Source of the DNA: Nitrospira sp.
GTDB taxonomy: Bacteria > UBA10199 > SBBF01
DNA: 36,132 nt
Reading direction: 5' to 3'
Assembly (NCBI GenBank): GCA_005240075.1
Contig: SBBF01000039.1
Span: 1 to 36,132 of the forward strand
In this document: in pieces, positions 1 through 36,132 of the stretch
How the letters are laid out: each line of letters begins with the position of its first letter
How positions within the stretch are numbered: position 1 is the stretch's first letter
Program-made: the position numbers and the translations under genes
The notes under the pieces: generated by a model
Database searches by the model: none
The model's input: the letters and a program-made list of their open reading frames with translations, nothing else
Told to the model about the DNA's origin: nothing

Positions 1-612
1 CCCCCATCCTTGAAAAAAATGAGAGAAATTCTGGGCCATCTCCGTGTCTGGCGTTTTGGATTTTATTATTTTGCTCTCTTTGGCGGATTTATCGCTTTCT
101 GCCAGTGGCTCCCTGCTTATGTCGTCAACAACTACGATCTATCCCTGCAAAAAGGGGGAGCTGTGGCTGGACTTTTCAGCTTATCGGCCGGCTTGATCCG
201 TCCCTTTGGGGGATTTTTGTCCGATCGATGGGGGGCCCGAACTGTCTTGTATGGAGTATTCAGCATAGCGCTTGGACTTTCAGGAATTTTGTCAATCCCT
301 TTCCTCCCTCTTTCTTTCTTTTCGTTCCTCCTTTTGATGACGGGACTCGTTCTCGGAGTCGGCATGGCGGCTGTCTTTAAACATATTCCCACTTATTTTC
401 CGAATGACGTCGGAACCGTGGGGGGACTGGTGGGAGTCATGGGAGGTCTGGGGGGATTTTTTCTGCCGATACTTTTTGGATCGACCCTCAAGATCAGCGG
501 TTCGTGGACTACCTGCTGGATGATTTTTGGGGGATTGATTTTAGTCAATCTGATCTGGATGCACCGGGTGGTTATGCGCCTCCAACAAAGTGAAAGAGAG
601 GTTCTCGCGTGA
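1..612 (+). CDS. narK: NarK-type nitrate/nitrite MFS transporter, 3' part
   Basis: This is the C-terminal half (about 200 aa) of a major facilitator superfamily transporter. The frame is open to the window edge, so the TTG at 10 need not be the start. About six hydrophobic helices are visible, with a glycine-rich stretch (GGLVGVMGGLGGFFLP) like the second nitrate-signature motif of NarK/NasA transporters, and an MFS loop motif (GGFLSDRWGAR). Full-length family members are about 400-430 aa. The stop overlaps the GTG start of the next gene, and the following genes encode nitrate and nitrite reductases, which supports nitrate uptake or nitrate/nitrite exchange across the inner membrane. The substrate is inferred from family and context. 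Confidence 0.8.
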   Translation, partial: PPSLKKMREILGHLRVWRFGFYYFALFGGFIAFCQWLPAYVVNNYDLSLQKGGAVAGLFSLSAGLIRPFGGFLSDRWGARTVLYGVFSIALGLSGILSIPFLPLSFFSFLLLMTGLVLGVGMAAVFKHIPTYFPNDVGTVGGLVGVMGGLGGFFLPILFGSTLKISGSWTTCWMIFGGLILVNLIWMHRVVMRLQQSEREVLA

Positions 613-2159
613 TCGAATCAATCACCAAACCATCGATCCCCCTCCAACCAGGGGAAAATTATCGTTTTCATTTTGATCTCACCAAATGCATCGGCTGTAA
701 ATGTTGTGAAGTCGCCTGTCATGAGCAGAACAACAATCCTGCCGATGTGAAGTGGCGAAAAGTGGGAGAAGTTGAAGGGGGAGAATTTCCCAATACCGCG
801 CGTCTTTACATTTCGATGGCCTGCAACCATTGTCTCAATCCTTCCTGTCTTGCCGGTTGTCCGACCGATACTTATTATAAAGATCCTTTAACCGGCGCGG
901 TCAGAATGAAAGAAGATACCTGCATTGGTTGCGGCTACTGCACCTGGAATTGTCCGTACGAAGCGCCGCAATTTAATCCGGAACGGCGCATGGTGACCAA
1001 GTGTGATCTTTGCCACAATCGCCTGATTGCCGGTGATGCTCCTGCCTGTGTGTCGGCCTGTCCTTCCGGCGCGCTCCAGTTTGAAAAAGTACAAACGGAG
1101 GAATGGAAAAAAAATATCTCTCAGGCCAACGGTCCCGGCATTCCGGAAGCCTCGATCACCCTGTCGACAACCCGCCTCACTCTCCCAAAAAATCTCAAAA
1201 GCGATCTGGACAGAGTGGATGATTATCGGCTCCGTCCCGAAAAACCACACTATTCCCTTGTTCTCCTGACAGTTTTGACCCAGGCTTCGGTCGGGGGATT
1301 TTTGGCCCTCTTTATTTCTGAACTGTTGGTGCGGCTGGGACACCTCTCTCCCCTCCTCCAAAAGTTTCTCAAAGTCGGCCCCTGGGCGATGTTTGGGCTG
1401 AGCGCACTCGCTTTGGGAACATCTGTTTTTCATTTGGGAAGACCCTTTTTTGCCTGGAAGGCGCTGAAAATGTGGCGTCGTTCCTGGTTGTCGCGGGAGG
1501 TTCTCTTTTTTTCTCTCTTTGCCAATCTGGCGGCAGCTTACAGCCTCCTGCGTTGGACAGAAATCTTTCAACTTCCCGGCATCTTGGAAACGCTGGGAGC
1601 CTTGGTGGCCCTCTCCGGACTGGCCGGCATCTATTCTTCCGCCCGCATTTACATGGTCCCTGCTCGTCCTTCGTGGAATAGTATCCGAACACCGATTGCT
1701 TTTTTTTCTACCGCGTTGATTTTAGGGCCTCTCGCTATTTTGGTGATTTTTTCCTGGCAGTCGCGTCAAACAGCAATTCCTCTTTTGGAAAATGGAGGGG
1801 GACTGATTAGTAAATTTCTGGTCATGACCATATTGACTGCCGGACTTTTTCAACTCGGCTCCATTCTGGCCAAACTGTTTTATACCTTAAGTCAGGAAGA
1901 GCATGAATTAAGGGGGACAGCTCGGTTATTGACTCAATGGTTCCGTTATCCCTTTTTAGCTCGCTTGGGTCTCCTGTTCGTATCCTTATTGGGAGTACCA
2001 CTGACGCTCTTGGGACTTCTGGAATCGGATTCAGGAGGGGGGAGCGTTCCCTTTTGGATCGGGGCCATTTTGTTGATGGCTTTGGCCAGTGAACTTTTGG
2101 GACGCTATCTCTTTTTTGTAACGGTCGTCCCGAAAAATCGGCCGGAGGGATATTTTTAA
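609..2159 (+). CDS. Fused DmsB-like four-cluster ferredoxin and DmsC-like membrane anchor
   Basis: A 516-aa fusion. Residues 20-155 carry four Cys groups typical of DmsB/NrfC proteins (C27-C30-C33-C37, C72-C75-C80-C84, C105-C108-C111-C115, C132-C135-C147-C151), enough for four [4Fe-4S] clusters. Residues about 215-510 hold eight predicted membrane helices of the DmsC quinol-oxidising anchor family. In E. coli these are two proteins, DmsB and DmsC. The fusion should carry electrons from the quinone pool to the molybdoenzyme encoded next. The GTG start at 609 overlaps the narK stop. There is no TAT signal, so the iron-sulfur domain probably faces the cytoplasm. Family assignment is firm; pairing with the downstream nitrate reductase is inferred from gene order. 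Confidence 0.88.
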   Translation: MIESITKPSIPLQPGENYRFHFDLTKCIGCKCCEVACHEQNNNPADVKWRKVGEVEGGEFPNTARLYISMACNHCLNPSCLAGCPTDTYYKDPLTGAVRMKEDTCIGCGYCTWNCPYEAPQFNPERRMVTKCDLCHNRLIAGDAPACVSACPSGALQFEKVQTEEWKKNISQANGPGIPEASITLSTTRLTLPKNLKSDLDRVDDYRLRPEKPHYSLVLLTVLTQASVGGFLALFISELLVRLGHLSPLLQKFLKVGPWAMFGLSALALGTSVFHLGRPFFAWKALKMWRRSWLSREVLFFSLFANLAAAYSLLRWTEIFQLPGILETLGALVALSGLAGIYSSARIYMVPARPSWNSIRTPIAFFSTALILGPLAILVIFSWQSRQTAIPLLENGGGLISKFLVMTILTAGLFQLGSILAKLFYTLSQEEHELRGTARLLTQWFRYPFLARLGLLFVSLLGVPLTLLGLLESDSGGGSVPFWIGAILLMALASELLGRYLFFVTVVPKNRPEGYF

Positions 2160-2166
2160 GATCTTT

Positions 2167-2332
2167 CAAAACCTGATTTTCGGGGTTTGTGGTTTTCGAA
2201 AAACCGCTCATCTTTTGGGACGACCCAAAAGATTCACTAGTCTTTTCGCCGATTTTGTTTTTTAGGTCCCGTTTGTTAAAATCGTCGAAAAACTTTTTTC
2301 TTAAACCACAAACCCCTCCAATACAGGTTTTG
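2167..2332. repeat. 166-bp inverted-repeat (MITE-like) element
   Basis: The ends CAAAACCTG and CAGGTTTTG are inverted. The roughly 38-bp terminal arms continue with a shared GGGGTTTGTGGTTT block and a GAAAAA block, with a few mismatches between. Inside are two further hairpins, TCTTTTGGG/CCCAAAAGA (2211-2232) and CGATTTT/AAAATCG. It fills the only sizeable gap in the nitrate operon, between the ferredoxin/anchor gene and the catalytic subunit. No clear target-site duplication is visible. It could be a non-autonomous transposon relic or a structured intercistronic RNA. Confidence 0.7.
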
Positions 2333-2345
2333 CTCGAAATATAAA

Positions 2346-4496
2346 GTGTTGACTCCTCTTCTCAAATTTCTCGGACTCGATATCGCCAAAGAGAAATACA
2401 GCTACGGAATTGATCCGCAGTTTGGCTTTATGTCTTCCGCCAAAATCCCCGACCGGTGGGTCAAGACAACATGTGGCTATTGTTCTGTCGGTTGCGGAAT
2501 GTATTTGGGGGTTAAAAACGGAAAAGCCATCAGCGTCCGCGGAGATCCGGACCATCCCGTCAACGAGGGCACCCTCTGCCCCAAAGGGCTCTCCGAACAT
2601 CATTCCATTCATGCCAAGGGAAGAGCACTCCATCCTCTCCTCAAAATAGATGGCAAACTCCGAAAAGTCAGTTGGGATATGGCGCTCGACACATTAGTTG
2701 GCCGCATGCTGGCTATTCAAAGACGCTACGGGCCTGAGGCAATGGGAGTACTTTCAACCGGTCAGTTGGTGACTGAAGAATTTTACACGTTGGGAAAACT
2801 AATCCAGTTGGGATTCAAGACAACCAACTATGACGGCAACACCACCTTGTGCATGGCGAGTGCCGTTTCCGGCTACAAACGTTCGTTTGGCAGCGATGGG
2901 CCGCCGGGATGTTACGAAGACCTGGAAAAAGCCGATGTTGTTTTTTTGATCGGAGCGAATATAGCCGATAACCATCCGATTCTTTGGAATCACCTTCGAA
3001 AAAACGAAAAAAGAATTTTAATTGTAGCCGATCCCCGGGTCACTAAAACCGCTATGTTGGCCGATCTCTATCTTCCGCTTAAACCGAGAAGCGATATTGC
3101 ACTTTTGAATGGCCTGATTCATATCCTGATTCGAGACAATAAAATTAATGCCGATTACATCGACAAGCATACGGAGGGATTTAATGATTTAAAAAAATTC
3201 GTCGAAAAATTTAACCCCCCCAACGTTTCCAAAACAACGGGGCTTTCTGAGGATCTCATCGAAAAAACGGCTCACATTTATGGGAACGCCCCGTCCGCTT
3301 TTATCGGCTGGACGATGGGGGTTAATCACAGCACGCAAGGAACAGAGACGGTAAACGTCATTAATAATCTCGCCCTGATCACCGGACAAATCGGTCGTCC
3401 CGGCGCTTCCCCTTTTTCAATCACCGGTCAATGCAATGCGATGGGAACGCGGGAGGCAGGCTTTACATCAAGCCTTCCGGGGTATCGTAAATTTGATAAT
3501 CAGACAGACCGCGAAGAGCTCGCCCAGCTTTGGAATTGGCCTGTTGAGGAAATTCCCAAAACCCGCGGATGGGCTTACCCCGATATTATCGAAGGAATTT
3601 TTAAAGGGGTCATCAAGGGGCTTTGGATCATTGCGACCAATCCTTTTGTCTCTTACCCCAATCAAAAGCTCCTTTCAGATGCCGTATCCCGTCTTGAATT
3701 TTTAGTCGTGCAGGATGGCTATCACCCGATTCCCACATCAGCCATGGCCGATCTTGTCTTGCCAGCCGCCATTTGGGGGGAGAAAGAGGGCACTTACACC
3801 AATTCGGAGCGACGGGTTTCCAAAGTCAACAAAGCTCTCGATCCTCCGGGAGAAGCCAAGAGCGACTTCACTATTTTTTTGGAAGTGTCCAAAAGATTAG
3901 GCGCTTTTGATAAACTTTTCCCCGGTTGGAAAAAACCGGAAGATGCGTTTAATGAATGGCGGGAAATTTCCCGCAACCGGTTGTGCGATTATTCGGAAAT
4001 CACCTATGAGCGTTTACGGAATGAAGGGCCGATTCAATGGGGGGGAGAGCGGCTCTACAGCGATGGAATTTTTAAGACCGAATCGGGAAAAGCAAAATTG
4101 TTTTGCGTCGACTGCCATGAAATGCCCGAAGCGCCCCGATCTGATTTCCCTTTCATTCTCAATACCGGCCGGACGGTCGAACATTGGCATACCCGGACGA
4201 AGACTGGGCGGATTGAGGTTTTGGAAAAAATGTCGCCGGAAGCCTGGGCAGAAATGAATCCGCACGATGCGAAAAAACTCAAATTAAGACAGCATGATTT
4301 GATTCGCGTTCTGTCGCAAAGGGGATCGATCGAAAAAATTGCGGTTCGGATTACCGCCATTGTTCAGCCGGGACAGATCTTTATTCCGTTTCATTACATT
4401 GAAGCGTGCGCGAACAACCTGACGGTTGCAGAATTTGATCCCCTTTCGCGGGAACCAAATTATAAACAATGCGCCGTTCGCGTAGAAAGGATTTAA
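2346..4496 (+). CDS. nasA: NasA/NarB-type molybdopterin nitrate reductase catalytic subunit
   Basis: A 716-aa bis-MGD molybdoenzyme. The N-terminal [4Fe-4S] ligands are C43, C46, C50 and C78 (motif CGYCSVGC then TLCPKG). The likely molybdenum ligand is C169 in LCMASAVSGYKRSFGSDGPP, the form seen in assimilatory nitrate reductases NasA/NarB and close relatives. The C-terminal molybdopterin-dinucleotide domain contains HWHTRTKTGR. There is no twin-arginine signal, so the enzyme is expected in the cytoplasm. The start is GTG, with other codons possible. Downstream NirBD completes nitrate reduction to ammonium. Its electron partner appears to be the fused quinol-linked protein upstream instead of a soluble ferredoxin or flavoprotein. 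A formate dehydrogenase or another relative is less likely given this motif and the operon. Confidence 0.83.
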   Translation: MLTPLLKFLGLDIAKEKYSYGIDPQFGFMSSAKIPDRWVKTTCGYCSVGCGMYLGVKNGKAISVRGDPDHPVNEGTLCPKGLSEHHSIHAKGRALHPLLKIDGKLRKVSWDMALDTLVGRMLAIQRRYGPEAMGVLSTGQLVTEEFYTLGKLIQLGFKTTNYDGNTTLCMASAVSGYKRSFGSDGPPGCYEDLEKADVVFLIGANIADNHPILWNHLRKNEKRILIVADPRVTKTAMLADLYLPLKPRSDIALLNGLIHILIRDNKINADYIDKHTEGFNDLKKFVEKFNPPNVSKTTGLSEDLIEKTAHIYGNAPSAFIGWTMGVNHSTQGTETVNVINNLALITGQIGRPGASPFSITGQCNAMGTREAGFTSSLPGYRKFDNQTDREELAQLWNWPVEEIPKTRGWAYPDIIEGIFKGVIKGLWIIATNPFVSYPNQKLLSDAVSRLEFLVVQDGYHPIPTSAMADLVLPAAIWGEKEGTYTNSERRVSKVNKALDPPGEAKSDFTIFLEVSKRLGAFDKLFPGWKKPEDAFNEWREISRNRLCDYSEITYERLRNEGPIQWGGERLYSDGIFKTESGKAKLFCVDCHEMPEAPRSDFPFILNTGRTVEHWHTRTKTGRIEVLEKMSPEAWAEMNPHDAKKLKLRQHDLIRVLSQRGSIEKIAVRITAIVQPGQIFIPFHYIEACANNLTVAEFDPLSREPNYKQCAVRVERI

Positions 4497-4497
4497 T

Positions 4498-7002
4498 ATG
4501 ACTCGACAACGATTAGTGGTGATTGGCAACGGCATGGCGGGAGCCCGCGTTGTCGAGGAAATTTTAAAACGAGCTCCCGATCTTTTTGAGATCATCATGT
4601 TTGGTGCCGAACCGTACGGCAATTACAACCGGATTCTTTTGTCCGATGTGTTGAACGGAAAAGAAAAACCGACCGATATTTTTATCAATCCCCTTTCCTG
4701 GTACAAAGAAAACAACATTACATTGCATGCCGGTCTGCGAGTCTTAAAGATTGATCGCACCAACAAAGTGGTCGTCGCCATGCCGGTTTCAAGAGGGGCC
4801 AAACCCTACGATCGCAACTCAACCGCTCTCCCTGATGATTCGCAGGTCAGTGAACCTTACGACAAAGTCATTCTGGCCACCGGCTCCCGTCCTTTTATTC
4901 CGTTGATTGAAGGATGGGGAGCTCCGGGAACCTTTGCCTTCCGGACTCTCGATGATTGCGCCCAAATCGAAGAGTATGCCAAAAATTGTAAGCGGACTGC
5001 AGTCATTGGCGGTGGTTTGCTCGGTTTGGAGGCGGCCCGCGGCCTGTTGACTCATGGGGTGCAGGTCACCGTCATCGAAGCGGGTCCTTATTTAATGAAT
5101 GCCCAGCTCGATCCGGAAGGGGGGAGACTCCTTAAATCAACCATCGAAGCGATGGGCATTCAGGTTTTGTGCAACACCATCACAACAAAAATTGGCGCCG
5201 AAAACAATCGGATCACCCAACTCCTCTTCAAAGATGAATCAACGCTTGAAACCGACATGGTGGTGGTGAGTGCCGGCATCCGTCCCATGACTGAGGTTGC
5301 GGAAGATTCCAATCTTGCCATCAACAAGGGAATCCTCTGCAACGATCAGATGAGAACAAGCGATCATAATATTTTTGCCGTTGGAGAATGTGTGGAACAC
5401 CGCGGTCAGCTCTATGGTCTGGTCGATCCGATCTGGGAACAGGCAAGAGTTTTGGCCGATCAGATTACCGGCGTCAATCCAAAATCCCAATATACCGGTT
5501 CCAAACTGGCCACAAAACTCAAGGTGATGGGGGTTGAACTGGTTTCGATGGGGGAAACCGAAGCTAAAAATCCGGACGATGAAATTGTCGTCTACCGCGA
5601 ACCGAAACGGGGGATCTATCAAAAACTGATTATTCGAAAGAATCGACTGGCGGGAGGCATTTTGCTGGGAGATACCCAGGCAGGCAATGTGTTGATGCAG
5701 ATGTTTCGGGAAGAAACGAGTCTCCCCAAAAAGAGAACCGAACTTCTTTTTGGAGGATCGAATCTCCCCTCACTCGCCAATGCCGCTGATCTTCCCGATC
5801 ATGCGCAGATCTGCAATTGCCATGGAGTTTCCAAAACACAAATTCGAGATGCCATTATTCTTCAAGGATGCACCAGTTTAAACCAGGTGGGACAATGTAC
5901 CAAAGCGGGAAAGGGATGCGGCTCCTGCAAAGGGCTGATTGTCCAGCTGATCCAAGCATACCATGGGCAGGTGGGTTACGATCCTGCGGAACACTACTAC
6001 GTCCCTGGAATTTCTTTGGAGAAATCCCAGCTCATTGCCGCCATCAAAGCTAAAAACCTAAAATCGGTGAGCCACGTTTTTCAGGAGCTGGCCAGCGGGG
6101 TAGAGGATGCAGCAAGCAAGGTGGGGCTCGCTTCCCTCCTTCGCTCCATCTGGAATGAAGAATATCAAGACGAGCGCGACGCCCGCTTTATCAACGACCG
6201 CGTCCATGCCAATATCCAGCGAGATGGCACCTTCTCGGTCGTCCCCCGGATTTACGGCGGCGTGACCTCGGCCGACGAGTTGATCCGCATTGGAACCGTG
6301 GCCAAAAAATACAATGTCCCGATGATAAAGATTACTGGCGGCCAGCGAATTGATCTTCTGGGAATCAAAAAAGAAGACCTGCCCCATATCTGGAAAGATC
6401 TGGGGATTCCCAGCGGGCATGCCTACACCAAGGCGGTACGAACGGTGAAGAGTTGCGTGGGAACCGATTTTTGCCGCTATGGTTTGGGCGATTCAATCAA
6501 GCTAGCGCAGGAGATTGAACATAAACTTCAAGGGATCGAGTCGCCTCACAAAATTAAAATGGCTGCCGCGGGATGCCCGCGTAATTGTTCGGAGGCCTAT
6601 GTCAAAGATGTGGGGGTTGTCGCGATTGAAGGAGGAAAATGGGAAATCTACGTGGGAGGAGCCTCCGGCGGCACGGTGCGCAAAGGGGATCTCCTGGCAA
6701 CCGTTGAGACACACGAAGAGGTTTTAAAACTAGTCGGTCGGTTCATCCAGTATTACCGCGAACATGCCAAGTACATGGAGCGAACCTACAGCTTTGCCGA
6801 GCGGATCGGCATCGACCGCTTGAAAGGAATTTTAATCGAGAACGAAATGGGAATTTGCAAACGGCTCGATGAAGAAATTCAAAAGTCAGCGGCGGCTTAC
6901 GTCGACCCATGGAAAAAAGAGTCCGAAGAGCCTCTCTACCCGCAACAATTTGAAGGACCGGAGCTGGTCCATGTCCTTCAGGAGGCGATTAACAATGGAT
7001 AA
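4498..7002 (+). CDS. nirB: Nitrite reductase [NAD(P)H], large subunit NirB
   Basis: An 834-aa enzyme close to the usual length (E. coli 847). The N-terminal FAD/NAD(P)H oxidoreductase half starts with GNGMAGARV and has a second Rossmann motif, GGGLLGLEAARG. A BFD-like [2Fe-2S] domain follows (CNCHGVSK, then CTKAGKGCGSC). The C-terminal sirohaem/[4Fe-4S] domain has the expected Cys pairs, SCVGTDFC and GCPRNC. It reduces nitrite to ammonium in the cytoplasm with NirD. It starts 1 nt after the nitrate reductase stop and overlaps nirD by 8 nt, so translation is probably coupled. Confidence 0.96.
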   Translation: MTRQRLVVIGNGMAGARVVEEILKRAPDLFEIIMFGAEPYGNYNRILLSDVLNGKEKPTDIFINPLSWYKENNITLHAGLRVLKIDRTNKVVVAMPVSRGAKPYDRNSTALPDDSQVSEPYDKVILATGSRPFIPLIEGWGAPGTFAFRTLDDCAQIEEYAKNCKRTAVIGGGLLGLEAARGLLTHGVQVTVIEAGPYLMNAQLDPEGGRLLKSTIEAMGIQVLCNTITTKIGAENNRITQLLFKDESTLETDMVVVSAGIRPMTEVAEDSNLAINKGILCNDQMRTSDHNIFAVGECVEHRGQLYGLVDPIWEQARVLADQITGVNPKSQYTGSKLATKLKVMGVELVSMGETEAKNPDDEIVVYREPKRGIYQKLIIRKNRLAGGILLGDTQAGNVLMQMFREETSLPKKRTELLFGGSNLPSLANAADLPDHAQICNCHGVSKTQIRDAIILQGCTSLNQVGQCTKAGKGCGSCKGLIVQLIQAYHGQVGYDPAEHYYVPGISLEKSQLIAAIKAKNLKSVSHVFQELASGVEDAASKVGLASLLRSIWNEEYQDERDARFINDRVHANIQRDGTFSVVPRIYGGVTSADELIRIGTVAKKYNVPMIKITGGQRIDLLGIKKEDLPHIWKDLGIPSGHAYTKAVRTVKSCVGTDFCRYGLGDSIKLAQEIEHKLQGIESPHKIKMAAAGCPRNCSEAYVKDVGVVAIEGGKWEIYVGGASGGTVRKGDLLATVETHEEVLKLVGRFIQYYREHAKYMERTYSFAERIGIDRLKGILIENEMGICKRLDEEIQKSAAAYVDPWKKESEEPLYPQQFEGPELVHVLQEAINNG

Positions 7003-7297
7003 TATCAACCTCGGTTCCATCGAAAAAATCCCTCTGGGACAGGGGCACTGTTTTATTGTTGAAAACGAAGAGATTGCTGTTTTTCGCCCCCGTGCCGGCG
7101 GGCTGTACGCTGTGCAAAATCGCTGTCCCCACCGAAATGGCCCTCTGGCCGAGGGAGTGATTGATGCCTGCCATGTCATTTGTCCTTACCACGGACACAA
7201 ATTTGATCTTCAAACAGGAAGGGGGGCTGAGAAAGGAGAAACAGTGAAGATTTACGAAGTCAAGGAAGAGAGCGGGGAGATCATTTTAAAACTATGA
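6995..7297 (+). CDS. nirD: Nitrite reductase small subunit NirD (Rieske type)
   Basis: A 100-aa Rieske-fold protein with a complete [2Fe-2S] ligand set: CPH in RCPHRNGPL and CPYH in CPYHGHKF. E. coli NirD lacks these ligands; Bacillus NasE-type subunits keep them, so this is the cluster-bearing type. The ATG at 6995 is preferred over longer starts because GGAGG lies 9 nt upstream (6981-6985) and the Rieske fold begins here. It overlaps the nirB end by 8 nt and the moaA start by 4 nt. Confidence 0.93.
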   Translation: MDNINLGSIEKIPLGQGHCFIVENEEIAVFRPRAGGLYAVQNRCPHRNGPLAEGVIDACHVICPYHGHKFDLQTGRGAEKGETVKIYEVKEESGEIILKL

Positions 7298-8280
7298 CTC
7301 AACTGAAAGATTCGTTTGGTCGAGAAATTACTTACCTCCGCCTGTCGGTTACCGACCGGTGCCCGTTTCGGTGTGTCTACTGCGTGCCGTCGGAGGGGAT
7401 CAAGGCACTTAAACGGGATGCCTATCTTTCTCCCGAAGAGATGGAACGCTTTGTCCGGGCGATGGCCGGGATGGGAGTCTGGCGGCTGAGGCTAACCGGT
7501 GGTGAGCCGTTGGTTCGAAAAGATATTGTCTCACTGGTGGAGCGGTTTGCCGCTATTTCCGAAATCCGCGATCTGGCGCTGACCACGAATGGGCAAAGAC
7601 TTTCGAATGTGGTGTATGATTTGAAAGAGGCGGGACTCCAACGGATTAATATCAGTCTCGACAGCCTCGATCCAAAACGATTTCAGGAAATTACCGGCTC
7701 TGACTCTTTCTTTAAGGTCTGGAGCGGGATCATCCGGTCCCTGGAAGCAGGTCTCAAAGTAAAGATTAATGTCGTGGCGCTTCAAGGAATCTCCAAGGAA
7801 GAAATCGATGGCTTCGCCCGGCTCGCCTTCCAATATTCTCTTGAGGTTCGTTTTATTGAGTTCATGCCTTTGTGCGGCTCTGCCTGGAAACCAGAGATGG
7901 TGGTACCAATCGATGAGATCCGCTCGCGGATTGCTCAAGGATACAAGATGGCCCCCCTTTCGCGAGGAACCGAGGTTGCCGAAAGTTACGATCTGGTCGG
8001 CGGCAAGGGAAGAGTCGGTTTTATCGCCTCGATGACCGAGCCATTTTGCTCCAAATGCTCTCGCATCCGGATGAGCGCCGACGGGAAAATTCAACTCTGT
8101 CTTTTTTCGAATATTCAATATGATCTTCGCCCCTCACTTCAAAAGGGAGCTGGTCTGGAAGAAATTCAAGAGGCCATCCGTCGGATGGTTTTAAAAAAAG
8201 AGGCCGAACATCCCTACACCGGGGAAGGAATGAAACGACGGGAAGCAGCTCATGGAATGATGCAGGCGATCGGAGGATAA
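7294..8280 (+). CDS. moaA: GTP 3',8-cyclase MoaA (radical SAM)
   Basis: A 328-aa enzyme that, with MoaC, makes cyclic pyranopterin monophosphate from GTP, the first stage of molybdenum cofactor synthesis. The radical SAM motif CPFRCVYC is near residue 23. The C-terminal auxiliary cluster is CSKCSR followed by CLF, and the protein ends in the family's GG tail. The ATG overlaps the nirD stop by 4 nt. Placement after nitrate reductase genes fits a cofactor supply for that enzyme. Confidence 0.97.
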   Translation: MTQLKDSFGREITYLRLSVTDRCPFRCVYCVPSEGIKALKRDAYLSPEEMERFVRAMAGMGVWRLRLTGGEPLVRKDIVSLVERFAAISEIRDLALTTNGQRLSNVVYDLKEAGLQRINISLDSLDPKRFQEITGSDSFFKVWSGIIRSLEAGLKVKINVVALQGISKEEIDGFARLAFQYSLEVRFIEFMPLCGSAWKPEMVVPIDEIRSRIAQGYKMAPLSRGTEVAESYDLVGGKGRVGFIASMTEPFCSKCSRIRMSADGKIQLCLFSNIQYDLRPSLQKGAGLEEIQEAIRRMVLKKEAEHPYTGEGMKRREAAHGMMQAIGG

Positions 8281-8281
8281 A

Positions 8282-9187
8282 ATGTTTTTTACCGACAACA
8301 AAATTGAAACAGTGCGAACAGCCGTGGCAGAGAGTGTCATTACGATGAAGCCAGAAACGTTCCGACGCGTCAAAGACAAATCAACCCCCAAAGGGGATGT
8401 GCTGGAACTGGCCCGGACGGCCGGTGTGTTGGCGGCCAAAAAAACGCCGGAGCTGATCCCCTACTGTCATTCCCTGCCGCTGGATGGCGTCAAGGTTGAT
8501 TTTGAATTTTTGGAAAATGGAATCCGGATTGAAGCGCTGGTGAAGACAATCGGGAAGACCGGCGTGGAGATGGAAGCACTAACGGCGGTAAGTGTGGCGG
8601 CACTGACAATCTATGACATGTGCAAGCCAATCGACAAAGAGATGGAAATTCGATCGACCCGACTGATCAAAAAGAGCGGCGGTAAATCAGATTACGTCGA
8701 AAGAATCCCCAAAAATTTCAGGGCGGCCGTGGTGGTGACATCCGACGGGACATCACAGGGGACCCGCGAGGACAAATCAGGAAAGATCATCCATGACAAA
8801 CTCTCTCACTTTGGAATTGAAAATATCGAATACATTATTTTGCCGGACGAAAAAGAACAAATCAGAAATGAACTCCTTCGTCTTTGTGAAAAGGGCGTTG
8901 GCCTGATTGTCACCACCGGCGGTACCGGCCTGGGACCGCGGGATGTGACCGTCGAGGCGACCCGGGAAGTGATTGATCGGGAAGTGCCAGGTGTTGCCGA
9001 ATCGATGCGACAATTTGGACAAAAAAGAACCCCCTACGCCATGCTCTCAAGGGGACTTGTGGGATTGCGAGGTAAAACGTTAATCATCAACATGCCGGGA
9101 TCGTCACGCGGCACTGAAGAATCGATCGCCGCGATTTTTCCCGCTGTCCTGCACAGTTATAAAATGATGGGAGGGGGAGGACACTGA
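8282..9187 (+). CDS. Bifunctional MoaC-MoaB (cPMP synthase / molybdopterin adenylyltransferase-like) fusion
   Basis: A 301-aa two-domain protein. Residues about 15-140 are MoaC, with PYCHSLPLDG and YDMCKPIDKEMEI carrying the catalytic Asp/Lys region, ending KKSGGKS. Residues about 148-300 are a MoaB/Mog domain, with VVTSD, TTGGTGLGPRDVT and a C-terminal NMPGSSRGTEE. MoaC completes cPMP; MoaB/Mog adenylylates molybdopterin. MoaC-MoaB fusions are known in several bacteria. It starts 1 nt after moaA. No other moaB or mog is in the window, so the fusion probably supplies both steps. Whether its second domain is an active adenylyltransferase is inferred. Confidence 0.94.
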   Translation: MFFTDNKIETVRTAVAESVITMKPETFRRVKDKSTPKGDVLELARTAGVLAAKKTPELIPYCHSLPLDGVKVDFEFLENGIRIEALVKTIGKTGVEMEALTAVSVAALTIYDMCKPIDKEMEIRSTRLIKKSGGKSDYVERIPKNFRAAVVVTSDGTSQGTREDKSGKIIHDKLSHFGIENIEYIILPDEKEQIRNELLRLCEKGVGLIVTTGGTGLGPRDVTVEATREVIDREVPGVAESMRQFGQKRTPYAMLSRGLVGLRGKTLIINMPGSSRGTEESIAAIFPAVLHSYKMMGGGGH

Positions 9188-9954
9188 TGGAACCGGTAAT
9201 ATACATTGCACCTCTCTTCTTCCTGGCCGCTCTGATTTATTCCTCCGTCGGCTTTGGCGGCGGCTCAACTTATCTCGCTCTTCTGGTTCTTTTTTCATTT
9301 CCGTATGAGCAGATCCCCAAAATCGCGCTCATTCTCAATCTCGTTGTCGTATCGGGGGGACTCATTCATTATAGTCGCCACCAGCATCTTTCTTTCAAAA
9401 GAACGCTCCCCTTGATTGTAACCTCCGTTCCTTTGGCCTATCTGGGGGGAACGATTCCGGTCAGTGAAAACGTATTTCTGGGACTGCTCGGTTTTGCGTT
9501 GGCCGTGGCGGGTTTAAGACTTTTGTTCTTTTTTAATGCTACAAGGGACACCGATGATGGGCGAACAGACAGGTTGGCCCCTACAGCGGGTTTGATCATC
9601 GGTGTTCCGCTCGGATTTGTCTCCGGCCTCACGGGACTTGGCGGCGGCATCTTTCTCGCCCCCCTTCTCTATCTTCTGCGATGGGGAAATGGCCGGGCTA
9701 TTGCCGCCACCAGCTGTTTTTTTATTTTCGTCAATTCGTTATCGGGATTGATCGGTCAGTTCAGTAAGAATGGAGGGGCTCAATTCATTGAGCCCCCGGA
9801 ATTAATCGTTTCTCTCATGCTTGCTGTCTTTCTCGGCGGACAAATCGGAAGCCACTTAAGCGTCGGAAAACTTCCGCTAACCACTCTTCAACGAACGACT
9901 GCTGTTTTGATCTTGATGGTCGCTGGAAGAATCTTTTGGGGGATGACGTCATGA
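9187..9954 (+). CDS. TSUP (TauE/SafE) family membrane permease
   Basis: A 255-aa, about eight-helix membrane protein with the paired motifs of the TauE/SafE family (YSSVGFGGGSTYLALL near the N-terminus and GLTGLGGGIFLAPLL in the second half). The family moves sulfur oxyanions or organosulfur compounds. TGATG overlaps with the upstream MoaC-MoaB fusion and ATGA with moeA, so it belongs to the cofactor operon. Its substrate here is unknown. Sulfite, molybdate or another oxyanion are guesses from context only. Confidence 0.88.
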   Translation: MEPVIYIAPLFFLAALIYSSVGFGGGSTYLALLVLFSFPYEQIPKIALILNLVVVSGGLIHYSRHQHLSFKRTLPLIVTSVPLAYLGGTIPVSENVFLGLLGFALAVAGLRLLFFFNATRDTDDGRTDRLAPTAGLIIGVPLGFVSGLTGLGGGIFLAPLLYLLRWGNGRAIAATSCFFIFVNSLSGLIGQFSKNGGAQFIEPPELIVSLMLAVFLGGQIGSHLSVGKLPLTTLQRTTAVLILMVAGRIFWGMTS

Positions 9955-11246
9955 TATCGGTCGAAAAAGCGAAAGAGATTATCCTAACCGAAGCAATCAG
10001 AATCAAAAATCAAAGAAATCTTTCTGAAAATGTTTTTTTAGCCGAATCACTGGCCCGCGTGACCACCTCGCCAATCCAATCCCCCATCTCGGTCCCTCTT
10101 TTTGACAATTCGGCGATGGATGGATTTGCGCTGTGCTCAGGAGAGGGGGATTCGCTTAAAATTGTCGGAGAAATTAAGGCAGGCGATCCCCCTATCCCAC
10201 TTCAAGAACCCCAGTCGTGTCTCCGAATCATGACCGGCGCCCCCCTTCCGCCGGGGGCCGATACGGTCGTCAAAAAAGAGGATGTGGTAGATAACGGAAA
10301 AATGATCCAGCTTTCCCGCTCCATCTCAAGCGGAGAGAATGTGCGGCGAAAAGGGGAAGATTTTCAGGCGGGGGATATCGTCCTCCCTTCCGGAACACGC
10401 ATGACCCCCGGGGTTATCGGAATTCTGGCTTCTCTTGGAATTCAAAAGGTAGAAGTAACGGTCAAACCTCGCGTAGCCATCATCGCAACCGGCCATGAGC
10501 TAGCAAGTTCGCTGGAGTCACTCAAACCGGGGCAGATCATCGAATCCAACTCCGTCATGCTCCAAGCTTCCCTCTTGGAGATGGGAATGGAGCCGGTCGT
10601 CTGTGAAATCGTTGAAGATGACCCCAAAAGAATTCAATCTTCTCTCATGCACGCAGTTGAAAATTCGGATGTTGTCATTATCACTGGCGGTGTTTCGGTG
10701 GGAGAGCATGACCATACCCGCCAGGTGCTCCATGAAATCGGAGTGCAGGAACATTTCTGGAAGGTGAATCAAAAACCAGGAAAACCCTTTTGCTTTGGAA
10801 CGATTGGTCAAAAATTGATCTTCGGTCTCCCGGGTAATCCGTATGCTGTTTTCGTCTGCTTTTACCTTTACATTCGACCAGCCCTTTTGATGATGACGGG
10901 GGACCCTCATCCAGAACTGCGACGAGAAAGACTCAAACTGGCCTGCTCTATTTCCAAAAAAGATGATCGAACCCATTTTTTAAAAGGCCGGAAAATCCCC
11001 TTTCAGTTAAAGGGGACAATGGGTGGCCAAGCCGGAGGGGGCCCCCCGCCAGAGCGCAACGAAGTGAGCACTGCCGGGGGAGGAGGCGAGGACAGGACCC
11101 ATTGTCCCTATGAGGCTGAGCCGCTCAAAGGCCAGGGATCTCATCTGCTGAGGGCTTTAAGAGATGCCGATGTGATCATTCAAATTCCTGCAGAAAAAAA
11201 AGAAATCAAAGAAGGGGAAGAAGTGGAGGTGATCTTTCTGCCATGA
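9951..11246 (+). CDS. moeA: Molybdopterin molybdenumtransferase MoeA with an in-frame palindromic insert
   Basis: A 431-aa MoeA, which inserts molybdate into adenylylated molybdopterin. Domain motifs include DNSAMDGFA, MTGAPLPPGADTVVKKEDV, ITGGVSVGEHD and FGLPGNPYAVF. The ATG at 9951 forms an ATGA overlap with the permease gene. Domain IV (RTHFLKGR ... GQGSHLLRAL) is interrupted at residues about 355-386 by a Gly/Pro-rich segment encoded by an inverted-repeat element (11012-11109). The reading frame is kept and conserved residues resume on both sides, so the protein is probably still functional. Confidence 0.95.
   Translation: MISVEKAKEIILTEAIRIKNQRNLSENVFLAESLARVTTSPIQSPISVPLFDNSAMDGFALCSGEGDSLKIVGEIKAGDPPIPLQEPQSCLRIMTGAPLPPGADTVVKKEDVVDNGKMIQLSRSISSGENVRRKGEDFQAGDIVLPSGTRMTPGVIGILASLGIQKVEVTVKPRVAIIATGHELASSLESLKPGQIIESNSVMLQASLLEMGMEPVVCEIVEDDPKRIQSSLMHAVENSDVVIITGGVSVGEHDHTRQVLHEIGVQEHFWKVNQKPGKPFCFGTIGQKLIFGLPGNPYAVFVCFYLYIRPALLMMTGDPHPELRRERLKLACSISKKDDRTHFLKGRKIPFQLKGTMGGQAGGGPPPERNEVSTAGGGGEDRTHCPYEAEPLKGQGSHLLRALRDADVIIQIPAEKKEIKEGEEVEVIFLP
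11012..11109. repeat. 97-bp inverted-repeat insert inside moeA
   Basis: Perfect 12-bp terminal arms GGGACAATGGGT (11013-11024) and ACCCATTGTCCC (11097-11108) enclose a GC-rich core that includes GGGGGCCCCCC. The translated segment has no counterpart in MoeA of other bacteria, where the RGR motif is soon followed by the GQGSH motif. The insert leaves the frame open. Confidence 0.75.
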
Positions 11247-11482
11247 AAATGACAGTCCACTATTTTGCGCAACTCAAAGACCGTTTTAAAAGGGAGAGTG
11301 ATATCGTCGATTTTGAGGGGGCCGTTTCGGTGTCCGATCTGTTGGCCAAAATCTTTCCCGATCAGGTAGAAAAAATGTCATCGTTTTTGCGAGTGGCCAT
11401 CAATGAAGAATATGTCTCTTGGGAGTCACAAATTCACGACGGCGATGAAGTGGTTTTTATTCCGCCGGTGGCGGGAGGATGA
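11243..11482 (+). CDS. moaD: Molybdopterin synthase sulfur-carrier subunit MoaD
   Basis: A 79-aa ubiquitin-fold protein ending in VAGG, the C-terminal Gly-Gly that is thiocarboxylated and donates sulfur in molybdopterin synthase. The sequence FAQLKDRF near the start is typical. It overlaps moeA and moaE by 4 nt each, consistent with a MoaD-MoaE heterotetramer made from coupled genes. Confidence 0.94.
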   Translation: MKMTVHYFAQLKDRFKRESDIVDFEGAVSVSDLLAKIFPDQVEKMSSFLRVAINEEYVSWESQIHDGDEVVFIPPVAGG

Positions 11483-11904
11483 TTGTGAGAAACCGGATTA
11501 CCGACAAACCGATCCCCCTTCAGGAACTTGAAAACGAATTTCATGACCCCTCGTGCGGGGCTTTGATCACGTTCGTGGGAAAGGTGAGAAATCATCATGA
11601 GGGAAAAAAGGTGGCCTCCCTGACGTATGAAGTCTATACCCCCATGGCTGAAAAAATTTTTGATGCGATCCGCCAGGAAGCCATCAGTCAATTCGGAGTG
11701 AAAAAATTGAGCATCGTTCATCGCGTCGGTCCTTTGCAAATCGGCGACGTTGCCGTCTGGGTGGGAGTGGAGGCCGCTCATAGGGATCAAGCTTTTTTGG
11801 CCTGCCACTACGCCATCGATGAACTCAAAAAAAGAGCCCCCATCTGGAAGAAGGAATTTTACGAGGAAGGAGACAGTCAATGGGTCGTCTGTCACCACGT
11901 CTAG
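11479..11904 (+). CDS. moaE: Molybdopterin synthase catalytic subunit MoaE
   Basis: A 141-aa MoaE. Family motifs include GALITFVGKVRNHHEG, HRVGPLQIGDVAVWVGVEAAHR and KKRAPIWKKEFYEEG, which holds the catalytic lysines. It converts cPMP to molybdopterin using MoaD thiocarboxylate. The ATG at 11479 overlaps the moaD stop. A GTG at 11485 is another possible start because the GGGAGG site lies very close to the ATG. Confidence 0.95.
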   Translation: MIVRNRITDKPIPLQELENEFHDPSCGALITFVGKVRNHHEGKKVASLTYEVYTPMAEKIFDAIRQEAISQFGVKKLSIVHRVGPLQIGDVAVWVGVEAAHRDQAFLACHYAIDELKKRAPIWKKEFYEEGDSQWVVCHHV

Positions 11905-12443
11905 CGGTTATTCTTGTTGGCGGTAGAAGCAGCCGGTTCGGAAAAGACAAGGTATTAGAAACCATCAACGGCATCACTCTCATTGAAATCCTCATTCACA
12001 AACTTCAAAATCTGAAGTTTGAAATTTTTCTCTCCGGCTCCCTGGAAAAATATGGGCATTTTGGTTTTCCGGTTATTGAAGATAAAGAACCCTACGCTGG
12101 CCCTTTGTGCGCTCTGGAGAGCATTTGGAAAAAAATCAAAGGGAACCGAATTTTACTCTTAGCCGCCGACATGCCGTTCATCACGGAGAAAACAATTGAA
12201 GACCTGTGGCAAAAAAGTCTAAAGAAGGACATCACTCTTCTTAAAGACCAGCAGGGCCCCTCTCCTCTTCCCGCCGTTTATTCCCGAAAAACCGAAAATT
12301 TCATCAAAAAAATTATCCGTGAGGGAAAAAGAGATCTGAAATCTTTGTGGGAGACCGGGCTGAGACGGGGAACAATCAATTCTGAAGAAAAGTCATTGAT
12401 CAATATCAATACAGAAGAAGATTTGAGGCAATGCCGCGAATGA
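11880..12443 (+). CDS. mobA: Molybdenum cofactor guanylyltransferase MobA
   Basis: A 187-aa nucleotidyltransferase that makes the guanine dinucleotide (MGD) form required by nitrate reductases of this family. The GTP-binding motif is LVGGRSSRFGKDK near residues 12-24, and AADMPF supplies the metal-binding Asp. It overlaps moaE by 25 nt in another frame. It is the last gene of the operon; the next gene is convergent. Confidence 0.93.
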   Translation: MGRLSPRLAVILVGGRSSRFGKDKVLETINGITLIEILIHKLQNLKFEIFLSGSLEKYGHFGFPVIEDKEPYAGPLCALESIWKKIKGNRILLLAADMPFITEKTIEDLWQKSLKKDITLLKDQQGPSPLPAVYSRKTENFIKKIIREGKRDLKSLWETGLRRGTINSEEKSLININTEEDLRQCRE

Positions 12444-12444
12444 T

Positions 12445-12861
12445 TCAGGAATGAGCCGGAATTTTTGAGGTGACTGTCTTTTCAAAACCCTGGGGCAAAT
12501 CGGTAGTCACTTCTGATAAAGAAGAGGTAATTTCCAGAATGCCCCGATTGAAAGTTTTTTCCCCTTCCTTCAGGGTATGTTCTTCGTGATTGACCGAATA
12601 ATCGGTCGGTTCATCGGCAAAGGGATTCAACGCTTCAACCAGTTCGGTCAATCCTCCAAAAACAAGCTTGTTGTGAAATTCTTCTGGGAAAAAATTTTTG
12701 AGCCTCTCCCCATCTCCCTCCCAGGGGGTCCCATAATTGACCCGGATCATGGCACACAAAATCTGCTCCCGCTCCGAACGAGTCACCCTCTTGAATCGCG
12801 AATGAAAAAATTGGATTTCCACCCTCTTTAACCCTCTACGCCCCTTGCCGTTGAATTTCAA
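12445..12861 (-). CDS. Hypothetical protein
   Basis: A 138-aa ORF of unknown function just downstream of the DUF4143 ATPase gene and on the same strand, converging on mobA with a 1-bp gap. The start is a TTG; a GGGAGG lies upstream near the ATPase stop but spacing to the TTG is long, so the start is uncertain. The N-terminal third is basic and the rest acidic. No signal peptide or membrane segment is visible and I recognise no domain. Confidence 0.45.
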   Translation of the reverse strand: MKFNGKGRRGLKRVEIQFFHSRFKRVTRSEREQILCAMIRVNYGTPWEGDGERLKNFFPEEFHNKLVFGGLTELVEALNPFADEPTDYSVNHEEHTLKEGEKTFNRGILEITSSLSEVTTDLPQGFEKTVTSKIPAHS

Positions 12862-12891
12862 GGAAATTTTGAATCGGACTAAATCCTCCCT

Positions 12892-14046
12892 TCACCGTCC
12901 CCTGTAAAGAGCGGCAATAGGAATGCAGAGAAGATGTTCGATTTTCCGATATTCTTCTCCAAAATAGAATAGGTACCCTTTTCTATTTTTTGAATCGACT
13001 TCCGTAAACTCTCTTAAACTTCGAATGTCTTTGGCGGCCGGATGACTGGTCGACTTGACTTCAATCGCCTTTAACTGATCTTCTTCTTCGATGACAAGAT
13101 CAATTTCAAAACCGGAATTGCTTTTGTAGAAAAAGAGTTGATCTGTTTTAATAAATCCCAGCTTCCTTCTTTTCTCTATTTCCGAAATCACAAAATTCTC
13201 GACAATCTGTCCCCGATGGGCTTGGACTCCCAATGCCGTTATCATTCCTGTATCACAGTAGTAGGACTTGGAACCTTTAACATATCTCTTTGCAGGACCA
13301 TACTGATAACCGATCAGGGTAAAGCCGAGGCCCGATTGGTAAATGCTGTTCAGATATTTTTTTGCTGTGATGTGGCTCAAGGATGATTCTTGCCGGAAAT
13401 TTTCCACCTGCGTGATGCTGCCGATCGATAGGGCATAATGGTTCAAAAGAGCCCGTAGGCCAGTGACATCCTTGATATGGGATAGGAGGCTTAAGTCACG
13501 CGTGAAATAGCTGTTTTTGTAATTGGTCAGTATTGATTTTTTCTCCTCAGGATCCGGTTCGGATACAACCTCGGGAAAACCGCCGTACCGCATGAAAGAC
13601 TCCAGGTCTCTTTGAGCTTCCTTGAGCTGGAGAGGAGGAGCTTGTTCTTCAAAAATGGAGTGTGTCGGTTCTCCCGCATCTTCTCCCCAACAGGCGGTGG
13701 GGAGTTCCAGGATTTCGATTCGACCCGCAAGAGAGTCGGCAGAAGCATCGAGAAGCCCAATCCGACTCGATCCGCTCATCAGAACAGTGGCCCCCTGCTC
13801 GTCAATCGCATACTTGGCGGCGATGGTCAGCTGGGGAACCCTTTGAATCTCATCGATAATGATTTCCCGTCTCCCCTCAAAGAGACCTTTTGGATCTCTT
13901 TTGGCCAAGTCAAGAAAATCGATGTCATCCAGTGTAATGTATTTGAAATTACTGAAATTTTTCTTGAGATAGGTGCTCTTACCAGCCCTTCTCGGCCCTA
14001 AAACCAAGGCGCTTCCTTTAGGTTTTTCTAGCCATCTATTAAACAT
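12892..14046 (-). CDS. AAA_14 / DUF4143 family ATPase
   Basis: A 384-aa protein of the widespread ATP-binding family with an N-terminal AAA_14 domain (Walker A GPRRAGKST near residue 18; Walker B-like EIIIDEIQ near residue 61) and a C-terminal DUF4143 region. The C-terminal motif ID ... EVK in FEIDLVIEEEDQLKAIEVKS resembles a PD-(D/E)XK nuclease core. Biological role is not established; the family is common in accessory regions. A possible leaderless promoter (TTGACT, 16 nt, TATTTT) ends at the start codon. Confidence 0.88.
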   Translation of the reverse strand: MFNRWLEKPKGSALVLGPRRAGKSTYLKKNFSNFKYITLDDIDFLDLAKRDPKGLFEGRREIIIDEIQRVPQLTIAAKYAIDEQGATVLMSGSSRIGLLDASADSLAGRIEILELPTACWGEDAGEPTHSIFEEQAPPLQLKEAQRDLESFMRYGGFPEVVSEPDPEEKKSILTNYKNSYFTRDLSLLSHIKDVTGLRALLNHYALSIGSITQVENFRQESSLSHITAKKYLNSIYQSGLGFTLIGYQYGPAKRYVKGSKSYYCDTGMITALGVQAHRGQIVENFVISEIEKRRKLGFIKTDQLFFYKSNSGFEIDLVIEEEDQLKAIEVKSTSHPAAKDIRSLREFTEVDSKNRKGYLFYFGEEYRKIEHLLCIPIAALYRGR

Positions 14047-14084
14047 ACTATCAAAATAGCATGGATTTATTTATAGTCAATTGA

Positions 14085-14102
14085 TAAATTTGAGTTTATC
14101 AG
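14085..14102. promoter_or_regulatory. Inverted repeat upstream of the DUF4143 ATPase
   Basis: GATAAA and TTTATC flank a 6-bp spacer about 40 bp upstream of the ATPase start codon. It could be an autoregulatory operator; this is inferred from symmetry and position only. Confidence 0.35.
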
Positions 14103-14123
14103 AAAGGTTTGACAGAAAATAAT

Positions 14124-14279
14124 TTAACGCCGCGCAAAATAAAGTATGCCCCCAGCCAAGACAACACCTAATCCGATGCCGGTGAAGATTGAATAAATCA
14201 TACTTTCGGTGGCCATTCCCTGGCGCTCTTCAAGCTCTTCGTTTAGCGCCTCCTTCCTCAGATTGAGAGCTTCGTTCAT
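14124..14279 (-). CDS. Small C-terminally anchored membrane protein
   Basis: A 51-aa ORF. The first half is a charged helix rich in Glu/Leu/Arg (EALNLRKEALNEELEERQ), and the second half is one membrane helix (IFTGIGLGVVLAGGILYF) ending FARR. I choose the ATG at 14279 because AGGA lies 7 nt upstream; a longer start at 14318 exists. It overlaps the end of another small ORF (14230-14382) in a different frame. Function unknown. Confidence 0.5.
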   Translation of the reverse strand: MNEALNLRKEALNEELEERQGMATESMIYSIFTGIGLGVVLAGGILYFARR

Positions 14280-14382
14280 CCGGTTTTCCTTCCAATAACT
14301 TAACATGGGCATAGCCATCAGCAGTTATTTTCACTCCCAATCTAAAAGAGGCCTGGTCGATGACAAGTTCGCTGTGTTCCAT
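14230..14382 (-). CDS. Small hypothetical protein (50 aa)
   Basis: A 50-aa ORF starting ATG with GGAAG about 8-9 nt upstream. The N-terminal half (MEHSELVIDQASFRLGVKIT, then ADGYAHVKLLEGK) has a plausible beta-rich protein composition; the C-terminal third is polar and overlaps the next small ORF out of frame. Not recognised. It could be a real small gene or a truncated remnant of a larger one. Confidence 0.35.
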   Translation of the reverse strand: MEHSELVIDQASFRLGVKITADGYAHVKLLEGKPDERSSQSEEGGAKRRA

Positions 14383-14402
14383 GTTGTGTCACTTCCGGTT
14401 TA

Positions 14403-14570
14403 CTACTTCAAACGATTCAATTCTTGAATATTGGCTAACGCCTTCTGACAGGATTGTTTAATAGCTGCCGGATTTTGTAAAATCATGTTGTCTGTCATTT
14501 TATAATTATTCTCTCGGAATTGATCACCGAGTTTCCGCATAACTTCTTTGTCAAGTTTTGCTTGGTACAC
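14403..14570 (-). CDS. Small hypothetical protein (55 aa)
   Basis: A 55-aa ORF with a GTG start; an internal ATG ten codons in is an alternative. It is mostly predicted helical and polar (it ends KALANIQELNRLK). AGGAG lies about 12 nt upstream of the GTG. It precedes two other tiny ORFs on the same strand. Not recognised; it may be a gene fragment. Confidence 0.3.
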   Translation of the reverse strand: MYQAKLDKEVMRKLGDQFRENNYKMTDNMILQNPAAIKQSCQKALANIQELNRLK

Positions 14571-14687
14571 CTAGAAAATTGTCTCCTTTTTCTGAGGAGA
14601 AACCGCCCGGTTGACAGGGGGTCATTGTCTGTGAGACTACCTTGAATTGAGGGGGGAATTTGGAAAATTGAAACGCGGGAGATTAAT

Positions 14688-15254
14688 ATGAAAAACGGCA
14701 TCGTATTTGCTTTATTTTTTTTCGTTGTTCCATGCCTCGGAATAAGGGCATTGCAAGCCGAAGATATCCCTTCGTATCTAAAAGAATCCATAGTGATCAA
14801 AAAAAATCTTGGGGGACACGAAGCGACAGTAACAGCCCAGGAAAAGCCTTTTGTGGCAGTGGATCATCAAATCAATAAAGATCTTCACGGCATGATCACC
14901 GAAATTGACGGCAAACCTTTTCTGGGAACGGATGGTTCGCTCCCCCGATCGGAACTGGTTTCCTTAAATGTCAGTTTTGGCGGCAAACAGGTTCACGTGC
15001 CCAAAAAATTTCTGACGAACTGTTTCGACCCAAACCTTGGCAAAAATTATTTTCATGTAACCATAGGAGACGATTTGCAAAGCGTCTATATCTTTATGTC
15101 GGCTTCAGATGGTGCGGGGGCTTATGAAATTATATGGGTCGTTCATCAAAACGGCACATTCTCCCGATTATCCGCATCACAAGCTTGGCTTATCGGAAAA
15201 GACATTCATGAAAATTTAGATATTGATACCGGCCGAAGGATCATCCTTCAGTAA
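14688..15254 (+). CDS. Secreted hypothetical protein
   Basis: A 188-aa protein with a clear Sec signal peptide (Lys at residue 2, hydrophobic core IVFALFFFVVPCLGI, likely cleavage near LQAED). The mature part is beta-rich with a single Cys, and no known domain is recognised. A GGGAG ribosome site precedes the ATG, and a TTGACA box lies about 75 bp upstream. It stands alone between the small minus-strand ORFs and murJ. Expected location is the periplasm or outside the cell. Confidence 0.7.
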   Translation: MKNGIVFALFFFVVPCLGIRALQAEDIPSYLKESIVIKKNLGGHEATVTAQEKPFVAVDHQINKDLHGMITEIDGKPFLGTDGSLPRSELVSLNVSFGGKQVHVPKKFLTNCFDPNLGKNYFHVTIGDDLQSVYIFMSASDGAGAYEIIWVVHQNGTFSRLSASQAWLIGKDIHENLDIDTGRRIILQ

Positions 15255-15317
15255 TTTTTTTATCTGATATCTGAATCCTTTACAGTCCCGTTACTTTTCT
15301 TTAACTTAAAGACCATC

Positions 15318-16979
15318 TTGTCATCCTCCATCCGAAAACAGACTACCATTGCCACCCTGGCTGTGATGGGAAGCCGGGTTACCGGTCTTGTCAGGGAAAT
15401 TGTTTTTGCCTTTTTTTTCGGAGCGAGCGCTGCCTTGGACTGCTTTATTGCCGCTTTTCGGATTCCCAATCTTCTGCGCGATCTTTTTTCAGAAGGGGCC
15501 CTTTCCACCTCTTTTGTGACGGTCTTTTCAAAAAAATCGGACGCGGACGGGGACCGCTCTGCCTGGGATCTGGCCAACCGCATTTTTGGATTTGTTCTGA
15601 TTGTCGTCGGCGCCCTGACTGTTTTGGGAATTGTTTTCTCACCCCAACTGGTTCATCTGGTGGCCAGCGGTTTTGAGGGGGAAAAATTCCGGTTGGCTGT
15701 CCTCCTCAATCGTCTTCTCTTTCCGTTCATTCTTTTTGTTTCGCTGGCGGCCATTGCCATGGGGATGTTAAACAGCAAAGGAAAATTCGCCCTCCCCCAG
15801 TCGGCCTCCACTTTTTTTAACCTAACTTCCATTCTTACCGGTCTTTTGTTCGCTTATCTGATGGAGCCGGACATCATCCGATTCCCTCTTTCAGGATTTC
15901 AGGGAGACGTGGATCACCCGCCCGGTTTGATCTGGACGCAAATGGCCCGAGGGATGACCGGTATGGCGCTGGGCACGTTGCTGGGAGGAGTGGTCCAATG
16001 GATCGTTCAAATGCCTTCTTTGGGAAAACTGGGTTTTCGACTGAAACCTTCCCTGTTTTGGAAAAACCAGGCCGCTTTGCAGGTACTCAAACTGACGGTT
16101 CCCGCCATCATCGGCGGGGCGGCTGTTCAAATCAATGTGCTGATCAACACCAACTTTGCGAGCTACTTGGCTGACGGCAGCATGGCCTGGCTGAATTACG
16201 CTTTTCGACTGATGCAATTCCCCATCGGAGTTTTTGGAGTAGCGGTGGCCACCGCCACAACCCCGGCGATCGCCCGTCTGGCGGGGCAAAAAGATCTTTT
16301 GGGGTTTTCCAAAACAGTGGGGGAGTCAACCCTCCTGGCTCTTTTTCTCTGCATCCCTTCGGCGTTGGGCTTGATTGTTTTGGCAAAACCAATCTTAAGC
16401 CTCATCTACCAGTACGGACAATTCAGTCCGTTTGATACCCAGCAGTCAGCTTTGGCGCTTCAAGGCTATGCCACCGGCCTGGTTTTTTATGCCGCCATCA
16501 AGATTTTTCAACCCGCTTATCTGGCATTAAACGACGCCAAAACTCCCATGATCATCTCGCTTGTTTCCATACTTGTTAATCTTGTTTTAAACTGGATTCT
16601 TGTTTTTGTCCTCCATTTTCAACACTGGGGGCTTGCTTTGGGAACCTCCGGTGTGGCGCTGGCCAACTGTCTCCTGCTTGTCATCGGTCTTCAGAGGAAA
16701 GGGATCCATTTTTGGACTCATGTCCATTCGCGCGAGTTGAGCAAAATATTGGGGGCTTCATCAACAGCAGTGCTGTCAGCATGGGGAATGATGCGCCTTC
16801 TCGACTCCCCGATATCTGTTGACCATTCCGGCGCAAGAATTCTGATGGTTCTTGCCCCCATCACAACAGCCTCCCTTGTCTATTATGGCTTCTCTCTTTT
16901 GTTGGATGTCAGAGAAATGGTTATGGCCAAAGAATGGATAGCGAGGAAACTCAAACCCGATTCAACTCGTACAAAATAA
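15318..16979 (+). CDS. murJ: Lipid II flippase MurJ
   Basis: A 553-aa polytopic membrane protein of the MVF family that flips lipid II across the inner membrane for peptidoglycan synthesis. Typical N-terminal motifs are SRVTGLVREIVFAFFFGAS and FRIPNLLRDLFSEGALS. Length is slightly above the usual 510-530. A TTG start is chosen because an in-frame stop lies just upstream and the next Met (MGSRVTG) would cut into the first helix. It overlaps the 3' end of rlmB by 29 bp in convergent orientation. Confidence 0.95.
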   Translation: MSSSIRKQTTIATLAVMGSRVTGLVREIVFAFFFGASAALDCFIAAFRIPNLLRDLFSEGALSTSFVTVFSKKSDADGDRSAWDLANRIFGFVLIVVGALTVLGIVFSPQLVHLVASGFEGEKFRLAVLLNRLLFPFILFVSLAAIAMGMLNSKGKFALPQSASTFFNLTSILTGLLFAYLMEPDIIRFPLSGFQGDVDHPPGLIWTQMARGMTGMALGTLLGGVVQWIVQMPSLGKLGFRLKPSLFWKNQAALQVLKLTVPAIIGGAAVQINVLINTNFASYLADGSMAWLNYAFRLMQFPIGVFGVAVATATTPAIARLAGQKDLLGFSKTVGESTLLALFLCIPSALGLIVLAKPILSLIYQYGQFSPFDTQQSALALQGYATGLVFYAAIKIFQPAYLALNDAKTPMIISLVSILVNLVLNWILVFVLHFQHWGLALGTSGVALANCLLLVIGLQRKGIHFWTHVHSRELSKILGASSTAVLSAWGMMRLLDSPISVDHSGARILMVLAPITTASLVYYGFSLLLDVREMVMAKEWIARKLKPDSTRTK

Positions 16980-17670
16980 TAGTAGCCGCCTGGGCCACAT
17001 TCAGCGAATCAAAATCACGCACCATCGGAATTTTGAACAGTTGATCACACGATTCTTTAACCAACCGGCGGATCCCCTCCCCTTCGCTTCCCAGAACGAC
17101 AACCATTTTTTGAGTCTTCTTGACATCTATTAAAGAAACGGATGATGAAGCATCAGCACCGTAAATCCAAAAACCTGATTTTTTCAAAAATTCCAGAGTC
17201 CGCGCCAGATTGGTAACCTTGACAACAGACAAATGTTCCACACTTCCTGCTGAAGCTTTGCTGACTGCAGGAGTTACCTCCACCGATTGGTCCCTGTTGA
17301 TGATGATGCCATCCACTCCAAAACAGTAAGCGCTCCGGCAGATCGTTCCAAAATTCTGGGGGTCTTTGAGCGAATCCCCCATCAAAAAAAGGGCCCGTTC
17401 CGGATGACGTTCAACCAGTTCCTCCATTTCACTGTATGGAAAATCACTGACTGAAGCCGCCACCCCCTGATGGTGGGGAGATCCAGCAATCTTGTCCAAC
17501 TGGTTCCGATCGAGAAGCTCAAATTTTTTGGAATGTTTTTGGAGAAACGCCGCTAACTGAGGATCAGCGGGTTCTTCTTTTTTTTTCAGCAAAAAAACCT
17601 GATCTATTTTTCTTCGACTGGCTTTGAGGGCTTCGATGAGAGAATTTTTCCCGTAGAGAGTCTGGGGCAT
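16951..17670 (-). CDS. rlmB: SpoU/TrmH-family rRNA 2'-O-ribose methyltransferase (RlmB-like)
   Basis: A 239-aa SPOUT methyltransferase. An N-terminal substrate-binding domain (YGKNSLIEAL start) is followed by the methyltransferase motifs: DPQNFGTICRSAYCFGVDGI, VVVLGSEGEGI and the knot motif SLNVAQAATIILYEL. RlmB methylates G2251 of 23S rRNA in E. coli; exact target here is inferred. It lies convergent to murJ and 9 bp downstream of a small unknown gene on the same strand. Confidence 0.9.
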   Translation of the reverse strand: MPQTLYGKNSLIEALKASRRKIDQVFLLKKKEEPADPQLAAFLQKHSKKFELLDRNQLDKIAGSPHHQGVAASVSDFPYSEMEELVERHPERALFLMGDSLKDPQNFGTICRSAYCFGVDGIIINRDQSVEVTPAVSKASAGSVEHLSVVKVTNLARTLEFLKKSGFWIYGADASSSVSLIDVKKTQKMVVVLGSEGEGIRRLVKESCDQLFKIPMVRDFDSLNVAQAATIILYELNRV

Positions 17671-17679
17671 GGAATAACT

Positions 17680-18117
17680 TTATTCTTTCTTTTTATCCTG
17701 CGATGGGATCCCCACGGTCGATTCAGTCGGTTCGTCATCGCTCTCTTCCTCCTCAGCTTTTTGTTCTTCCGTTGCAAAAAACTGCTTTAATTCTTTCAAT
17801 CCAAAAATGGCGAGAAGGAGATGAAGATATTTGGGATCGTTGGCCGGGTTTTCGGGATCCAGGAGCTCCTGCGGAAAAACAACATTATCGGTAAAAAGAC
17901 CAGCCGCGCCCGTCAAAGCCGGTTGTTTGAGTTTCTTTTGAAGTGTCTGATATTCCTTGAGCGCCTTGGTGACCGCTTCCGGGTTGATGACCGGAGTTTC
18001 ACCTGGTACGGCTCCGGCCGGCTGTCCGGTTGAGGGCTGAACCCCTTGAGGAGCCGCTCCTTCAGTTGACGAAGGGGGACCGGCAGAGCCCACACCCGAT
18101 GGAGGTTTTATTGACAT
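17680..18117 (-). CDS. Hypothetical Pro/Ser-rich protein
   Basis: A 145-aa protein of unknown function. The first 45 residues are low complexity and rich in Pro, Ser, Gly and Ala without a Sec signal. Residues about 50-115 look folded and helical (ALKEYQTLQKKL, then KYLHLLLAIFGLKELKQFFA). The C-terminal tail is highly acidic, then basic. No good ribosome site is seen before the ATG. Such an N-terminus resembles non-Sec secretion signals, but that is speculation. Confidence 0.6.
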   Translation of the reverse strand: MSIKPPSGVGSAGPPSSTEGAAPQGVQPSTGQPAGAVPGETPVINPEAVTKALKEYQTLQKKLKQPALTGAAGLFTDNVVFPQELLDPENPANDPKYLHLLLAIFGLKELKQFFATEEQKAEEEESDDEPTESTVGIPSQDKKKE

Positions 18118-18143
18118 GATGGATTAATACTAATCGATTAAAT

Positions 18144-18159
18144 TATTCTTGCAAGAATA
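18144..18159. promoter_or_regulatory. 16-bp perfect palindrome in a divergent promoter region
   Basis: TATTCTTGCAAGAATA is perfectly symmetric and lies in the 81-bp gap between the divergent genes ending at 18117 (-) and starting at 18199 (+). It is a candidate operator for a dimeric regulator; the regulator is unknown. Confidence 0.45.
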
Positions 18160-18198
18160 GAATTCTTATTTCATTAAAGAGAATAAAGGAGAAACAAA

Positions 18199-18375
18199 AT
18201 GGCTATCGTTGAAGAATCAGAATACAAGGGAAATCCGATGCTCGTTCTAAAAAATTCGGAGGAGGACCGTTACCCCTTTCAGTTTGGGCTTAAAAAAGCC
18301 AAGCTGGTGATTGAACATATTGAAGACATTAAAAAATTTGTGCAAAAGTTTGATCAGCCAAAAAAGGAAGATTAA
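18199..18375 (+). CDS. Small conserved-looking hypothetical protein (58 aa)
   Basis: A 58-aa ORF with a strong AAAGGAG site 7 nt before the ATG. The sequence MAIVEESEYKGNPMLVLKN, then PFQFGLKKAKLVIEHIEDIKKFV, has a beta-hairpin followed by a long amphipathic helix, a plausible compact fold. It is divergent from the Pro/Ser-rich gene and ends 12 bp before the convergent 151-aa gene. I do not know its function. Confidence 0.7.
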   Translation: MAIVEESEYKGNPMLVLKNSEEDRYPFQFGLKKAKLVIEHIEDIKKFVQKFDQPKKED

Positions 18376-18387
18376 AAATAGGGATCT

Positions 18388-18843
18388 TTAAGAAAAACCT
18401 ACTTCGGACATATCGAGTCCCAGTTCATTGTCATCCATCCCTGGTAAATTATCCCGTCCGTTAATGCCGGTCAGTTCGTTTCCGCCGATGTCCACGCCAT
18501 TATAGGTCAGACAATCAGCAATCAGTTTGTAATAGGGTCCGTCGTTGGCCGGGTTAGTGACGCAAGTATCGATAACCGAATCATCAAAATATTCGCAAGC
18601 GGCAAATGTGTCTCTGAGGGCTCCAAATTCAGAGGGATCCCGATAAACTGAAGCACCTCGAAGGGGGTTGGCCGCATGAGCCAATTTCCCAATCAGTAAA
18701 TCGAGCTCAAATTTTGTTTCAGCCAAATCAGGACAAGCGCTCAAAACGTCAACACGATCTTGAACCTCCGGGTTGCCCAAGTGCGGAGCCGCCGCCGTAA
18801 AACTCCCCGCTACTGATCTATTTGTTTTGTTTTCAATAGCCAT
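18388..18843 (-). CDS. Hypothetical protein behind a sigma-54-type promoter
   Basis: A 151-aa protein without signal peptide or membrane helix and without recognisable domain. It contains four Cys (ACPDL, ACEYF, DTCVT, DCLTY) and an acidic C-terminus. AAGGAG lies 6 nt before the ATG. Upstream on the same strand come a structured GC-rich leader element (18868-18942) and a -24/-12 promoter match (18963-18978), the same order as for the 646-aa gene at 25352. Nitrogen-limitation or other sigma-54 control is therefore likely but unproven. Confidence 0.68.
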   Translation of the reverse strand: MAIENKTNRSVAGSFTAAAPHLGNPEVQDRVDVLSACPDLAETKFELDLLIGKLAHAANPLRGASVYRDPSEFGALRDTFAACEYFDDSVIDTCVTNPANDGPYYKLIADCLTYNGVDIGGNELTGINGRDNLPGMDDNELGLDMSEVGFS

Positions 18844-18867
18844 AATAAACTCCTTACCTCATTAATA

Positions 18868-18942
18868 ATGGGGGCTTTGCCGCTGGCGCCCCCATACCCC
18901 CATTTGGCTCGTTCGCGCGGAATAAATCCGACGCTCACTCAC
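18868..18942 (-). repeat. Two-hairpin GC-rich element, copy 1 (leader of 151-aa gene)
   Basis: Read on the minus strand: GTGAGTGAGC, a small CGGA/TCCG hairpin, GCGCGAACG, ATGGGGGTAT, then a hairpin GGGGGC/GCCCCC with AGCGGCA in its loop. It lies in the 5' leader between the sigma-54-type promoter and the start codon. A 24-bp block (GGGGGCGCCAGCGGCAAAGC plus CCCC) is identical to the copy inside rlmE. Confidence 0.75.
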
Positions 18943-18962
18943 ATCCATCTTCTCTTTATTTA

Positions 18963-18978
18963 TGCAAAAACTCTGCCA
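18963..18978 (-). promoter_or_regulatory. Sigma-54 (-24/-12) promoter candidate
   Basis: On the minus strand: TGGCAGA, GTTT, TTGCA. The invariant GG and GC are separated by exactly 10 nt, as required for RpoN promoters. It lies 120 nt upstream of the 151-aa gene. It matches the consensus less fully than the site at 25142. Confidence 0.6.
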
Positions 18979-19030
18979 AATATAAGCCCGATTCTATATT
19001 TATAACTAATTGATTTTATTATATTTTTAT

Positions 19031-19059
19031 TTGACTTTTGGTCTCTTTTGGAAGATAAA
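19031..19059 (+). promoter_or_regulatory. Sigma-70-type promoter candidate for rlmE
   Basis: TTGACT, a 17-nt spacer and GATAAA precede rlmE by about 50 nt. The region just downstream forms a stem (19063-19092), so transcription into rlmE may be attenuated. Confidence 0.45.
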
Positions 19060-19062
19060 GTC

Positions 19063-19092
19063 AAAAATCGGGGTCTTTAGAGACCGATTTTT
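19063..19092 (+). terminator. Stem-loop with T-run upstream of rlmE
   Basis: AAAAATCGGGGTCT and AGACCGATTTTT pair (two unpaired G) around a TTAG loop, and the 3' arm ends in five T. It resembles an intrinsic terminator or attenuator between the rlmE promoter candidate and its start. A weaker TTTGACTT/AAGTCAAA pairing overlaps it and could form an alternative structure. Confidence 0.5.
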
Positions 19093-19110
19093 GGACTCCG
19101 GACCCCACTT

Positions 19111-19776
19111 ATGATTTTCTACAACCGCAAGGATATTTTTTACCAAAAAGCCAAAAAAGAGGGTTTTGTCGCCCGATCAGCCTATAAACTGATCGAACTG
19201 GATAAGAGGTTTGAGATCTTAAAACCGGGGAGAAGAATTGTCGATTTGGGATGCGCCCCGGGGGGGTGGATTCAGGTAGCGGAGGGGAAATTGGCAAGAA
19301 TTGTTGGGATCGACCTCCTCCCCCTCAAGTTCACCCCCTCCTCCAACACCCTCTTCTTCCAGGGAAATTTTTTGGATCCCGTTAATCAACAAAAAATCAT
19401 CGATGCACTGCAGGAAAATGGTGAGCGAGGATCAGGCTTTGCCAGTCCGAGCGAACGGGGGGTACGGGGGCGCCAGCGGCAAAGCCCCCGATCTAATGCC
19501 GATTGGGTCTTGTCCGACATGTCTCCCAATTTATCCGGCATCAAATTCAAGGATCTCCAGGCCTCTTTGGAGTTGTGCGAATCAGCCTTGGAATTTGCAA
19601 AAAAGATTTTAAAAAAGGGGGGAGGACTGGTGGTTAAAATTTTTCCGGGACCGGAGATGGAGAATTTTCGAAAGAGGCTTCGCGAGCTCTTCGAGCGAAT
19701 GGCCATGGTGGAACCAGAGGCGACACGGAAGACGTCGGCGGAGATCTATCTCGTTTGCACCGGGTTTAAAGGGTAA
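19111..19776 (+). CDS. rlmE: 23S rRNA 2'-O-methyltransferase RlmE (FtsJ) with an in-frame repeat insert
   Basis: A 221-aa FtsJ-family enzyme that methylates U2552 in E. coli 23S rRNA. The catalytic K-D-K-E set is visible: RSAYKL, SDMSPNLSG, VVKIFPGPE and SAEIYL. The SAM motif is VDLGCAPGGW. Residues about 104-129 (ERGSGFASPSERGVRGRQRQ and on) are encoded by the GC-rich two-hairpin element and do not match the family, where the preceding helix runs directly into the DWVLSDMSP strand. The frame is preserved, so the enzyme probably tolerates the loop. No ribosome site is obvious before the ATG. Confidence 0.92.
   Translation: MIFYNRKDIFYQKAKKEGFVARSAYKLIELDKRFEILKPGRRIVDLGCAPGGWIQVAEGKLARIVGIDLLPLKFTPSSNTLFFQGNFLDPVNQQKIIDALQENGERGSGFASPSERGVRGRQRQSPRSNADWVLSDMSPNLSGIKFKDLQASLELCESALEFAKKILKKGGGLVVKIFPGPEMENFRKRLRELFERMAMVEPEATRKTSAEIYLVCTGFKG
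19421..19490 (+). repeat. Two-hairpin GC-rich element, copy 2 (inside rlmE)
   Basis: GTGAGCGAG, a GGCTTTGCC hairpin flanked by GGA/TCC, GAGCGAACG (19449-19457), GGGGGGTAC, then the GGGGGC ... AGCGGCA ... GCCCCC hairpin. Same order and same orientation relative to the host gene as copies at 18868 and 25207. It is translated as part of RlmE. Confidence 0.75.
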
Positions 19777-19784
19777 AAATACTA

Positions 19785-19820
19785 TTTCCATAAATTATCA
19801 ATTTTGATAATCTATGGAAA
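19785..19820. promoter_or_regulatory. 36-bp symmetric operator overlapping the AbiEi start codon
   Basis: TTTCCAT (19785-19791) and ATTATCAA (19794-19801) mirror TTGATAAT (19804-19811) and ATGGAAA (19814-19820) around a central TT. All 15 paired positions match. The last arm contains the start codon of the antitoxin gene. AbiEi proteins are known to repress their own promoter by binding inverted repeats, so this is a strong operator candidate. Confidence 0.75.
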
Positions 19821-20437
19821 TGGATTATAATACTCTTATTACCCAAGCGGCCCCCTTTCCTCTTTTTGATGAATCGTTGCTGAGTGTTCTTGGGGGTTCA
19901 AAACAGGCTCACCGGCTCAGCCTGACCCGATGGGTGAAAAGCGGAAAAATTATTCGCTTGAAACGGGGCCTCTATACGCTCCCCGATGATCGGCGCAAAA
20001 TCCAGTTTTCAGTCATGTGGCTGGCCAACACCCTCTATTCACCATCATACGTATCACTTCAATTTGCCCTTTCGTGGCACGATATGATTCCGGAAAGGGT
20101 ATTGGCCATCACCTCAATTTCAAGACTCAAAACTGCCCGCTTTTCAAACCCTATGGGAATTTTTACTTACAGCCATCTCAATAAAGGTTTGTTTTTCGGA
20201 TTTCAGGAAAAAAGAGACGAATTTGAAAAATATTTTCTGATGGCCACTCCCGAAAAAGCGTTGCTTGACGTTATTTACTTGAGTCGTGATTGGGAGCCAA
20301 ACGCTGTTTTTTTGGAAAAGAACTGGCGCCTGCAACAGTTGGAGCAGTTAAATAAAAAACGATTGAAATCTTTTGCTGTAAAATTCCGGATGAAAAAAAT
20401 CACCAATGCCGTTGATCTCATTCTTAAACTCATTTAG
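19814..20437 (+). CDS. abiEi: AbiEi-type antitoxin / transcriptional regulator
   Basis: A 207-aa protein with an N-terminal winged-helix region (HRLSLTRWVKSGKIIRLKRG then LYTLP) typical of AbiEi antitoxins and a C-terminal AbiEi domain (SPSYVSLQFALSWHDMIPE; ATPEKALLDVIYL). In type IV toxin-antitoxin systems it represses the operon and counters the nucleotidyltransferase toxin without binding it. The start codon lies within a 36-bp palindrome. It is followed 12 bp later by the toxin gene. Confidence 0.9.
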   Translation: MEMDYNTLITQAAPFPLFDESLLSVLGGSKQAHRLSLTRWVKSGKIIRLKRGLYTLPDDRRKIQFSVMWLANTLYSPSYVSLQFALSWHDMIPERVLAITSISRLKTARFSNPMGIFTYSHLNKGLFFGFQEKRDEFEKYFLMATPEKALLDVIYLSRDWEPNAVFLEKNWRLQQLEQLNKKRLKSFAVKFRMKKITNAVDLILKLI

Positions 20438-20449
20438 GGAGACAAACTT

Positions 20450-21283
20450 ATGAAAGAAAATATGATTGCCAAAGCACGGGAGGGAAAAAGCGCGATCGAC
20501 AAGTTAAACCGGCTCCGCGAGGAATTGCATCATCTGATTCTTCAGGAAGCAGACCGAAAAGGGGCTTTTAATCAGATCTGTTTTGTGGGAGGAACGGCTC
20601 TGCGTATTTTGCACGGTCTTGACCGTTTTTCGGAGGATCTTGATTTTTCCCTTTCCCTTCAAAACAAAAACCTCTTTCAACTGGAAACTCTCTCAAAGGC
20701 TGTTGTCAAATCGCTGGAGGGATATGGCTTTGACTGTCATATTGAAAGACTTAAGACTGAGCGGAATGTGCAAAGCTGTTTGTTTGCCTTTAGGAATCTT
20801 CTGCATCAGCTCCACAAATCGTTTCAGCCAACACAAAAGCTGGCTATCCGTTTCGAAGCGGATATGCGCCCTCCAGCAGGGGCCCATGAACAGGTTAGTC
20901 CGGTAACCGGCATTCGTTTATACAAAGTACGCCATTTCGATCTCCCCTCGCTGTTTGCGGGGAAGTTGCATGCCGTTCTCTACCGCGTTTACACGAAGGG
21001 GAGAGATCTGTACGATTTCCTCTGGTATACGGGAAAGGGGGTGTCGGTTAACGGAACTTTTTTGGAAAATGCCATCGAGCAGACGCAAAAAGAAAAAATT
21101 CAGCTCAATGATAAAAAACTCCAAGAACTTCTGCACAAAAAATTTGAAGAGATTGATTTTGCCAAAGCCCAAAGGGATGTGGCACCTTTTCTGGCTGATC
21201 CGGAGTCCCTCTCCCTGTTTGATCGGGATCTTTTTTTAAATGCCGCAAATGGTGTAAAATTTTCAGAAACTGTTAAAAAGTGA
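20450..21283 (+). CDS. abiEii: AbiEii-type nucleotidyltransferase toxin
   Basis: A 277-aa protein of the AbiEii/AbiGii family (DUF1814, DNA polymerase beta-like fold). The signature FVGGTALRILHGLDRFSEDLDFSL (in part GGTALR and SEDLDF) holds the nucleotide-binding Gly-Gly and catalytic Asp pair. A second family motif, KLHAVLYRVYTKGRDLYDF, is present. Such toxins transfer nucleotides to RNA and can block phage growth. GGGAG precedes the ATG. Coupled to abiEi. Confidence 0.92.
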   Translation: MKENMIAKAREGKSAIDKLNRLREELHHLILQEADRKGAFNQICFVGGTALRILHGLDRFSEDLDFSLSLQNKNLFQLETLSKAVVKSLEGYGFDCHIERLKTERNVQSCLFAFRNLLHQLHKSFQPTQKLAIRFEADMRPPAGAHEQVSPVTGIRLYKVRHFDLPSLFAGKLHAVLYRVYTKGRDLYDFLWYTGKGVSVNGTFLENAIEQTQKEKIQLNDKKLQELLHKKFEEIDFAKAQRDVAPFLADPESLSLFDRDLFLNAANGVKFSETVKK

Positions 21284-21305
21284 CAGGATCGTACAAATTT
21301 TATCT

Positions 21306-22967
21306 TTATTTTGTTTTCGCTAGCTTAATCATTTCTTTCAGATTAATCGACAAACCAGAATTATTGGCTATAGATGCAACAAATCCAGGAAGACCGGTTG
21401 GATCAGAACTCACCCAGTAAGTCAATTGTCCATTTTCAAGTTTCCACCCTCCAACATTATAGCTTAAGTAATGATAGCCTTTATATTCGTTGAGCTTGGA
21501 AGCATAGGGCCCTGTAAAAACAGTTTTGTCGGCATTTTCAGTATGAGGAATAAGCGCCCATCGCATTTCAATATTATCCCCGCTTCTCCTGGCAGGAAGC
21601 ATCGCAATAACCCACTGGGCTTTGTAAACTTTGAAATTAATCGCCATGTGCACCACGGGAACCGTAACAACACTGCTCCCATACTTGACCTTTGTTGTTC
21701 CAATCTGTTGACAATTCTTAAGGCTCAAGGCTGATTGGTTATATTGCCCTACGGCCAACACCGCTTTTTTTAGTTGATCGGCTGTTATCCCCTCGGCATC
21801 CACCGTTTTAGAATAGACCTTGCCTTGATTGAAAACAAGTTCGGTCAACGGTTCTTCAGCCGCAGCTACAGGCAGCGCCTCTGCTTTTGGCTTCAATACA
21901 ATTGAATTTGAAAATTTGATCGGAGGGCTAACCGCTGTTCCATTGATCTTTGTGATCACCGGACGAATAGTTTTTCCCGCACCGGCATTATACTCTGCTT
22001 CCGTGAGTTTAAAGTTCATGGTCTTTCCTGCCGGTCCCATGGAAGAAACATCAATTTTTTTCACTCCCGGAATATCAATTTGAATACTGATATTCGGCAC
22101 CCTTGTTGAAACACTCAGGGTTATATCGTCGTTTGGCCCGAGCCCCCCCTCTTTTGCCACCACTTGTGCTCTGACAATAGGACTTTCAACGGATGGTGGA
22201 GGAAGAGGTGCTTCAGCAGCTGTAACTACAGAAGCCACGATTTCCGTCGCCCCCACCAGAGGAGAAATCGATTCTTCAGCTAATGCACTTTCTGCCGCCT
22301 CCGCGGGTGGAGGGAGGGGAGAAACTTCAGCTTTCTTCCGCGGAAAAGTAAAACCCCCCGTTAAACCAACTCCAAAAACAGGTCCCCAGGCCCCTTTAAG
22401 CTGGCTTTCATGATATCCGGGCACATGATAAATATAATTTCTGATTCCCCCTTGCAGATAGATCCTTACAGCGGCCGAACCGATTTTCAGATCAACTCCG
22501 GATCGGAGGCCCGCTCCCACATAACTTTTCATGTCCCCCATCACCCCTTCTGAAGGAGAAAGGGGCGCCACTCCTGAGGCCTTGCCAACCTCCGTGTAAA
22601 TGCCAACGGGAACGGTGATCCGAGACTCATCTCTATCAGCCAAAGCAATTTCCACCCCCGCTTCGGTTTCCACTCCCAGCCGATTCATGGCGGCGCTTGA
22701 ATTTTGAATTCCCTCAGGAGGATTTTGGAGGGTCTTGTTCGTTTGCCCGACAACGGCCCCCACTCCCAAATAAGGATTGGCTTTCCCAAAACCGCGCCAC
22801 TGTGCCCTGACCCCCCCTCTGAGTTGCAAGCCGGAGTAAGATTTTTCGTTGTCTTGACTTGTATTCCAAACATCAAACCCAATCATGACATTCGGTTTGA
22901 CTTCCACATGAGTCGTTGGAGTTGGTGACGAAACCGGCATACCAACAGGTGAAACAGATCCTGACAT
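21306..22967 (-). CDS. Large hypothetical protein with a beta-rich N-terminal domain
   Basis: A 553-aa protein of unknown function with a strong GGGAGGT site before the ATG. The N-terminus is Ser/Pro/Thr-rich with no Sec signal. Residues about 22-210 are rich in alternating aromatic and Gly strands (YSGLQLRGGVRAQW, YLGVGAVVG, VRIYLQGGIRNYIY), like an outer-membrane beta-barrel domain. Residues 215-280 are an Ala/Pro/Glu linker, and the C-terminal about 170 residues form an unrecognised domain. A barrel without Sec signal is odd; the true start could lie elsewhere or export may use another route. Confidence 0.7.
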   Translation of the reverse strand: MSGSVSPVGMPVSSPTPTTHVEVKPNVMIGFDVWNTSQDNEKSYSGLQLRGGVRAQWRGFGKANPYLGVGAVVGQTNKTLQNPPEGIQNSSAAMNRLGVETEAGVEIALADRDESRITVPVGIYTEVGKASGVAPLSPSEGVMGDMKSYVGAGLRSGVDLKIGSAAVRIYLQGGIRNYIYHVPGYHESQLKGAWGPVFGVGLTGGFTFPRKKAEVSPLPPPAEAAESALAEESISPLVGATEIVASVVTAAEAPLPPPSVESPIVRAQVVAKEGGLGPNDDITLSVSTRVPNISIQIDIPGVKKIDVSSMGPAGKTMNFKLTEAEYNAGAGKTIRPVITKINGTAVSPPIKFSNSIVLKPKAEALPVAAAEEPLTELVFNQGKVYSKTVDAEGITADQLKKAVLAVGQYNQSALSLKNCQQIGTTKVKYGSSVVTVPVVHMAINFKVYKAQWVIAMLPARRSGDNIEMRWALIPHTENADKTVFTGPYASKLNEYKGYHYLSYNVGGWKLENGQLTYWVSSDPTGLPGFVASIANNSGLSINLKEMIKLAKTK

Positions 22968-23041
22968 AATACCTCCCTTTTATTCTTTATATTTTTATTA
23001 TCGGCAGATATCCAAAAAAGTTGCTAAGTTTTTACAAGTTT

Positions 23042-23060
23042 TTTGACCCGGTGCGTCAAA
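23042..23060. promoter_or_regulatory. Inverted repeat and promoter candidate upstream of the 553-aa gene
   Basis: TTTGAC and GTCAAA flank a 7-bp spacer. On the minus strand the TTGACG within it is followed 17 nt later by TGTAAA, a possible -35/-10 pair for the 553-aa gene. Confidence 0.4.
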
Positions 23061-23088
23061 GGCTAAAACTTAAAGCAGATGTCTTCCC

Positions 23089-23379
23089 TCATTCAAATAA
23101 TAACAAGTCAACTGGATCTCTTTTCAACCAAGCGACCGAGAAGATAACGCTCGCAAGGAGGGTTTGGTAAGGAAGCCCCTCTTCAATTGCCCGTACCTTG
23201 GCGTTGTAAAAATCCTTTTCGGAAAGACGTAAATTCACCCTTTTTGATTTGTGAAGGGTCACTCGGGCCGCCTCTTCAAAGCGCTTTTTCTCTTCTGGAA
23301 AATCGGGAAGGGTAACCCACTCCCCCTTCTTCAGGGAATTGTAGAATTCTCTTTCCTCTTTATTAAGCCTAAATTTCAT
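23089..23379 (-). CDS. BrnA/CopG-like antitoxin
   Basis: A 96-aa protein. The segment KSKRVNLRLSEKDFYNAKVR then AIEEGLPYQTLLASVI matches the ribbon-helix-helix region of CopG/BrnA-type antitoxins, which bind operator DNA and neutralise the toxin. Its ATG overlaps the toxin stop by 4 nt (toxin first, antitoxin second, as in BrnTA). Confidence 0.82.
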   Translation of the reverse strand: MKFRLNKEEREFYNSLKKGEWVTLPDFPEEKKRFEEAARVTLHKSKRVNLRLSEKDFYNAKVRAIEEGLPYQTLLASVIFSVAWLKRDPVDLLLFE

Positions 23380-23639
23380 GGTTTTTTCCTTTCTTGAAAA
23401 TATTTTTTGACAGCTTCCCGGCTTGGAAAGGCCGTTTTCAAAAAAATAGCCTCCCCTTTTTCGATAAAAGGAACCGCATAAACATATTTCTTGAGCTTAA
23501 CATAAGCGACTTTCTGATTTTTATACCGCTCCTTGTTTGGATGTTCCACCATATCCAACAGATTTCCGTTTTTGATCTCATAAACAATCTCTTCGAACGA
23601 GGCCCCGCTTTCTTTCTTGACTTGTTCATTTTTTTTCAA
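23376..23639 (-). CDS. BrnT-like toxin
   Basis: An 87-aa protein related to BrnT/RelE-fold ribonuclease toxins: SFEEIVYEIKNGNLLDMVEHPN, YVYAVPFIEKGEAIFLKTAF and PSREAVKKYF are the family's usual strands and C-terminal helix (described here in parts). The start is TTG; no better in-frame start is seen. Partner of the ribbon-helix-helix protein downstream. Toxin activity is inferred from family. Confidence 0.78.
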   Translation of the reverse strand: MKKNEQVKKESGASFEEIVYEIKNGNLLDMVEHPNKERYKNQKVAYVKLKKYVYAVPFIEKGEAIFLKTAFPSREAVKKYFQERKKP

Positions 23640-23673
23640 CGCTCCATGTGAACAGCTTCATACCTTTCTACAG

Positions 23674-23686
23674 CATGTTGTACATG
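23674..23686. promoter_or_regulatory. Palindrome upstream of the BrnT/BrnA-like pair
   Basis: CATGT-TGT-ACATG lies about 35 bp upstream of the toxin start. Ribbon-helix-helix antitoxins bind such short inverted repeats, so it may be the operator. Confidence 0.4.
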
Positions 23687-23708
23687 TTTTGTCATCACAT
23701 CTTTTATG

Positions 23709-24032
23709 TTATTTTACAGGATCTTTCGCCCCCACCGCTTCGGGAGATTGGGAAACAACATAGGGAATGGTCTTGGCAGGAGGGGAATTGAGCGGGACTT
23801 CCCCGTCAGAACTCTGTTTATGTGGCTTGTCTGATTTTGTGGTTAAAGGTTTGTAGGGCAAATCAACCGACGGCTTGTTGGGAGTGGTTTCCTCTTCCTC
23901 CGATCCAGTCTCCACAACAGGTCCCACCGGCCCCACAGGTCCCGGCGATTCGGCCAGTACAAAATGGGGAAAAAAATTAAGGAGTCCCAAGAGAATCAAA
24001 CACTCTCTCCAATTCCTTCGCCAGTTCCGCAT
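23709..24032 (-). CDS. Secreted Pro-rich hypothetical protein
   Basis: A 107-aa product from the ATG at 24032. The N-terminus is basic, then a hydrophobic core (CLILLGLLNFFPHFVLAES) consistent with a Sec signal peptide. The mature part is disordered and rich in Pro, Gly, Glu and Thr (PGPVGPVGPVVETGSEEEE). It overlaps the end of the TPR gene by 56 nt in another frame, so the two are probably translated together. Earlier starts up to 24101 exist but would put a long basic stretch before the signal. Function unknown. Confidence 0.6.
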   Translation of the reverse strand: MRNWRRNWRECLILLGLLNFFPHFVLAESPGPVGPVGPVVETGSEEEETTPNKPSVDLPYKPLTTKSDKPHKQSSDGEVPLNSPPAKTIPYVVSQSPEAVGAKDPVK

Positions 24033-25065
24033 CTTTTTCTTTAAGTTCCTCATATTTCTTTTTGGCATCCGTATATTGTTTTGTTTCCAAATCAACCGCA
24101 ATCAGATTAAAGAGCACCTTCCCGTCATGGGGATTCAACGTTTGGGCTTTTAAATAGGCCTCCCGAGCCAGTTTATATTTTTTTTCATCCCGGCGTACGT
24201 TTCCTTCAATCAACCATAAATCAAAAGAATCCTGGATGCTCCGTGCCCTGGCAATCCATTCAAGCGCTTCAGCAGATTTGCCATCCTTTCGCAACACTTC
24301 CGCCAATTGCTGGATAAGGAGAAGATTGTGAGGATCAGCATCTAATGCTTTTTTGTAAGAGGCAATGGAATCAGAAAAAGCCCCCACTTTTTCAAAACAG
24401 AACCCCAGATTATGGCTGGCAAAAAGGGGAGTGTTAGGACTCGTGGCCAACAATTTTTGATAAACACTAATGGCATCCCAGTAGCGTTTGCTGTCGCGAT
24501 ACACGTTTCCCAACAAAGAGAGAACAAAGAGAGACTCCGGCTCTTTCTTGATCCATTGTTCCAGCCAGTCAACAGCCTCTTCCAATCGCCCCTCTTTTCG
24601 GGCGGTCAGCGATTTTTCTCTTAACGACTGGATTGTCTCCTCAATTTTGATTCCAAACCGGCGAACCAGTTCCGGTTGGGAAATTTCTTTTTTAAGATAA
24701 CTCCGGACATCCTTGAGAGAGATAACAGCCAAAAAACGGCTCTGATTCCCCCCTCCGGCTGAAAGAACAATTTTTTCAAAAGGGGGATGGGTCGGCGCAA
24801 GCCTCCCCCCCAGTTCAGTCAAAAAATTTGAAAAAGTAATTTCATTAAAAGGTTCTTTATTTTTGATTGAAAGGATCAGCTCTCCGTTGATGAGCTGCTG
24901 ATCGTAAGGACCATAGTTCACTTCATGCAAAATAGTAGACCAACCTTCCCCTCGCCCCTTGGGAGATTCCCCTCTCCCCTGTGAGGGTAAAACCATGATC
25001 AACAAAATGAGGAGTAAAAACCCTGTTTTTTGATGCCTTAAATCCCCGTTTTCACTGGTTAACAT
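23977..25065 (-). CDS. TPR-repeat exported protein
   Basis: A 362-aa protein. Residues 14-33 form a hydrophobic signal segment (TGFLLLILLIMVLPSQG). Residues about 150-345 hold several tetratricopeptide repeats (for example AISVYQKLLATSPNTPLFAS, AIASYKKALDADP-type units). Partner-binding role in the periplasm is likely; no specific pathway is visible. The segment just after the signal, RGESPKGRGEG, is encoded by a short palindrome (24961-24978). A promoter candidate lies upstream (TTGCAA, 17 nt, TACATT). Confidence 0.8.
   Translation of the reverse strand: MLTSENGDLRHQKTGFLLLILLIMVLPSQGRGESPKGRGEGWSTILHEVNYGPYDQQLINGELILSIKNKEPFNEITFSNFLTELGGRLAPTHPPFEKIVLSAGGGNQSRFLAVISLKDVRSYLKKEISQPELVRRFGIKIEETIQSLREKSLTARKEGRLEEAVDWLEQWIKKEPESLFVLSLLGNVYRDSKRYWDAISVYQKLLATSPNTPLFASHNLGFCFEKVGAFSDSIASYKKALDADPHNLLLIQQLAEVLRKDGKSAEALEWIARARSIQDSFDLWLIEGNVRRDEKKYKLAREAYLKAQTLNPHDGKVLFNLIAVDLETKQYTDAKKKYEELKEKDAELAKELERVFDSLGTP
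24961..24978. repeat. Short palindrome in the TPR gene
   Basis: GGGAGA-TTCCCC-TCTCCC, perfect 6-bp arms, encodes part of the Gly/Arg/Lys-rich stretch just after the TPR protein signal peptide. It may be a decayed repeat insert. Confidence 0.4.
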
Positions 25066-25093
25066 GTTGCCCCCCCTTTGTGGTCTATTAAAA

Positions 25094-25122
25094 AATGTAT
25101 TAAAATTAACAAGTTATTGCAA
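25094..25122 (-). promoter_or_regulatory. Sigma-70-type promoter candidate for the TPR gene
   Basis: On the minus strand TTGCAA (25117-25122), 17 nt, TACATT (25094-25099), about 30 nt upstream of the TPR gene start. Confidence 0.45.
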
Positions 25123-25141
25123 TCTTAAACTCTTTGGGTTC

Positions 25142-25157
25142 TGGCACGCTTTTTGCT
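25142..25157 (+). promoter_or_regulatory. Sigma-54 (-24/-12) promoter
   Basis: TGGCACG, CTTT, TTGCT is an essentially perfect RpoN promoter with 10 nt between the GG and GC. It points to the 646-aa acidic protein gene 195 nt downstream and implies control by an enhancer-binding activator. Confidence 0.8.
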
Positions 25158-25206
25158 CTTAGGTTTATTTGAGATTATTTGTAACGACTCAGGAGCCCCG
25201 CTTATA

Positions 25207-25317
25207 GTGAGCGAGTATTGGCCGGATCGGACTTGTTCCGTCCGGACAAACGGAGCGAACGATCGTAACACGGCGTAACAGATGGGGGTTGCAGGGGGAA
25301 AGCGGTATTTCCCCCTG
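25207..25317 (+). repeat. Two-hairpin GC-rich element, copy 3 (leader of 646-aa gene)
   Basis: GTGAGCGAG (25207-25215), hairpin I with arms CCGGATCGGA and TCCGTCCGG (25222-25245), GAGCGAACG (25253-25261), then ATGGGGGTTG and hairpin II with 10-bp perfect arms CAGGGGGAAA/TTTCCCCCTG and AGCGGTA at its loop (25292-25317). It lies in the 5' leader between the sigma-54 promoter and the start codon, as for the 151-aa gene. Confidence 0.72.
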
Positions 25318-25351
25318 AGTAGAAAAGACTACTATTTTTTAGGAGGTTCTT

Positions 25352-27292
25352 ATGTCTGATGGAGTATCCAACGATTATATCGAGAGTTTGGGAATGTCGG
25401 CCGAGGATTATGCGAAGCTTTCCGATGACGAACAACAGGCGGCGATTGATTCTTATGTAGACAGCCTGGAAGCGGAAGGAAAATCAGCTGAAGAGATTGA
25501 GGAACAACTATCCGAGCTTAAGGCCGATCTGGAAGCAATTGCAGACATGTATGATGAATACGCGGAAGAGCTGGAAGATTTGGAAACCGGCGACATGAGT
25601 GATTCGGAAAAGGAGAATGTGGAGGAATTGATTGAGACATGCGAAAACATCATCGAAGAAATGAATGAAGGGGAAGAAAGAGTGGATGACGGCTACGACA
25701 ATTATGTGGCCCACAACAAAAATTACGATAGCAATGAGTCGGCTTATGTTTCTGACTTGACCTACGACGGTCAAACCTATGTTTATGACATGAACGGCGG
25801 GGATGTTTATTATGAATCGGGAGACGCAACCCTGGTAAGCTACGATCCGTCCACCGGCACCATAGTCTTGAAAGTGACCAACCCCGATAATCCGGAAGAG
25901 TATTGTTATGTGGAAATCCGGACCCACAATACCTCCGATCCCTTTGCGAGCGGAGATGAAAGCGATGAGGATTATCTGAAAGAAGAAGGGGTCACCAACG
26001 ATGAGGGGGAAGTGATTCAGGATGTAAACGCGGATGGCTTTATGAACCAAGACGACATTGATGCCGCTCTGGAGGCCCGCGATGGTTCGACACTGGAAGA
26101 CGGCAAAACCCAGATTTATTTTTCCAGCGGGATTTCGTCCGATGATCTGGAAACGATGAAAACGACCTGGCCCAACGATCTCCTCAAAATGTGCTATTGG
26201 GGAGATTCAACAAAATCGTTTTATGAGGAATTGTATGAAACTGACGATGAAGAAGAAAGTAATCTGGGAGTTATCGAAGGGTACAGCGATGCCGTCAGTG
26301 GATTGACTTCTTCCAGCGTTTCTTCTTACACAGATGGAAGCCTGGGTGAACTGCAGGACGAAGCAGAGGCGGCCCTGGAAACGCTCTTTGGCTACCTGGA
26401 TGATCCGAGTCAGGATTTGACCGACGTATGGGGCGAAATTTTTGAGCAGTGGGCCGGCTTGAGCGATGATGAAAAAGCACTGCTTTTGCAATACATGACC
26501 GTCACCGTGGCCCTGAATGCTAAGGATCATTTTGCCACCCTTTTTGGACCGATGGTTTCGACTATTGAAGAGATGCTTCATGGTTCCACACCGGATGATT
26601 ACAGCGTGAATGACAAAGTGATCATACTCTTGCTGGAAACTCAGGCAGGGGTTGGAAAATATGGCGGAGCCACAGCGGTATGGACAACGGCCATGTCCCC
26701 TGATGGTACTACTGATGGTAAATGGTCTGATAACGAGGAAAATGTGGAAGCCATTGGATTGTATCAGGAGCTGATTGGTCTGATGGGAGGAGTGCCAACC
26801 GGTTATGAAAGCGATACGATGGATCGGGAGGAAGCGCTCACCGAGGGAGAAGCTGAAACTGAAGAAGCGGGAGGAACTGTGACTGACGATATTTGGAATT
26901 ATTCTTCAGTCTATGGCCAAGTTGGGAACTATGGCGATACGTATGCCAATGATATGGATTGGACTGATGGAGTTGATGATCAAATTCTAACAAGCAATCT
27001 GACAACCCTCGTTAACGGTATTGAAAACTTGTTGTCGGACGGGGAAGCGACTGTTGAAGAAATTGTAAACTATATCATTTCCACCATTGGTTCACTCCCT
27101 GCTAACCAGCAGGATGATACAGCAACCGCTCTTTGCGCTCTTCTTCATGACAAAGCCAATGATCTGTTCAAGAAACTTAAAGCCAACGATGATTTTGTGG
27201 GGTACATGGATGGTTTGATCAATAACCGGAACAATAATCCTCACAATTATAAGCAAGTGAGAGAATGGCTGGGCTTGAGCGGAAAAAATTAA
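25352..27292 (+). CDS. Large acidic protein with EF-hand/dockerin-like loop
   Basis: A 646-aa very acidic protein of unknown function with AGGAGG 6-7 nt before the ATG. Residues about 35-115 are a Glu-rich helical, probably coiled-coil region. Residues 224-235 (DVNADGFMNQDD) fit a 12-residue calcium-binding loop (D1, N3, D5, N9, D12) as in EF-hands and dockerins. The rest is Asp/Glu/Thr/Ser-rich with helical segments at 330-420 and near the C-terminus. There is no Sec signal or membrane helix. Expression depends on a sigma-54-type promoter with a structured leader. A calcium-responsive or surface/secreted role is speculation. Its 3' end overlaps truA by 4 bp, convergent. Confidence 0.75.
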   Translation: MSDGVSNDYIESLGMSAEDYAKLSDDEQQAAIDSYVDSLEAEGKSAEEIEEQLSELKADLEAIADMYDEYAEELEDLETGDMSDSEKENVEELIETCENIIEEMNEGEERVDDGYDNYVAHNKNYDSNESAYVSDLTYDGQTYVYDMNGGDVYYESGDATLVSYDPSTGTIVLKVTNPDNPEEYCYVEIRTHNTSDPFASGDESDEDYLKEEGVTNDEGEVIQDVNADGFMNQDDIDAALEARDGSTLEDGKTQIYFSSGISSDDLETMKTTWPNDLLKMCYWGDSTKSFYEELYETDDEEESNLGVIEGYSDAVSGLTSSSVSSYTDGSLGELQDEAEAALETLFGYLDDPSQDLTDVWGEIFEQWAGLSDDEKALLLQYMTVTVALNAKDHFATLFGPMVSTIEEMLHGSTPDDYSVNDKVIILLLETQAGVGKYGGATAVWTTAMSPDGTTDGKWSDNEENVEAIGLYQELIGLMGGVPTGYESDTMDREEALTEGEAETEEAGGTVTDDIWNYSSVYGQVGNYGDTYANDMDWTDGVDDQILTSNLTTLVNGIENLLSDGEATVEEIVNYIISTIGSLPANQQDDTATALCALLHDKANDLFKKLKANDDFVGYMDGLINNRNNNPHNYKQVREWLGLSGKN

Positions 27293-28074
27293 CGATAAAT
27301 CACTCCCCTCAAAAACAACCCCTTGGCAGGAGCCGTCATTCCGGCCCTCCGGCGGTCTTGGCTTTTTAAAATTTTCTTGAATTGCATCAGAGTTGTTCTT
27401 CCCTTTCCCACATCCACCAGCGTCCCCACAATATTCCGGACCATTTGTTTCAAGAAACCGTTGCCGGTAACAGATATTTTTATCATGCGTAGGGGCGAAT
27501 CTTGTCTTCGCCCCATTAAATGGGCGAACATAAAGTTCGCCCCTACAGAAATTTTGACCCCATATATCCTCCTCACCGTCGTCTTGACCGAGCTCCCCGA
27601 CGCGCAAAAGGCCCTGAAATCATGTTCGCCAACAAGCAGGCGGGCCGCTTGTTTCATTCTGGCAATATCCAGTTTGTACGGCACCTGCCAGACAGTATCT
27701 TTGAGGAATGGGGAATGAATGGGGGAATTGAAAATAAAATAATCGTAGATTTTTTTCCGGACCGATTTTTGGGCATGAAAAGTCTCAGGAACAATTTGGA
27801 CATCGATGATAGCAATATCGGGGGGCAACAAGGAATTGAGTCCTAAAAATAATTTTTCGGGAATTGGAGAGTCAGATAAATCAAAATGACAGACCTGCCC
27901 CAAGGCATGAACACCGGCATCTGTTCGACCGGCGGCTACAACATGGATTTTCTGGTTTAAAATCCGGCTTAAGGTTTTCTCTAAAACTTCCTGAACAGAT
28001 AAACCGTTTGGTTGGGTTTGCCAGCCGTGGTAATTTGTTCCTTTGTATTGAAGAGTTAATTTAACTCGAGGCAA
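27289..28074 (-). CDS. truA: tRNA pseudouridine synthase TruA with an in-frame repeat insert
   Basis: A 261-aa TruA that makes pseudouridine at positions 38-40 of tRNA. The catalytic Asp is D52 in GRTDAGVHA; GNGFLKQMVRNIVGTL is the family C-terminal motif. Residues about 177-196 (VGANFMFAHLMGRRQDSPLR) come from a 58-bp palindromic element and are absent from the family, where the IYGVKIS strand is followed by a short turn before the ISVTGNGFL strand. The frame is intact. A TTG start overlaps the asd end by 14 nt. Confidence 0.94.
   Translation of the reverse strand: MPRVKLTLQYKGTNYHGWQTQPNGLSVQEVLEKTLSRILNQKIHVVAAGRTDAGVHALGQVCHFDLSDSPIPEKLFLGLNSLLPPDIAIIDVQIVPETFHAQKSVRKKIYDYFIFNSPIHSPFLKDTVWQVPYKLDIARMKQAARLLVGEHDFRAFCASGSSVKTTVRRIYGVKISVGANFMFAHLMGRRQDSPLRMIKISVTGNGFLKQMVRNIVGTLVDVGKGRTTLMQFKKILKSQDRRRAGMTAPAKGLFLRGVIYR
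27489..27546. repeat. 58-bp palindromic element inside truA
   Basis: Ends GTAGGGGCGAA and TTCGCCCCTAC are an 11-bp inverted repeat. Internally there are two nested palindromes (GGGGCGAA/TTCGCCCC and GGGCGAA/TTCGCCC). The element at 30639-30696 has the same length and a nearly identical right half. Confidence 0.85.
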
Positions 28075-29074
28075 TCAATTTCTCCGCAATTTGCACAGCA
28101 TTCAAGGCCGCTCCCTTTAACAGCTGATCCCCGCAAACAAACAGATTCAAGCCATTGGCCATCCCCAGATCTTTGCGGATCCGCCCGACATACACTTCAT
28201 CCTTTCCGGAAACCTCAATCGGCATGGGAAAATAATTGCCCGCCCGGTCATCCACCACCTTCACTCCCGGCATGGCGTCAAGGGCCTCCGTTGCCTCTTG
28301 AACAGAAACGGACCTTGCCAGTTCCAGATGAATCGCCTCCGCGTGGGCCCTGAAAATGGGGACCCGGACGCAGGTGGGGCTGACTAGAATCGAATCATCA
28401 TGCAAAATTTTACGCGTTTCTTTGACGACTTTCATCTCTTCCTGGGAATACCCTTCCGGTCCAATATCCGAATCGTGGGAAAAAAGATTAAAGGCAATTT
28501 GGTGGCGAAAAACATTTTTGGTGAGTTCCCTGCCTTCCAGAAATTCTCCCGCCTGGACTTCAAGCTCCTCCAATGCCTTGGCCCCCGCCCCCGATACCGC
28601 CTGGTAAGTGGCCACCACCATCCTTTTAACCGGACTTAATCGATGAATCGGCCAGACGGCCATCAGAGCAATAATTGTCGTGCAATTCGGGTTGGCAAGA
28701 ATCCCTTTATGTTTTTTGATATCTTCCGGATTGATTTCCGGCACAACCAGCGGCACTTCCGGGTCCATCCGATAGGCGCTGGAATTATCCACCACCACCG
28801 CTCCCGCCTTCACAGCATGCGGGGCAAATTCCTTGCTTCGATTGCCGCCGGCAGAAAAAAGGGCAATATCAACTCCATGAAATGAATCGCTTTTCAATTC
28901 ATAAACAGGATAGTCCATTCCCCTGAATTTCATTTTTTTCCCAACCGAGCGGGAAGAGGCAAGCAATCTCAAATCCCCCACGGGAAAATTTCTTTTTTCC
29001 AGAACAGTTAAGAATTCCTGCCCCACGGCTCCTGTAGCGCCGGCGATGACCATGTTGTATCTGGATTTTTTCAT
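28061..29074 (-). CDS. asd: Aspartate-semialdehyde dehydrogenase
   Basis: A 337-aa enzyme that reduces aspartyl phosphate to aspartate semialdehyde for lysine, threonine, methionine and diaminopimelate synthesis. NADP-binding [10 protein letters not shown] is at the N-terminus, the active-site Cys is in NPNCTTI, and a second motif is [15 protein letters not shown]. It overlaps leuB by ATGA and truA by 14 nt, as in deltaproteobacterial leuB-asd-truA runs. Confidence 0.97.
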
Positions 29075-30165
29075 ACGGTTAATTCTCCCATTTCTTCACG
29101 AACCAAGTCTCCCATTTCTTTCGTTGAAACTTTCTTCATTCCTTCTGTGTAAATATCAGAGGTTCGATACCCTTTTTTCAGAACATGTCCGACCGCTGTT
29201 TCAATCCGGTGGGCGGCTTGAGGCTGATTCAAAGAATACCGAAGCATCAGCGCAGAGGAAAGAATCGTGGCCAAAGGGTTTGCAATACCCTTCCCTGCAA
29301 TATCAGGCGCCGAACCATGAATCGGCTCATACAGGCCGCAGGAACCTTCCCCCAGGGAGGCGGAGGGGAGCATGCCAATCGATCCGGTCAGCATCGCCGC
29401 CTCGTCGCTCAAAATATCCCCAAAAAGATTCGGGGTCAAAAGAACATCAAATTGGCGGGGATTTCTGACCAGCTGCATGGCACAATTATCGACGTACATA
29501 TGGCTTAAGGCCACATCCGGATATTGTTCGCTCTGGACGCGGCTGACCACCTTTCGCCAAAGCTCAGTTGCCTCCAGAACATTCGCTTTGTCAACGGAAG
29601 TCACCTGTCTCTTTCGTTCCCGCGCGATTTTGAAAGCCACATGAGCTACTCTTTCAATCTCCGATGTCGAATAGACCAGAGTATTAATCCCGATCTCTTC
29701 CCCTTTTTCGTTTTTGGAAACTCCCCTGGGTTTTCCAAAATAAACATCCCCGGTCAGTTCCCGCACCACCATGATGTCGATCCCTTCAATCACTCCCCTT
29801 TTAAGGGTCGAGGCATCAACCAAAGGGGGAAAAAGGGTGGCGGGACGCAAGTTGGCAAACAACCCCAACTCGGCGCGAAGCCCCAAAAGGGCCCGTTCCG
29901 GTCTGACGGAATAATCAAGCGGTTCCCATTTCGGTCCCCCCACAGCTCCCAGGAGAACCGCGTCCGCTTTTTTGGCCAGCGTTAGTGTTGCGGAGGGTAA
30001 AGGATTGCCTGTTTTGTCATAGGCATAACCCCCGACTGGCGCTTCCTCAAATTCAAAAGAGAGAGTATCGGTCGACTCCAGATCGTGCAAAACCTTCACC
30101 GCCTCCCTGATCACTTCCGGGCCGATTCCATCTCCGGGTAATATGGCAATTTTGTAGGACGACAT
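29071..30165 (-). CDS. leuB: 3-isopropylmalate dehydrogenase
   Basis: A 364-aa decarboxylating dehydrogenase of the leucine pathway. Motifs: GDGIGPEV at the N-terminus, [23 protein letters not shown] and the NAD-specific [16 protein letters not shown]. The ATG at 30165 lies a few bases from the MITE-like element on its 5' side, so the leader of the leuB reading frame is formed by that element. Confidence 0.97.
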
Positions 30166-30170
30166 ATTTA

Positions 30171-30349
30171 GGGTACCTCTAAAAACTATCTTCTACTGCA
30201 AAAACATGCTCTGGCCTGCGACTTCGTCAGATTTCACAAAAAGGCCTCAACGTAGCACTGTGGCTACGTTTCCGGTCTTTTTGCTCATCTTCCTCGTCTC
30301 GGCTTCAGATCATGTTTTTTCGCTACGAACATAGTTTTGAGAGGTACCC
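30171..30349. mobile_element. 179-bp palindromic MITE-like element
   Basis: The ends GGGTACCTCT and AGAGGTACCC are perfect inverts. The match continues with few mismatches (AAAACTAT, AAAAACATG blocks) almost to a central hairpin AACGTAGC/GCTACGTT, so nearly the whole element is one inverted repeat with arms of about 85 bp. A TTTA on both sides (30167-30170 and 30350-30353) fits a 4-bp target duplication. It carries no ORF and abuts the stop codon of the Zn-ribbon gene. Confidence 0.82.
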
Positions 30350-30350
30350 T

Positions 30351-30635
30351 TTATTTTTTAAATAATTGTTCCAGTTTTTTCTTGGCATCCGTCACGGAAT
30401 TTGTACGGGCATGGCATGCCATGCCCCTACCGGGTGTAAAATAATCGCAAAAATTAGCCTTTTCTTTGTCGACAACCCGGTCTGCCTGAGATTCCCGACA
30501 TTCGTTGTAAGCCGTTACATCATAAAAATCGCAATTTTTACAAATGTGCAGATCGTTTCCGCAATGGGAGCAAGACTCTTGTCGGCCGATCCGGTCGGTT
30601 ACCGCAAGATAATTTTTACAAAAATAACATTGCAT
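30351..30635 (-). CDS. Small Zn-ribbon protein with a repeat insert near its C-terminus
   Basis: A 94-aa Cys-rich protein: CYFCKN, CSHCGN, ICKNCDFY, NECRES and FCDYF give eight Cys, enough for two zinc sites. Function unknown. The ATG at 30635 is preferred because the longer reading (from 30665) is translated from a palindromic repeat. Residues about 69-78 (GRGMACHART) are encoded by a 28-bp palindrome in frame. It lies between leuA and leuB, where leuC and leuD would be expected in related gene clusters. Confidence 0.82.
   Translation of the reverse strand: MQCYFCKNYLAVTDRIGRQESCSHCGNDLHICKNCDFYDVTAYNECRESQADRVVDKEKANFCDYFTPGRGMACHARTNSVTDAKKKLEQLFKK
30403..30430. repeat. 28-bp palindrome inside the Zn-ribbon gene
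   Basis: GTACGGGCATGGCA and TGCCATGCCCCTAC form a near-perfect palindrome with one mismatch at the fourth position. The ends resemble the GTAGGGGC/GCCCCTAC ends of the 58-bp elements, suggesting a related family. Confidence 0.75.
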
Positions 30636-30638
30636 ATT

Positions 30639-30696
30639 GTAAGGGCGATCCTTGTGATCGCCCAAATAAACGGGCGAACATAAAGTTCGCCCCTAC
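30639..30696. repeat. 58-bp palindromic element between leuA and the Zn-ribbon gene
   Basis: It starts GTAAGGGCGATC, ends GTTCGCCCCTAC, and shares GGGCGAACATAAAGTTCGCC plus CCTAC exactly with the truA copy. It begins 2 bp from the leuA stop codon and ends 3 bp from the Zn-ribbon ATG, so it fills that gap completely. Confidence 0.85.
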
Positions 30697-30697
30697 A

Positions 30698-32233
30698 TTA
30701 TATCCCCCTCACTCCCTGACGCGCCTGATAATACTCTAATCTATTGATCGCCGACAAAAAGGCAATGGCCGAAGCCATGATAATATCGGTATGGGCGCCA
30801 CTCCCTCGAACTGTCTTTCCTTTGTCCGTCAGAGTCACAAACACTTCCCCTTGGGCATCGGTATCCCCCGTAATGGCTGTCACATGATACCGATCCAGAC
30901 TCCCCTCAAAGCCGGTAATCTTCCGCAACGCTTTAAATACCGCATCCACAGGGCCATCCCCCTGTTGAACATCCTTTTTTAAATTCCCTTCTGTCATCAC
31001 TTCCACAATCGCCTCGGGCGTTGTTCTGTTTCCACTGACCACATGCAACGATTCCAGACGAAACTTTTCCGTCTCCCCCATCCCCTGCCCTTCCACCAAA
31101 GCGATGATGTCTTCATCGTAAATATTTTTCTTTCGATCAGACAAATCCTTGAACGCGCTAAAGGCAGATTCCAAAGCAGACCCCTCCAACGGCATTCCCA
31201 AAGCCACCAGCCGATCACGAAACGCATGCCTGCCGGAATGTTTTCCCAAAACCAGGCGGTTTTTGGGCATCCCCACCGACTGGGGCGTCATGATTTCGTA
31301 AGTCAGTTCATGTTTCAAAACACCATCCTGATGAATTCCCGATTCATGGGCAAAAGCATTATCGCCGACAATCGCCTTGTTGGGTTGAACATTGATACCG
31401 GTAATATAAGAGAGAAGTTTGGAGGAAGGATAAATCTGTTCCGTCTTGACTCCCGTCACAAAGGTCATCTTGTCCTTGCGGACATTCAAGGTCATGACGA
31501 TTTCTTCCAGGGACGCATTGCCGGCCCTCTCTCCAATTCCATTGACGGTGCATTCCACCTGTCTCGCCCCCGCCTGAACCGCCGCCAGCGAATTGGCCAC
31601 AGCCAGCCCCAAATCATTGTGACAATGTACGCTCAACACAACACCAGAGGGCATTTTGAGTTTTGATTTCAAAAACGAAATGAGGTCAAAAAATTCGGAC
31701 GGAACCGTATAACCCACGGTATCCGGAACATTGAGCGTCGTCGCCCCGCAGTCAATGGCCACCTGAAACATTTTGGCCAGATAATCCCAATCGCTCCTCG
31801 TCGCATCCATGGCGGAAAACTCCACATCCTCGGCATGTTTTTTGGCAAGCCCTACCGCCATCTCTGTGTCTTTTAAAACTTCTTCACGGCTTTTCTTGAA
31901 CTGATATTTCAGGTGAATATCGGAGCTGGAAATAAACGTATGAATTCTCTTTTTTGTTGCAGGTACCAGCGCCTCGGCACAACGAATGATATCGCCGCTT
32001 GTTGCTCGGGCGAGTCCTGCAATGACCGGCCCACGCACCTCTTGGGCAATCCGGTGAACTGCATCAAAATCCCCCTGGGAGGCAATCGGAAAGCCAGCTT
32101 CGATGATATCCACATTCAGCTTGGCCAACTGATGCGCCATCCGGACTTTTTCTTCCAGCGTCATACTGCAACCGGGAGACTGTTCGCCGTCTCGCAGGGT
32201 CGTATCGAAGATTTTTATGTATTCAGTTGGCAT
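30698..32233 (-). CDS. leuA: 2-isopropylmalate synthase
   Basis: A 511-aa enzyme that commits 2-oxoisovalerate to leucine. N-terminal motifs FDTTLRDGEQSPG and LSVHCHNDLGLAVANSLAA (catalytic metal site) are present, followed by the C-terminal LeuA regulatory domain, which normally confers leucine feedback inhibition. The ATG at 32233 is chosen (GGGAG 8 nt upstream); it overlaps pssA by 11 nt. Confidence 0.96.
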   Translation of the reverse strand: MPTEYIKIFDTTLRDGEQSPGCSMTLEEKVRMAHQLAKLNVDIIEAGFPIASQGDFDAVHRIAQEVRGPVIAGLARATSGDIIRCAEALVPATKKRIHTFISSSDIHLKYQFKKSREEVLKDTEMAVGLAKKHAEDVEFSAMDATRSDWDYLAKMFQVAIDCGATTLNVPDTVGYTVPSEFFDLISFLKSKLKMPSGVVLSVHCHNDLGLAVANSLAAVQAGARQVECTVNGIGERAGNASLEEIVMTLNVRKDKMTFVTGVKTEQIYPSSKLLSYITGINVQPNKAIVGDNAFAHESGIHQDGVLKHELTYEIMTPQSVGMPKNRLVLGKHSGRHAFRDRLVALGMPLEGSALESAFSAFKDLSDRKKNIYDEDIIALVEGQGMGETEKFRLESLHVVSGNRTTPEAIVEVMTEGNLKKDVQQGDGPVDAVFKALRKITGFEGSLDRYHVTAITGDTDAQGEVFVTLTDKGKTVRGSGAHTDIIMASAIAFLSAINRLEYYQARQGVRGI

Positions 32234-33065
32234 TTTCTCTCCCAACAACCTTCAAAGTCCTCTCCGTTTCTTTCTTCTTCTCCTCCTCTTCCATCACCAG
32301 CTCTTCCGGCGCATCATGAAAAAAACGGGCCAGCAGGTCGGCAAAACTCCTGATTTTTTTGGGGGAATGAATCAGCCCCTCCACAACTCCCAACCCGACA
32401 TAAGTCACCGCCACGATAAAAATCATCACCTGGGGAGCGGAAGCAAGAATGAACAAAACCCCGACCAAAAGAACCAGCAGAAAAAAACTGGCCCGACGAT
32501 TAAGATCCAGCACCTTAAAACTGCGGTAAGGAATACTGCTGACCATGAGAAGAGCCAGAAACAAGGTCGAAATCAGCAACAAATAACTCTCCGGAACAGT
32601 ATTCCCGAAAACATGGTGATGAAAAATAACATAGCCAGCCACCGTGTAAGCCGCGCCGGGAATGGGGAGCCCCTGAAAACCCTTCTTTTCAACATTGGCA
32701 ACTTGCACATTGTAGCGGGCCAGTCTTAAAGCCCCGCAGGCAAAAAAGAGAAAGGCGACCGTCCAGCCGATCCGTTTGAACTGAAAAAGGACCCACATAT
32801 AAATCAACAGAGCGGGAGCCAGGCCAAACGAACACAAATCAACCAGAGAATCGTACTCCAGACCGAATTCACTTTGGCCCTTGGTAATCCGGGCTACCAG
32901 GCCGTCCAAAAAATCAAAAACGCCGGCAAACAGAATAGCCCAGGCCGCGGTGACATAATCGCCGTTGATCGCCCGGATGATGGAAAAAAAACCGCAAAAA
33001 AGATTGCCGGTTGTGAGCAGATTGGGAACAATGTAGACCCCTTTCTTTATTCCTCTTCTTTTCAT
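32223..33065 (-). CDS. pssA: CDP-diacylglycerol-serine O-phosphatidyltransferase
   Basis: A 280-aa integral membrane protein of the CDP-alcohol phosphatidyltransferase family making phosphatidylserine. The family motif DFLDGLVAR ... EFGLEYDSLVD (D-G-x2-A-R-x8-G-x3-D-x3-D type) is visible, with about eight membrane helices. The start at 33065 (MKRRGIKKGVYIVPNLLT) is chosen over longer reading because it overlaps psd by ATGA and begins just before the first conserved segment. The C-terminus is long and Glu/Lys-rich. Confidence 0.93.
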   Translation of the reverse strand: MKRRGIKKGVYIVPNLLTTGNLFCGFFSIIRAINGDYVTAAWAILFAGVFDFLDGLVARITKGQSEFGLEYDSLVDLCSFGLAPALLIYMWVLFQFKRIGWTVAFLFFACGALRLARYNVQVANVEKKGFQGLPIPGAAYTVAGYVIFHHHVFGNTVPESYLLLISTLFLALLMVSSIPYRSFKVLDLNRRASFFLLVLLVGVLFILASAPQVMIFIVAVTYVGLGVVEGLIHSPKKIRSFADLLARFFHDAPEELVMEEEEKKKETERTLKVVGRENAN

Positions 33066-33691
33066 GCTTTTCTCCCAATAATACTTTCTCCAGCTTTTAC
33101 CTTTTCTCCTTTTCGCACCTGAACAGAATAATTCAGCGGCATATAAATATCCATTCTCGACCCGAACCGGATCAGGCCGAAGATTTCCCCTTTTTTCCAT
33201 TGATCTCCGGGACAAGCATAACAGACAATCCTTCGGGCCAAAAAACCGGCAATTTGCACAAACAAAAAACGCTCCTTCTTTTCATTTTCCATGACAACGG
33301 CGTTTTGCTCGTTGTCCAGGGAGGCCTTGTCCCTGTAGGCCCCCAAAAATTTCCCCTTGTTGTAGACCACACTTTTTACCTCCCCCGAAACCGGAATCCG
33401 GTTGATATGAACATTGAGGGGGGACATGAAAATACTGATCTTGTGATTCTGATCCACTCGGCCGCAAAAAAGTACCTTTCCGTCAGCCGGAGAGACAATC
33501 ACCCCCTCCTCCTGGGGGATCGTCCGCTTCGGGTTCCTGAAAAAATAAACGACAAACAAAAAAAACAAAAAACAAACAGCCAGCAAAAGGGGGTGGACCA
33601 ACCAGCCAATCAGAACCAGAAGCCCGGCAATCCCCACAAACAGATAGCCCTCTTTCGCCAAAAGAGAGGTGTCGTTTCTTCCCGTTTTCAC
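33062..33691 (-). CDS. psd: Phosphatidylserine decarboxylase (short form)
   Basis: A 209-aa decarboxylase converting phosphatidylserine to phosphatidylethanolamine. N-terminal membrane segments are followed by VSPADGKV and the self-cleavage site FGSRMDIY, where Gly-Ser cleavage creates the pyruvoyl cofactor. The short length is typical of the family branch found beside pssA in Deltaproteobacteria and archaea-like proteins. ATGA overlaps on both sides link it to ilvN and pssA. Confidence 0.94.
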   Translation of the reverse strand: MKTGRNDTSLLAKEGYLFVGIAGLLVLIGWLVHPLLLAVCFLFFLFVVYFFRNPKRTIPQEEGVIVSPADGKVLFCGRVDQNHKISIFMSPLNVHINRIPVSGEVKSVVYNKGKFLGAYRDKASLDNEQNAVVMENEKKERFLFVQIAGFLARRIVCYACPGDQWKKGEIFGLIRFGSRMDIYMPLNYSVQVRKGEKVKAGESIIGRKA

Positions 33692-34179
33692 GCGCCGATC
33701 ACCTTTTTTCCCTTTTCGATGGCAATGGTGCCGGTCTGCTCAAATTCCATGATGCCGAAGGGCTTCAAATTCCGATGAACCTCTGCAATCTGTTTTTCAT
33801 CCCCGGTAAATTCAGCCACAAGGCACTGATCGTCATCCTCCAAAACCTTCCCTTTCATTTTTTCAATTTCTTTTCGAATCTCTTTTTTATTTTTTTCATG
33901 GACTCTCACTTTCACAAGAGCCAGAATTCTCTCCAGATGATTTTCGGCGGTCATGTCCTGAACCTTGATGACATTGATCAGTTTGTTTAACTGCTTCATG
34001 ATCTGCTCGATCACCCGGTCATCGCCGTTGGTCACAATCGTCATTCTTGAAATTTTGGGATCGAGCGTTTCAGCCACCGTCAAACTTTGAATATTATACC
34101 CCCGCCCGGAAAAGAGACCGGAAATGCGGGCCAAAACTCCGAATTCGTTCTCTACAAGCAACGCAACGGTGTGTTTCAT
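33688..34179 (-). CDS. ilvN: Acetolactate synthase small (regulatory) subunit
   Basis: A 163-aa protein with an N-terminal ACT domain (VENEFGVLARISGLFSGRGY then NIQSLTVAET) and the C-terminal ALS_ss domain. It regulates the catalytic subunit IlvB by valine feedback. The ATG at 34179 is used; the longer in-frame reading upstream is palindrome sequence. ilvB, normally directly upstream, is not in the window. It starts the minus-strand operon. Confidence 0.94.
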   Translation of the reverse strand: MKHTVALLVENEFGVLARISGLFSGRGYNIQSLTVAETLDPKISRMTIVTNGDDRVIEQIMKQLNKLINVIKVQDMTAENHLERILALVKVRVHEKNKKEIRKEIEKMKGKVLEDDDQCLVAEFTGDEKQIAEVHRNLKPFGIMEFEQTGTIAIEKGKKVIGA

Positions 34180-34197
34180 TTTAATGGGGGCCCCTAG

Positions 34198-34322
34198 CCG
34201 AAGGCTCCCCTTCGGGGTCGGCCCGTTTGATGCTATTCGCATCCTTAATTATTGAGGGCCTCAGATGGCCCCAAACCCCGCACTCAGAACTGGTCCCGAA
34301 GGGATCCCTTTCCCTAAGGGAA
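34198..34322. repeat. Palindrome-rich stretch upstream of ilvN
   Basis: It contains CCGAAGG-CTCC-CCTTCGG (34198-34215), GGGATCCC, and TTCCCT-A-AGGGAA (34310-34322). No gene is seen in the 290 bp between ilvN and the decayed gene. The stretch may be remnants of several inserted palindromes within the ilvN leader. Confidence 0.5.
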
Positions 34323-34366
34323 GCCTTTGGCTCAGGACAAAGCCAGATTCTTCGCTTTACTTTTTA

Positions 34367-34395
34367 CAGATATATCACCCGAAAACCGCTGTCAA
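34367..34395 (-). promoter_or_regulatory. Promoter candidate for the ilvN operon
   Basis: On the minus strand TTGACA (34390-34395), 17 nt, TATCTG (34367-34372). The leader to ilvN would be about 180 nt and would include the palindrome-rich stretch. Confidence 0.4.
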
Positions 34396-34471
34396 ATGGC
34401 AGTGTCATCTAGCAGTTTGTTACCAAAAACAAGCCATTGACGATAGGTCCTCTTTTGGGGATAAATAAAGC

Positions 34472-34804
34472 ATGGATGAAGTAAAACAATCTTTCCAATT
34501 GACTAATTTTGCGGATATCTGCCTTGAAAGGGGGCTACTTGCCGAAGGGGAAGGTCCGCTCGCTTCAGTTGGAGATGATTGTTGATACGGGTGCCACGAT
34601 GGTCGTGTTGTCGGAAGAGATTGCCCAAAAACTGGGGCTGGAAAAGGAAGATGAAGTCTATATGCGGTTGGCGGACAATTCGCTTCGAAAATGTTTCAAG
34701 TCCAAAGGATTGCTTGTCCAGTTTGACGGCAGGGAATCGTTAACCGAAAAAGAATTACCCCCAACCCCGATTTCCCCGAAAAACCGGTGCTCAAAGTTTA
34801 CTGA
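34472..34804 (+). pseudogene. Retropepsin-like aspartic protease, decayed
   Basis: Three pieces of one family are visible in two frames. An ATG at 34472 begins KQSFQLTNFADICLERGLL; the next frame carries KVRSLQLEMIVDTGATMVVL with the DTGA active site; then the first frame returns with PNPDFPEKPVLKVY and a stop at 34804. The first shift falls near the AAAGGGGG run at about 34528-34540, and about 25-30 residues of the C-terminal half seem deleted. The full family (clan AA, roughly 120 aa) is known as often toxin-antitoxin-like neighbours. Calling it broken is secure from the two shifts. Confidence 0.75.
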
Positions 34805-34824
34805 CTTAAATCCAGATCGATTTT

Positions 34825-35946
34825 TTATCTTCCTGTTGCCAGACGCATTCCCAAACTTCTGGCCTTTCGCGCAACAGAAACAAGCCTGCCCCCCTTATGT
34901 GCCATTCGGCTCGCGTGAGGATGGCGAGCAGGTTCACGCTCACGATTTGCAGTAGATTCCCCTTCTGTCAATTCGTCCAGGCAAATGGGCAGTGATACAT
35001 CAATCAATCTCAATACATTGCCCCGCGTTGCCGACAGAGTTTCTTTTACCTCTTCGTGATTCAATTCTGCAGATCCCGCCGGATTCTTTCCTGCGGCCCA
35101 ATTTGATACAGTCGAGAAAGCAAGAACCCTAGCCCCCATGGCATGGGCGGCAAGAGCTTCTGGAACGGTCGACATGCCGAACAAGGTGGCCCCAAAATTG
35201 GTGTGCATGCGATCCACATAACGTGGTGTTTCGTACAGAGGTCCATGGCCCCAAACGTAGACCCCATCATCAAAAACGGGAAGGTTGGCCTCTTGGGCAA
35301 CCGATACAACTTTGCTTCTTAATTTTTCATTCCATACTCCTGAAGGATCCAAAAAGCGGGGTCCCAGTCGTTCATCATGTTTGGGAAAAAGAGCCATGGG
35401 GGATTCAATGAGATGATCTTGAAGGAAAACCAGACTTCCTGGTCCATGATCGACTCCACCGGCAGCATTAGTCAGGATCACAGTCTGTGCTCCTGCCAGA
35501 ATAGCGGCACGCACAGGAAAGGTGACCTCATCAAAAGGATGACCTTCATAACCGTGGATCCGACCCCCATAAATCAGGATATTTTCTCCTGCCAAAGGAA
35601 AGGAGTAAAAATTGGGATTGTGACCTGAAACCTGAGGGACCGGCATGTGAGGGATTTGCCCCATGGAAAAAGATTGGGCTCCCTGAAAATGACTGGTGAT
35701 ATCACCATATCCTGAACCCAGAACCATGACAATCCGATGCTCATCGACCCCCGTGAGTTGGCGAATAGCTTGAGCCGCCTCTGAAAGCTCGTCATATCCG
35801 TATGAGTCAGGAGGATCTAGTCGATCTGCCAATGTACGGAGGGGTTGGGCCAAACTTCTGGAAGTACGATGACCAATACCTTGAAAAACATCTCTTGCCT
35901 GTTGAAAGGCATCCGAAAAAACAGCGTTCAAGGAATCCATAATCAT
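34825..35946 (-). CDS. Purine nucleoside phosphorylase with N- and C-terminal extensions
   Basis: A 373-aa protein; usual class is 270-290 aa. The core (about 52-325) has LGSGYGDI, GHNPNFYSF, GRIHGYEG, TNAAGGVDHGPGSL, GPLYETP and MSTVPEALAAHAMG, as in trimeric PNPs, which split purine nucleosides with phosphate. The N-terminal about 50 residues (FSDAFQQARDVFQGIGHRTS) and the Arg-rich last about 45 residues are not part of the family. The ATG at 35946 has GAGG 7-8 nt upstream. The C-terminal tail looks like non-homologous DNA read into the gene. Confidence 0.88.
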   Translation of the reverse strand: MIMDSLNAVFSDAFQQARDVFQGIGHRTSRSLAQPLRTLADRLDPPDSYGYDELSEAAQAIRQLTGVDEHRIVMVLGSGYGDITSHFQGAQSFSMGQIPHMPVPQVSGHNPNFYSFPLAGENILIYGGRIHGYEGHPFDEVTFPVRAAILAGAQTVILTNAAGGVDHGPGSLVFLQDHLIESPMALFPKHDERLGPRFLDPSGVWNEKLRSKVVSVAQEANLPVFDDGVYVWGHGPLYETPRYVDRMHTNFGATLFGMSTVPEALAAHAMGARVLAFSTVSNWAAGKNPAGSAELNHEEVKETLSATRGNVLRLIDVSLPICLDELTEGESTANREREPARHPHASRMAHKGGRLVSVARKARSLGMRLATGR

Positions 35947-36019
35947 AAACTAACCTCATCATCAAGATTCCCCTTTCGAAGAAACACAAATCACACCCAT
36001 ATTTCGTTGACAAGGAAAT

Positions 36020-36036
36020 ATTTACCACTGGTAAAT
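36020..36036. promoter_or_regulatory. Palindrome upstream of the PNP gene
   Basis: ATTTACCA-C-TGGTAAAT, perfect 8-bp arms, about 75 bp upstream of the start. Possible operator. Confidence 0.4.
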
Positions 36037-36114
36037 GCCTCAGTTTTTCCTTCCAAGACCGTAAACACCAGTTGCCAAAACATGGCGGATATTTGATAAA
36101 CCTCTGGGGACTTC

Positions 36115-36131
36115 ATCCGCCAGAGGCGGAT
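36115..36131. repeat. Palindrome at the window edge
   Basis: ATCCGCC-AGA-GGCGGAT, perfect 7-bp arms, cut close to the window end. Possibly another dispersed palindrome copy; the remaining sequence is outside the window. No gene is seen in 35947-36132. Confidence 0.5.
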
Positions 36132-36132
36132 A

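Follow-up and report, generated by a model that had tools for sequence, protein, structure and literature searches.

The window (the whole stretch of 36,132 nucleotides analyzed here) contains rlmE/ftsJ, which encodes a 23S rRNA uridine 2′-O-methyltransferase, and inside this gene lies a copy of a palindromic element that is dispersed through the genome (Table 1). A covariance model of the element, with 76 positions and 20 base pairs, was built from 19 copies in this genome (G000), the rlmE copy and a nearby leader copy among them; it matches positions 19421 through 19492 on the plus strand (87.7 bits, E = 2.9e-19). The right end of the rlmE copy probably lies near 19495, as an empty site in murI (described below) suggests. 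The element encodes RlmE residues ∼104 through 129 (Gly104 to about Asn129), giving ∼25 extra residues in a loop rich in Ser, Arg, and Gly between the SAM-binding half of the enzyme and the catalytic SDMSPN motif, as the first-pass annotation had read it. Because the element has no stop codon in the rlmE frame and the insertion contributes a multiple of three (75 or 78 nt, depending on the ancestral loop), the frame is kept. The two rlmE halves are in frame on one contig. The 5′ hairpin (P1) of this copy has a single A·A mismatch, and the underlying change is synonymous in rlmE (TCT to TCA, Ser). The leader copy and one long-form relative are the only other copies found in the window. An AbiEi/AbiEii-like toxin–antitoxin pair lies directly 3′ of rlmE.

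Table 1. Positions of the element copies, their neighbors, and other palindromes in the window
Feature	Position	Strand	Description
rlmE/ftsJ, 23S rRNA uridine 2′-O-methyltransferase	19111..19776	+	221 aa; Pfam FtsJ, E = 5.4e-50
In-frame element copy inside rlmE	19421..19495	+	GTGAGCG...CCCCCGATCTA, encodes about GERGSGFASPSERGVRGRQRQSPRS; covariance-model match, absent from 29 homologues; right end approximate
5′ hairpin P1 of the rlmE copy	19425..19455	+	AGCGAGGATCAGGC-TTT-GCCAGTCCGAGCGA; covariation counts
3′ hairpin P2 of the rlmE copy	19465..19490	+	CGGGGGC-GCC-AGC-GGC-AAA-GCCCCCG; covariation counts
Leader copy of the element, short form	18864..18942 (model match 18867-18942)	-	93.1 bits; 5′ of the 18388-18843 ORF
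Sigma-54-like -24/-12 motif	18963..18979	-	TTGGCAG-N5-TTGCA, upstream of the leader copy; spotted by eye
ORF downstream of the leader copy	18388..18843	-	151 aa; no Pfam match
Long-form copy of the element	34181..34359	-	Abuts the apparent ATG (∼34179) of an acetolactate-synthase small-subunit-like gene, named by sequence reading
AbiEi/AbiEii-like toxin–antitoxin pair	19814..21283		Directly 3′ of rlmE
truA	27289..28074	-	Contains an unrelated in-frame palindrome
Palindrome inside truA	27489..27547		GTAGGGGCGAA...TTCGCCCCTAC
GTAGGGGC-type palindrome	30639..30697		GTAAGGGCGA...; right after the stop of the 30698-32248 (-) ORF

In the folded element, GAGCGA/GAGCGA segments flank the base of the 5′ hairpin, and a G-rich linker leads on to the 3′ hairpin, the tip of which varies. 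The ends of the element read (R)TGAGCG and RAT-NTW, and its length ranges from 72 to 110 nt, the short form having 72 to 78 nt. Compensatory changes back this two-hairpin fold: 95% of cells are paired, both sides are changed in eight pairs, and the covariation score of 0.324 (0.154 ± 0.014 for shuffled data) is exceeded in 0 of 500 shuffles. At E ≤ 0.01 there are 59 copies in this genome, 58 in G001, and 10 in G002, the latter two representing sister genera. The covariance model detects the element in 22 of 60 genomes, all from one class and including other families of that class, and in 0 of 14 outgroups. A long form (∼110 nt) shares the first hairpin of the short form and has a larger second domain; it too covaries and folds better than shuffled sequences (z = −4.15), and at E ≤ 1e-5 it gives 52 matches in G000 and 59 in G001, some of which may overlap those of the short model. 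Neither form has an Rfam match above the gathering score, and a known RNA family was dropped as a candidate. Several copies (L001, L010, L011, and L023) carry a perfect extra hairpin, ATCCAGCACTCAAAAGCTTTTGAGTGCTGGAT, in the linker ahead of the second hairpin.

Comparison of RlmE proteins points to a lineage-specific arrival of the element. The insertion is missing from all 29 aligned homologues of related genomes, element-bearing sister genera included; the proteins of G001 and G002, which belong to the same family, are 71 to 83% identical to the window RlmE in the flanking halves and have no element insertion. This agrees with the lineage-specific arrival implied at first pass, and relatives with the loop in unrelated codons, which would mark an old protein feature, were not found among the 29. 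When RlmE is aligned with solved FtsJ-type structures, homology is lost after residue 99 and regained near residue 126. An AlphaFold2 model (window RlmE and four relatives in the alignment) has a mean pLDDT of 84.7 and a normal methyltransferase core, most of it above 85; residues 106 through 126 are predicted to be disordered (pLDDT < 50), between a helix (90 through 104) and a strand (130 through 135). In this model the insertion point is a loop where the fold tolerates a flexible addition, and we infer that the insert is translated and that RlmE is still active.

RlmE loops differ in length among relatives, as they might if an old, RlmE-specific loop resembled the element by chance. We regard such a resemblance as vanishingly improbable, given the score of the segment under the element model, its identity at 70 of 72 positions to a copy in another genus, and the lack of the loop in relatives. 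Alternatively, the segment might go untranslated, either skipped, as in translational bypass, or excised from the RNA. The rlmE segment is highly structured, and the bypass elements known are short, mobile hairpins; however, the verified intragenic copies keep the frame and have no stops, which neither bypass nor removal would need, and we consider either process very unlikely here.

The first-pass annotation had recognized the same element in rlmE and in the leader, and the covariance model confirms this, matching both copies (87.7 and 93.1 bits, respectively). It had also suggested that rlmE received its copy from this leader, 500 bp away, by movement or gene conversion. The two share an identical 24-nt block, GGGGGCGCCAGCGGCAAAGCCCCC, for which no occurrence is expected by chance in the window, and they show 90% complementarity over 42 nt within 0.6 kb. 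The block, however, is found exactly at six more places in the genome, eight in all, and at 23 places when up to three mismatches are allowed (reversed control pattern, 0); its identity in rlmE and the leader is therefore a property of the family and not a private link. Over its full length the rlmE copy matches the leader at 54 of 76 positions (71%), which ranks the leader 51st of 71 copies; several other copies in this species are closer, and two in G001 reach 70/72 (97%; G001:C27) and 69/72 (96%; G001:C32). The copies also differ in length (72 nt in rlmE and 76 nt in the leader) and in their first hairpins. Among the G000 copies examined, mostly 76 to 78 nt, that in rlmE is the only one of 72 nt, the usual length in G001. 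Conversion or local duplication from the leader was thus rejected on the full-length identity ranking, and we attach hardly any weight to it as the source of the rlmE copy.

Conserved genes other than rlmE also carry the element in frame. MurI of G002 aligns with the solved structure 1b73 over residues 6 through 176 and again over 227 through 309, against chain residues up to 170 and from 171 on, respectively. At the DNA level a sister genus provides the empty site: AACGGG|ATCGAC without the element corresponds to AATGGG-[GTGAGCG...GATTTA]-GTGGAT with it, an insertion of 147 nt with an ambiguity of only 3 nt. AtpG is likewise split by an in-frame copy, a Zn-dependent alcohol dehydrogenase is split by a copy in antisense orientation, and a PcrA/UvrD helicase has one in the linker before its Tudor domain; by ORF reading, a TPR/kinase/sigma-54 activator and a TPR membrane protein carry the element as well. 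In atpG (L108; G000:C105), two second hairpins surround one first hairpin and the peptide MGEASGQSP is repeated, an arrangement suggesting that the insertion was double or nested. Two sense frames of the element are open, and both are used; at least one antisense frame is open as well. As judged from these sequences, in-frame entry has occurred independently in several conserved genes, both here and in related genomes. The insertion count excludes spanning ORFs that lie upstream of real starts or are unsupported (e.g., L134 and L135). RnhB (L110) was also left out, since the element falls close to the N terminus and it is uncertain where the protein truly begins. ORFs, not a full annotation, supplied the gene starts, and the fraction of copies within genes is an approximation.

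Palindromes of other families also occur in frame. The one inside truA of the window is unrelated to the element, and the same TruA loop contains a further GTAGGGGC palindrome in G002 and one of the form CCCCCTT...AAGGGGG in G001. The GTAGGGGC-type palindrome at 30639..30697 of the window is 86% like the copy inside truA. RlmE of G002 (L026) and of G001 (L027) have in-frame palindromes in a different loop, before the I(I/V)GIDLL strand, of the GTAGGGGC type in G002 and of the CCCCCTT type in G001. A predicted thymidylate synthase (L118, from ∼1900; G001:C57) has an in-frame GTCATCCCGG...GGAATGAC repeat of ∼30 residues, which belongs to a further palindrome family.

The usual habitat of the element is directly 5′ of genes. 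A gene start lies within 60 nt on the 3′ side of 41 of 72 copies and on the 5′ side of 9 (sign test, 2.8e-6); an ATG begins exactly 3 nt past the model end in 27 of the 72, where 1.07 would be expected; and six tRNAs all lie 5 to 6 nt from the 3′ end of an element, in a single direction. NTWAT forms the right flank of nearly all G001 copies; the left flank shows no constraint. The long form lies directly 5′ of start codons (L188–L207 and L210–L239); by sequence reading, the genes that follow it are those for DnaK, HU, aspartokinase, DXR, TruB, and ribosomal protein L3. Several copies stand between cistrons, and in some, by eye, the TGA of the element itself closes the upstream ORF. The leader copy near rlmE has a sigma-54-like motif behind it, but the label “sigma-54 leader” used at first pass is too narrow for the family, many of whose copies adjoin start codons or tRNA genes that are unrelated in function.

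This fixed position before starts and tRNAs, together with the covariation and folding of the long form, could mean a host function and not pure mobility. The element would then be a regulatory RNA leader that the host maintains for intercistronic processing or translation initiation, that spreads by copying, and that enters genes such as rlmE by accident. We think this rather unlikely, although it is the strongest of the competing explanations. Against it, no insertion site is common to the 38 G000 copies and the 34 copies of G001 and G002 when neighboring genes are compared; the one clear shared neighbor across genera, rnhB, has the element on opposite sides. Moreover, the downstream genes have no common function, and some copies occur within genes, in sense or antisense direction. 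In two genes checked, the element-free orthologues begin at the same Met, and the start codon is therefore native in those two. Placement that is precise yet uninherited suggests, as far as these sequences can tell, either that the element is mobile and prefers certain targets or that selection after insertion has favored this place.

The search for a mobilizing partner covered nine genomes for Y1_Tnp. G000 and G001 each contain no more than a fragment of this gene, and neither G002 nor G018 has it; the latter genome is 98% complete and has 15 element copies. No element copy flanks the Y1 or reverse-transcriptase loci examined, and flanking RAYT genes were likewise not found in these draft assemblies, from which a partner may be missing. 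A RAYT or IS605 partner was thus set aside, the Y1 genes in the carriers examined being only fragments or unlinked, as was retro-copying, since RVT_1 is absent from G000, G001, and most carriers examined. A viral origin was dropped after no exact match to a P1 pattern was found in viral contigs, a weak negative, as the pattern fits only the TCCG variant of P1. A permutation test for target-site duplication gives z values of 3 to 4 in G001/G002 and nothing convincing in G000, and comparison of flanks with ends shows no consistent inverted match; a MITE with terminal inverted repeats was rejected for want of such repeats and because duplication is weak. All genomes are draft metagenome-assembled genomes (MAGs), and some contigs end in the element (e.g., L013 and L014), so local misassembly is possible, although the rlmE halves share one contig and one frame.

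Three known systems offer comparison. The Rickettsia palindromic elements (RPEs) are dispersed palindromes of up to about 150 nt, many of them in frame in unrelated conserved genes (PMC10969869, PMC3733652). The present element shares these traits, with its 59 genome copies (E ≤ 0.01) and its in-frame copies in RlmE, MurI, AtpG, the Zn-dependent alcohol dehydrogenase, and PcrA/UvrD. It differs in its hosts, a group of groundwater MAGs labeled “Deltaproteobacteria,” and in its two-hairpin, RNA-like fold with a variable apical domain and its position flush before starts and tRNAs; the two are set apart by lineage and fold, not by sequence comparison. REPs are short palindromes, mostly near the 3′ ends of upstream ORFs, and some lie within ORFs, including those for UvrD and a tRNA pseudouridine synthase; their ends can give a flanking ORF a stop (PMC3733652). 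The present element is likewise palindromic and found inside genes, PcrA/UvrD included. Whereas REPs have a GTAG/CGTC tag and a palindrome of 20 to 40 bp, it is tagless, 72 to 110 nt long, and made of two dissimilar hairpins; it stands on the 5′ side of downstream genes and has no RAYT found beside it. Nonautonomous elements derived from IS200/IS605 have two hairpins, no terminal inverted repeats, a short fixed target, and no clear duplication. Here, too, there are two unlike hairpins and no terminal repeats. In its insertion the present element may resemble this kind: the right flank is conserved and the left is not, an ATG stands at +3 in 27 of 72 copies, and the murI empty site has an ambiguity of 3 nt, but G001/G002 show a weak duplication signal. 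No Y1 transposase was found with element ends. The best reading of these sequence comparisons is that the element behaves like RPEs and intragenic REPs yet belongs to a different family.

We therefore propose, with a probability of roughly 0.8, that the rlmE segment is a nonautonomous, hairpin-forming mobile element that inserted after this genus split from its sister genera. A copy would have entered rlmE after that separation, adding an in-frame, stop-free 75 or 78 nt whose residues would land between the helix and the SDMSPN strand. Movement would be carried out by a protein that acts on the folded single strand and places the element directly 5′ of (N)TW-ATG; a putative candidate is an HUH-type transposase of the IS200/IS605 or RAYT kind. 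More tentatively, at less than even odds, the family may be a new mobile structured element that inserts right 5′ of start codons and mature tRNA ends, bringing a ready-made leader or processing signal, with the rlmE copy as an in-gene landing. If so, the element could give the upstream gene a stop without disturbing the downstream start, and two of its other frames would remain open, so that insertion between or within genes would be close to harmless.

Rickettsia and some REP-rich genomes are the best-known sources of in-frame palindromic insertions; the present case adds another lineage and another family. In this genome and its sister genera, different palindromes are found in RlmE, TruA, ThyA, and MurI, in some cases at the same loop, which implies that loops of housekeeping enzymes have been extended repeatedly. 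The resulting natural pairs of enzymes with and without an insertion allow the cost of such insertions to be asked, and the fixed place of the element before start codons makes the mechanism of targeting directly testable.
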